DNA of 41,307 nucleotides, taken from Steroidobacteraceae bacterium (lineage in GTDB: Bacteria > Pseudomonadota > Gammaproteobacteria > Steroidobacterales > Steroidobacteraceae). The notes below the pieces were generated by a model. That model saw only the letters and a program-made list of their open reading frames with translations. It was not told where the DNA came from and made no database searches. Location: positions 1 to 41,307 of the forward strand of contig JADGHX010000023.1 of the NCBI GenBank assembly GCA_019683695.1. The letters are read 5' to 3'. Position numbers and translations under genes: made by a program. Within the stretch, counting starts at the first letter, position 1. Every line of letters starts with the position of its first letter. This document shows, one piece after another, positions 1-41,307 of this stretch.

Positions 1-404
1 CTGTTCTTCGGCTTCTCTAACCTGCATCATAGTGCAGTTTTAGGCTAAATTTTAGCAGTAACTGATAATATAGAGAAGGTTACCGCGAGTACAGCGAAGA
101 CGACCTGAAATCGTGTCCGGCACGCACGACTTTGCCCCGCTTGAACTTTCGGACAGCGTGCGTGCGCGAGGTGCGATTCCCGAGGGCTAATCGCCCTTGC
201 CCGAGGGGTCCGGATCTCCGCAATGCCGGTGTCGGCCCGGCTAGAGTGTTTCGCGCTTCAGCCGTCTTTGCAGAGGCTCGTATTGCGGGTGCATGAGCCT
301 GTATGCGCCGATCTTTACGTCAGATGGGCAAGGCCGGATCGAAACACCTCGAGGCCTGCTTGGGATGCTCGAGAGCGGATCGCGCCTCGCGCGGCCGCTC
401 GCCC
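1..404. other. non-coding left edge, AT-rich start
   Basis: I see no convincing gene here. The first 100 bases are clearly richer in A and T than the rest of the window. They contain a 5-bp hairpin (22-37, CTGCA/TGCAG, followed by four T) and a perfect 13-base palindrome (44-56, GCTAAA-T-TTTAGC). Further on, a 9-bp inverted repeat (GCACGCACG at 120-128, CGTGCGTGC at 157-165) is separated by 28 bases. No tRNA fold was recognised. The short open frames here look like shadows of high-GC DNA. Confidence 0.5.
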
Positions 405-1064
405 TCACGAGCCCGAAGCTTGCTGCGCCGGAACCGGCAGGCCGCGCCAGCGCCGCACCACGCGCTGGAAGAACAGACTGTTCGGAATTTGCAGCAAGGC
501 CCCGCCGCTGTCACCTTGCGGGGCGATCTCTCGCAACGTGGTGTAGATCAGATTCACGTCGATCACCTGACCGCGCAGGCCAGGCTTTTCGCCATTCTCG
601 AGCAGCTCGATGTAGTCGTTGATGCGAAAGGGGCGCGACGTGATGATCAGGAACGTGCAGAAGATGTTCGACAGCACGCTCCACGCCGCGAAGAACGCGA
701 TGGCTGCCACGGCCGTGAAGCCGGTGAGCGCCGTCCAGATGACCGTAGCCGATACGCCCAGTTGCTCGAGGATGAGCAACAGGGCCGCCGTGGTGATGAG
801 GAAGGACGCCGTCCGGCGCAAACCGGCCACCAGCTCCGGCGGCAGAATGGACCGCGCGCCCAGGTGATCGACCAGCGAGCGCAGGAGTCTGCGGGACAGC
901 CACGCGCCGCCGATGATCAACAGCAAGCGGCCGGTCGGCACGATGATGTGCATGGACTGCTGAACCCAGGACGGAAAGCTTTCTGGCATGACTCGGTCGT
1001 GAGCGAAAACGAAGTCGCGCATTATGGCCGAGTACGTCGTCCGGCTCAGGTCCCTTCCGCGCAC
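405..1064 (-). CDS. short MscS-family mechanosensitive channel
   Basis: Predicted inner-membrane channel of the small-conductance mechanosensitive (MscS) family, which releases solutes under hypo-osmotic stress. From the chosen start it is 219 residues. Hydrophobic segments lie near 39-60 and 84-103, and a long pore-type helix at 108-143 ends in the family-typical RPFRINDYIEL, followed by a beta domain with an IPNS motif near residues 195-198. The large C-terminal alpha/beta cage domain of E. coli MscS is missing; the protein stops soon after the beta domain, so this is a short member or a natural truncation. I chose the GTG at 1064 because GAGG (1071-1074) lies 6 bases upstream; GTG 1070 and ATG 1022 are alternatives. 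It is a lone gene with non-coding DNA on both sides. Family is well supported, gating role is inferred. Confidence 0.82.
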   Translation of the reverse strand: MRGRDLSRTTYSAIMRDFVFAHDRVMPESFPSWVQQSMHIIVPTGRLLLIIGGAWLSRRLLRSLVDHLGARSILPPELVAGLRRTASFLITTAALLLILEQLGVSATVIWTALTGFTAVAAIAFFAAWSVLSNIFCTFLIITSRPFRINDYIELLENGEKPGLRGQVIDVNLIYTTLREIAPQGDSGGALLQIPNSLFFQRVVRRWRGLPVPAQQASGS

Positions 1065-1175
1065 AGGCACCCTCGAGCAGCTGAAGCCCCTGTCTCGTTC
1101 AGCCGCTGATCCCGCGCAGAGCGCAGCACGGCGCGGGCAAGGGCATGGTCTGCGTCAAGGTGAAGCAGCCGAAAA

Positions 1176-1423
1176 GAGCCGGCGAGAAGCGAGCGTGGCG
1201 CTGTCCGGGCTCGCGGATGTGCCCGATGGAGTGGCCCGATTTGAGTGCGGCTCGGGCGCTCGGACACAGGGACCTCGCGCCGGCGGCCGCTCGCGGCAAT
1301 AGCAGGAGCGAAGCGAGCTGCGCGGCTCCCGGGCGCGCGTCCTTGCGCGATGAAGTGACGTGATTTGAGTGCGTCTCGGGCACTCGGGCGCCGGCTCCTC
1401 GACGCCCGGCCTCTTGTGGCGAA
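1176..1423. repeat. two degenerate ~124-bp direct repeats
   Basis: Two tandem units of about 124 bases can be aligned. The best core is 26 bases at 1238-1263 and 1362-1387, identical at 24 positions (GATTTGAGTGCG then CTCGGGC then CTCGG, with single differences). Similarity extends upstream over a GCGAAGCGAGC-like stretch and a CGATG-AGTG stretch, and downstream to a GGC(G)AAT end. This looks like an intergenic repeat family rather than coding DNA. Whether further copies exist in the genome cannot be told from the window. Confidence 0.5.
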
Positions 1424-1567
1424 TGCAAGGGACCCGTCCTTGCTGTGAAGCCGGCGCCGCGGCCGCCAACCTCACGAGTCCCGCAACCTTCCGCCCGCGG
1501 TCCGTCCGTCCCGGATGCCCCGACCGCGACGTTCAGCGATAGCGTCTCAAGACTGCCCGCTTCCCGT

Positions 1568-1619
1568 CGGCACTCCTCGTGCCGCGCGCCCATGGGGCAA
1601 CCCAAAGCGCGCCCATGGG
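1568..1619. repeat. hairpin and CCCATGGG direct repeat
   Basis: CGGCAC-TCCTC-GTGCCG (1568-1584) forms a perfect 6-bp stem. It runs directly into GCGCGCCCATGGG, which occurs twice (1584-1596 and 1607-1619) with a 10-base spacer; each copy contains the palindrome CCCATGGG. It lies 33 bases beyond the stop codon of the di-heme protein gene, so it could act at that transcript's 3' end, although no T tract follows. Confidence 0.4.
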
Positions 1620-1651
1620 CACGTACAAGCGAAGGCGAGGGCGTTGCCGTG

Positions 1652-3247
1652 CTACTCCCGCTCGTTCGGATTGTTGAACAGCACGCTGAGGTTGATGCTC
1701 CCATGCCCCCGCTGCGGGAACCCCGGAGCAGTCGGGTCACCGGGATCGAGATTCGATGCCGTGTCATCGGGCGGGAAGAGCACGAGCGAGCTCAGGAATT
1801 CCAGCAGCGCGCCTTTGGAGCTCTCGGGAAGCGCGGCGAACGCGTTCCGTTCGCTCAACGCCTCACCGCCGTGACGCAGGATCACTTCCTGCAGATTGAT
1901 GCTGCGACCATCATGTCCATAGGGCGCAGTGGAGCCGACGCCCCACAGCGGTTCGGTCATGAATTCCGTCTGCAGCGAGCCATCGTAGTTGCGCTCGTGG
2001 AACTTCGGGCCCAGGTCGTGCCGCTTGAGGTCCGCGAAGAAGTTGCGCACGACGAACGACTGTTGCGCCGGCAGCTTCAGCGTCGGGTGACCGGAGCCGT
2101 CGTTCTGCTCGATGATCCGGAGCGAGACGGTCGAGAACAGCTGATTGAAGATGCCTCGCTGCGGGTCGTAGACCGTCTCGACATCCGCGACACGACGGTC
2201 GTGATTGATCGTCAGGTTCTGAATGTGGCAGCGGTTGCAGCCAATCTGGTTGAAGACCGCGAGACCCTGTTGCGTCTGCGGAGTCTGCTGGTAGGTCGCC
2301 GGCTTGAAGTAGTTGAGGAGATAGAACTCCATGTAATCGACGAGTGCCTGAGGCAACTCGTTCAGCACACCGTCGCCGTCGGAGTCCTGCCCGGGGAAGC
2401 TCGCCGGCGGCGCTTCGATGCGATCCAGGCGCCCGTCCAGCACCATGCCCGCCGGCGTCGTGATGCGACCCCCGTTCGCGGCCTGCGCGAGCAGCGGGTC
2501 CACCGCATCGATGCCCATTTCCGCGTTGAACGCGCCCACGGCGAATTCGCGAATGGAGATCGTGCCGCCATGGGCGAAGAACGGCCGCACTCTCAGGTCC
2601 GCATTGACGCCGTCGACCTGCGAGGTATCCACGCTGCCGTTCGGGAACGCTCGGATCACACCGTAGTCGATGCCCTTGCTCGTGAGGACGCGGGTAACGG
2701 GTATGCCCGTGGCACGCGCCTGCGCGATGGCCTGTGCACGAATGGCGCGCAGATCCGCCGTGATCTCATCGGCGAGCATTTCCTGCAGGCCGAGCCCGAA
2801 GAGATGGGGTGCGTCACGACTATCCGGCCGGGTTGCGACGTCGCCCCCGAAACCGGCGGCGCCGCGCGGGCGGCCATGGCAACCCGCGCAACTGTCGGCG
2901 ATTCCTGCGCCGATGCTCGCATCGGCTTCGATGTTTCCCGTTCCGTCGCCGGTGCGTGGCCCGAGTCCCTGCCATTCGGTGAATTTGCGCTGGAAGAGCT
3001 GCCGTCCGCGGCGGATGGCGCGCGCCGGATCGCGCTTGATGATGTAGATGGACGAATTGGGCGTCATCACATTGCCGACACCCGCGGCCACCTGCTCGCC
3101 GAGTGACTTCGCGATGCCCACGTTCTCGTTGTTCGGAGATTGCTGGAGATCCACCAACTGCGCGTGCGCCGCCGGCATCACGAGCACCGCGAGTGTCGCA
3201 GCGAGATGAAAGCTCCAGTGGGAAATTGAACGTCTGCCGGAATCCAT
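1652..3247 (-). CDS. di-heme c-type oxidoreductase (DHOR-like)
   Basis: Predicted periplasmic di-heme cytochrome of the di-heme oxidoreductase/peroxidase-like group (531 aa). Two CxxCH heme sites are visible: CAGCH at 120-124 and CNRCH at 337-341. A late TEPLWGVGSTAPYGHDGRS motif resembles the distal segment of these enzymes. ATG 3247 is chosen because it gives a clear signal peptide (charged start, hydrophobic core, AHA-Q at 27-30); a longer frame to 3373 adds an unlikely Arg-rich leader. Between the hemes is DSDGDGVLNE (288-297), a calcium-loop-like motif. The gene is divergent from a TonB-dependent receptor, with a Fur-box-like site between them, which hints at a role in iron acquisition such as redox treatment of an iron complex. 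Substrate unknown; an ordinary peroxidase is the alternative. Confidence 0.85.
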   Translation of the reverse strand: MDSGRRSISHWSFHLAATLAVLVMPAAHAQLVDLQQSPNNENVGIAKSLGEQVAAGVGNVMTPNSSIYIIKRDPARAIRRGRQLFQRKFTEWQGLGPRTGDGTGNIEADASIGAGIADSCAGCHGRPRGAAGFGGDVATRPDSRDAPHLFGLGLQEMLADEITADLRAIRAQAIAQARATGIPVTRVLTSKGIDYGVIRAFPNGSVDTSQVDGVNADLRVRPFFAHGGTISIREFAVGAFNAEMGIDAVDPLLAQAANGGRITTPAGMVLDGRLDRIEAPPASFPGQDSDGDGVLNELPQALVDYMEFYLLNYFKPATYQQTPQTQQGLAVFNQIGCNRCHIQNLTINHDRRVADVETVYDPQRGIFNQLFSTVSLRIIEQNDGSGHPTLKLPAQQSFVVRNFFADLKRHDLGPKFHERNYDGSLQTEFMTEPLWGVGSTAPYGHDGRSINLQEVILRHGGEALSERNAFAALPESSKGALLEFLSSLVLFPPDDTASNLDPGDPTAPGFPQRGHGSINLSVLFNNPNERE

Positions 3248-3362
3248 GGCGGCCCCCCTGATCGGCGCGGTGACTTCGGGGGCGAGGCTAGGCGGCGAGG
3301 TGCCGCGCCGGAATAGACCCGGGGATTCGGATCTTTCGGATCGGCACGGTCTGGATACCTGC

Positions 3363-3394
3363 TTGCGATACAAACAAGAATCGTTATCATTTGC
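3363..3394 (+). promoter_or_regulatory. promoter with Fur-box-like operator
   Basis: TTGCGA (3363-3368), a 16-base spacer and TATCAT (3385-3390) form a plausible sigma70 promoter reading toward the receptor gene. Overlapping the spacer and the -10, positions 3376-3394 read on the minus strand match the 19-base Fur consensus (GATAATGATAATCATTATC) at 13 of 19 positions, including an unbroken AATGATAA block. Binding there would block the promoter when iron is plentiful. The site lies 62 bases before the receptor start and 129 bases before the di-heme gene, so it could control both. Confidence 0.6.
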
Positions 3395-3456
3395 ACCCGG
3401 TTTTCATCTCCGGGCCTTCCAGGCGGCTCGGAATCCACAAGCGAAAGAGAAGAACT

Positions 3457-5568
3457 GTGCGAAAAGGGTTCATGTGGTCTGCGGCCATGATGGCGGCCGG
3501 CTTGAGTGGCGCGCTTCACGCGCAATCGTCAGCTTCCGCAGGTGAGGCCGCAGGCGAGGCGCCCCTGCCAGCGGTGCTCGTTACAGCGCAGCGCGAACAG
3601 CGCACCAGCAAGGGCGCGACCGGTCTCGATCTCGCCATCAAGGACACGCCGCAATCCATCAGCGTGGTCACGGACCAGCAGATGCGCGACTTCGGCGCGG
3701 ATAGCCTCAACGACGCCCTGCGTCTCGCCACGGGCATCAACGTGGAGGAGTGGGAAACCAACCGCACGAACTACATGGCGCGCGGCTTCGAGATCAAGAA
3801 CACGCAGATCGACGGCATCGGGCTGCCGAACGACTGGGGCATCGTCACCGGCGCGATGGACGCGCTCGGGTACGAGAAGCTCGAAGTGATCCGCGGCGCC
3901 AACGGGCTGCTCACCGGCGTCGGCAACTCCTCCGGCACCATCAACTACGTACGCAAGCGGCCCACGAACCAGCGCCAGGGCAGCATCGGCCTGACGGGCG
4001 GTTCGTACGATCTGCGCCGCCTCGAAGCGGACTATTCCACGCCTTTCACCGCAACGGGCTCGTGGGCCGGTCGCATCGTGCTCGCCACGGAAGACAAGGG
4101 CTCGCACGTGCGCGGCATGAGCAACGATCGCACGTTCGTCTACGGCGTGATCGACGGCCAGATCGGCGAGCGCTCCACACTGGCAGTCGGTTACTCATTT
4201 CAGGACGCAAATACCGACGGCAACATGTGGGGTGCGCTAGTGCTCTCGAACAGCGACGGGACGCAGGCCGAGTTCGATGAGAGCGCCTCCACTTCGCAGG
4301 ACTGGACGTTCTGGGACACGAAGAACCAGACCGCCTTCGCCGAGTACACCTACGCGCTTCCCCACGATTGGGAAGTGAAGCTGAGCTACAACTACCGCGC
4401 GTTCGAGGACGACAGCAAACTGTTCTTCGTGTATTCGAACACGGGGCTCGATCCGCAGACGGGCCTCGGGCTCCGCGGGTGGCCGGGCAGCTGGGCCACC
4501 GACGACGACGCACACATGCTGGATCTCTCCAGCACCGGCACATTCAGCCTGTTCGGGCGCGAGCACGAGTTGGTTGTCGGAATCAGTCATTCCACCGGCA
4601 AGCGCACGCTGTATTCGCGCGCAGCGGACCCGGACGCACCCGCCTGGGGCGCATTGCCTGCGTTCCCGTACCCTGGTGACGTCGTTCCCGAACCCGCCTG
4701 GGGCCCGAAGACCTTCTACTCGGTGACGAACCAGGAGCTCAATCGCGCCTACGGCACCACGCGACTGCACCTCACGGAAAAGCTCGCCACAGTGCTCGGG
4801 TTCAACTGGGCGGAGTATCACCGCGATGGCGAGCAAACCGGCTCGCCCTTCGACCAGACCGAGCGCGAGCTGAGTCCGTACGCAGGCGTCACGTATTCAT
4901 TCCGGGACAACCTGCTCGGCTACGTGAGCTATTCGGACATCTACCAGCCGCAGGACTACTACGACATCCACGGCGCGTATCTGGCCGCCTCGAAGGGTCT
5001 CAACTACGAAGTGGGCGTCAAGGCGGAGTGGCTGGACAAGCGCCTGCTCACGACACTCGCCTGGTTCAAGGCGGAGCAGGAAGGGCTCGGAACCTTCGCC
5101 GGGCTCAATGCCGACGGCAACTATTACTACGAAGGCGTGGATGTGACCTCGAAGGGCTTCGAGGCGGAGATCACCGGGCGCCTGAACGAGTACGTCGACC
5201 TCGTGCTCGGGTTCACGTCACTGCAACTCACGGGCGAAGACGGCGCAGACCTCTACGAATGGGTGCCACGCCGTACGGCCAACCTCGCGCTCACCACCAA
5301 ACTTCCCGGCAAACCGGCCATTGCCCTGGGCCTGAACGGCAGGTGGCAGAGCAAGGTTTCCAACGTGGACGGATACAACGGCGGAGTCGTCCGGCAGGGC
5401 AGCTACGCCACGCTGAACATCTTCGGGCGCTGGGACATCACCCAGCGAGCCAGCGCCCGCGTGAACATCAACAACATCACGGACGAGAAATACATCACGA
5501 GCCTCTACCAGGTGGGCTTCTACGGCGCGCCGCGTAATTACACCGTGAATCTGGTGTATCAGTTCTGA
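3457..5568 (+). CDS. TonB-dependent siderophore receptor
   Basis: Outer-membrane receptor for a ferric siderophore, energised by TonB-ExbB-ExbD (703 aa). A signal peptide ends at ALHA (residue 22), followed by a TonB-box-like LPAVLVTA (37-44). The plug domain has the siderophore-receptor signature (DTPQSISVVTDQQM, then LEVIRGANGLLTGVGNSSGTINYVRKRP). A 22-strand-type barrel follows, ending in the outer-membrane C-terminus NLVYQF. There is no N-terminal signalling extension, so no sigma-factor relay is expected. I prefer GTG 3457, preceded by the purine-rich AAAGAGAAGA; ATG 3472 is possible, and the frame runs back to a TTG at 3391 that overlaps the operator. Resembles FhuE/FpvA-type receptors; the siderophore cannot be assigned. 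Confidence 0.93.
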   Translation: MRKGFMWSAAMMAAGLSGALHAQSSASAGEAAGEAPLPAVLVTAQREQRTSKGATGLDLAIKDTPQSISVVTDQQMRDFGADSLNDALRLATGINVEEWETNRTNYMARGFEIKNTQIDGIGLPNDWGIVTGAMDALGYEKLEVIRGANGLLTGVGNSSGTINYVRKRPTNQRQGSIGLTGGSYDLRRLEADYSTPFTATGSWAGRIVLATEDKGSHVRGMSNDRTFVYGVIDGQIGERSTLAVGYSFQDANTDGNMWGALVLSNSDGTQAEFDESASTSQDWTFWDTKNQTAFAEYTYALPHDWEVKLSYNYRAFEDDSKLFFVYSNTGLDPQTGLGLRGWPGSWATDDDAHMLDLSSTGTFSLFGREHELVVGISHSTGKRTLYSRAADPDAPAWGALPAFPYPGDVVPEPAWGPKTFYSVTNQELNRAYGTTRLHLTEKLATVLGFNWAEYHRDGEQTGSPFDQTERELSPYAGVTYSFRDNLLGYVSYSDIYQPQDYYDIHGAYLAASKGLNYEVGVKAEWLDKRLLTTLAWFKAEQEGLGTFAGLNADGNYYYEGVDVTSKGFEAEITGRLNEYVDLVLGFTSLQLTGEDGADLYEWVPRRTANLALTTKLPGKPAIALGLNGRWQSKVSNVDGYNGGVVRQGSYATLNIFGRWDITQRASARVNINNITDEKYITSLYQVGFYGAPRNYTVNLVYQF

Positions 5569-5591
5569 TCCCCTGACCGCGTGACTCCGGG

Positions 5592-5609
5592 GCCGGCGCT
5601 CACGCCGGC
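5592..5609. terminator. GC-rich hairpin after receptor gene
   Basis: GCCGGCG-CTCA-CGCCGGC is a perfect 7-bp stem with a 4-base loop, 23 bases past the receptor stop codon. There is no T tract after it, so it is either a weak or non-canonical terminator or an mRNA 3' stabiliser. Confidence 0.35.
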
Positions 5610-5726
5610 TCCGAACGCCTGCTCCGCCACGCGAGAAGCCGCAGCTCCGGAGGGAACCGCCCGGCTGTCCCGGCAGTTCTGCAAGGGAACACCGCTCCCG
5701 CAACGGCCAAGTCCCGCAGGCAACCG

Positions 5727-6272
5727 ATGGCACGCCACGCTCCTGTCCACGAGCACAGCCCAGGTCTCAACGCCGTCATCGAGCGCAACATCGCGGCGCT
5801 CGTCGAGCGCGGGCGGCAGGAACAACGCCGCCTCGGTCGGCAGGAGCGGGTGGCGGACTGGGTGACGCGGTGGGCGGGCAGCATGGTGTTCGTCTATCTG
5901 CACCTGGCGCTCTTCGGGGTCTGGATTCTGACGAACACGGGTGTGCTTCCGGTGCTCCCGCGGTTCGACCCCAGTCTCGTGATACTCGCGATGTTCGCGT
6001 CCGTGGAAGCAATCTTCTTGTCCACCTTCGTGCTCATCTCGCAGAACCGCATGTCGGCCGCCGCAGAGAAGCGTTCCGAGCTGGATCTGCAGATCAGCCT
6101 CCTCGCCGAGCACGAGGTAACGCGACTCATCAGGATGGTGAGCGCGCTCGCGAAGAAGGCGGGTGTGGAGCAGCCCGAAGCGGCGGAGCTTACGGACCTT
6201 CAGAAGGACATTGCACCGGAAAAGGTGCTGGACCGGATCGAGGAAGACGCCGCAGACACGCGCGACCGATAA
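5727..6272 (+). CDS. DUF1003 family membrane protein
   Basis: A 181-residue inner-membrane protein of the DUF1003 family, whose function is not established. A charged N-terminal helix (15-45) precedes two transmembrane segments (about 51-71 and 83-105). Next comes the family-typical SQNRMSAAAEKRSELDLQ, a cytoplasmic helical tail, and a charged C-terminus. Length fits the family. ATG 5727 has only a weak AGG upstream (5718-5720). It stands alone, converging with the FHA gene to its right across a hairpin. The family is clear from the two-helix core plus the RSELDLQ motif; I would not assign a role. Confidence 0.88.
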   Translation: MARHAPVHEHSPGLNAVIERNIAALVERGRQEQRRLGRQERVADWVTRWAGSMVFVYLHLALFGVWILTNTGVLPVLPRFDPSLVILAMFASVEAIFLSTFVLISQNRMSAAAEKRSELDLQISLLAEHEVTRLIRMVSALAKKAGVEQPEAAELTDLQKDIAPEKVLDRIEEDAADTRDR

Positions 6273-6280
6273 GTGCGCCC

Positions 6281-6320
6281 GACCAGCCACAGCGCTGCAG
6301 ACACGCAGCTGTGGTCGGTC
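6281..6320. terminator. probable bidirectional terminator
   Basis: Between two convergent genes lies a long interrupted hairpin. CCACA (6286-6290) pairs with TGTGG (6310-6314), and the inner GCTGC (6294-6298) pairs with GCAGC (6305-6309). An outer GACC (6281-6284) pairs with GGTC (6317-6320). A short T-containing run follows on the plus strand. Position and fold suit termination of both genes, though the T tract is poor. Confidence 0.45.
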
Positions 6321-6385
6321 TTGATGATTGTGTCGCGCGGTCCGCAGCCGGTTTGCGCCACCTGGCGCGCGACGGCGCGGCGTCG

Positions 6386-7654
6386 TCAGCTGCGCGGTTT
6401 GCGCATGAACTCGCGGTAGGCCAGCGAGAAGGCCTCGACGAACGTGTGCGGCAGCAGCTCGGCGGGCTTCTCGACGAGGTTGCGATAGAAGTCCCCGTAC
6501 AGATCCCAGTACTGGGCCCGTCCGCCGGAGCGCAGCTTGCCCCGGCGCGCGGCACGCTCGAAACGCGCCTCGAGCTCCGCCGGGTCCAGCCGACCGACGA
6601 ATTCGACGAACGCGTCTTTCACGGCATGCATCATCGCGTGCTCGTGTTCCTTGGCGGTGTTCATCGCCTCGCGCAGCCATTGCACGGCGTCCAGTCGACG
6701 CGTTTCGTGCTGATGGAGCAGGGCGAGGAGCAGCTCCTCGACCGTCATGCGCGAGAGGGACGGGCGCGGGTCGTCCGGGTCCTGCGGCATCTCGATGCGG
6801 AAGCGGTTGCGGATCTCGTTGCGTGAGCGTTCCAGGTCCTTGAGGCCCACGAAGGTCTCGCGAAACAGCTGACCGACCACGTGCAACAGGCGCGTCTGTG
6901 CGTCCGCGGGCAAACGCTCGGCATCGATGCCCGCGCCCCGGCAGAAAGCCTGCAGGCCGCTCTGCACGTCATAGAGCGCGGGCGCGCTCGCGCCATTGCG
7001 CGGATCGCGGCCGGCGGCTTTCGCAAGCCGTGCGATGCGGCGGGCGATGGCCTCCTCATTGGGTTCCGGCTCGGGCTCCGGAGGCGTCATCTCCACGGGC
7101 TTCGGAATGCGCGCAACAGCCTGGCCGTATGCATTGACCGGTCTGAACCCGCCGCTTGCGGCCACGTCGTGGCTCGGCGGAGGTGTCGTGTCCGGAATGA
7201 GCAGGGCGTCCAGATCGAGCGCGGCGCCGATGTCCGTCTGCACGCCACCGCCAATCGCGCGCAGGGCGTGGATGCTCGTGGGCACGCCACCTGCACCGGT
7301 GATCTCGACGGGCGCGGCCGCCTCCGGCACGTCCGCATCGATCGAGACGGCGATCTGATATTCGCCGAGACGCAGCAGATCGCCGTTCTGCAGCTTGTGG
7401 ACCATGTGCTTGCCGATCGGCTGGTCCGCATCGTTGACGTACACGCCGTTCGTGCTGACGTCTTCGAGGTACCAGGCGCCCTGGCGGAACATCACGCGGG
7501 CATGGTGAGCGGAAACGTAGCGCAAAGGGTCGGGCAGCACCCAGTCATTGTCGGCGGAGCGGCCGATGGTGCCGCCGCCGACGCCGAAGACGATGCTGCT
7601 GCGGTCGCCGAGCGACCGACGATTATCACTGACGACGCGCAGGCGGAGCGCCAT
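6386..7654 (-). CDS. tagH: type VI secretion FHA-domain protein, TagH-like
   Basis: A 422-residue protein with an N-terminal FHA phosphothreonine-binding domain: GRSADNDW at 31-38, SAHH at 48-51 and STNGVYVN at 67-74, all recognisable FHA loops. A Pro/Ala-rich linker follows, then a C-terminal helical domain typical of the type VI secretion FHA protein (FRETFVGLKDLERSRNEIRNRFR, then YGDFYRNLVEKPAELLPHTFVEAF). In type VI systems TagH/Fha scaffolds post-translational control by the PpkA/PppA kinase-phosphatase pair. No other secretion gene is in this window, so it is an orphan or belongs to a dispersed system. ATG 7654 begins immediately before the FHA beta strands. Family call firm; function in this setting is inferred. 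Confidence 0.85.
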   Translation of the reverse strand: MALRLRVVSDNRRSLGDRSSIVFGVGGGTIGRSADNDWVLPDPLRYVSAHHARVMFRQGAWYLEDVSTNGVYVNDADQPIGKHMVHKLQNGDLLRLGEYQIAVSIDADVPEAAAPVEITGAGGVPTSIHALRAIGGGVQTDIGAALDLDALLIPDTTPPPSHDVAASGGFRPVNAYGQAVARIPKPVEMTPPEPEPEPNEEAIARRIARLAKAAGRDPRNGASAPALYDVQSGLQAFCRGAGIDAERLPADAQTRLLHVVGQLFRETFVGLKDLERSRNEIRNRFRIEMPQDPDDPRPSLSRMTVEELLLALLHQHETRRLDAVQWLREAMNTAKEHEHAMMHAVKDAFVEFVGRLDPAELEARFERAARRGKLRSGGRAQYWDLYGDFYRNLVEKPAELLPHTFVEAFSLAYREFMRKPRS

Positions 7655-7745
7655 GGCGCTTGAGCCTTCTCCAAATGTCCCCGAATGCGGGCACTGTCTG
7701 CGACCGCGCGACCTCTGACATCCGTCCCCGCCACGCGCCTAGACA

Positions 7746-7751
7746 TATAAT
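7746..7751 (+). promoter_or_regulatory. candidate -10 box before DUF1820-purL
   Basis: A perfect TATAAT lies 38 bases before the DUF1820 start. No good -35 hexamer is seen 16-18 bases upstream; CTGACA occurs but is 25 bases away. It would start transcription near 7758 and give a leader of about 31 bases. No PurR-like palindrome was recognised. Confidence 0.45.
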
Positions 7752-7788
7752 GCCCGCCCTAAATTAACAGCGACCCCCTGTGGTACCC

Positions 7789-8139
7789 ATGGCCGCCAGT
7801 CACATTTTCAAGGTTCTCTTCGTGAATCAGGGCAAGGTTTACGAGGTCTATGCCCGCAAGGTCGGCCACGGGAGCCTCTTCGGGTTCATCGAGGTGGAGG
7901 AGCTGGTCTTCGGCGAGCGCTCCACCGTGGTGCTGGACCCCTCCGAGGAGCGCATCAAGAGCGAATTCGCGGGTGTCAAGCGCACGTACCTGCCCCTGCA
8001 TTCGGTGATCCGGATCGACGAGGTGAAGAAGCAGGGCGTGAGCAAGATCACCGCCCTGGAAGGGGGCAGCAACGTCGCCCAGTTCCCGGTGCCGATGTAC
8101 TCCTCGCCGCCGGGCGAGCCCCCCACGCCGAAGAAGTAG
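7789..8139 (+). CDS. DUF1820 family protein
   Basis: A small 116-residue soluble protein of the DUF1820 family, which has no established function. The N-terminus HIFKVLFVNQGKVYEVYARKV is the family hallmark. A central segment follows (GFIEVEELVFGERSTVVLDPSEERIKSEF), then a region around RTYLPLHSVIRIDEVKKQG, with a Pro-rich tail ending in KK. ATG 7789 is preferred over an in-frame GTG at 7780 because the family begins with MA-S-H; neither has a strong ribosome site. It is separated from purL by 18 bases on the same strand, so the two are probably co-transcribed. Confidence 0.85.
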   Translation: MAASHIFKVLFVNQGKVYEVYARKVGHGSLFGFIEVEELVFGERSTVVLDPSEERIKSEFAGVKRTYLPLHSVIRIDEVKKQGVSKITALEGGSNVAQFPVPMYSSPPGEPPTPKK

Positions 8140-8157
8140 TCGACGAGAGCCGCATCC

Positions 8158-11100
8158 ATGCTCGAGCTTCCGGGCGCGCCCGCGCTCTCCGCTTTCCGAA
8201 TCGCCAAGCTCCTGGCCGCTCTGCAGTCGCGCGAGCCGGGCGTCACCGGCCTGTCTTCCCGGTTCGTGCATTTCGTCGACGTGGCGCGCCCGCTCACGGA
8301 CACGGAACGCCGCATTCTCGAACAGTTGCTGGAATATGGGCCCCGCATCGTCCAGAGCGCGCCCGAGGGCGAAAGCGTGCTCGTGGTGCCGCGCGAGGGC
8401 ACCATCTCGCCCTGGTCGAGCAAGGCGACGGACATCGCCCAGGTGTGCGGGCTCGAGGCCGTGCGGCGCGTCGAGCGCGGCATCCTGTACCACATCCGAT
8501 CCACGCGGCCGCTCGGGCGCGAGCGCCTCGTGCAGCTCGCCGCGCCGCTGTTCGACCGCATGACCGAAATGGTGCTGTTCGACACCGCGGATGCGCAGCG
8601 TCTCTTCGGTCACGCGCAGCCGCGCCCGCTCGCGCGCGTGTCGCTGGCGCAAGGGCGCAGCGCGCTCGAGGCGGCGAACACCGCGCTCGGGCTCGCGCTC
8701 TCGCCGGATGAAATCGACTATCTGCTCGAGGCCTTCCGCCGCCTGGGCCGGGATCCTTCAGACGTCGAGCTGATGATGTTCGCGCAGGCGAACTCCGAGC
8801 ACTGCCGGCACAAGATCTTCAACGCCAGCTGGATCGTGGATGGCAAGCCGCGCGAGAAGTCGCTCTTCGCCATGATCCGGAACACGCACGCGCGCAGCCC
8901 GCAGGGCGTGCTGTCCGCCTATCGCGACAACGCGGCCGTCATCGAAGGTGCCGAGGGCATCCGGTACTTCCCGGACCCGGCCACCGGCATCTACCGCGGC
9001 GTGCGCGAGCCCATCGACATCCTGATGAAGGTGGAGACGCACAATCATCCGACCGCGATCTCTCCCTTCCCCGGCGCCGCCACGGGCTCGGGCGGCGAGA
9101 TTCGCGACGAAGGCGCAACCGGGCTCGGCGCGAAACCGAAGGCGGGGCTCACCGGGTTTTCGGTCTCTCACCTGCGCATTCCGGGATTCGAGCGGCCGTG
9201 GGAACGCGAATTCGGCAAGCCGGAGCGCATCGCCTCCGCGCTCGACATCATGATCGAGGGGCCGATCGGCGCCGCCGCGTTCAACAACGAGTTCGGGCGG
9301 CCGGCGATCTGCGGCTATTTCCGCACGTTCGAACAGCGCCGCGCGGATGACGACGCGAACCGCACGCGGGGCTATCACAAGCCCATCATGATTGCGGGCG
9401 GCCTGGGCAACATCCGCCGTCCGCATGTGCAGAAGGGCGAGGTGCCCGTCGGCGCGAAGCTCGTGGTGCTCGGCGGCCCGGCCATGCTCATCGGGCTGGG
9501 CGGCGGGGCCGCATCCTCCATGGGGAGCGGTGCGAGCAGCGCGGATCTCGACTACGCCTCCGTGCAGCGCGGGAACCCGGAAATCCAGCGGCGGGCGCAG
9601 GAAGTTATCGATGGCTGCTGGGCGCTCGGCGAGGCCAACCCCATCCTGATCATTCACGATGTGGGGGCCGGTGGCCTCTCGAACGCCGTGCCGGAAGTGG
9701 TGGCGCACAGTCACCGCGGTGCGCGCATCGATCTTCGCGCCGTGCCGAGCGCCGAGCCCGGCATGACGCCCATGGAGATCTGGTGCAACGAGGCGCAGGA
9801 GCGTTACGTGCTTGCCGTGGCGCCCGATCGCCTCGAGGCTTTCGCCGCGCTGGCCGAGCGCGAGCGCTGCCCCTTCGCGGTGATCGGCGAGCTGGACGAT
9901 ACAGGTCGGCTGGTCGTGCACGATCCGCTGTTCGGCAACAATCCGGTGGACATGCCAGTCGACGTGCTGCTCGGCAAGCCGCCGCGCATGACGCGCGACG
10001 TGAAGAGCCAGGTGCCCGCCCGCCAGCCCTTCGACACCTCGCGTGTGGATCTTCGCGAAGCGGCGTATCGCGTGCTCCGTTTCCCCGCCGTGGCGGACAA
10101 GACATTCCTCATCACCATCGGGGATCGCAGCGTCGGCGGACTCATCGCGCGGGACCAGATGGTCGGGCCCTGGCAGGTGCCGGTCAGCGACGTAGGGGTC
10201 ACTGCTGCGGACTACACGGGCTATGCGGGTGAAGCCATGGCGATGGGCGAGCGTACGCCCGTCGCCACGCTGAATGCGCCGGCATCCGGGCGTCTGGCCG
10301 TGGCGGAGGCGGTCACGAACATTCTCGCGGCGGACGTGAGCGCGCTCAGCCAGATTCGGCTTTCCGCGAACTGGATGGCGGCCGCAGGCGAACCCGGAGA
10401 GGACGCCGCGCTGTACGAGACGGTGCGGGCCGTGGGTGAGGAGCTGTGTCCCGCACTCGGCATCGCCATTCCCGTGGGCAAGGACTCGCTCTCGATGAAG
10501 ACCACGTGGAAAGAGGGCGAGACGACCAAGAGCGTCGTGGCGCCCGTCTCGCTGATCGTCTCCGCGTTCGCGCCGGTGGGCGATGTGCGCAAGACGCTCA
10601 CCCCCACGCTGCGTCTGGACAAGGGCCGCACGTCGCTGTGGCTCATCGATCTCGGCTGCGGTCGCAACCGCCTCGGCGCCTCCGCGCTCACGCAGGTGTA
10701 CGGCGAGCTGGGCGACACGCCACCGGATCTGGACGACCCGCGTACCCTCACGGCCTTTGCCGAGGCGCTCACGGAGCTCAAGGCCGCAAACCTCGTGCTC
10801 GCGTACCACGACCGCTCCGATGGCGGGCTGTTCGCTACGCTGGTTGAGATGGCGTTCGCCGGGCATTGCGGGCTCGACATCTCCCTGCCCGCCGCGCGGG
10901 GGTCTGCGCTGGCGCAGTTGTTCTCGGAAGAGCTCGGCGCAGTCATTCAGGTGCGCGAGAGCGACGATGCGCGCGTCGCAGCCGTGCTCGCGCGCCATGG
11001 TCTCGGCGCACACGCGCTGCGCATCGGCGTGCCCACCGCGCCCGGTGGCGTGGCGGATACCACTCGGCTGCGTGTTCGCATCGAAGTCGGCGACGTGGTG

Positions 11101-12069
11101 TTCGATGAGTCCTGGATCGACCTGCGTCGCGCGTGGTCCGAAACCACGTGGCAGATGCGTCGCCTGCGGGATGATCCCACTTGTGCGGATGAGGAGTTCG
11201 CCTCGTTCGTGGCGCCGAACGACCCCGGCCTCAGCGTCGCGCTCACATTCGATCCGCAGGAGGATATCGCCGCGCCCTATATCGCGAAGGGTACGCGGCC
11301 GGCTGTCGCCATCCTGCGCGAGCAGGGCGTGAACAGCCAGGTCGAGACGGCCGCGTGGTTCGAGCGCGCGGGCTTCGAGCCGCACGATGTGCACATGTCG
11401 GATCTGCTATCCGGCCGCCGTACGCTCGCCGGGTTCAAGGGCATGGTGGCCTGCGGCGGGTTCTCGTATGGCGACGTGCTCGGCGCCGGTGAGGGCTGGG
11501 CGAAGTCCATTCTGTTCCACGACGCCGTTCGCGAGGACTTTGAGCGCTTCTTTGCGCGTACGGATACGTTCGCTCTGGGCTTCTGCAACGGCTGCCAGAT
11601 GCTCGCCGCGCTGAAGAGCATCATTCCCGGCACGGAGCTCTGGCCGCGCTTCGTTCGCAACCGCAGCGAGCAGTATGAAGCGCGCTTCACGATGGTGGAG
11701 ATTCTTCCTTCACCATCCGTGGTGATGGAGGGGATGAGCGGCTCGTTCCTGCCGATCACGATTGCGCACGGGGAAGGGCGCGCGGAGTTTCCGTCCGATG
11801 CGGCCGCGGAGGCCTGTGCGAAGAGCGGTCTCGTCGCGTTCCGTTACGTGAATCGCGATCGCACGGTCGCGTCGGCGTACCCGGCGAACCCCGGGGGCTC
11901 GCCCGGCGCCATGACGTGCTTCACCAACACGGATGGACGCGTCACCATCATGATGCCGCACCCCGAGCGAACCACCCGATACGTGCAGAACTCGTGGCGC
12001 CCGGATGACGCGGGCGAGTGGAGCGGCTGGATGCGTCTCTTCCGGAACGCGCGAAAGTTCGTCGGCTGA
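8158..12069 (+). CDS. purL: phosphoribosylformylglycinamidine synthase
   Basis: Catalyses the fourth step of purine synthesis: FGAR + glutamine + ATP to FGAM. This is the large single-chain form (1303 aa, close to the E. coli length of about 1295). It has an N-terminal domain, two tandem AIR-synthase-like domains (motifs include [27 protein letters not shown] near residue 380, [10 protein letters not shown] and [11 protein letters not shown]), and a C-terminal class I glutaminase domain. The glutaminase has the nucleophile elbow GFCNGC (Cys1143) and the HPE of the triad (His1268, Glu1270), so it is catalytically complete. ATG 8158 follows the DUF1820 stop by 18 bases. Its 3' end converges with fliD at a distance of 17 bases. 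Nothing is missing or broken. Confidence 0.98.
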
Positions 12070-12086
12070 GCCGCGGGCCAGCAGCC

Positions 12087-13457
12087 TTAACTGCCGCCGT
12101 TGGCCAGGTTCTGCAGGCTCTGGAGCTGCGTGCCGAGGTAGCTCGAAGTCGTCTGCAGCCGCGCGAGCAGGATGTCGAGCTGCGTGAACTGCTGGCGATA
12201 GCGGTTTTCGACGGTCGCCATGCGCGCATCGAGCGTTTCCTTGTCGGCCTCGATCGTGTCGAGTGTCTTCTGTATCGCCTTGTTGCGCGTATCGAGCGCC
12301 GCGTCGGCTTTGAGCTGGTCCTCGATGTGGCTCGAGAGCCGCGCCGCCACGCCGTTCTCGGAGCCGAAGATGCGTGCGACGGCGCTGCTGTTCTCGGACA
12401 GCACCTGGTCCAGCTTCGCCTCATCGAGCTTGAGCGTTCCATCGACCTGTTTGGTGATGCCGATCGCGCTCAGCGTGGTGTACGGCCCCGCGAGGCCGCT
12501 GACCGGGTCCGAGAGATCCGAGCGGAGCTGGGCTTCGATGCCGCGCACGAGCGCGTCGCCGAGCAGAGGCCCCGCAGTTTTCGTGGCCGCATCGTAGCCG
12601 CGCAGCTTCGTGATCGTGGACTGCAACGAGTTGTAGGCGGTGACGAACGAGTTGATCCGCTGCTTCAGCAGCGCCGTGTCCTGGGAAATCTCGAGCGACA
12701 CGGGGCCTTCGGATTCGGCCTTGAGAGTGAGCGTGACGCCATCGATCGCCTTGTCGACCGTGTTCGTGCTGCTGTAGTGGTCGAACGTCCCGATGCGGAT
12801 GTGCGCGTCCTGCGCCTCTTGCACCGTGGACATCTGCGTGGCGTTCACCAGCTGCAGCAGCCCGCCATCGCCGCTGGCGCTCACCTGTATCGTGTTGGCG
12901 GCACCCGTCTTCGAAGAGGTGAGCACGAGTCGCGTGCCGCCCACCTCATTGAGAAGCGTGGCCTGCACGCCGTTGTTTTCCGGCGCGCTGTTGATGGCGT
13001 CGCGAATGTCCGCCAGGGTGGTGGCGTCGGGCTTGATCTCGACATCGAACGTCGTGCCGGCGAACGTAATGGACAGCGTGCCCGCGCCAATCTCGGTGGA
13101 ACTCCCGCCGGAGTAGGCGGCTGATGCGATCTGATGCGCCTTCGCGAGCTGCACCACCTCGATGTCGTAGCTGCCGACGGCGGCGCTTCCCTGGGCGCTC
13201 GCCGTGAAGATATCCGTGTCGCCGGACGTGGCCGTGCGCGGGCTGAAGGCGCCTTCGGATTTCAGCGGATCCACCGCATTCTTGAACGACGAGAGCGCAC
13301 CCTTCAGCTGCGAGAGGGCGGAGAGCTCCAGCGTGGCCTTCGATTCGCGCCGCGTGATCTGCGTTTCGTACGGCGCGCGCTCGGCCGCAACGAGTTGCGA
13401 GACCAGCGAGTTGATGTCGAGTCCGGAACCGAGACCGGAAGCCTGCAAGCCAGCCAT
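12087..13457 (-). CDS. fliD: flagellar filament cap FliD (HAP2)
   Basis: Caps the growing filament and catalyses insertion of flagellin subunits. The 456-residue protein begins with the FliD N-terminal signature GLGSGLDINSLVSQLV (8-23), which with the C-terminus forms the coiled leg domain. The middle contains flagellin-IN-like segments (FDVEIKPDATTLADIRDAIN, then TRLVLTSS). The C-terminal part (ALVRGIEAQLRSDLSDP and the last 100 helical residues) is typical. It is last in the run fliC-flaG-fliD and lies 10 bases after flaG. The chaperone gene fliS, which normally follows, is not present; the convergent purL occupies the position. Confidence 0.96.
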   Translation of the reverse strand: MAGLQASGLGSGLDINSLVSQLVAAERAPYETQITRRESKATLELSALSQLKGALSSFKNAVDPLKSEGAFSPRTATSGDTDIFTASAQGSAAVGSYDIEVVQLAKAHQIASAAYSGGSSTEIGAGTLSITFAGTTFDVEIKPDATTLADIRDAINSAPENNGVQATLLNEVGGTRLVLTSSKTGAANTIQVSASGDGGLLQLVNATQMSTVQEAQDAHIRIGTFDHYSSTNTVDKAIDGVTLTLKAESEGPVSLEISQDTALLKQRINSFVTAYNSLQSTITKLRGYDAATKTAGPLLGDALVRGIEAQLRSDLSDPVSGLAGPYTTLSAIGITKQVDGTLKLDEAKLDQVLSENSSAVARIFGSENGVAARLSSHIEDQLKADAALDTRNKAIQKTLDTIEADKETLDARMATVENRYRQQFTQLDILLARLQTTSSYLGTQLQSLQNLANGGS

Positions 13458-13467
13458 GGAATGTCTT

Positions 13468-13857
13468 TCAGATCTGCAGATCGATGAGTGAGTGTTGCTG
13501 TGCGCCGAGTGCGCGCGCGATGCGCAGCAGCTCCTCGCTGGGAATCTGGCGAATCGTCTCGCCGCTCACGGGATCGCGCACCGTGACGACGGTGCGGTTC
13601 GTCTCCTCGTCCACGGTGAACAAGAGCTCGCGGCCGATGCTCTTCAGGTAAGACTCGATTTGTGCGGCCACGGCCTGCAGCGTGGCTCGCAGGTTTTCCG
13701 GGTGTTCGACGCGCTCCGCGTTCGCAGAGTCGTCATTAGAAGAGGTGGGATGAGCGGCCGTCGCGCTTCGGGCGGCGGCGCGCTCCAAAGAAACGGCAGA
13801 TGGCGACGGGGTCGCCGTCGCCATCTGCTCGGACAAAGCCCGGATGAGCTCTATCAA
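13468..13857 (-). CDS. flaG: FlaG family flagellar protein
   Basis: A small (129 aa) cytoplasmic FlaG-type protein, associated in other bacteria with control of filament length. The N-terminal half is low-complexity (Ser, Ala, Thr). The C-terminal half carries the family core: LLFTVDEETNRTVVTVRDPVSGE, then IRQIPSEELLRIARAL. The start appears to be TTG at 13857, because GAGG sits 6 bases upstream; the first in-frame ATG (codon 12, 13824) would remove part of a short helix. It lies 17 bases after fliC and 10 bases before fliD, so it is co-transcribed with both. The family is clear, the role is by analogy. Confidence 0.9.
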   Translation of the reverse strand: MIELIRALSEQMATATPSPSAVSLERAAARSATAAHPTSSNDDSANAERVEHPENLRATLQAVAAQIESYLKSIGRELLFTVDEETNRTVVTVRDPVSGETIRQIPSEELLRIARALGAQQHSLIDLQI

Positions 13858-13874
13858 TCCCTACCTCATTGCGA

Positions 13875-15335
13875 TTACCGCAGGAGCGAGAGCACGTTCT
13901 GCGGAACCGCGTTGGCCTGAGCCACCATCGCCGTGCCCGCCTGCTGGAGGATCTGGGCGCGGGTCATGGCAGCGGTCTCGGCCGCGAAGTCCGCATCCAG
14001 GATGCGGCTGCGAGAAGCGGAGAGGTTCTCGCCAACGGCCTGCAGGCTGTTGATCGTCGACTGGAAGCGGTTCTGGATAGCGCCGAGCGTGCTGCGGAAC
14101 GTGCTCACGGACGTCAGCGCGGCATCGATGCGCTGAATCGTCTCGTTCGCAGCTTCCGTGGTCAGCACGTTCACCGCCGCGGATTCCAGCGAGCCGCTGG
14201 CCTGGATCGCGGTGCCGGTCGTGGCGAAGCCCAGACCGCCGCTCGACACGGCCGTTCCGGCCAGCGTGCCGTCGATGGTCAGCGCTTTCAGCGAGGAGAC
14301 GTGCAGCAGGCCATTCTTGTCCGCGTAGGCGTAGGCGCCGTCGACCGACTCGTTGATCGCCTTGGCCAGGTCAGCCGCACTCGTGTACGTGCCAGCGAGG
14401 TCCACAGCCTCACCGTCGCCCACGGCGATCGTGAACTCACCCGTATTCAGCTCGAATTCCACCGCGCCCACTGACGCGGCAACGTTGGTGCTGTTCCCGG
14501 TGCCGCCGGCAGCGACGTCCGACAAGCCGAGGGTCGTCTCCGCCGCACCACCGAAGGCCACCGCTTCGGACGCGCCCGCAGCGATGTCGAGCTCGCCGCT
14601 CGCATTCACGGTCGCAATCGTGACGGCGGTGCCGCCGTTGGAAGCCGTGGCTGCAGCGTTGATGGCGTCAGCCAGCTGCTGCGCGCTGGTGTACGTGCCA
14701 GCAGCCACGTTCTCAGTAGTGCCGCTGCCGTAGGTCACGGTGAGCTGACCGGCGCTGAGGGCGAAGCCGTTCGGGTTGCCGAACAGGGCATCCAGGTCCG
14801 CCGAAGCCGTGGTCGCGAGCTCGCCGATCGAGTCCAGCTTCATGCTGGTATTGAGCTCGATGCCGATGGTCTCGCCGACGTTGGCGCCGACCTGGAACGT
14901 CGCGCTGCCGAAAGAGCCGTCGAGCACCTTGCGGCCGTTGAACGAGGTCTGCGCGGCGATGCGGTTGATCTCCTGGAGGCGCTGCTGCACTTCCTGATCG
15001 AGCGCGTCGCGGTCGCTGTCGGAGTTCGTCGCGTTGGCCGACTGCACGGCCAGCTCACGAATGCGCTGCAGGTTGTTCGTCACCTCCTGCAGGGCGCCTT
15101 CGGTCGTCTGCGCGAGCGAGATACCGTCGTTGGCGTTGCGGACCGCCTGGTTGAGGCCGGTGATCTGCGTGGTCATGCGATCGGAGATCGCGAGACCCGC
15201 CGCGTCGTCCTTCGCGCTGTTGATGCGCAGACCGGACGACAGGCGCTGCAGAGCCGTGGCAAGCTGGCTGCCTGACGTCGTGAGGTTCCGCTGAGCGTTC
15301 AGCGACATCACGTTTGTGTTGATCACTTGGGGCAT
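13875..15335 (-). CDS. fliC: flagellin
   Basis: The filament subunit, 486 aa, and the only flagellin gene in the window. The conserved N-terminal D0/D1 region starts [18 protein letters not shown] and includes LQRIREL at 89-95, the segment recognised by host TLR5 in gammaproteobacterial flagellins. The C-terminal D1/D0 ends [13 protein letters not shown]. The surface-exposed middle (about 190-390) contains two related modules each with a GTYTSA-LA-AIN pattern, resembling flagellin IN motifs. ATG 15335 has GAGGAG 10 bases upstream (15346-15351). A sigma28 promoter lies about 94 bases further up. It begins the fliC-flaG-fliD group. Confidence 0.97.
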
Positions 15336-15435
15336 TAGACAAACTCCTCAGTTTTCACCTGACCCCGGGGTTCGTCCGGAGCCCTAGGCATTCCAGCGGG
15401 TGCCCCACCTTGGGGCCGCCCGTCGTCTGTGCCCT

Positions 15436-15462
15436 GTATCGGTCCGGCCGAGCGGAACTTGA
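15436..15462 (-). promoter_or_regulatory. sigma28 promoter of fliC
   Basis: On the minus strand TCAAGTTC, an 11-base spacer and ACCGATAC match the FliA consensus TAAAGTTT-N11-GCCGATAA at 12 of 16 positions with exact spacing. It sits in the gap between flgL and fliC and predicts a transcript start near 15429, giving a leader of about 94 bases. Consistent with late-class expression of the filament gene. Confidence 0.8.
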
Positions 15463-15499
15463 GCGCCTGCAGCGAGGGAAACATGACGCGCATCACGTT

Positions 15500-16696
15500 T
15501 CATCGCAGGTAATTGAACAGCGACAGCTGGGTGACCTGCGCGTACGACTGCTGTGCGGCCTGCAGCCCCGTGAGCTGCATATTCAGGCGTGAGATGGCTT
15601 CCGCAAAATCGAGGTCGCGAAGACCGGACAACGTCGTCTGCATGTCGAGCTCACGGTCCGCGCGCGCTTCGGCGGCACTTTCCAGCACCGAAAGCCGTCC
15701 GCCCACTTCGGAGCGCACGCTGCTGAGATGCTCGAGCGCGCGGTCGAGCTGCGAAAGCGTGGCGCCGAGCTCGGTGGCGACGAGCGCATTCTGCGCATCC
15801 GAAGTGTCGGGGCGCCCGAGTGTCGTGAGCAGCCTGGAAATCGTCGTGAAGATGTCCTCACGCCCGCTGGGCGACACGGTGAAAGTGTCGCCGGCCGCGG
15901 GCTCGCCCGTGAGATTGACCTGCACCCCATTGAAGGTGATCGTGCCGTTCGTTCCCGAATAGGTGCCCGAGGAGATCACCGTGTTTGTGCCATCGAGAAT
16001 GTCGTACGTGATCGGGCTCGTGAACCGAATGGTGTAGTTGTCCTCGATCCACGTGCCGTTGAGCACAGTGCCCGTATCGATCACGCCCGTGCCGGTGTTC
16101 GTGTTCGAAGCGGTGGTGTAGAACGAGCCGTTGCCCTGGGGGATGTCCATGAAGACGTACGAGCCGGGATGCCCGTCGGCAACCGTTTGCGTCTCGCTCG
16201 TCTTCAGCATGCGCACGCCCTGATCGCCCGCGTACGTCACGCTGGTGCCGGACACGGAGAACGGCTGGGTCAGCGTGGCATAGCCCGCAAAGAGGTATTC
16301 GCCGTTCGCGTCCCGGCGATTCGCAATGTCCACGAGCTCGCCCAGACGGGTGCGGATTTCCGTGGCGATGGAGTTGCGTGCGGTTTCGTCCATCGCGCCG
16401 CTGTTCGCCTGGATCGTGAGCACGCGGATGCGATCGAGCAGACTCGTTGCATCGGCCAGCGCCTGCTCCTCGAATGAAAGGCGCGTGGTGGCGGCGTTCG
16501 CATTCCGCTCGTACTGCTTCGATTCCTGAAGCGCGCGATCCAGCTCCAGCGCCTGCACGGCGGCCGTAGGATCGTCCGCCGGCGTCAGAATGCGCTTGCC
16601 GGTGGAAAGCTGGTTCTGGGTTTTCGTCAGTTCCGCGAGGCGGTCGTTGATCAGCGCGACGGCGCTCGCATGGATGGCGGACGTCGAGATTCTCAA
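15500..16696 (-). CDS. flgL: hook-filament junction protein FlgL (HAP3)
   Basis: Second junction protein between hook and filament, 398 aa, flagellin-like at both ends (MRISTS start; QLSTGKRILTPADDP at 30-44; C-terminus with LDFAEAISRLNMQLTGLQAAQQSYAQ). The variable middle contains an insert (STNTGTG..., then NGVQVNLTGEPAAGDTFTVS) that is related to a segment of FlgK next door. The start is TTG 16696, with AGGAGG 5 bases upstream and the flgK stop just ahead (stop ends 16699); no ATG gives the canonical N-terminus. It is translationally close-coupled to flgK. Confidence 0.95.
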   Translation of the reverse strand: MRISTSAIHASAVALINDRLAELTKTQNQLSTGKRILTPADDPTAAVQALELDRALQESKQYERNANAATTRLSFEEQALADATSLLDRIRVLTIQANSGAMDETARNSIATEIRTRLGELVDIANRRDANGEYLFAGYATLTQPFSVSGTSVTYAGDQGVRMLKTSETQTVADGHPGSYVFMDIPQGNGSFYTTASNTNTGTGVIDTGTVLNGTWIEDNYTIRFTSPITYDILDGTNTVISSGTYSGTNGTITFNGVQVNLTGEPAAGDTFTVSPSGREDIFTTISRLLTTLGRPDTSDAQNALVATELGATLSQLDRALEHLSSVRSEVGGRLSVLESAAEARADRELDMQTTLSGLRDLDFAEAISRLNMQLTGLQAAQQSYAQVTQLSLFNYLR

Positions 16697-16698
16697 AG

Positions 16699-18594
16699 CT
16701 ACCTCCTGCTGGTGGCCGCCAGCAGAGAATCGAACAGGCTGTTCGCCACGTTGATGAGTTGCGCCGCAGCCTGGTAGGCCTGTTGGAAGCGCAACAGGTT
16801 TGCCGCTTCCTCGTCGAGATTCACGCCGGATACGGCATTACGCGCGTCCACGCTCTCCTGATGGATGACCTCCTGCGCGTCGCGGCTCGCCTGGATCTGG
16901 CGCGTGGTCACACCGATGTTGCCGACCAGCCGGGTTGTCGCGTCATTGATCGACGCAGTGCCATTGTCGAGCACCTTGCTGCTCAGCGACTGCACCAACG
17001 CGAGTGCGTTGCGGTTGTCGCCCGCGCCGCCCGTGTTTTCGCTGACGGTGAATGTGTCGCCCGCTGCGGGAGCCCCGGAGATCTCGACCTGCCAGCCGTT
17101 GTAAACGATCGGCTCGCCGCTCGTGTAGGGATAAGCGCCCGAACCGTTGATGGAGTACGTGTTCGCGTCGATGAACTCGATCGTCACGCTGCTGCGCAGC
17201 TGCGGATGGTCCGCCTGAACGACCTTGCCGGCGGAGATGGTGCCGGTGCCGGTATTGGTCGATGCGGCAGCGGTGCGGATCGGCGCCGCGGCGGCGACCT
17301 TCCCTGGATCGCTGATCACCACCTCGAAGCCGCTGGTGGCGGCGCGTGTCGGACGAATCAGGAATCGATCACCCGTATTGGCAGTATTGCTCACGACGAT
17401 GGAGAGCCCATCGGCGGTGAGGGGATCAGCTGCCGTGCCGGTGCCCGATAGCGGCACCATCGCATTGTCGCTATCGCGCCGAAGAGACCATCCCGTTGCG
17501 GTCTTTTCGAGGTAGTAGTCGCTCTCGGTGATCGCGCCGGTATCGGTGCGCGTGATTTCGAAAGTCGCATTGCCGGTGTTGCTGGCGTGGTTCAGCACCT
17601 CCACTTCGCCGATATCGAAGAATGCCCCACCAGGCTCACCACTCAGGTCCATTCCCGCCGCGTGCTGCTCGTTCACCACGCTCTGGAGCGCCACGCTGAT
17701 CCGGCCGAGCGCGTTGCGTGCGGGGTCGAGCACCTGGTCGCGAAACTCGAGCGCGCCGCCCAGGCTGCCACCGGTGAGGGAGCTGGTGATGTCCGCGGCG
17801 TTGCCGCCCTCGAGCTTGAGCCCCATGCGATGCCGGCCGGCATCGTACGGGTCTGTGAGGGTGACCATGTCCGAGGCCTTGCCGCCCACCACCAGTGATT
17901 GACCGGTGCCGATGAACACGTTCACCGTGCCGTCGCTTTGCGGAACCGTGCTCACGTCGATGTGCGTGCTGAGCTCGTCGATGAGGCGGTCACGCTGATC
18001 GAGCAGATCGTTGGGCGGCTGCGCATACAAGGCGTACGAGGCCGAGATCTGCACGTTGAGCTGCGCGATGCCGTCCGCCAGGGTCGAGATCTCCCGCGCT
18101 TCGCTCTCGAGCTGCGATTCGATCTGGCGGTCATACGATGCGAGCTGGGCGTCGTAGGAGCGCAGCCGTTCCGCAAGCCCGCGTGCCTCGCTCAGGAGCA
18201 CCTGCCGAGCCGGGATCGAAGACGGGCTGTTCGCCACGTCCTGCAGGGCGTTGACGAACTTCTGCAGCGTGGTCGTGAGGCCCGTGTTCGTGTCCGCGAA
18301 GAGATTGTTCAGCCGCTCCATGTAGGTGGCGAACGTATCCATGCTCGAGAACGTGCTGGACGACGAACGCACCTGGCTCGCAATGAGGTCGTCGTACACG
18401 CGCCGTGTCGTGCTGACATCCACGCCATTGCCAACCCAGCCGTTCGCAAAGGGGGTCGGCGTGCGCGTCATGAACTCCGTGCGCTGGCGGCTGTATCCCT
18501 CGGTTCCGACGTTCGCGATGTTGTGACTGATCGTGTCGATCGCACGCTGGAAGGCGAGAAGCCCTGAGATGCCTGTCGAGAAGAAATTGGACAT
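16699..18594 (-). CDS. flgK: hook-filament junction protein FlgK (HAP1)
   Basis: First junction protein, 631 aa. It has the canonical N-terminus (FSTGISGLLAFQRAIDTISHNIANVGTEGYSRQ), the QDVANSPSSIPARQVLLSEA segment and the C-terminal helix ending NVANSLFDSLLAATSRR. The central surface part holds a module ending NGWQVEISGAPAAGDTFTVS, closely related to one in FlgL, and a second similar ending (NTGDRFLIRP). ATG 18594 has AAGG 7 bases upstream. A sigma28 promoter lies in the end of flgJ. It is followed at once by flgL. Confidence 0.96.
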   Translation of the reverse strand: MSNFFSTGISGLLAFQRAIDTISHNIANVGTEGYSRQRTEFMTRTPTPFANGWVGNGVDVSTTRRVYDDLIASQVRSSSSTFSSMDTFATYMERLNNLFADTNTGLTTTLQKFVNALQDVANSPSSIPARQVLLSEARGLAERLRSYDAQLASYDRQIESQLESEAREISTLADGIAQLNVQISASYALYAQPPNDLLDQRDRLIDELSTHIDVSTVPQSDGTVNVFIGTGQSLVVGGKASDMVTLTDPYDAGRHRMGLKLEGGNAADITSSLTGGSLGGALEFRDQVLDPARNALGRISVALQSVVNEQHAAGMDLSGEPGGAFFDIGEVEVLNHASNTGNATFEITRTDTGAITESDYYLEKTATGWSLRRDSDNAMVPLSGTGTAADPLTADGLSIVVSNTANTGDRFLIRPTRAATSGFEVVISDPGKVAAAAPIRTAAASTNTGTGTISAGKVVQADHPQLRSSVTIEFIDANTYSINGSGAYPYTSGEPIVYNGWQVEISGAPAAGDTFTVSENTGGAGDNRNALALVQSLSSKVLDNGTASINDATTRLVGNIGVTTRQIQASRDAQEVIHQESVDARNAVSGVNLDEEAANLLRFQQAYQAAAQLINVANSLFDSLLAATSRR

Positions 18595-18603
18595 GGGGCG
18601 CCT

Positions 18604-19536
18604 TTAGAGCGTGCCGAGCTTCGGGGAGATCGGCCGCTCGTCGTCAGACTTGAGTGCGGTAAAGGACTCGGACAGATTCTGTGCAATCGCCGCGACCTTC
18701 TGCGCATAGGCCGGATCGGTTGCGTAGCCGCCGCGCTGGAGCGCGTCGGCAAACGCCTTCGTGTCGCTGCCGGTGTTCAGCGCCTCCGCATAGCGCGGGT
18801 TCTCGCGCAGCAGGGCGACATAATCGCGGAAGCTGTGCTCGATCGAATCGTAGGCCCGGAAGCGCTCGTGCCGTCGAACAGGAAAGCCGCCTTCGAACTC
18901 GACAGTCGGCACGGTGACGGTTGCTCCCGTCCAGCGCTCACCCGCCTTGATGCCGAAGAGATTGAAGCTCGGCTTGCCCTGCGCATCACACGGCACGTGC
19001 TGTCCCCAGCCGGTTTCGAGAGCCGCTTGGGCGAGCAGATGTCTGGGGTCCACGCCAAGCTCGCGCGCCGCTTCCTGCGCGCACGGCCACAGCTCGCGAA
19101 CAAACGACTCGCGCGTGTCGGCGACGGCAGTTGTCGAAGCGCGGGTGACTTGGCTCGTCGTGGAAGCACCGCGTGCGCTCCCGGCAGGCGATTGCGCGCC
19201 TTCCGTCTGCGCAGTCTCGCTGCCCGCCACCAGCCCGGATCGCGTGAGCTGTTGCACGAGCAGATCGGCGAGCCCGAGCCCGCGGCCCTTTGTCAGCTCC
19301 AGTGAGAGCTGATCGTCGAGCAGGCTCTGGTAGAAGTCGTGCTGGTCGCTGCCGAGCAGCGGGTCGCCGAAGCTGGCCGTGCGCATGCTCGAGAGCATCA
19401 TCTTCGCGAAGATGCTCTCGAACTGACGCGCCACCTCGCGCAGCGCGTTGGAGTCGGCGGCACGGGCCTCGCGCTTGAGCGCGGCGAGCCCGCTCAGATC
19501 CGCATACAGGCTGGCATCGGCGACGGGCGCGGTCAT
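18604..19536 (-). CDS. flgJ: flagellar rod cap and peptidoglycan hydrolase FlgJ
   Basis: Rod-assembly cap fused to a muramidase/glucosaminidase that opens the cell wall for the rod; 310 aa and exported without a classic signal peptide. The N-terminal rod-binding domain (about 30-100) contains [14 protein letters not shown] and [31 protein letters not shown] Ser/Thr/Ala linker (100-142) leads to the enzyme domain, with the likely catalytic Glu174 in AALETGWGQ and NLFGIK downstream. Its ATG overlaps the flgI stop by 4 bases (ATGA), so translation is probably coupled. Its 3' end hosts the promoter for flgKL. Confidence 0.96.
18627..18653 (-). promoter_or_regulatory. sigma28 promoter of flgKL inside flgJ
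   Basis: The minus strand reads TCAAGTCT, 11 bases, GCCGATCT: 12 of 16 matches to the FliA consensus with exact spacing. It lies in the last codons of flgJ and predicts a start near 18620, about 26 bases before flgK. This would let the junction proteins be made late, independently of the sigma54-driven operon. Confidence 0.72.
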
Positions 19537-20648
19537 ATCACGATCAGCTCGGCGCGCAACGCGCCCGCTTCCTTGAGCGCTTCGAGAATGGCCACCAGAT
19601 CGCCCGGCGCGGCGCCCACCTGGTTCACCGCGCGCACGATCTCATCGAGATCCACGCCCGGGTTGAACACGAACATGCGCGCGTCCGGCTGCGTCACTTC
19701 TATGGTCGAGCGCGGCGTCACGACCGTTTCGCCGCGGCTGAACGCGCCCGGCTGGCTCACATCCAGCCGCTCCGTGATGGTCACCGAGAGCGAGCCGTGG
19801 GACACGGCGGCCGCGGAGACGCGCACGTGAGAGCCGATGACGACGGTGCCGGTGCGGGAGTTCACGATGACGCGCGCCGGCGCTTCCCCGGGCTCGATCT
19901 CGATGGATTCGAGCGTCGAGACATAGGCGATGCGCTGATTGGTCTCCACCGGCGCCGCCACACGCACGGAGACGGCATCGAGCGCTTCGGCGGTGCCATC
20001 ACCGAGCATCTTGTTGATGCCCTCGGCGAGGCGCGCGGCGGTGGTGAAGTCCGGCGTGTGCAGGTTCAGGATCACGTTCGGCATCGTGGCGAAATTCGTG
20101 GGCACCTCGCGTTCCACGGTCGCACCGTTCGGAATGCGCCCGCTGCTCGGCACGTTGAGGGAGATGCGCGAGCCATCCTTGCCGTTCGCGCCGAATCCGC
20201 TCACCACCATGCTTCCCTGCGCGATCGCATACACCTCGCCATCGATCCCGCGCAGCGGCGTCATGAGGAGACTGCCGCCGCGCAGACTGCCGGCATTGCC
20301 AATGGACGACACGGTGACATCGATCGTCTGGCCCGGCTTGGCGAAGGGCGGCAGCTCCGCGTGCACGACGACGGCGGCCACGTTCTTCAGCTGCGGGTTG
20401 ACGTTCGGCGGAATGGTCACGCCGAACTTCGCGAGCATGTTGCGGATGCTCTGAATGGTGAAGGGCGCCTGGCTCGTCTGGTCGCCCGTGCCATCGAGGC
20501 CCACGACGAGGCCGTAGCCGATGAGCTGGTTGGTGCGCACGCCTGCGACGGAGGCGAGGTCTTTCACGCGCTCGGCGCGCGCCGGCCCGGCCGCTCCGAG
20601 GAGCGTTGCGAGCACCACCAGCGCAGAAGGAATGAGGTTCAGTCTCAT
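19533..20648 (-). CDS. flgI: flagellar P-ring protein FlgI
   Basis: Forms the peptidoglycan-embedded P-ring around the rod. The Sec signal peptide ends at GPARA (residue 25), then [33 protein letters not shown], the diagnostic FlgI start. It is 371 aa, ending in VQ-like repeats around [27 protein letters not shown] use ATG 20648, preceded by GAGAGTG, rather than an in-frame GTG at 20657. It follows flgH by 11 bases and overlaps flgJ by 4. The chaperone FlgA encoded across the divergent promoter region assists its assembly. Confidence 0.97.
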
Positions 20649-20659
20649 GCCAGACACTC

Positions 20660-21337
20660 TCAGAAGGGCATCCAGGGCGAGTTGAAGAAGCGGGCGAGCC
20701 AGCTCTGGGTGTTCGCGTCGGCGAGCGCGCCCTTGCCGCCGTACGAGATCGACGCGTTCGCCACCTTCGTGGAGGCGATGGAGTTGTCCGGCAGGATGTC
20801 GATCGGCCGGATCACGCCCTGGATGCGGATGAACTCACGGCCCTGATTGATCCCGATCCACTTCTGCCCGCGCACGAGCAGATTGCCGTTCGCGAGGCGC
20901 TTCACCACGACCGCCGTGATCTCGCCCGTGAGCCGATTGCTCTGCTTGCTGTCGCCGGAGCCGTCGAACGTCGTCTGGTTGTCGACCGAGTTGTTGAGGA
21001 TCTCCGTGCCGTGCACCGTCACCGGGCGGCCCGCAATCGTCGGCCCGGGCAGATCGATCGACGTGGACTTCGACGTCGTCGTGCTCGAGCTCTTGGACGC
21101 GTTCGTCGCCTCGACGAGCCGGATGGTGACGATGTCGCCCACGCGGCGCGCGGTGGCGTTCTCGAACAGCGCCACGTCGTAGCCTGCCTGGTAAATGGCG
21201 CCGTTGTTGGCCTGAGGCACGATGGGCTCGGGCCACTCCGGCACCTCGTCGATGGGCTCCTGCGCCGCGCAGGCGGCGAGCACGAGCACGCCGAGTGCCA
21301 GCGTCGGTCGGATGAGTGTGTCTCGCAGGGATTTCAC
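20660..21337 (-). CDS. flgH: flagellar L-ring lipoprotein FlgH
   Basis: Outer-membrane L-ring subunit, 225 aa. The lipobox LAAC (Cys23) follows a hydrophobic segment, so it should be lipid-modified and carried by the Lol system. Core motifs include [40 protein letters not shown], then [41 protein letters not shown]. The start is GTG 21337; no nearby ATG keeps the signal sequence, and the ribosome site is weak (AGG about 11 bases up). It lies between flgG (11 bases) and flgI in one operon. Confidence 0.96.
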
Positions 21338-21348
21338 GGCGGTGCGGC

Positions 21349-22134
21349 CTACATGTTGTTCGTGGCGTACTGGAGCATCTGGTCGGTCGTGGAGATCGCC
21401 TTCGAGTTCATCTCGTAGGCGCGCTGGGTTTCGATCATGTTCACCAGCTCCTCCACGACGTTCACGTTCGAGCTCTCGAGCGCGCCCTGCGCCAGCGTGC
21501 CGAGGCCGTTGAGGCCGGGTGTGCCGGGCTGCGCCGGGCCGCTGGAGGCCGTCTCGAGCAACAGGTTCTCGCCACGCGCTTCCAGGCCGGCGGGGTTCAC
21601 GAAGTCCACCGTTTGCAGCGTGCCGATCTGGGTGGGGGCAGTTTCACCCGGCATGAGCGCGCTCACCACGCCGTCGCTGCCGATCGTGATGCTCTGCGCG
21701 CCGTCCGGAATGTTGATGCCGGGCTGCACGCGGTACCCGCTCGAGGTGACGAGCTCGCCCTGTGCATTGGTCTTGAAGCTGCCATCGCGCGTGTACGCGA
21801 GCGTGCCGTCCGGCAGCTGGATCTGGAAAAAGCCGCGGCCCTGGATCGCGACGTCGAGTGCGTTACCGGTGGTGAGCAGGTTGCCCTGCGTGTAGGTCTT
21901 TTCCGTTGCGACGACGCGTACGCCGGTGCCGAGCGACAGTCCGGTGGGAGAGAGCGTGTCCTGCGAGGTGGCGCCGCCGGCCTGACGTACGTTCTGGTAC
22001 AGCAGGTCCTCGAATACCGCACGGCTCTTCTTAAAGCCGGTGGTGGCGACGTTCGCCAGGTTGTTGGACGTGACGGTCATGCGCGTCTGCTGCGCGTCGA
22101 GTCCGGTCTTGGCGGCCCAGAGTGCTGAGTTCAT
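21349..22134 (-). CDS. flgG: flagellar distal rod protein FlgG
   Basis: Distal rod subunit that spans the periplasm, 261 aa, the usual length. Begins [16 protein letters not shown] with the rod/hook family motif [30 protein letters not shown]. It ends with the conserved [44 protein letters not shown] 22134. Part of the sigma54-driven flgB-J operon, 41 bases after flgF. Confidence 0.97.
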
Positions 22135-22175
22135 GGCAGGTTTCCTTGAAAGATGTTCGGCGTCGTACGGGACGA

Positions 22176-22916
22176 TCAGGTGAGGCGCAGGAGCTGTGCG
22201 GAGGCGTCGCCGTTTTCCTCGGCGGTGCGGATCGCCTTGACCTGCAGCTCGAAGCGGCGGGCCAGCTCGATCATGTTCACGAGCGCTTCGGAGGCGTTCA
22301 CGTTGCTCGATTCGAGCACGCCGGAGGCGATGCGCACGCTCGCGTCCGCCGGAGCATCCGTTCCGTCCCGCATGCGGAACAAACCGTCGGCGCTGCGCTC
22401 CAGCGCGTCCGGCGGCGGGTTCACGAGCTTGATGCGACCGACCGTCGCGGTGGTCTCGGGCCCCTGCCCGAGCGGAACGACGGAGATCGTGCCGTCCGGC
22501 GCGATGCTCACGGAGCTGTTCGGCGGAATGCTCACGGGTGCGCCATCACTCATCACCGGAAGGCCGGTGCCGGTGAGGAGCATCCCGTTAGGGTCCACGC
22601 GCAGGTCGCCCGCGCGCGTGTAGGCCTCACGCCCGTCTCGGCCCTGTACCGCGATAAAGCCATCGCCCTGGATGGCGATGTCGAGATCCCGGCCCGTGGA
22701 CATCTGCGCGCCCGCGGTGTTGTCCCACCCCGTAGATCCATTCGTCGCATACGCGCGCGAGGCGAATCCGGAACCAACGACTTCACGCGTCTGGAATGCC
22801 GACAGCTCGGCGCGGAACCCCGTGGTGCTCGCGTTGGCCAGGTTGTGATTGTTCACCGCCTGCGCGCGCAGGGTCTCCTTCGCGCCGGACATGGCAACGT
22901 ACAGCAGCTTGTCCAT
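22176..22916 (-). CDS. flgF: flagellar proximal rod protein FlgF
   Basis: Proximal rod subunit, 246 aa. N-terminus [38 protein letters not shown] is typical FlgF. The middle has [27 protein letters not shown], and the C-terminal motif is [30 protein letters not shown] 22916. It lies 47 bases after flgE and 41 before flgG. Confidence 0.97.
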
Positions 22917-22963
22917 TCAGGGCCTCGCGGGGTTCATGTCAGGGCAAAAAGCGGCCGGGCCGG

Positions 22964-24181
22964 TTACCGGATGTTGATGATCGTCTGCGTGATCGAGTCC
23001 GCCGTGGAGATCATCTGCGCGTTGGCCTGGAAGTTGCGCTGCGCGGTGATCATGTTCACGAGCTGCTCGGTGATGTCGACGTTCGAGGCTTCGAGCGCCC
23101 CGGCCTGGATCACACCGAAGCCGGATGCGCCGGCCTGGCCCGGCAGCGCCTGACCGGACGCGAAGGTCTCCGCCCAGGAGGTGTCACCGAGCTGCTGCAG
23201 GCCTTGCGGATTGGCGAAGTTCGCAAGGGCGATCTGCCCGAGCGCCTCGGACTCGCCGTTGGTGAAGCGCGCCTGCACGACGCCGCTCGAGTCGATGTCG
23301 ATGCCGATCAGCCGGCCCGTCGTATAGCCGTCGGGGCGCGTGGCGCTCACCGTGAAGGTCTGCCCGAATTGAGTTGTCTCGCGGAAATCGAACGTCAGGT
23401 TCAGATCCTCGGCACCGGTAAGCGGCGTATACGGGGGGAACGTGATGCGACCCGTCGGAGGCGTCACGAGATTGCCGGAGGAGTCGTAGTTCAGCGGCTC
23501 CGCACCGCCGACGGGCGCGCCATCCACATAGAGGCGTGTGGTCCACTCGTTGTCGGCCGCGCCCTTGATGAAGTACAGCGAAGCGGTGTGTGCCGCACCG
23601 AGAGAATCGTAGATGGTGAGCGAGGTGGTGTTCGTGTAGCTCGTCTGGTCCGCCGGATCGAAGGTCGGCGTCGTGACAGGCTGTGCATTCGCAGGCAGGT
23701 TGAGCACCACACCCACGTTCGATGTCGCCTGCGGTGCGCTGATGCTCGTCGTGATATTGAGATCGCTCAGGCCGCCCGTGTTGAACCCGCCGTTCGGGAG
23801 CGGCGCATACACCTGCAGCCGCTGGCCCTTGGCGTTCACCACATAGCCCTCGTTGTTCACCTGGAACGCGCCGGCGCGCGTGTAGCTCAGCGCGCCGCCA
23901 TCGCTCAGCACGAAGAAGCCGTTGCCGCTGATGGCCAGGTCGAGGCTGTTGTCAGTGAAATCGATGTTGCCCTGGGAAAACTGCTGGGTCACGTTCGACA
24001 CCCGCACGCCATTGCCGATGGCGGTGGCGCTGACGCCGAGCTGCGTGGCCGCGAACAGGTCTGCGAATTCCGCGCGCGAGGCCTTGAAGCCCGTGGTGGC
24101 GACGTTGGCCACGTTGTTGGCCGTCACCGTGAGATCGGTGGAGGCGGCGTTGAGACCCGAGAGCGCAAGGCGAAATGGCAT
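22964..24181 (-). CDS. flgE: flagellar hook protein FlgE
   Basis: Subunit of the hook that links rod to filament, 405 aa. It starts [43 protein letters not shown]. The hook domain includes LDLAISGNGFFVLSDGGALSYTRAGAF, and the C-terminal signature is ASNVDITEQLVNMITAQRNFQANAQMISTADSI. ATG 24181 has AGGAG about 8 bases upstream. Export depends on the type III apparatus, with FlgD as hook cap. Length is normal for gammaproteobacteria. Confidence 0.97.
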   Translation of the reverse strand: MPFRLALSGLNAASTDLTVTANNVANVATTGFKASRAEFADLFAATQLGVSATAIGNGVRVSNVTQQFSQGNIDFTDNSLDLAISGNGFFVLSDGGALSYTRAGAFQVNNEGYVVNAKGQRLQVYAPLPNGGFNTGGLSDLNITTSISAPQATSNVGVVLNLPANAQPVTTPTFDPADQTSYTNTTSLTIYDSLGAAHTASLYFIKGAADNEWTTRLYVDGAPVGGAEPLNYDSSGNLVTPPTGRITFPPYTPLTGAEDLNLTFDFRETTQFGQTFTVSATRPDGYTTGRLIGIDIDSSGVVQARFTNGESEALGQIALANFANPQGLQQLGDTSWAETFASGQALPGQAGASGFGVIQAGALEASNVDITEQLVNMITAQRNFQANAQMISTADSITQTIINIR

Positions 24182-24209
24182 GAAGGTTCTCCTGGAAGAT
24201 GAGCGAGGG

Positions 24210-24881
24210 CTACAGGACGCGGCGCACGTCGGTGATCGGCACCGCGCCCGTGCTCGTATTCAGTGTGAGCGACCCGCTCGAGGGGTCGATGGTGACGCTC
24301 GAGACGCGGGTCGTGATCATCGGGTCGAGCGCGATGCTCTCGCCGCCGACGTTGGCGATGATCTCGAAATCGTACGTGCCGGCCGGCACGGCGTTCCCCT
24401 GAGCATCGAGGCCGTCCCACGTGAATTCCTGCAGGCCGGAGCCGGTGGGCATGCTGAAGCGGCGAACCAGTGCGCCGGCGGAATCCCGCACGACCACGTC
24501 AACGGTACTGGCGCCTTTCGGCACCTCCGCGGCGCCTTTCACCTGGGCGCCCGCTTCGATCGTGTTGCGGGTGGCCGGTGCGAGCACGTCGTGCCCGACG
24601 AGCGAAGTGCCGTTCAGTACCTGTGTGGAGCGCAGTGAGTCGGCGAGCGTCTCGATGGAGCTCTGCACGTTCTGCATGCTGGTCACCTGACTGAACTGGG
24701 CAAGCTGGCTCAGGAACTGCGTGGGATCCGTTGGCTTGAAGGGATCCTGGTTGCGCAGTTGCGCGATCATCAGGCGCAGGAACTCGTTCTGGCCGAGCTC
24801 CTGGCTCGAGCCCGTCGCATCGGCTCCCTTCGAGCCGTTCAGAAAGGCGTAGGCATCGGCGGCCGGATTCACGGTCGTCAT
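24210..24881 (-). CDS. flgD: hook cap / hook assembly protein FlgD
   Basis: Scaffold at the tip of the growing hook, later replaced by FlgK; 223 aa. Conserved N-terminal segment LGQNEFLRLMIAQLRNQDPFKPTDPTQFLSQLAQFSQVTSMQNVQ, then a C-terminal FlgD Ig/Tudor-like part (FTWDGLDAQGNAVPAGTYDFEIIAN). ATG 24881 lies 4 bases after the flgC stop and 28 bases separate it from flgE, so they are clearly co-transcribed. Confidence 0.96.
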   Translation of the reverse strand: MTTVNPAADAYAFLNGSKGADATGSSQELGQNEFLRLMIAQLRNQDPFKPTDPTQFLSQLAQFSQVTSMQNVQSSIETLADSLRSTQVLNGTSLVGHDVLAPATRNTIEAGAQVKGAAEVPKGASTVDVVVRDSAGALVRRFSMPTGSGLQEFTWDGLDAQGNAVPAGTYDFEIIANVGGESIALDPMITTRVSSVTIDPSSGSLTLNTSTGAVPITDVRRVL

Positions 24882-24885
24882 GGCG

Positions 24886-25305
24886 TTACTGGCCCAGCTT
24901 CAGGGTAGCGAGCATCAGCTCCTTGGACGTGTTCATCACTTCCACGTTGTTCTGATACGCGCGCGAGGCGGAGATCATGTCCACCAGTTCCTCGATTACG
25001 TTCACGTTCGGCGCGTACACATAGCCTTCCTCGTTGGCGAGCGGATTGCCCGGCTCGTAGCGCGCGGTGGGCTCGGCGGTGCTCTCGACGATGCCCTTCA
25101 CGCGCACGGCGGCATTTCCGTCTTGTGGCTGTGCGCCCAGCTGTGCGCGCACGGCTTCGAACACCGGATGGCGCGCGCGATACACGGTAGCGGGGTCGCC
25201 GCTGACGCTGTCGGCATTCGCGAGGTTGCTCGCGACGGTGTTCAGGCGCACGGATTGGGCAGACAGCCCCGATCCGGCGATATCGAAGACCTTGAATGAG
25301 GACAT
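24886..25305 (-). CDS. flgC: flagellar proximal rod protein FlgC
   Basis: Proximal rod subunit, 139 aa. Begins MSSFKVFDIAGSGLSAQSVRLNTVASNLANADSVSG (family motif SNLANA at 27-32). The C-terminus NVNVIEELVDMISASRAYQNNVEVMNTSKELMLATLKLGQ is diagnostic. ATG 25305 has GGAG 8 bases upstream. Second gene of the operon. Confidence 0.97.
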   Translation of the reverse strand: MSSFKVFDIAGSGLSAQSVRLNTVASNLANADSVSGDPATVYRARHPVFEAVRAQLGAQPQDGNAAVRVKGIVESTAEPTARYEPGNPLANEEGYVYAPNVNVIEELVDMISASRAYQNNVEVMNTSKELMLATLKLGQ

Positions 25306-25338
25306 AGGGGTTCTCCGCTACGCTGTCGGCCCGTGGCG

Positions 25339-25743
25339 TTACTGGCCCGTGATGGCGGTGAGCAGTCCGCGAAAGCGCGCGGACAGGAAAGTGAGCGTCG
25401 CCTGGAAGCGCACCGCGTTTTCCGCGAAAGCGGCCTGTTCCATCTGCACGTCGACGGTGTTGCCGTCGAGCGAGGGCGCAAGAGGCACGCGATACTTCAG
25501 ATGTGCGGCGGTTTCGCCGCTCGCATCGGCGGTGCTGAAGTGGTGCGCGTTGGTGGCGCGCAAGCCGACGTCTGTCTGCCCGGCACCCGCCTGTGCAAGT
25601 GCTTCGCGGAAATCGATGTCGCGTGCCTTGTAGCCAGGCGTATCGGCATTCGCGAGGTTGCGCGCGAGCACTTCCGTTCGCTGACCGCGAATCTTCAGTG
25701 CCTCGGCGTGTACGCCCAGATACGCATCCAGGTTGATCGGCAT
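25339..25743 (-). CDS. flgB: flagellar proximal rod protein FlgB
   Basis: First rod subunit, 134 aa, and first gene of the long leftward operon. ATG 25743 is chosen because it gives the canonical MPINLDAYLGVHAEALKIR start and lies just downstream of a sigma54 promoter; a longer frame to 25875 would read through that promoter. ANADTPGYKA (31-40) is the rod-family motif. C-terminus MEQAAFAENAVRFQATLTFLSARFRGLLTAI is typical. GGCGGGCACGA upstream serves as a weak ribosome site. Confidence 0.96.
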   Translation of the reverse strand: MPINLDAYLGVHAEALKIRGQRTEVLARNLANADTPGYKARDIDFREALAQAGAGQTDVGLRATNAHHFSTADASGETAAHLKYRVPLAPSLDGNTVDVQMEQAAFAENAVRFQATLTFLSARFRGLLTAITGQ

Positions 25744-25779
25744 TTCGTGCCCGCCAGAAAAATGACCTGACGGAACGAA

Positions 25780-25795
25780 AGCAATACGTATGCCA
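25780..25795 (-). promoter_or_regulatory. sigma54 promoter of flgB operon
   Basis: The minus strand reads TGGCATACGTATTGCT. Against TGGCACG-N4-TTGCW it matches at all but two of the fixed positions, with exact GG-N10-GC spacing. Transcription would begin near 25770, about 27 bases before flgB. An NtrC-type activator such as FleQ/FlrC would be required. Confidence 0.85.
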
Positions 25796-26092
25796 GTCCG
25801 GAAATCCGGTGCGTCTGCGCGATGTGTGCGGGGATTTGCGGATGAAACCGTGACGAGCGTCAAGCGATGCGGCAAACGTTTGCCGCTGCACCGGGCGCGA
25901 AGGGGAGGGGAGCCGCCGCTATACGCGTCGCTGCTCGTGATGTATCGGCTGCGGCGATTCCGACTTTAGACGATCACCACACGAAACTCGCTGCTCACAC
26001 GAGACATCGCCAACGGCGTGTGCGAGAGGCACTCGGCGCGTGACCGCATCTCATTTAAGAATGAGCCGACTGCGGAGCGCTGGCTGTTGCAT

Positions 26093-26108
26093 TGGCCCGG
26101 TGCTTGCA
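26093..26108 (+). promoter_or_regulatory. sigma54 promoter of flgA
   Basis: TGGCCCGGTGCTTGCA matches TGGCACG-N4-TTGCW with one change and exact GG-N10-GC spacing. The predicted transcript starts near 26119, only about 5 bases before the flgA ATG chosen here. Confidence 0.75.
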
Positions 26109-26123
26109 ACAGTTCCCCGCAGT

Positions 26124-26849
26124 ATGAGTCGAGTGTCGGGATTCCGTCGCGCGTTGCGTTGGGTGCTGCTGGGTGGGCTTGCACCGTTCGCGGCGGCACA
26201 CGCCCAGGCACAAGCGATTCAACCGCTCGAGACCATTCGTTCTGCGGCTGAACGCTTCGTGCTGGAAAAGGTGCCCGGGCCGTCGCGAGGCACAGTGCGC
26301 GCGATTGTGGGCGCGCTGGATCCGCGGCTGCGCCTTGCGCCATGCGAGTCGGCGCTGAAGGCGAAACTGCCTGCAGGCGCCACTTTCCGGGCACGCATGA
26401 CGGTGGCCGTGAGCTGCCCGTCCGGGTCCACGTGGACCGTCTACGTGCCCGTGACGATCGAGACCCAGATCCCGGTTCTCGTGCTGCGCCGGGCGGCGGG
26501 TCGCGGCGCACGGCTCACGGCGGCGGACGTGGAGCTGCAAACGCGAGTCGTGGCGGGCCCGGGCGACAGTTATTTGACACACGTGTCGGAGTTGTCCGGC
26601 CGAACGCTCAGGCGACCGCTCGGGCCGGGCGCGGCCTTGACGGCTGAAGTCATGATGGACGATATGATCGTCCGGCGTGGCCAGCGCGTGACGCTGCTCG
26701 CGGCCAGCGGAGTCATCGAGGTTCGCGCCACAGGGCTTGCCATGAACGATGCGCCGGCGGCCGGGCGGGTGAAGGTCCAGAATCTGTCATCCCGACGCAT
26801 CGTCGAAGGCGTCGTCGAATCCGCCGACGTGATTCGAATCACACCCTAA
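26124..26849 (+). CDS. flgA: P-ring assembly chaperone FlgA
   Basis: Periplasmic chaperone needed for FlgI to form the P-ring; 241 aa. The signal peptide (1-29, ending AHAQA) follows ATG 26124. The mature part has the two family cysteines (LAPCESAL and VSCPSG), and a C-terminal SAF-type domain runs from about VLVLRRAAGRGARLTAADV to the end (GVVESADVIRITP). The frame stays open upstream to GTG 26040 and an ATG at 26061, but those starts lie ahead of the sigma54 promoter. With that promoter the leader is about 5 bases, so GTG 26133 is another possibility. First gene of flgA-flgM-flgN. Confidence 0.93.
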   Translation: MSRVSGFRRALRWVLLGGLAPFAAAHAQAQAIQPLETIRSAAERFVLEKVPGPSRGTVRAIVGALDPRLRLAPCESALKAKLPAGATFRARMTVAVSCPSGSTWTVYVPVTIETQIPVLVLRRAAGRGARLTAADVELQTRVVAGPGDSYLTHVSELSGRTLRRPLGPGAALTAEVMMDDMIVRRGQRVTLLAASGVIEVRATGLAMNDAPAAGRVKVQNLSSRRIVEGVVESADVIRITP

Positions 26850-26873
26850 AGTTTTCCCCATGCAGGTCGATAC
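26847..26873 (+). promoter_or_regulatory. sigma28 promoter of flgMN
   Basis: TAAAGTTT (26847-26854), exactly 11 bases, then GTCGATAC (26866-26873): the -35 is a perfect match and the -10 matches 6 of 8. The first three bases of the -35 are the flgA stop codon. The start of transcription is expected near 26880. Confidence 0.85.
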
Positions 26874-26901
26874 ACCGAGCACAGGACCGAGGAGACCGGA
26901 C

Positions 26902-27222
26902 GTGGCCAGTAAAATCAACGGGTTCGACACTCGAACCGGCCCGCTGGGCGCCGGGCGCGCGCTCGAGCGCGCGCGCGATGCCACGACGGGACCGCGTCCC
27001 GCGCAGCCGGCGGCGGATGGTGTGCACATCACGGGCACGGCCCGGCAGCTCGCCGAGCTGGAGCGCGTTGTGAAGGACATGCCGGCGGTGGACGAGGCCC
27101 GGGTGGCCGAGATCAGCGCCGCCCTCGCGCAGGGCCGCTACGAGATCGTGCCGGAGCGCATCGCGGACCAGCTCGTGCAGCTGGAGCAGGCGCTCGCTCC
27201 TCTGGGTGAAACCGAGCGCTAG
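26902..27222 (+). CDS. flgM: anti-sigma28 factor FlgM
   Basis: Binds FliA (sigma28) until the hook is complete, then is exported through the hook; 106 aa. The disordered N-terminal half is rich in Arg, Pro and Gly. The C-terminal half carries the sigma-binding helices (HITGTARQLAELERVVKD, then VAEISAALAQGRYEIVPERIADQLVQLEQAL). I choose GTG 26902, with GGAG 7 bases upstream (26891-26894), over ATG 26860, which lies inside the sigma28 promoter and lacks a ribosome site. It is followed by flgN after 2 bases, and its own promoter gives the usual negative feedback loop. Confidence 0.93.
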   Translation: MASKINGFDTRTGPLGAGRALERARDATTGPRPAQPAADGVHITGTARQLAELERVVKDMPAVDEARVAEISAALAQGRYEIVPERIADQLVQLEQALAPLGETER

Positions 27223-27224
27223 GC

Positions 27225-27713
27225 GTGGATTCGAGCCTCTGCCGCGAGAGCCTTGCGGCACTCATTTCCCAGGAAACCTCCGCTCTCGACGAGCTGGCCG
27301 GGCTGCTCGAGCACGAGCACTCGCTGCTCGTCTCGAACGATGTCGAGGCGCTCGACAGGGCCATGCAACGGCGCCAGGACACCATGGGCCGGCTGCTCCG
27401 CATCGAGGAGGAGCGGCGCAATCTCTGCACCATGCATGGCAGATCGGCGGATGTGGCCGGTCTCGAGGCGCTGCTGGCGTGGTGTGATTCGGCCGGCACG
27501 CTGAAAGCACGCTGGGCCGAGTGTGCGCAGCGAGCCATGCGCTGTCGCGAGCTGAACGACCGAAATGGCGCGCTCGTGTTCGCGCGCATGAAACGCGTGG
27601 AAACCCTTCTCGCCACGCTCACCGGCCAGGGCGGCGAACGCCCGGCCACCTATGGCCCCAAAGGCGCCTACGCGTCCACGCAAACAGGCCGCGTTCTCGC
27701 AGCCGAAGCCTGA
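27225..27713 (+). CDS. flgN: FlgK/FlgL export chaperone FlgN
   Basis: Cytoplasmic helical chaperone for the junction proteins FlgK and FlgL, 162 aa. Almost wholly helical, with a FlgN-like core around residues 8-60 (ETSALDELAGLLEHEHSLLVSNDVEALDRAMQRR), then RMKRVETLLATLTGQ near the C-terminus and a Gly/Thr-rich tail (YGPKGAYAST). The start is GTG 27225, 2 bases after the flgM stop. Co-transcribed with flgM. Confidence 0.92.
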   Translation: MDSSLCRESLAALISQETSALDELAGLLEHEHSLLVSNDVEALDRAMQRRQDTMGRLLRIEEERRNLCTMHGRSADVAGLEALLAWCDSAGTLKARWAECAQRAMRCRELNDRNGALVFARMKRVETLLATLTGQGGERPATYGPKGAYASTQTGRVLAAEA

Positions 27714-28019
27714 AGGCTCGAAAGCGTTCAGCGACTCGCGGCGACGAATTGAGCGCCGGCCAACCCTGCCCGTGCTCGCATTCCAACACGAGACTGCCCA
27801 CGGGCGCGAACCTTGCCCGCCGCTCGCGCTTGTTTCCGCCACACGCGGCACGCCCGTTGAAAGGGCACCAGCCCGCCCTTGAGCAAGCGAAGCACGTGTG
27901 CTCAGCACGCCCGCCGCATTTCCGGACTATCCCAACAGAAATGGGCGTCGCCCCGCTCGACCTGGGCGCGCAAGCTGCGCGCACCATTGATCGGAAGTAC
28001 CGTATGCGGTACATTGACC
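27714..28019. other. 306-base gap between flgN and toxin gene
   Basis: No gene is seen. An interrupted stem CCCGTG...CTCG / CGAG...CACGGG (27769-27804) could end the flgAMN transcript, without a T tract. A perfect 7-bp hairpin GCGCGCA-AGC-TGCGCGC lies at 27966-27982, just ahead of the toxin promoter. Confidence 0.45.
27987..28015 (+). promoter_or_regulatory. toxin-antitoxin promoter with palindromic operator
   Basis: TTGATC (27987-27992), 17 bases, TACATT (28010-28015) form a moderate sigma70 promoter. Within it, 27997-28012 is a perfect inverted repeat (GTACCG-TATG-CGGTAC), placed where an antitoxin repressor would cover the spacer and -10. The predicted start nearly coincides with the toxin ATG. 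Confidence 0.65.
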
Positions 28020-28397
28020 ATGCTGAGGTTGCGCAAGCTGACGGCCGTGCTCTTCCGCACCGCCTCCGGGCGGGAGCCCGTTCGGGAATGGCTGCGATCA
28101 CTGCCCCCGAACGAGCGGCACGCCATCGGCGAAGACATTGCTTACGTGCAGTACCGCTGGCCCATCGGCCGCCCGCATGTCGATCACTTGCGAGACGGCA
28201 TCTGGGAAGTGCGCAGCCGGCTGGAGAACCGCATCGCCCGCGTGCTGTTCGCAGTCGCGGGCGAGGAGATTGTGCTGCTACATGGTTTCATCAAGAAAAC
28301 GCGCGCAACGCCGGCCGAAGACCTCGACCTCGCGGCGCGCCGCTGGACCGAGTGGAAGAATGAGCACGAACAAACATCGCGGGTCCTCGTTCGATAA
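28020..28397 (+). CDS. RelE/HigB-superfamily toxin (Gp49-like, DUF891)
   Basis: Likely ribosome-dependent or related mRNA-cleaving toxin of the phage Gp49-like (DUF891) branch; 125 aa. Family motifs are clear: LFRTASGREPVREWLRSLP (11-29), IGEDIAYVQYRWPIGRPHVDHLRDGIWEVRSRL and IARVLFAVAGEEIVLLHGFIKKTRATPAEDLDLA. ATG 28020 is the first start after a palindromic operator; a longer upstream frame (from 27879) adds unrelated residues. It overlaps the antitoxin gene by 38 bases in the toxin-first order of higBA. Likely intact; activity not shown. Confidence 0.88.
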   Translation: MLRLRKLTAVLFRTASGREPVREWLRSLPPNERHAIGEDIAYVQYRWPIGRPHVDHLRDGIWEVRSRLENRIARVLFAVAGEEIVLLHGFIKKTRATPAEDLDLAARRWTEWKNEHEQTSRVLVR

Positions 28398-28668
28398 CTT
28401 CCTCCGTGAGGAAGGCGTCTACGAGGCCACCCAGGCGGCCGCCGTGAAGCGTGTCATCGCCGAGCTGCTGCGGGAAGGCATGGCGCGCGAACGCATTTCG
28501 AAACCGGAGATGGCCCGCCGCATGGGAACGAGCCGGTCGCAGCTCGATCGCGTGCTGGATCCGGATTACGTGACCATACAGCTCGACACGCTCATCAAAG
28601 CCGCGCGTGCCGTGGGGCGGGATGTGCAGATCCTGTTCAAGCCGCTGCCGGCGCGGCGCTCCGCGTAG
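28360..28668 (+). CDS. XRE/HigA-like HTH antitoxin
   Basis: Partner of the upstream toxin: a 102-residue protein with a helix-turn-helix near 45-68 (SKPEMARRMGTSRSQLDRVLDP), followed by VTIQLDTLIKAARAVGRDVQILFKPL, the pattern of antitoxins paired with DUF891 toxins. It should neutralise the toxin and repress the pair at the GTACCG palindrome. ATG 28360 has GGAAG just upstream and lies inside the end of the toxin gene. The N-terminal 40 residues are helical and probably bind the toxin. Confidence 0.88.
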   Translation: MSTNKHRGSSFDNFLREEGVYEATQAAAVKRVIAELLREGMARERISKPEMARRMGTSRSQLDRVLDPDYVTIQLDTLIKAARAVGRDVQILFKPLPARRSA

Positions 28669-28911
28669 CACAGCGATGTTGGGGGCCGCGGCTTCGCGTC
28701 GGGCGTATCCGCAGAAGCTCTGTTGGGGCATTGGGCGTCCGTCCGGCGCCAGCCGTCGGAGTTCACCTTGCGCGACGGTCAGCGTCCGCGGGCATTGATC
28801 TCATCCACGAGCGGGAGCTCCGTGGCCGGTGGGCATCGGACCGTGAGCCGGCCTGCCTGATGGCACGCAGCTTTTAAACGAGCGCCCGTTCCCGCGCCGC
28901 GCGTCCGGTCT

Positions 28912-29793
28912 TCAGCGCAGCGCTTCGCGCAGCGCGGCGATTTCCTGGGCGGATTCCTGCTGGAGCGTTTCGCACAGCGCCCGCGTGAGGCCGAGCTTCG
29001 CCACGGCTTTCACCGTTTGCAGGCGCGCTTCGAGGAAGTCCGGCTGGCCTGCGAACACCGCGATCATGTTCGCAGCAAGCAGCACATCCGTGAGGCTCGC
29101 CGGGCCGCGCGGCTCGCGCGCATAGTCCTCGGAATCGCGCACGGCGGCCACGATGTCGGGGCTGATTTCCCAGTTCTCGAGCAGCGCGGTGGCGATGCTG
29201 AGATGCCAGTCGCGCTCGATCAGCTGATACGTCGACGGATTGGAAAAGAGAGCAGGGTGGCGAACCGCGCGCGTGAGGATGTAGAGCCGCCCCACGCCCA
29301 GCAACAGGCCCGCGAGCAGCGCCGTGTCCGGGCTCACCTGCGAGCAGCGCCGGGCCACCACGTAGCACAAGCTCGCGATGAGCACGTTCCGCTGCCAGAG
29401 CTCCTCGAGCTGCCGGGCAACAGGCTTCAGTTCGGCTGCCGCACGCAGCTGGCGCACGGCGAACGCGATGGTCGCCGTGCGCACGGTGTTGAGCCCGATG
29501 CGCGCCACGGCGGTGCGCAGGTCGGAAACCTGCTTCCCGCTCGGGTTCAACGCCACGGAGTTGGCCATCAGCAGCACTTGCGAAGCCAGCACCGGCTCGG
29601 TGCTGATGACCTTCACCACCCGATCCGGGCTCACATTCTCATCTGCCAGCACGCGCTGCACGCGCAGCGCGATGTCCGGAAACCCGGGCAGCTCCACCTT
29701 CCCGCTCGAGAGCTCGGTCGCGAGCGCCTGCACGAAAGCGAAGGACGCATCCGCGGCGAGCGCAACTTGAGGAACTTGTGCCGCGGTGTTCAT
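28912..29793 (-). CDS. HDOD-domain signalling protein (paralogue 1)
   Basis: A 293-residue soluble protein consisting mainly of an HDOD domain, a degenerate HD phosphohydrolase relative used in bacterial signalling. Typical motifs: LPGFPDIALRVQRVL (35-49), TEPVLASQVLLMANS (65-79) and a weak HD-region remnant GLLLGVGRLYIL (162-173) where the metal-binding His-Asp is lost, so no hydrolase activity is expected. It is about half identical to the gene just upstream (29821-30708) and 27 bases from it. The pair lies downstream of cheB in the same direction. Role unknown. Confidence 0.9.
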   Translation of the reverse strand: MNTAAQVPQVALAADASFAFVQALATELSSGKVELPGFPDIALRVQRVLADENVSPDRVVKVISTEPVLASQVLLMANSVALNPSGKQVSDLRTAVARIGLNTVRTATIAFAVRQLRAAAELKPVARQLEELWQRNVLIASLCYVVARRCSQVSPDTALLAGLLLGVGRLYILTRAVRHPALFSNPSTYQLIERDWHLSIATALLENWEISPDIVAAVRDSEDYAREPRGPASLTDVLLAANMIAVFAGQPDFLEARLQTVKAVAKLGLTRALCETLQQESAQEIAALREALR

Positions 29794-29820
29794 GTGGCTC
29801 TCGTATGCGCGTGCGCTCTT

Positions 29821-30708
29821 TCAGCGTCCGAGCGCCGCCTGCATGGCAGCGATTTCCTCGCCGGACTCCTGAATCAGCTTGTCGTACGCGGGGCGGTCGA
29901 GTTGCATGCGCGCGCACGCCGCCACGCCTTCCATGTTGAGCTCGATGGTTTCCGGATGGTCGCGATAGGAGGCGAGCAGGTAGCCCACGGTCAGCACGTC
30001 CGTGAGATCCGTGGGCCCGATGTGCGTGCGGCCGATGTCTTCGTAGTTGCCCACGGCCTCGACGATTTCCTCCGCCATCTCCCAGTTCTCGAGCAGCGCC
30101 TTCGCGATGCTCGAATGCCAGTCCCGCACGATGTTGTGGTACGCGGCCTCGTTCGAGAACAGCTTCGGATGCTTCGCCGCGCGCGTGAGGATGTAGAGCT
30201 GGCCGATGCCGTGAAGCAGGCCGGCGAGCAGCGCCGTATCCGGATTCACCTTCGAGAAGCGCCGCGCGACCGCGTGGCTCATCGCCGCCACGGCGGCACT
30301 GCGCGACCACAGCGCATCGAGCGGCTCCTCGAGGCCCTTGAGCGCATCCACCTTCTTGAGCTGCGACATCGCGAACGCGATTGCCGCGCTGCGTACCATG
30401 TTGAAGCCCATGCGGGCCACGGCCGTCCGCAGGTCCGTGACCACCTTGCCGCTGAAGTTCAGCGCAGCCGAATTCGCAAGCTGCAGCAGGCGGGCGGCGA
30501 GCGCCGGCTCGGAGCTCACCACGCGCACCACCTGTTCGGGCTTCACATTCTCATCCGACAGCACCTGGCGGACTCGCATCGCGATGTCCGGGAAGCTGGG
30601 CAGATCGACCTTGCCGGTCGACAGCTCGGCGGCCAGGGCCTGCACGAACGCAAAGGCTTCGGGATCCCCGATCCCGGCCGACTCAGCCGTTGCCGTGTTC
30701 TGTGCCAT
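29821..30708 (-). CDS. HDOD-domain signalling protein (paralogue 2)
   Basis: A 295-residue HDOD protein and tandem paralogue of the next gene; FAFVQALAAELSTGKVDLP matches FAFVQALATELSSGKVELP in its neighbour. Conserved parts: DLPSFPDIAMRVRQVL (36-50), SEPALAARLLQLANSAAL, DLRTAVARMGFNMVRSAAIAFAM, and GLLHGIGQLYIL (163-174). The latter keeps a His where active HD enzymes have His-Asp, so it is slightly less degenerate than paralogue 1 but still probably inactive. ATG 30708. It follows cheB by 137 bases on the same strand, so it may be read with the chemotaxis operon. Confidence 0.9.
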   Translation of the reverse strand: MAQNTATAESAGIGDPEAFAFVQALAAELSTGKVDLPSFPDIAMRVRQVLSDENVKPEQVVRVVSSEPALAARLLQLANSAALNFSGKVVTDLRTAVARMGFNMVRSAAIAFAMSQLKKVDALKGLEEPLDALWSRSAAVAAMSHAVARRFSKVNPDTALLAGLLHGIGQLYILTRAAKHPKLFSNEAAYHNIVRDWHSSIAKALLENWEMAEEIVEAVGNYEDIGRTHIGPTDLTDVLTVGYLLASYRDHPETIELNMEGVAACARMQLDRPAYDKLIQESGEEIAAMQAALGR

Positions 30709-30845
30709 TTCTCACCTTCGACTTGGGGCATGTTCACGCGACGCCGGCGTTCGGTGGGCCGGCTGACGCGGTTCGAGTGAGCACGCCTGCATACGCTAAC
30801 GGCTGCGGCGTGCCGAAATTGAGCCTGCCACGGCGTTTGCGATGC

Positions 30846-31958
30846 CTAAAGCGCGCGTGCCTGTTTTGTGAAGTCCATCCCCTCTGCGAGCGCCAGCACA
30901 TGCGCGGCCATTTGGTGAATCGGCACGACGTCCTGAGCCGCGCCGATCGCAACGGCCTCGCCCGGCATGCCCCACACGACGCTCGTCGCCTCATCCTGCG
31001 CCACGGTGCGGCTGCCTGCGGCGCGCATTTCCTTCAGGCCCTTTGCGCCGTCCTTGCCCATGCCCGTGAGAATGACGCCAATGGCGTTCTCACCGGCGCT
31101 GCGAGCCACGGAGTTGAACAGCACGTCCACCGAAGGCTTGTGGCGATTTACCGGCGCGCCGTCATCCAGCCGGCACACGTAGCGCGCGCCATCCCGAACG
31201 AGATACAGGTGGCGATCGCCCGGAGCGATATACACGTGCCCGGCCAGCACCTGCTGCCCATCCTCGGCCTCGTACACCGTCATGGCGCAGCAGTCGTTCA
31301 TGCGCTTCGCGAAGGAGGTGCTGAACGCTTTCGGAATGTGCTGGGCGATTAGAATGCCCGGCGTGTCCGCCGGAAGGCCGCACAGCACCTGCTTGATCGC
31401 CTCGGTGCCGCCGGTGGAGGCGCCGATGGCGATGATGCGGTCCGTCGTGCGCATCCGGCGCGCCGCGGGCAATCCGCCGGCTGCCGCCGGCGCCGCGATC
31501 TTCGGTTTCAGCTGCGCGGCCCGCTGCGGGTCGAGCGCGCGCACGCTCGCGCAGGCGGCCGCCTTGATCTTGCCGATCAGCTCATCGCAGTACTCGGGCA
31601 GCTTCGCGGCCACGTCGATGCGCGGCTTCGCGAGGAAATCCACGGCGCCCATGGCGAGCGCATCGAGGGTGACCTCGGCGCCTCGCTCGGTCATGGAGGA
31701 GACCATCACCACCGGCATGGGCCGCAGCCGCATGAGGTTGTTGAGGAAGGTGAGCCCGTCCATCTTGGGCATTTCCACATCGAGCGTCAGCACGTCGGGA
31801 TTCAGCTTCTTGATCTTCTCCCGCGCGATGTGAGCATCCCCCGCGGTGCCCACGACCTCGATCGCCGGATCGCGCGAGAGCACATCCGTGAGGATGCTCC
31901 GCACGAGCGCCGAGTCGTCCACGATGAGAACGCGTATGCGCTTGCCTGGCGTGCTCAT
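30846..31958 (-). CDS. cheB: chemoreceptor methylesterase/deamidase CheB
   Basis: Removes methyl groups from receptors for adaptation, when phosphorylated by CheA; 370 aa. The receiver domain has the phospho-acceptor Asp60 ([14 protein letters not shown]). A linker rich in Ala/Pro leads to the esterase domain with catalytic Ser181 (GASTGG), His207 (AQHIP) and Asp303 (GMGKDG), all present. ATG 31958 overlaps the cheD stop by 4 bases; the longer frame upstream is cheD read out of frame. Last gene of the cheR-cheD-cheB block. Confidence 0.97.
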
Positions 31959-32611
31959 GTGAAGAGCTCGATGTCGCCGCCCTCGTCCTTGGCACGCAGG
32001 CTCTCCATGTACAGCTTCTCGCGGTCGCTGATGCCGCGGATCTCGATGGGCCGGAGCTTTCGCACGCGCACCCTGCCTTCGGTCGGGAAGTAGATGACCT
32101 TGCGCGGCTGATCGCCGCCGACGTCCTGCGCCGTGATGGGCAGGCGCTCCAGATTGAGGTAGCTCTTCACGAAGTCGATGTTGCGTTTGCCGATGTCCGT
32201 CATCGCGGCGAGCACGCGCCCGCCGCCGAACACCTTGATCTCCAGGCGCTCGCGCACGGCGCCGAGCTTCAGCAGATCGTTGATGAGGCTTTCCATCGCA
32301 TGCGAGCCGTACCGCGTGGACAGCACGACCGGAGCGCCGCGGGCGGATCCATCCCGCGGGGTGGTGTCCTCCGGCAGCATGAAATGATTCATCCCGCCCA
32401 CCTTCGCGACCGGGTCGCGAATGCACGCGGAGATGCACGAGCCGAGCACCGTGGTGATGGCCTCGTCACTGCGCGTCACGTAGTACTCGCCCGGAAGAAT
32501 CTTTACCGTCCAACGTTGGGTGTCCGGCTCCCAGAACCGCTGGATCTGCTCGAAGCCGCGCACCACCGGGGGCGGTACGGGGCGCAGCGTGCGTTGTGCG
32601 ATCTCCGGCAT
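31955..32611 (-). CDS. cheD: receptor glutamine deamidase CheD
   Basis: Deamidates glutamines on chemoreceptors; 218 aa. The triad geometry matches Thermotoga CheD: Thr53, Cys59 (TTVLGSC) and His76 (GGMNHF), with the same 6- and 17-residue spacings as T21-C27-H44. Later motifs include [19 protein letters not shown] and [12 protein letters not shown] 32611 is 8 bases after the cheR stop. The N-terminal 30 residues before the core are longer than in minimal CheD, and the C-terminus has an extra charged tail. Confidence 0.95.
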
Positions 32612-32619
32612 GGCGTCGT

Positions 32620-33477
32620 TCAGCTCCTGCGGTAGATCGTGCGGCCGATCAGCGCATAGTCGTTGGATACCTTGAACAGCGTTTCCGAGTGGCCCAGGAA
32701 GAGGAGGTCTCCCGGCCGCTGCAGACGCGACATCCGCGCGATGAGGTCGCGCTGCGTCTCCTTGTCGAAATAGATGACGACGTTGCGGCAGAAGATCACG
32801 TCCAGCGGCCCCCGCATCGGGAACGGGTGCATCAGATTCAGCTGTTTCACCGTGAGCAGGCGCGCCAGCTCCGGTTTCACCTTGAACGAGGGCTCCCTGG
32901 CCTCGGGGAACGGCGTGAAGAAGCGCTCGCGGCGTTCCGCGCTCAGCGCCTGAAGGCGCTCCGCCGTGTAGATGCCGCGCCGGGCTTTCTCGACCACGTC
33001 GGAATCGAGGTCCGTGGCGAGGATCTTGATGTCCCAGCGCTCGATCTCGGGAATGGTCTCGAGCACGGTCATCGCGATGCTGTAGGGCTCCTCGCCCGTC
33101 GAGCACCCCGCGGACCAGATGCGAACGCGCCGCTGCGGAGGCGGGTTCTGCACCATCGGCAGCAGCACCTCATCGCGCAGATGCTCGAAATGGTGCGGCT
33201 CGCGGAAGAACGCCGTGAGATTGGTGGTGATGGCATTGCAGAACTGCACCAGCTCGCCGTGCTCATCGCGCGCGAGGAGCTCGCGATATTCGCGGAAGCT
33301 CCGCAGATTCAGCGCGCGCAGCCGCCGGGCGAGGCGCCCGTAAACGAGCTCGCGCTTCTGCTCGGAGAGACTGATGCCGGTGACGTCGCGGACCAGCCTG
33401 CGCAAAGCCTGGAAGTCTTCGTCGCCGAATTCGAACTCACGCAGGCGGACCGTGATGGAGGTGGTGCTGGTGTCCAC
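32620..33477 (-). CDS. cheR: chemoreceptor methyltransferase CheR
   Basis: Methylates receptor glutamates using S-adenosylmethionine; 285 aa. The N-terminal helical domain (about 16-90, [32 protein letters not shown]) precedes the SAM domain with [41 protein letters not shown] and LFLGHSETL are typical. The start is a GTG at 33477 without an obvious ribosome site, so it is uncertain by a few codons. CheR could dock on the DWQEF tail of the MCP two genes upstream. Confidence 0.95.
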
Positions 33478-33517
33478 GGATGGAGTTCGATACGAGTGTG
33501 CGATCCCTGCAGCTGCA

Positions 33518-33880
33518 CTATTTCAGGACCTTGGCCACCGTGGCGAGCAGGCGATCGGGATTGAATGGCTTCACGAGCCATCCCGTGGCACCCGCTTCGC
33601 GCCCCTGCATCTTGCGTTCGGCGCTGCCTTCGGTGGTGAGCACGAGCAGGGGCGTGTGCCGATAGCTCGGCATGCCCCGCAGGTGCCGCACGAGAGTGAG
33701 GCCATCCATCTCCGGCATGTTCACATCCGTGATGACGAGATCGAAGGTGCTTGCGTTGGCGATGTCGAGCGCCTCGCGCCCGTCCTTCGCCTGCTCCACG
33801 TCGTAGCCCGCGCTCGTCAGGGTGACCCGCACCATCTGCCGCATGGCGGCCGAGTCATCGACGGTCAGAATCCGGGGCAC
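33518..33880 (-). CDS. cheY: CheY-type response regulator
   Basis: Single-domain receiver, 120 aa, the likely output of CheA. It has Asp8/Asp9, phospho-acceptor Asp52 (ITDVNMPEMDG), Thr82/Thr83 (LTTEGS) and Lys104 (VKPF), so all active residues are present. The start is GTG 33880, supported by GGGAGG 7 bases upstream. It lies between the MCP gene and cheR, 89 bases after the former with a strong hairpin in the gap. No cheZ is seen in the window. Confidence 0.94.
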   Translation of the reverse strand: MPRILTVDDSAAMRQMVRVTLTSAGYDVEQAKDGREALDIANASTFDLVITDVNMPEMDGLTLVRHLRGMPSYRHTPLLVLTTEGSAERKMQGREAGATGWLVKPFNPDRLLATVAKVLK

Positions 33881-33924
33881 GATGCCGCCTCCCTTTGTGT
33901 TCTTCTCTCAACCTGATCTGCAGG

Positions 33925-33959
33925 GGTGGCGCGCGGGCCGCAACCCGTCACGCCACCCG
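33925..33959. terminator. strong hairpin between mcp and cheY
   Basis: GGGTGGCG (33925-33932) pairs perfectly with CGCCACCC (33952-33959), with a further CGGG/CCCG inside. It lies 10 bases past the mcp stop. There is no T tract, so partial termination or an mRNA-processing/stability role between mcp and cheY is more likely than full termination. Confidence 0.5.
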
Positions 33960-33969
33960 GTGCGAACCT

Positions 33970-36636
33970 TCAGAATTCCTGCCAGTCCGTGTCCGAGTTG
34001 CTCACCTGCTTGCGCGCGGTGGCGGCCGGCAGCGGCACGGCAGCCGCGCCATTGGTGCGCTTGGACCAGGGTCGGTTCGCGGAGCGCCGTTCCACCATCA
34101 CGCCCGGCGCCTTCTCGGCCGGCGCCGTCTCCGCGGCGGGCTCGGCGGTGGCCGGCTTCGCGGCGGGCTTCGTGTCCTCGGCGCGGCTGCTCACGCGGTA
34201 GCGGCTCATCATCTCGTTGAGCTGGCGCGCCTGGTCGGCCATGGCCTGCGAGGAGGCGGTGGCCTGCTCCACGAGCGCGGCGTTCTGCTGGGTCAGCTCG
34301 TCCATCTGCATGACCGCGCGGTTCACCTGCTCGATGCCCGAGGACTGCTCGCGCGAGGCGGCGGCGATCTCGGCCACGATGTCGGAGACCTTCTTCACCG
34401 AGGCCACGATCTGCTCGAGCGTCTGGCCCGACTGGGTGACGAGCAGTGAGCCATCCTGCACCTTGCGGACGCTGTCCTGGATGAGGTCCTTGATCTCCTT
34501 GGCGGCCGTGGCCGAGCGCCCGGCAAGGTTGCGCACTTCGCTCGCCACCACGGCAAAGCCGCGGCCCTGCTCGCCGGCCCGCGCGGCTTCGACCGCCGCG
34601 TTGAGGGCCAGCAGGTTCGTCTGGAACGCGATCTCGTCGATGACGCCGATGATGTCGGCGATCCGGCGGGAGGCATCGTTGATCTCCGCCATTGCGCGCA
34701 CCGCCTGCGAGACGACCGCGCCGCCTTTCTCGGCCTGATCGCGCGCCGCCGTGGCGAGCTGATTCGCCTGACCCGCGTTGTCCGCGTTCTGCTTCACCGT
34801 GGAGGTCATCTCCTCCATGGAGGAGGCCGTCTCCTCGAGCGAGGAGGACTGTTCCTCCGTGCGCTGCGAGAGATTCGCGTTGCCGGCCGAGATCTCCTCG
34901 GCGCCGCGATACACCTCGCTCGCGGCGATCTTCACGCGACGGACGATGTCCGCCATGTTGTCGGCCAGGTGGTTCACGCCGCGGCTCATCGCCTCGAAGA
35001 AGCCCACCTTGCCTTCGAGCGAGATGCGCTTTTCGAGATCGCCCGCCAGCACGGAGGAGAGCATGTCCTGCATCTCGCTCTCGACGGCGACTTCCTGCGT
35101 GCGGTCGGTCCATTCGAACACCGTGCCTGCGCGGGCGCCGGTGGAGTCGATAACCGGGTTCGCCACGACGCGGAACGTGCGGCGGCCCAGGTTCACCTGC
35201 GAGGTGTGCGCGGTGCGCAGGTCCATGAGCATGCGCCGGTCCTGCGAGGGGTTCTTCGACAGCACATCCACGCTCGAGCCGAGCAGATGTGCGGCGCTGA
35301 ACTGCGGCAGGTCCTTGCGGATGTCGCTCTCGGCCTCGCTCATCAGCGCGCGGGCGGCCGGGTTCATGTAGATGAAGTTGTAGTTCTGGTCCGCGACCAT
35401 CACGTTCGAGGACACGTTGTCGAGCGCTGCGCGCACCCGCGCGTTTTCCTCAGCCTGCTTGCGCTCCGTTTCGATCTGCGCACGCAGCTTGCCCTGCATG
35501 TCGCCCAGCGCGCGGAGCACCTGCGCCACTTCGTCCACACCCTGCGCCTCGATGGCGTTGTCGTAGTGGCCGTTGGCGATGGAGCTGAACACCGAGATGG
35601 CCTGCGACATCGGCCGCGTCACCGCACGGGTGATGAGCCAGCTGAGCGCGAGCGCAAGGCCGATCACCACGGCAATGGTCAGAGCCGTGAGATTACGCGT
35701 CGTGGCCTCGCGGGAGGCGCGAGCCTCGATCTCCTCCAGCATCACGTCGTACGAGGCATTGGCCAGTGCCACGAACGCCTCGATGGAGCTGGATGCGGCT
35801 TCATACATTTCGGTGCCGCTGACGTTGACCTCGGTCGCCTTCAGCAGCTTCTGGTCGACGAACGAGGAGTAGCTTGCGAACGCGTCGAGCGCTCGCTGGA
35901 AATGGGGGGCAACGCCCGTGCGCACCTGATCCGAGTTGTCCTCGATGGAATCGAGCTGCCGGTCGATCTGGCCGAGGAGCGAGTTCACCTCCTGCCGGGC
36001 GAGCTCGATCGTGACGCGGTCGCCTTCGCTCAGGTAACCGCGCAGCACGCCCGCGGTGGCGCGGTCGCGCACCACACCGGCGCGGTTCACGGCTTCCGGC
36101 ATGCGGCCCGTGGACAACCCCACGAGCGTGCTCGCCACCTGATCCGGATCGCGCGCCATCCCCGAGGCCATCGAGACGGCGGTGCCGAAGTCGAGGAGCT
36201 TGCGCACGATGTCGTTGTGCTGCGCCAGGCTGTCATCCGGCGGCAGGGAGAGCGCACGCGACTTGAGCGAGTTCCACTCCGACTTGATGGTCTGCCAGTC
36301 GGCGCTTGCGCCCAGCGTCTTGCCGATTTCCGCATCCACCGCATCGAGCGCGGCGGCGGCCTTGTCGGCGGCAGCCTGGGCCGAGTGCACGGCGTCCTTG
36401 CGCGTGGCGTCGCCGTTCAGAACCACGTTTGCGAGCGCACGGTGCCGGATGACTTCGTACAGGAAGTCATCGATGGCACGCGTGTAGCGGGCCCCGATGA
36501 GCTCGGCCTGCGCCTGGTGCACGGTCTGGTTCGCGCTCTTCAGGTAGAAGACCGCGAGCAGCGCGGAGGGGACCAGGAGCGCCACCACCACGAGCAGCAA
36601 CTTGTGCCAGAGAAGCAATCTGCCGAGAAATTTCAT
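33970..36636 (-). CDS. methyl-accepting chemotaxis protein with PAS domain
   Basis: Chemoreceptor of 888 aa. A transmembrane segment (about 13-33), a large helical periplasmic region (about 34-314), a second transmembrane segment (315-338), HAMP, and a PAS domain (around 400-505; [25 protein letters not shown]) precede the signalling domain with the hairpin core [37 protein letters not shown]. An acidic/Pro-Ala tail ends in DWQEF, resembling the CheR/CheB-binding pentapeptide NWETF. ATG 36636 is preferred over GTG 36657 because GGAG lies 8 bases upstream. Ligand unknown; the PAS suggests a second, cytoplasmic input such as redox. Confidence 0.94.
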
Positions 36637-36687
36637 GTCGGGGACTCCGCTGCGCACCCCCGCGCGACGCGGCGGTGCGCGCTCTGA

Positions 36688-37014
36688 TCAGCCTTTCGCC
36701 TTGAAGATGCGAACCTGCTCGTTGAACTTCGCTGCGATGCTCGTCAGCGAGTCCATCGCCGCGTTGTGGCGGCGCGCCTGCTCTTCCTTCGACAGGCGGT
36801 TCTGCTTGGCCTCGAACTCGAGGCACTTCACGTACGTGTTCACGTCCGTGTCGTAGCGCTTCAGCGTCTGCATCGCCGCGATCATCTCGGCCTCGGTGGC
36901 CGTCGTCGCGTCGGGCACCTTGGTGGGCGCGACGGGCGGTGTGCACTCCGCCATTGCCGGCAGCGCGAAGCCGCCCGCCACGAGCGCAAGGCACAGGGTT
37001 CTTACACGGTTCAT
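36688..37014 (-). CDS. small secreted helical protein in che cluster
   Basis: A 108-residue hypothetical protein with a clear signal peptide (MNRVRTLCLALVAGG..., cleavage after AMA at 22). The mature part of about 86 residues has two cysteines (24 and 64), which could form a disulfide, and two long helices. The stretch VPDATTATEAEMIAAMQTLKRY (about 33-54) resembles a motif I recall from small secreted proteobacterial proteins of unknown role. ATG 37014 has GGAGG 9 bases upstream; the longer frame from 37044 is rejected because it spoils the signal sequence. It lies between cheW and the MCP gene, so a periplasmic partner for that receptor is possible. No function is established. Confidence 0.85.
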   Translation of the reverse strand: MNRVRTLCLALVAGGFALPAMAECTPPVAPTKVPDATTATEAEMIAAMQTLKRYDTDVNTYVKCLEFEAKQNRLSKEEQARRHNAAMDSLTSIAAKFNEQVRIFKAKG

Positions 37015-37171
37015 TTCCTCAATCCTCCAGGTCCGCAGACTCAAATCGTCAAATCAGGGGTTTCGAACATATCGCCGACGCGTCAGGACGCGTGCCGCAT
37101 GGGACCTTTCGGCGCGCGCACCGTTTTCTTGAGGCAGTGCGGCAACATCCGTGATTCACGTCGCATGGGTT

Positions 37172-37663
37172 TCAGTGCGTGGACAGCGAACCCAGCAGCC
37201 CCTCGCTCACCATTCGGTCGATGTCGAGCAGGATCACCATGCGGTTGTCCACCGTGGCGAGCCCTTTGACGAAATCTGTCTTGATGCCGGAGCCGAAATC
37301 CGGGGCGGGCTGGCGCGCCTCGGCGCTCACGCTGCACACCTCCGACACCGCATCCACCACGAGCCCGAGCGTGCGCTCGCCGCGCTCGTTCACGACTTTC
37401 ACGACGATGACGACCGTGGTCGGCCCGAACTCCGCGGCCGGCATGCCGAAGCGCCGCCGCAGATCCACGATCGGCACGATGGCGCCACGCAGATTGATCA
37501 CGCCGAGGATGTAGTCGGGCGTGTTCGGGATCGGCGTGACGCGGTCCCACCCCTGAATGCCCTGCACCTGCAGGATGGTGACGCCGTATTCCTCGCCGCC
37601 CAGCACGAATGTCAGGAACTGCTCGGCGCCGGATGACGTTTCGCTGGTGGTGACTGCATTCAT
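37172..37663 (-). CDS. cheW: chemotaxis coupling protein CheW
   Basis: Couples receptors to CheA; 163 aa. Typical CheW fold motifs: FLTFVLGGEEYGVTILQVQGIQGWDRVTPIPNTPDYILGVINLRGAIVPIVDLRRRFG (18-75) and LGLVVDAVSEVCSV. ATG 37663 shares one base with the cheA stop (TGATG), so translation is coupled. The next gene is the small secreted protein, 157 bases on. Confidence 0.96.
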   Translation of the reverse strand: MNAVTTSETSSGAEQFLTFVLGGEEYGVTILQVQGIQGWDRVTPIPNTPDYILGVINLRGAIVPIVDLRRRFGMPAAEFGPTTVVIVVKVVNERGERTLGLVVDAVSEVCSVSAEARQPAPDFGSGIKTDFVKGLATVDNRMVILLDIDRMVSEGLLGSLSTH

Positions 37664-39999
37664 CAGTTGGCCCTCGCTCCCGCGCTTGCGCGGCGGATGA
37701 TTCCAGGCAGATCGAGAATCAGCGCCACGGAGCCATCTCCGAGAATGGTGGCGCCCGAGACACCGTCGATGTGCCCGTAGTTGGTTTCCAGAGACTTGAT
37801 GACGACCTGCTGCTGGCCGAGCAGGTCGTCCACGAACAGCCCCACGCGCCGGCCGTCGCCTTCCACGATGACGATGAGGCCTTCATCCAGCTCGCGCGAG
37901 CGCGGCTCCACGTTGAACAGCTCGTGCAGGCGGATGACGGGAACGTAGTCCCCGCGGAACGCGAATACTTCTCCGCGGCCGGCGATGCGGTTCAGCGAGC
38001 CCTGCTTGATCTGCAGCGACTCGATGATGCTGATGAGCGGCACGATGTAGTTCTGCTTGCCGACCGCGATCGACTGGCCGTCGACGATCGCAAGGGTGAG
38101 CGGCAGCGTGATGATGAAGCGTGCGCCGCGACCCGGGTCGTTCTTCACTTCGATGGAGCCACCGAGCTCCTTCACGTTGCGCCGGACCACATCGAGCCCG
38201 ACGCCACGGCCGGACACGTCCGTGGTCGTCTCCGCGGTTGAGAAGCCGGGAAGGAAGATGAGCTCGCACGCCTGCTCGTCGGTGACCGTTTCGTTCGGCC
38301 CGATGAGACCGCGCGCGCGGGCCTTCGCGATGATGCGGGCGGGGTCGAGACCGCCGCCATCGTCGCTCACCTCCACGCAGATGTTGCCGCCGCGATGGCA
38401 CGCGTCGAGCCGCAGGTGACCGGTGGGGCTCTTGCCCTTCGCGACGCGCACCTCGGGCTTCTCGATCCCGTGATCGATGCTGTTCCTCACGAGGTGCACG
38501 AGCGGGTCGCCGATCTTCTCGAGCACGGTCTTGTCGAGCTCGGTCTGCTCACCGGTCATGACGAGCTCGATCTGCTTGCCGAGGCGCTGTGCCAGGTCGC
38601 GCACCATGCGCGGGAAGCGGCTGAACACGAAGCTGATGGGCAGCATGCGCACGCGCATCACGCTGTCCTGCAGCTCGCGCATGTTGCGTTCGAGCTCGGC
38701 GAGCCCCAGGCGGAACTGGTCCGCGGCCGGGCCTTCGAGATTGCGGCCGAGCTGGCTCAGCATGGATTGCGTGATCACCAGCTCGCCCACGGTATTCATG
38801 AGCTCGTCGATCTTCTCGACGCTCACGCGAATCGAGCCGCTGTCGCCGATGCCGCTGGCGGCGGCGGCCTCGGATTTCGAGACCCGCTCGGGAGCGTGAT
38901 GCGGCTCGGGATTGACGGTCGGCTCCGGCTTGCGCGCAGGCGTCTCCGCTGGTGCAGGCGCGGCTGCTGCAGTGACTTTCGCCGTGGCTGCGGTGTCGGC
39001 CTGCGGCGCCGCTGGCGCATTCGATGCATCGAGCGCATTCGGGGGCGGCGCCGCGCCGGCGGATTCTGCGGGAGGTGCAGCAGGCGCTGCTGCGTTCGCC
39101 GCGACCGGTGCGTGGGTCGGTGCGCCGCTTGCGGCCTGCATGGCGTCGAACTCCGCAATGAGCGCGTAGTTCGTGATGTCCTCGGCCGGCGGGGCGGTGC
39201 TCTCGAGCGTGATGCTGAGATCGCAGTCCCCTTCGGCCCAGTCGAACACCTGGCGAATGGCGGCCTCGTCCACCGCGCCGGACAGCTCGAGGTTCCACGC
39301 GAGATAGCAGTTCTGCGTCTCGAGCGCATCGAACGACGGCAGCCGGTCGAGATCGACTTCGACGTTGAGCGTGCCGAGCTCCGCCAGCTCACGCAGCATG
39401 CGCAGCGGATCGTTGCCGCGCGCGAAGAGCTCGGGATACGGACGGAATGAGATCTTCCAGCGTCGTTCGCTCGTACCGGGCGTGCTCGCCGCGGCCTGAG
39501 TGGTCGTTGACGAGCCTCCCTCCGCCGGGCTTGCGTTCGCCGACTGCGCGGCGCTCGTGGAGGTGCCTTGCGCGGCCGCGGCTTCCGCCGGCGCGGCCGC
39601 GGCGCCGTTCCGCTGCGCCAGGATCATCTCCGTATCGAACTGGAGATCGGCCACTCGCTGCGAATCGATCGGCTTCTTCGCCTGCACGGCGCGCAGCATG
39701 TCCCGCATCGCGTCGACCGATTTCAGCAGCAGATCGGAGATGGCCTGCGTCACCTGCAGACGATTCGCGCGCAGCTCATCGAGCAGTGTCTCGAGGCTGT
39801 GCGTGAACGATGCGATCTCGCTGAAGCCGAACGTCGCACTCCCGCCCTTGATCGAGTGTGCGACCCGGAAGATCGTGTTGATCAGCTCGGCATCGGGCGC
39901 ACCCAGATCGAGCTTGAGGAGGGAAGCCTCCATCATGTCGAGCGCTTCGAAGCTCTCTTCGAAGAACGCGTCGTGGAATTGCGTGAGATCGAGCGTCAT
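37663..39999 (-). CDS. cheA: chemotaxis histidine kinase CheA
   Basis: Receptor-controlled histidine kinase, 778 aa. An N-terminal HPt domain has phospho-acceptor His48 (FRVAHSIKGGSATFG). Two P2-like or linker segments rich in Ala/Pro/Thr follow, then the dimerisation helix (VSVEKIDELMNTVGELVITQ). The ATPase has HLVRNSIDHGIE, DDGGGLDP and GRGVGLDVV, and a CheW-like P5 domain ends the protein. All catalytic boxes are present. ATG 39999 overlaps the stop of the STAS gene by 4 bases and its own stop overlaps cheW by one base. Confidence 0.96.
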   Translation of the reverse strand: MTLDLTQFHDAFFEESFEALDMMEASLLKLDLGAPDAELINTIFRVAHSIKGGSATFGFSEIASFTHSLETLLDELRANRLQVTQAISDLLLKSVDAMRDMLRAVQAKKPIDSQRVADLQFDTEMILAQRNGAAAAPAEAAAAQGTSTSAAQSANASPAEGGSSTTTQAAASTPGTSERRWKISFRPYPELFARGNDPLRMLRELAELGTLNVEVDLDRLPSFDALETQNCYLAWNLELSGAVDEAAIRQVFDWAEGDCDLSITLESTAPPAEDITNYALIAEFDAMQAASGAPTHAPVAANAAAPAAPPAESAGAAPPPNALDASNAPAAPQADTAATAKVTAAAAPAPAETPARKPEPTVNPEPHHAPERVSKSEAAAASGIGDSGSIRVSVEKIDELMNTVGELVITQSMLSQLGRNLEGPAADQFRLGLAELERNMRELQDSVMRVRMLPISFVFSRFPRMVRDLAQRLGKQIELVMTGEQTELDKTVLEKIGDPLVHLVRNSIDHGIEKPEVRVAKGKSPTGHLRLDACHRGGNICVEVSDDGGGLDPARIIAKARARGLIGPNETVTDEQACELIFLPGFSTAETTTDVSGRGVGLDVVRRNVKELGGSIEVKNDPGRGARFIITLPLTLAIVDGQSIAVGKQNYIVPLISIIESLQIKQGSLNRIAGRGEVFAFRGDYVPVIRLHELFNVEPRSRELDEGLIVIVEGDGRRVGLFVDDLLGQQQVVIKSLETNYGHIDGVSGATILGDGSVALILDLPGIIRRASAGARAN

Positions 40000-40466
40000 G
40001 CCGGCGCTCCTGCCTGCGCCAGCAGCCGGTCCTCCGTGACCGGGCTGATCAGCGCACCCAAACCCAGAAGATTCGCGGTCGCGAGGACCGGCTCGGTGGC
40101 GCCCCGGCATTCCGTGTCATGACCTGCGGCGTGCCGCGTGCGCATGAACGACGCGATCACCTGAAGCCCCGCGGTGTCCAGACGGCGCACGGCAGACAGG
40201 TCGAGCGTCACGAGCGCCGTCCGGTTCAGCATGCGTGCGAGCATCCGCTTGAGCTCATCGGCCTCCGCGATCGTGCACTCCGCGGGGAACACCGCGGATT
40301 CGGGGCGCGAGGCTGTGTGGGCGGCGCGCCGCGAGGCGGCCGGTTTCTGATCGGCCCGGGCTGCCGGGCGCTTCCGGGGCGCGGCACGGCGTGTCTGGGC
40401 TGAGGGACGCTTGCGGGGTGCGGCCTGCTTTTTCCGGCTGCTGCCGGTCTTGCGCCGCGTGGTCAT
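39996..40466 (-). CDS. STAS-domain protein with basic N-terminal tail
   Basis: A 156-residue protein whose C-terminal 90 residues form a STAS (anti-sigma-antagonist type) domain: ALVTLDLSAVRRLDTAGLQVIASFMR (84-109). The usual phosphorylatable residue of the D-S/T-x-G site is Thr98. The first 58 residues are extremely basic, with AAPRKRP repeated exactly at 15-21 and 28-34 and KTGSSRKK near the start, like a histone-H1-type tail. ATG 40466 has AAGGA 9 bases upstream; TTG 40496 would add ten residues. It precedes cheA with a 4-base overlap and has its own sigma28 promoter. A STAS gene beside cheA is known elsewhere; the basic tail is not usual. Partner unknown. Confidence 0.87.
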   Translation of the reverse strand: MTTRRKTGSSRKKQAAPRKRPSAQTRRAAPRKRPAARADQKPAASRRAAHTASRPESAVFPAECTIAEADELKRMLARMLNRTALVTLDLSAVRRLDTAGLQVIASFMRTRHAAGHDTECRGATEPVLATANLLGLGALISPVTEDRLLAQAGAPA

Positions 40467-40511
40467 CTGCTGGGGTCCTTTCCGAGGTTCAGTCAAAAAC
40501 GTACGCGTTGG

Positions 40512-40538
40512 CTATCGGCGCCTCACCTTGTCGCTTGA
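40512..40538 (-). promoter_or_regulatory. sigma28 promoter of STAS-cheA-cheW
   Basis: The minus strand reads TCAAGCGA, 11 bases, GCCGATAG: the -10 matches 7 of 8 and the -35 core CAAG is as in the other late promoters here, with exact spacing. The predicted start is near 40505, about 39 bases before the STAS ATG. This makes the chemotaxis core a late flagellar class. Confidence 0.75.
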
Positions 40539-40573
40539 GCACCGCAGCGAAAAAAGGGTGACGCGCGTCTCGT

Positions 40574-40999
40574 TCAGCTCGCCGCGGACAGCTTCGGTCC
40601 GCGTGCCGGTGCATGCAGGCGCTGCACGAGATCGGCTTCCTGGCGGGTGAGGCCGCAGCTCGCCATCAGCTCCTCGCGCGGCGCGCCGCTGCGCGCCAGG
40701 CGAATGGCGATCTGGTAGCTGGGGGAGGGCGCGCTGCTCACGACGGGCCGGCGCGCGTCTTCTTCCACGTGCTCGGCGAGCGCGTCGAGCTTGCGATGCG
40801 CTTCGGCGAGGCTGTGCTCCATGGTGGCGAGCTGTGCGATCAGTGCGGTGTTCTGGTCCGCGAGACGCTCTGCGCTGCGGCTTTCCGCATCCCGCCAGCG
40901 GCGGAAGGTCACTGCGGCGAGCACGAAGCAGAAGATCAGGAAGATCGCTCGAGCGGCGATCAGGGCGGTGTCCAGTGAGATGTTTGAAACTTGGATCAT
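40574..40999 (-). CDS. DUF2802 membrane coiled-coil protein
   Basis: A 141-residue protein: an N-terminal transmembrane helix (about 10-32), a coiled coil (about 40-80, DQNTALIAQLATMEHSLAEAHRKLDALAEHVEED) and a C-terminal DUF2802 domain (YQIAIRLARSGAPREELMASCGLTRQEADLVQRLHA, 95-130). Genes of this family are common beside motility and cheW-like genes in pseudomonads, function not established. ATG 40999 is chosen over a long upstream frame because the frame before it is low complexity and lies beyond the promoter. A CRP-type palindrome and a sigma54-type promoter precede it. Confidence 0.85.
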   Translation of the reverse strand: MIQVSNISLDTALIAARAIFLIFCFVLAAVTFRRWRDAESRSAERLADQNTALIAQLATMEHSLAEAHRKLDALAEHVEEDARRPVVSSAPSPSYQIAIRLARSGAPREELMASCGLTRQEADLVQRLHAPARGPKLSAAS

Positions 41000-41010
41000 G
41001 CGTCGGGTCC

Positions 41011-41026
41011 TGTGATCTGCATCACA
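41011..41026. promoter_or_regulatory. CRP/Vfr-type palindrome
   Basis: TGTGAT-CTGC-ATCACA is a perfect inverted repeat with 6-base arms, fitting TGTGA-N6-TCACA. It lies 12 bases before the DUF2802 start and about 45 bases downstream of the predicted sigma54 transcript start, so a repressive (roadblock) effect is more likely than activation. Confidence 0.7.
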
Positions 41027-41081
41027 TGAGGTCGCGCGTGACGGAAAACCGTCGCGCGAGGGCATGTGCGGTGGGGGTAGG

Positions 41082-41097
41082 TGCAGAAAGCGTGCCA
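41082..41097 (-). promoter_or_regulatory. sigma54 promoter of DUF2802 gene
   Basis: The minus strand reads TGGCACGCTTTCTGCA: TGGCACG is perfect, spacing GG-N10-GC is exact, and only one T of TTGCA is changed. Predicted start near 41071, giving a leader of about 72 bases that contains the CRP-type site. Confidence 0.72.
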
Positions 41098-41244
41098 CCG
41101 CCATGTGGCGTCGTTCGCGCTCTCGCGGAGGTCTGTTTGTGAGAACTTTTCGAAGAAGAGAGTGAGTCGAACGGTTCGCGTCGTGGCTGCACCCGGCGAG
41201 AGATGACGTGTGGACACTCCGTGGGGAGGTGACGTCTGGAAGAG

Positions 41245-41307
41245 TCACTGCCGGGTGATGTCCATGGAATCGGCGAGGCGGCGGAGGGTGGGGGCGATGT
41301 CCTGGAG
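41245..41307 (-). CDS. partial C-terminus of unidentified protein
   Basis: The last 63 bases read on the minus strand as LQDIAPTLRRLADSMDITRQ and a TGA stop (41245-41247). The gene enters from beyond the right edge. Regular amphipathic spacing suggests a C-terminal helix, but 20 residues are too few to name the family. Because DUF2802 genes often follow cheW-like or motility genes, it may belong to the same cluster. Confidence 0.4.
   Translation of the reverse strand, partial: LQDIAPTLRRLADSMDITRQ

Follow-up and report, generated by a model that had tools for sequence, protein, structure and literature searches.

Why does a chemotaxis operon harbor, in its midst, the gene of a small protein that is probably exported to the periplasm? 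This question is raised by the 41,307-nucleotide stretch of Steroidobacteraceae DNA presented above (the window, by which the whole stretch is meant), where such a gene, here termed FOC, resides between cheW and the gene of an MCP chemoreceptor (Table 1). A sequence-only reading of this DNA had envisaged a dedicated periplasmic partner of that receptor. Its first observation is right and its interpretation half right, as FOC is neither a singleton nor the usual neighbor of an MCP. What makes FOC a candidate periplasmic partner of receptors is that it is nearly always found with one kind of sensor domain.

The MCP of the window carries HAMP, PAS_8, and MCPsignal domains by Pfam. It ends in DWQEF (33970-33990; DWSEF in genome G154), which we take to resemble the CheR-docking pentapeptide. 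Upstream of cheA lies a STAS-type gene (39996-40496), named by eye, whose product has a Lys/Arg-rich N-terminus and which also precedes cheA in many relatives.

Table 1. Features of the chemotaxis operon and of FOC in the window
Feature	Position	Strand	Basis and remarks
HDOD-type gene, operon end	29821..30708	-	by eye; homologues in relatives
CheB	30846..31958	-	by eye; homologues in relatives; start picked by eye
CheD	31955..32611	-	PF03975, 1.2e-29; start picked by eye
CheR	32620..33477	-	by eye; homologues in relatives
CheY-type receiver	33518..33880	-	by eye; homologues in relatives
MCP chemoreceptor	33970..36636	-	NIT-fold periplasmic sensor (by model), HAMP, PAS, signalling domain
MCP periplasmic sensor	35674..36555	-	residues 28-321, all-helical, NIT fold by model
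FOC (small exported protein)	36688..37014	-	108 aa + stop, ATG start, TGA end
FOC predicted helical hairpin	36694..36894	-	helices 41-70 and 76-107, AlphaFold2
FOC Cys64 codon	36823..36825	-	invariant
FOC Cys24 codon	36943..36945	-	invariant; putative disulfide partner of Cys64
FOC probable Sec signal peptide	36949..37014	-	residues 1-22, cleavage after AMA, by eye
FOC ribosome-binding site	37024..37028	-	GGAGG, 9 nt before ATG, from sequence
CheW	37172..37663	-	PF01584, 1.8e-39
CheA	37663..39999	-	by eye from translation; homologues in same order in relatives

The 108-residue open reading frame initially described between cheW and the MCP gene holds up, with its start and stop codons and upstream GGAGG in place, and is separated by 157 bp from the end of cheW (37172) and by 51 bp from the start of the MCP gene (36636). 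That FOC is a gene beyond chance follows from matches to its family in 50 of 59 genomes (relatives, its own genome included) and from purifying selection, as 11 pairs of che-linked homologues give dN/dS values of 0.03-0.33 for the mature region. A consensus scan, a weakly informative method, detected neither a sigma-70-type promoter nor a terminator around the gene, and no plasmid-borne copy matched at 1e-5.

The proposed signal peptide is supported by reading the N-terminus by eye, where MNRVR is followed by a hydrophobic stretch and then by AMA and EC, between which cleavage would occur. A hydrophobic N-terminal stretch is present in 66 of 68 distinct homologues, and residues 1-20 have low pLDDT in the AlphaFold2 model. 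The two cysteines noted at first are those of the mature protein, Cys24 and Cys64, the whole chain having a third, Cys8, inside the signal peptide. Cys24 and Cys64 are invariant in alignments of 24 (A1) and 40 rows (A3), and a CxxP motif with a later cysteine recurs in all 68 distinct full-length homologues, at a spacing of 39-41 residues in 67 of them; from these sequences we infer a Cys24-Cys64 disulfide. The predicted structure is indeed helical, but the helical repeats first described amount to a single hairpin, preceded by an extended arm (mean pLDDT 87.3, pTM 0.72; 40-row alignment). Size and predicted fold rule out a solute-binding protein.

Neither Pfam nor NCBIfam offers a family above its cut-off for FOC. 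DUF4231 (PF14015) reaches 14.5 bits over residues 2-55 (E 0.049), below its cut-off of 24.7, and none of 40 homologues exceeded a cut-off among the 25 listed of 50 weak Pfam families. Searches of the PDB by sequence found no convincing relative for either FOC profile (best E 0.45 and 0.035), and the model's fold matches there are no more specific than generic helical bundles (best Z 8.8). Among the open-access matches listed, and as far as their accessible text extends, no paper addresses the FOC family or a small periplasmic partner in a che operon.

The description of FOC as an undescribed protein therefore survives in the sense that no named family contains it, but it is no singleton. Its family occurs in at least 220 of 247 genomes of the order, in a search that scored at most 18 FOC candidates per genome (at most nine for the sensor discussed below), so that a genome without a match may still carry a member. 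Steroidobacter, Povalibacter, Peristeroidobacter, and Woeseiaceae are among the carriers. Across the class, nine of 276 sampled genomes carry the family, four of them from this order, and 37 carry NIT-like sensors, the window's genome alone having both, which counts against a partnership of the two.

The settings in which family members reside are diverse. A paralogue in the same genome (G000:C47:9029-9358; L031, L048), 43% identical to FOC, heads a molybdenum-cofactor operon, and a MoeA-type gene or cluster accompanies family members in 17 of 40 loci, this paralogue included (MoeA was assigned by Pfam, in L039; MoaA, MoaC, MobA/MoaD, and MoaE/MoeB by eye). An ABC ATPase with a TOBE domain, ModC-like by eye, is found near some copies, and a PspA-type gene near members in four of 40 loci (PF04012 in L064). 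In addition, the FOC domain forms the C-terminal part of fusions with an exported-looking cyclophilin (PF00160; L061:7135-8358 and L068:5789-6958) and the N-terminal part of fusions with TonB_C (PF03544; L053:2892-3929 and L054:7512-8555). By contrast with the expectation that homologues would dwell mainly in chemotaxis loci, che genes adjoin a family member in just five of 39 loci in one set and seven of 40 in a second, chosen from the 59-genome search; those of the first set with che genes all come from MAGs. Homologues as a whole thus lie mostly outside chemotaxis loci, which is one half of what the sequence-only reading had itself named as counting against a receptor partner. Taken with the fusions, the molybdenum-cofactor, PspA, and che settings portray FOC as a widespread periplasmic helical domain for which chemotaxis is one of several settings.

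Within this broad family, the chemotaxis-linked copies stand apart. All 21 FOC rows from che operons fall in one clade of a 77-row tree (support 100/99), in which the window's FOC pairs with that of G154 (99/92); L076, L077, and L080, which represent the same loci as L036, L115, and L037, were left out, as was the fragment L111. Members of the clade have a diverged sequence and a shorter hairpin loop. Four family members near che genes fall outside it (L128 of G016, L058 of G030, L063 of G036, and L065 of G051), and the MCPs near them are without the sensor subtype defined below. The first of these (L128:14706-15029) is a divergent member with extra cysteines that follows the HDOD gene in a che operon of a different type.

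The position beside the MCP, taken at first as a clue to function, is found in the window and in G154, the only two cases of a CheA-CheW-FOC-MCP order, whereas 20 other loci in which both neighbors are visible place FOC between cheY and cheR. A representative layout in relatives is STAS-CheA-CheW-MCP(s)-CheY-FOC-CheR-CheD-CheB-HDOD. FOC moved within the che operon yet was retained. Some relatives also have, between FOC and cheR, a small gene that appears CheZ-like by eye (L037:9114-9512 and L038:1982-2386, both on the minus strand); it encodes 133-134 residues ending in SEGSIELF, the L037 copy has no Pfam match, and the operon of the window lacks the gene, having 40 bp between cheY and cheR.

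The clade keeps company with a particular receptor sensor. A profile built from 21 sensor domains of FOC-bearing operons matches at least 30 of the 247 order genomes at E <= 0.001, at least 23 of them above 190 bits, the score by which we define the subtype. FOC is present inside the operon in 18 of these 23 genomes and absent in one; in the remaining four the contig ends before the site, so that 18 of 19 judgeable genomes have it. FOC and sensor share a contig in 15 genomes (G000, G021, G115, G119, G121, G123, G124, G128, G129, G130, G131, G134, G136, G138, and G154), and in three others (G118, G120, and G122) FOC is on a complementary contig, the two presumably forming a single operon. The contigs that end before the CheY-CheR site belong to G117, G125, G127, and G137. 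A whole-assembly search located a single family member in each, outside the che locus, and since this sole member lies elsewhere, loss of FOC in these genomes is possible. The exception is G156, whose sensor scores 194.9 bits and in which FOC is absent at both possible sites, visible on two contigs. These counts exclude the four contig breaks and the fragments L129, L132, L135, and L149; in G001 and G025, FOC is present and the MCP lies off the contig.

The converse comparison drew on 61 places with CheD, of which 40 were fetched and two more (the window and G021) included, the other 19 lying outside the sample. Among the 40 fetched loci, 21 are without the subtype sensor, 14 of them with a visible MCP signalling domain, and che-clade FOC is absent from all 21. 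The FOC profile matches one of the 21 (G016, 49 bits), outside the che clade. G115 contains both kinds of che operon, one with sensor and FOC (L115) and one with neither (L133). FOC is also missing beside the lower-scoring sensor relatives (27-76 bits) of L134, L137, L147, and L148. The proposal of a dedicated MCP partner thus gains a che-specific clade that shares its operon with one sensor subtype, and is weakened by a family mostly outside chemotaxis, by G156, and by the 20 loci in which FOC and the MCP are not neighbors. The co-occurrence is in part circular, because 11 of the 23 subtype genomes supplied rows to the profile; the 12 that did not comprise seven with FOC, one without, and four cut off by a contig end. 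The subtype operons also all descend from one operon type, so that the genomes counted do not amount to independent events.

Co-variation, assessed from protein distances over 14 operons with the sensor taken from the nearest MCP, refines this association. Raw distances of FOC correlate equally well with those of the sensor (0.90) and of CheR (0.905). When CheR, CheY, CheW, and the MCP signalling part are controlled for, the FOC-sensor partial correlation is 0.68, a value reached by none of 2,000 label permutations, which ignore the tree; it is 0.69 within the 11 g18 operons. With the sensor among the controls, the partial correlations with FOC are 0.30 for CheR, 0.36 for the MCP signalling part, 0.10 for PAS, -0.20 for CheY, and -0.49 for CheW. 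Shared rate changes of two fast-evolving periplasmic proteins could yield part of the FOC-sensor signal. The che clade and the sensor subtype are associated closely enough to merit a binding test.

The explanation that we prefer makes FOC a periplasmic accessory protein dedicated to the NIT-fold chemoreceptor, on which it would act much as QseG does on QseE. Its chief competitor holds that FOC is a passenger, a housekeeping paralogue that became inserted into an ancestral che operon, was co-inherited, and kept its original periplasmic job. For this a single event suffices, given that the che-linked copies group in one clade; the near universality of the family in the order and the equally good fit of raw FOC distances to CheR lend it further weight, while purifying selection, the diverged sequence with its shorter loop, and retention after a change of position in the operon speak against it. 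It is because the raw FOC-CheR correlation is as high, and because 11 of the 23 subtype genomes had contributed to that profile of sensors, that we hold the accessory-protein explanation tentatively, a little short of an even chance, and treat simple co-inheritance as a doubtful yet credible account.

Another account assigns FOC no signalling role and casts it as a chaperone-like factor for folding or envelope maintenance, serving the membrane proteins of the operon or the envelope at large. The fusions of the same domain to cyclophilin and TonB_C proteins and the pspA-type neighbors are what such a factor would lead one to find. However, it should not track one sensor subtype, and the clade is absent from the 21 other che loci, including the 14 that show an MCP signalling domain; moreover, FOC tracks the sensor more than it does the PAS and signalling parts of the same MCP. 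We regard this account as unlikely.

What the sensor itself may perceive depends on its fold. The large helical periplasmic domain that had been read from the sequence of the neighboring MCP is confirmed in the model, where it is all-helical (pLDDT 91.7; 5-row alignment). By this model, the sensor has the NIT fold: it aligns with the NIT domain of NasR (4akk) over 264 of 294 residues (Z 26.1, rmsd 2.9), the next-best fold match covering half the domain at Z 13.8, and Foldseek likewise ranks 4akk first (E 4.1e-4). Membership by sequence is marginal, because PF08376 scores the window's sensor at 24.3 bits alone and 32.7 with neighbors against a cut-off of 24.9, and hmmscan of the MCP lists no NIT; the fold carries the claim. 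In a six-frame search of 125 family genomes, the window's MCP was the top match of PF08376, which had matches in four genomes at E <= 0.01, the window's sensor alone passing the cut-off and the other FOC-bearing genomes having none.

GxxR is described as the nitrate motif in the accessible part of one report (PMC8199190). Its arginine is present in four of 14 FOC-bearing sensors, the window's included (GVVR), and replaced by glutamine in the other 10; an HR pair in helix 1 is kept in 13, with ER in G154. Both positions would correspond to NasR residues. According to the portion consulted of the McpN paper, the NIT domain of PA4520 from Pseudomonas aeruginosa bound neither nitrate nor nitrite, NIT subfamilies with other ligands were suggested, and nitrate taxis was seen in one species with a single NIT receptor (PMC6381276). 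A 2023 mapping, in the sections available, lists no ligand for PA4520 and describes an intermediate loss of taxis to 2-phenylethylamine in its mutant (PMC10653921). Nitrate sensing by the window's receptor is no safe inference.

That the NIT-fold receptor and FOC jointly report nitrate, nitrite, or molybdate is quite improbable: the fold, the GxxR kept in the window, the MoeA-type and ModC-like neighbors, nitrate taxis in a species with a single NIT receptor, and a locus of the same genome (L173, G000:C127) where NirB-like and molybdopterin oxidoreductase genes sit side by side would suit it, but the arginine is glutamine in most FOC-bearing sensors, the PA4520 domain bound neither ion in the experiments consulted, the molybdenum-cofactor link was found only in the window's family, and the L173 oxidoreductase has formate dehydrogenase alpha as its best NCBIfam row, with nitrate reductases next and none at cut-off (the best row of the NirB-like gene, NirB, is also below its cut-off).

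Under the accessory-protein explanation, FOC would have arisen by duplication in a housekeeping periplasmic family and been kept in the operon despite its change of position. Exported by Sec, it would have its N-terminal arm pinned to helix 1 by the Cys24-Cys64 disulfide and so form a small, rigid hairpin of helices. This hairpin may dock on the dimeric helical sensor of the operon's MCP or MCPs, straddling the dimer by analogy with QseG and QseE, and thereby bias its signalling state and shift its output. The receptor would then report the amount or state of FOC, or of something that FOC binds. A bolder version, which we consider rather doubtful, is that the NIT-fold receptors of this lineage sense no small molecule directly and have disulfide-locked FOC as their ligand, reporting the envelope or redox state or a carried compound.

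The ligands of NIT-domain chemoreceptors are poorly known, and FOC offers a concrete candidate that tracks one NIT-fold sensor subtype. If the accessory-protein explanation is true, dedicated accessory proteins other than solute-binding proteins are not confined to kinases but can serve chemoreceptors as well; if FOC is itself the ligand, a chemotaxis operon would encode its own protein ligand, and one that is no solute-binding protein.

Several known systems invite comparison. Proteins of the CpxP/Spy type are small, helical, and periplasmic and could tune a membrane sensor; FOC differs in its cysteine pair and its CxxP...PDG arm, the corresponding Pfam family (LTxxQ) gave no row for FOC at E <= 10, and it is absent among the 25 listed of 50 weak families for the 40 homologues. 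In TorT-TorS and in chemoreceptors on which solute-binding proteins dock, a periplasmic protein likewise presents a signal to a helical sensor, as FOC would, and one half of the MCP sensor also matches TorS in fold (Z 12.1, 125 aligned). TorT and the solute-binding proteins are, however, large two-lobed binding proteins, whereas FOC is modelled as a small helical hairpin. The likeness to the NIT domain (PF08376; NasR) concerns the MCP sensor and not FOC. The closest parallel is QseG, a helical lipoprotein of the periplasm whose gene accompanies that of its kinase; QseG binds and activates the helical sensor QseE in the part of the report consulted (PMC12691602). QseG is longer and is an outer-membrane lipoprotein acting on a kinase, whereas FOC has approximately 86 mature residues, a simple pattern search found a lipobox-like motif at the first conserved cysteine in none of 68 homologues, and FOC would act on a chemoreceptor, the NIT-fold sensor of which is larger. 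What the two systems would share, judging from the same portion of that report, is an operon-encoded periplasmic helical protein paired with the dimeric all-helical sensor of a receptor (PMC12691602).
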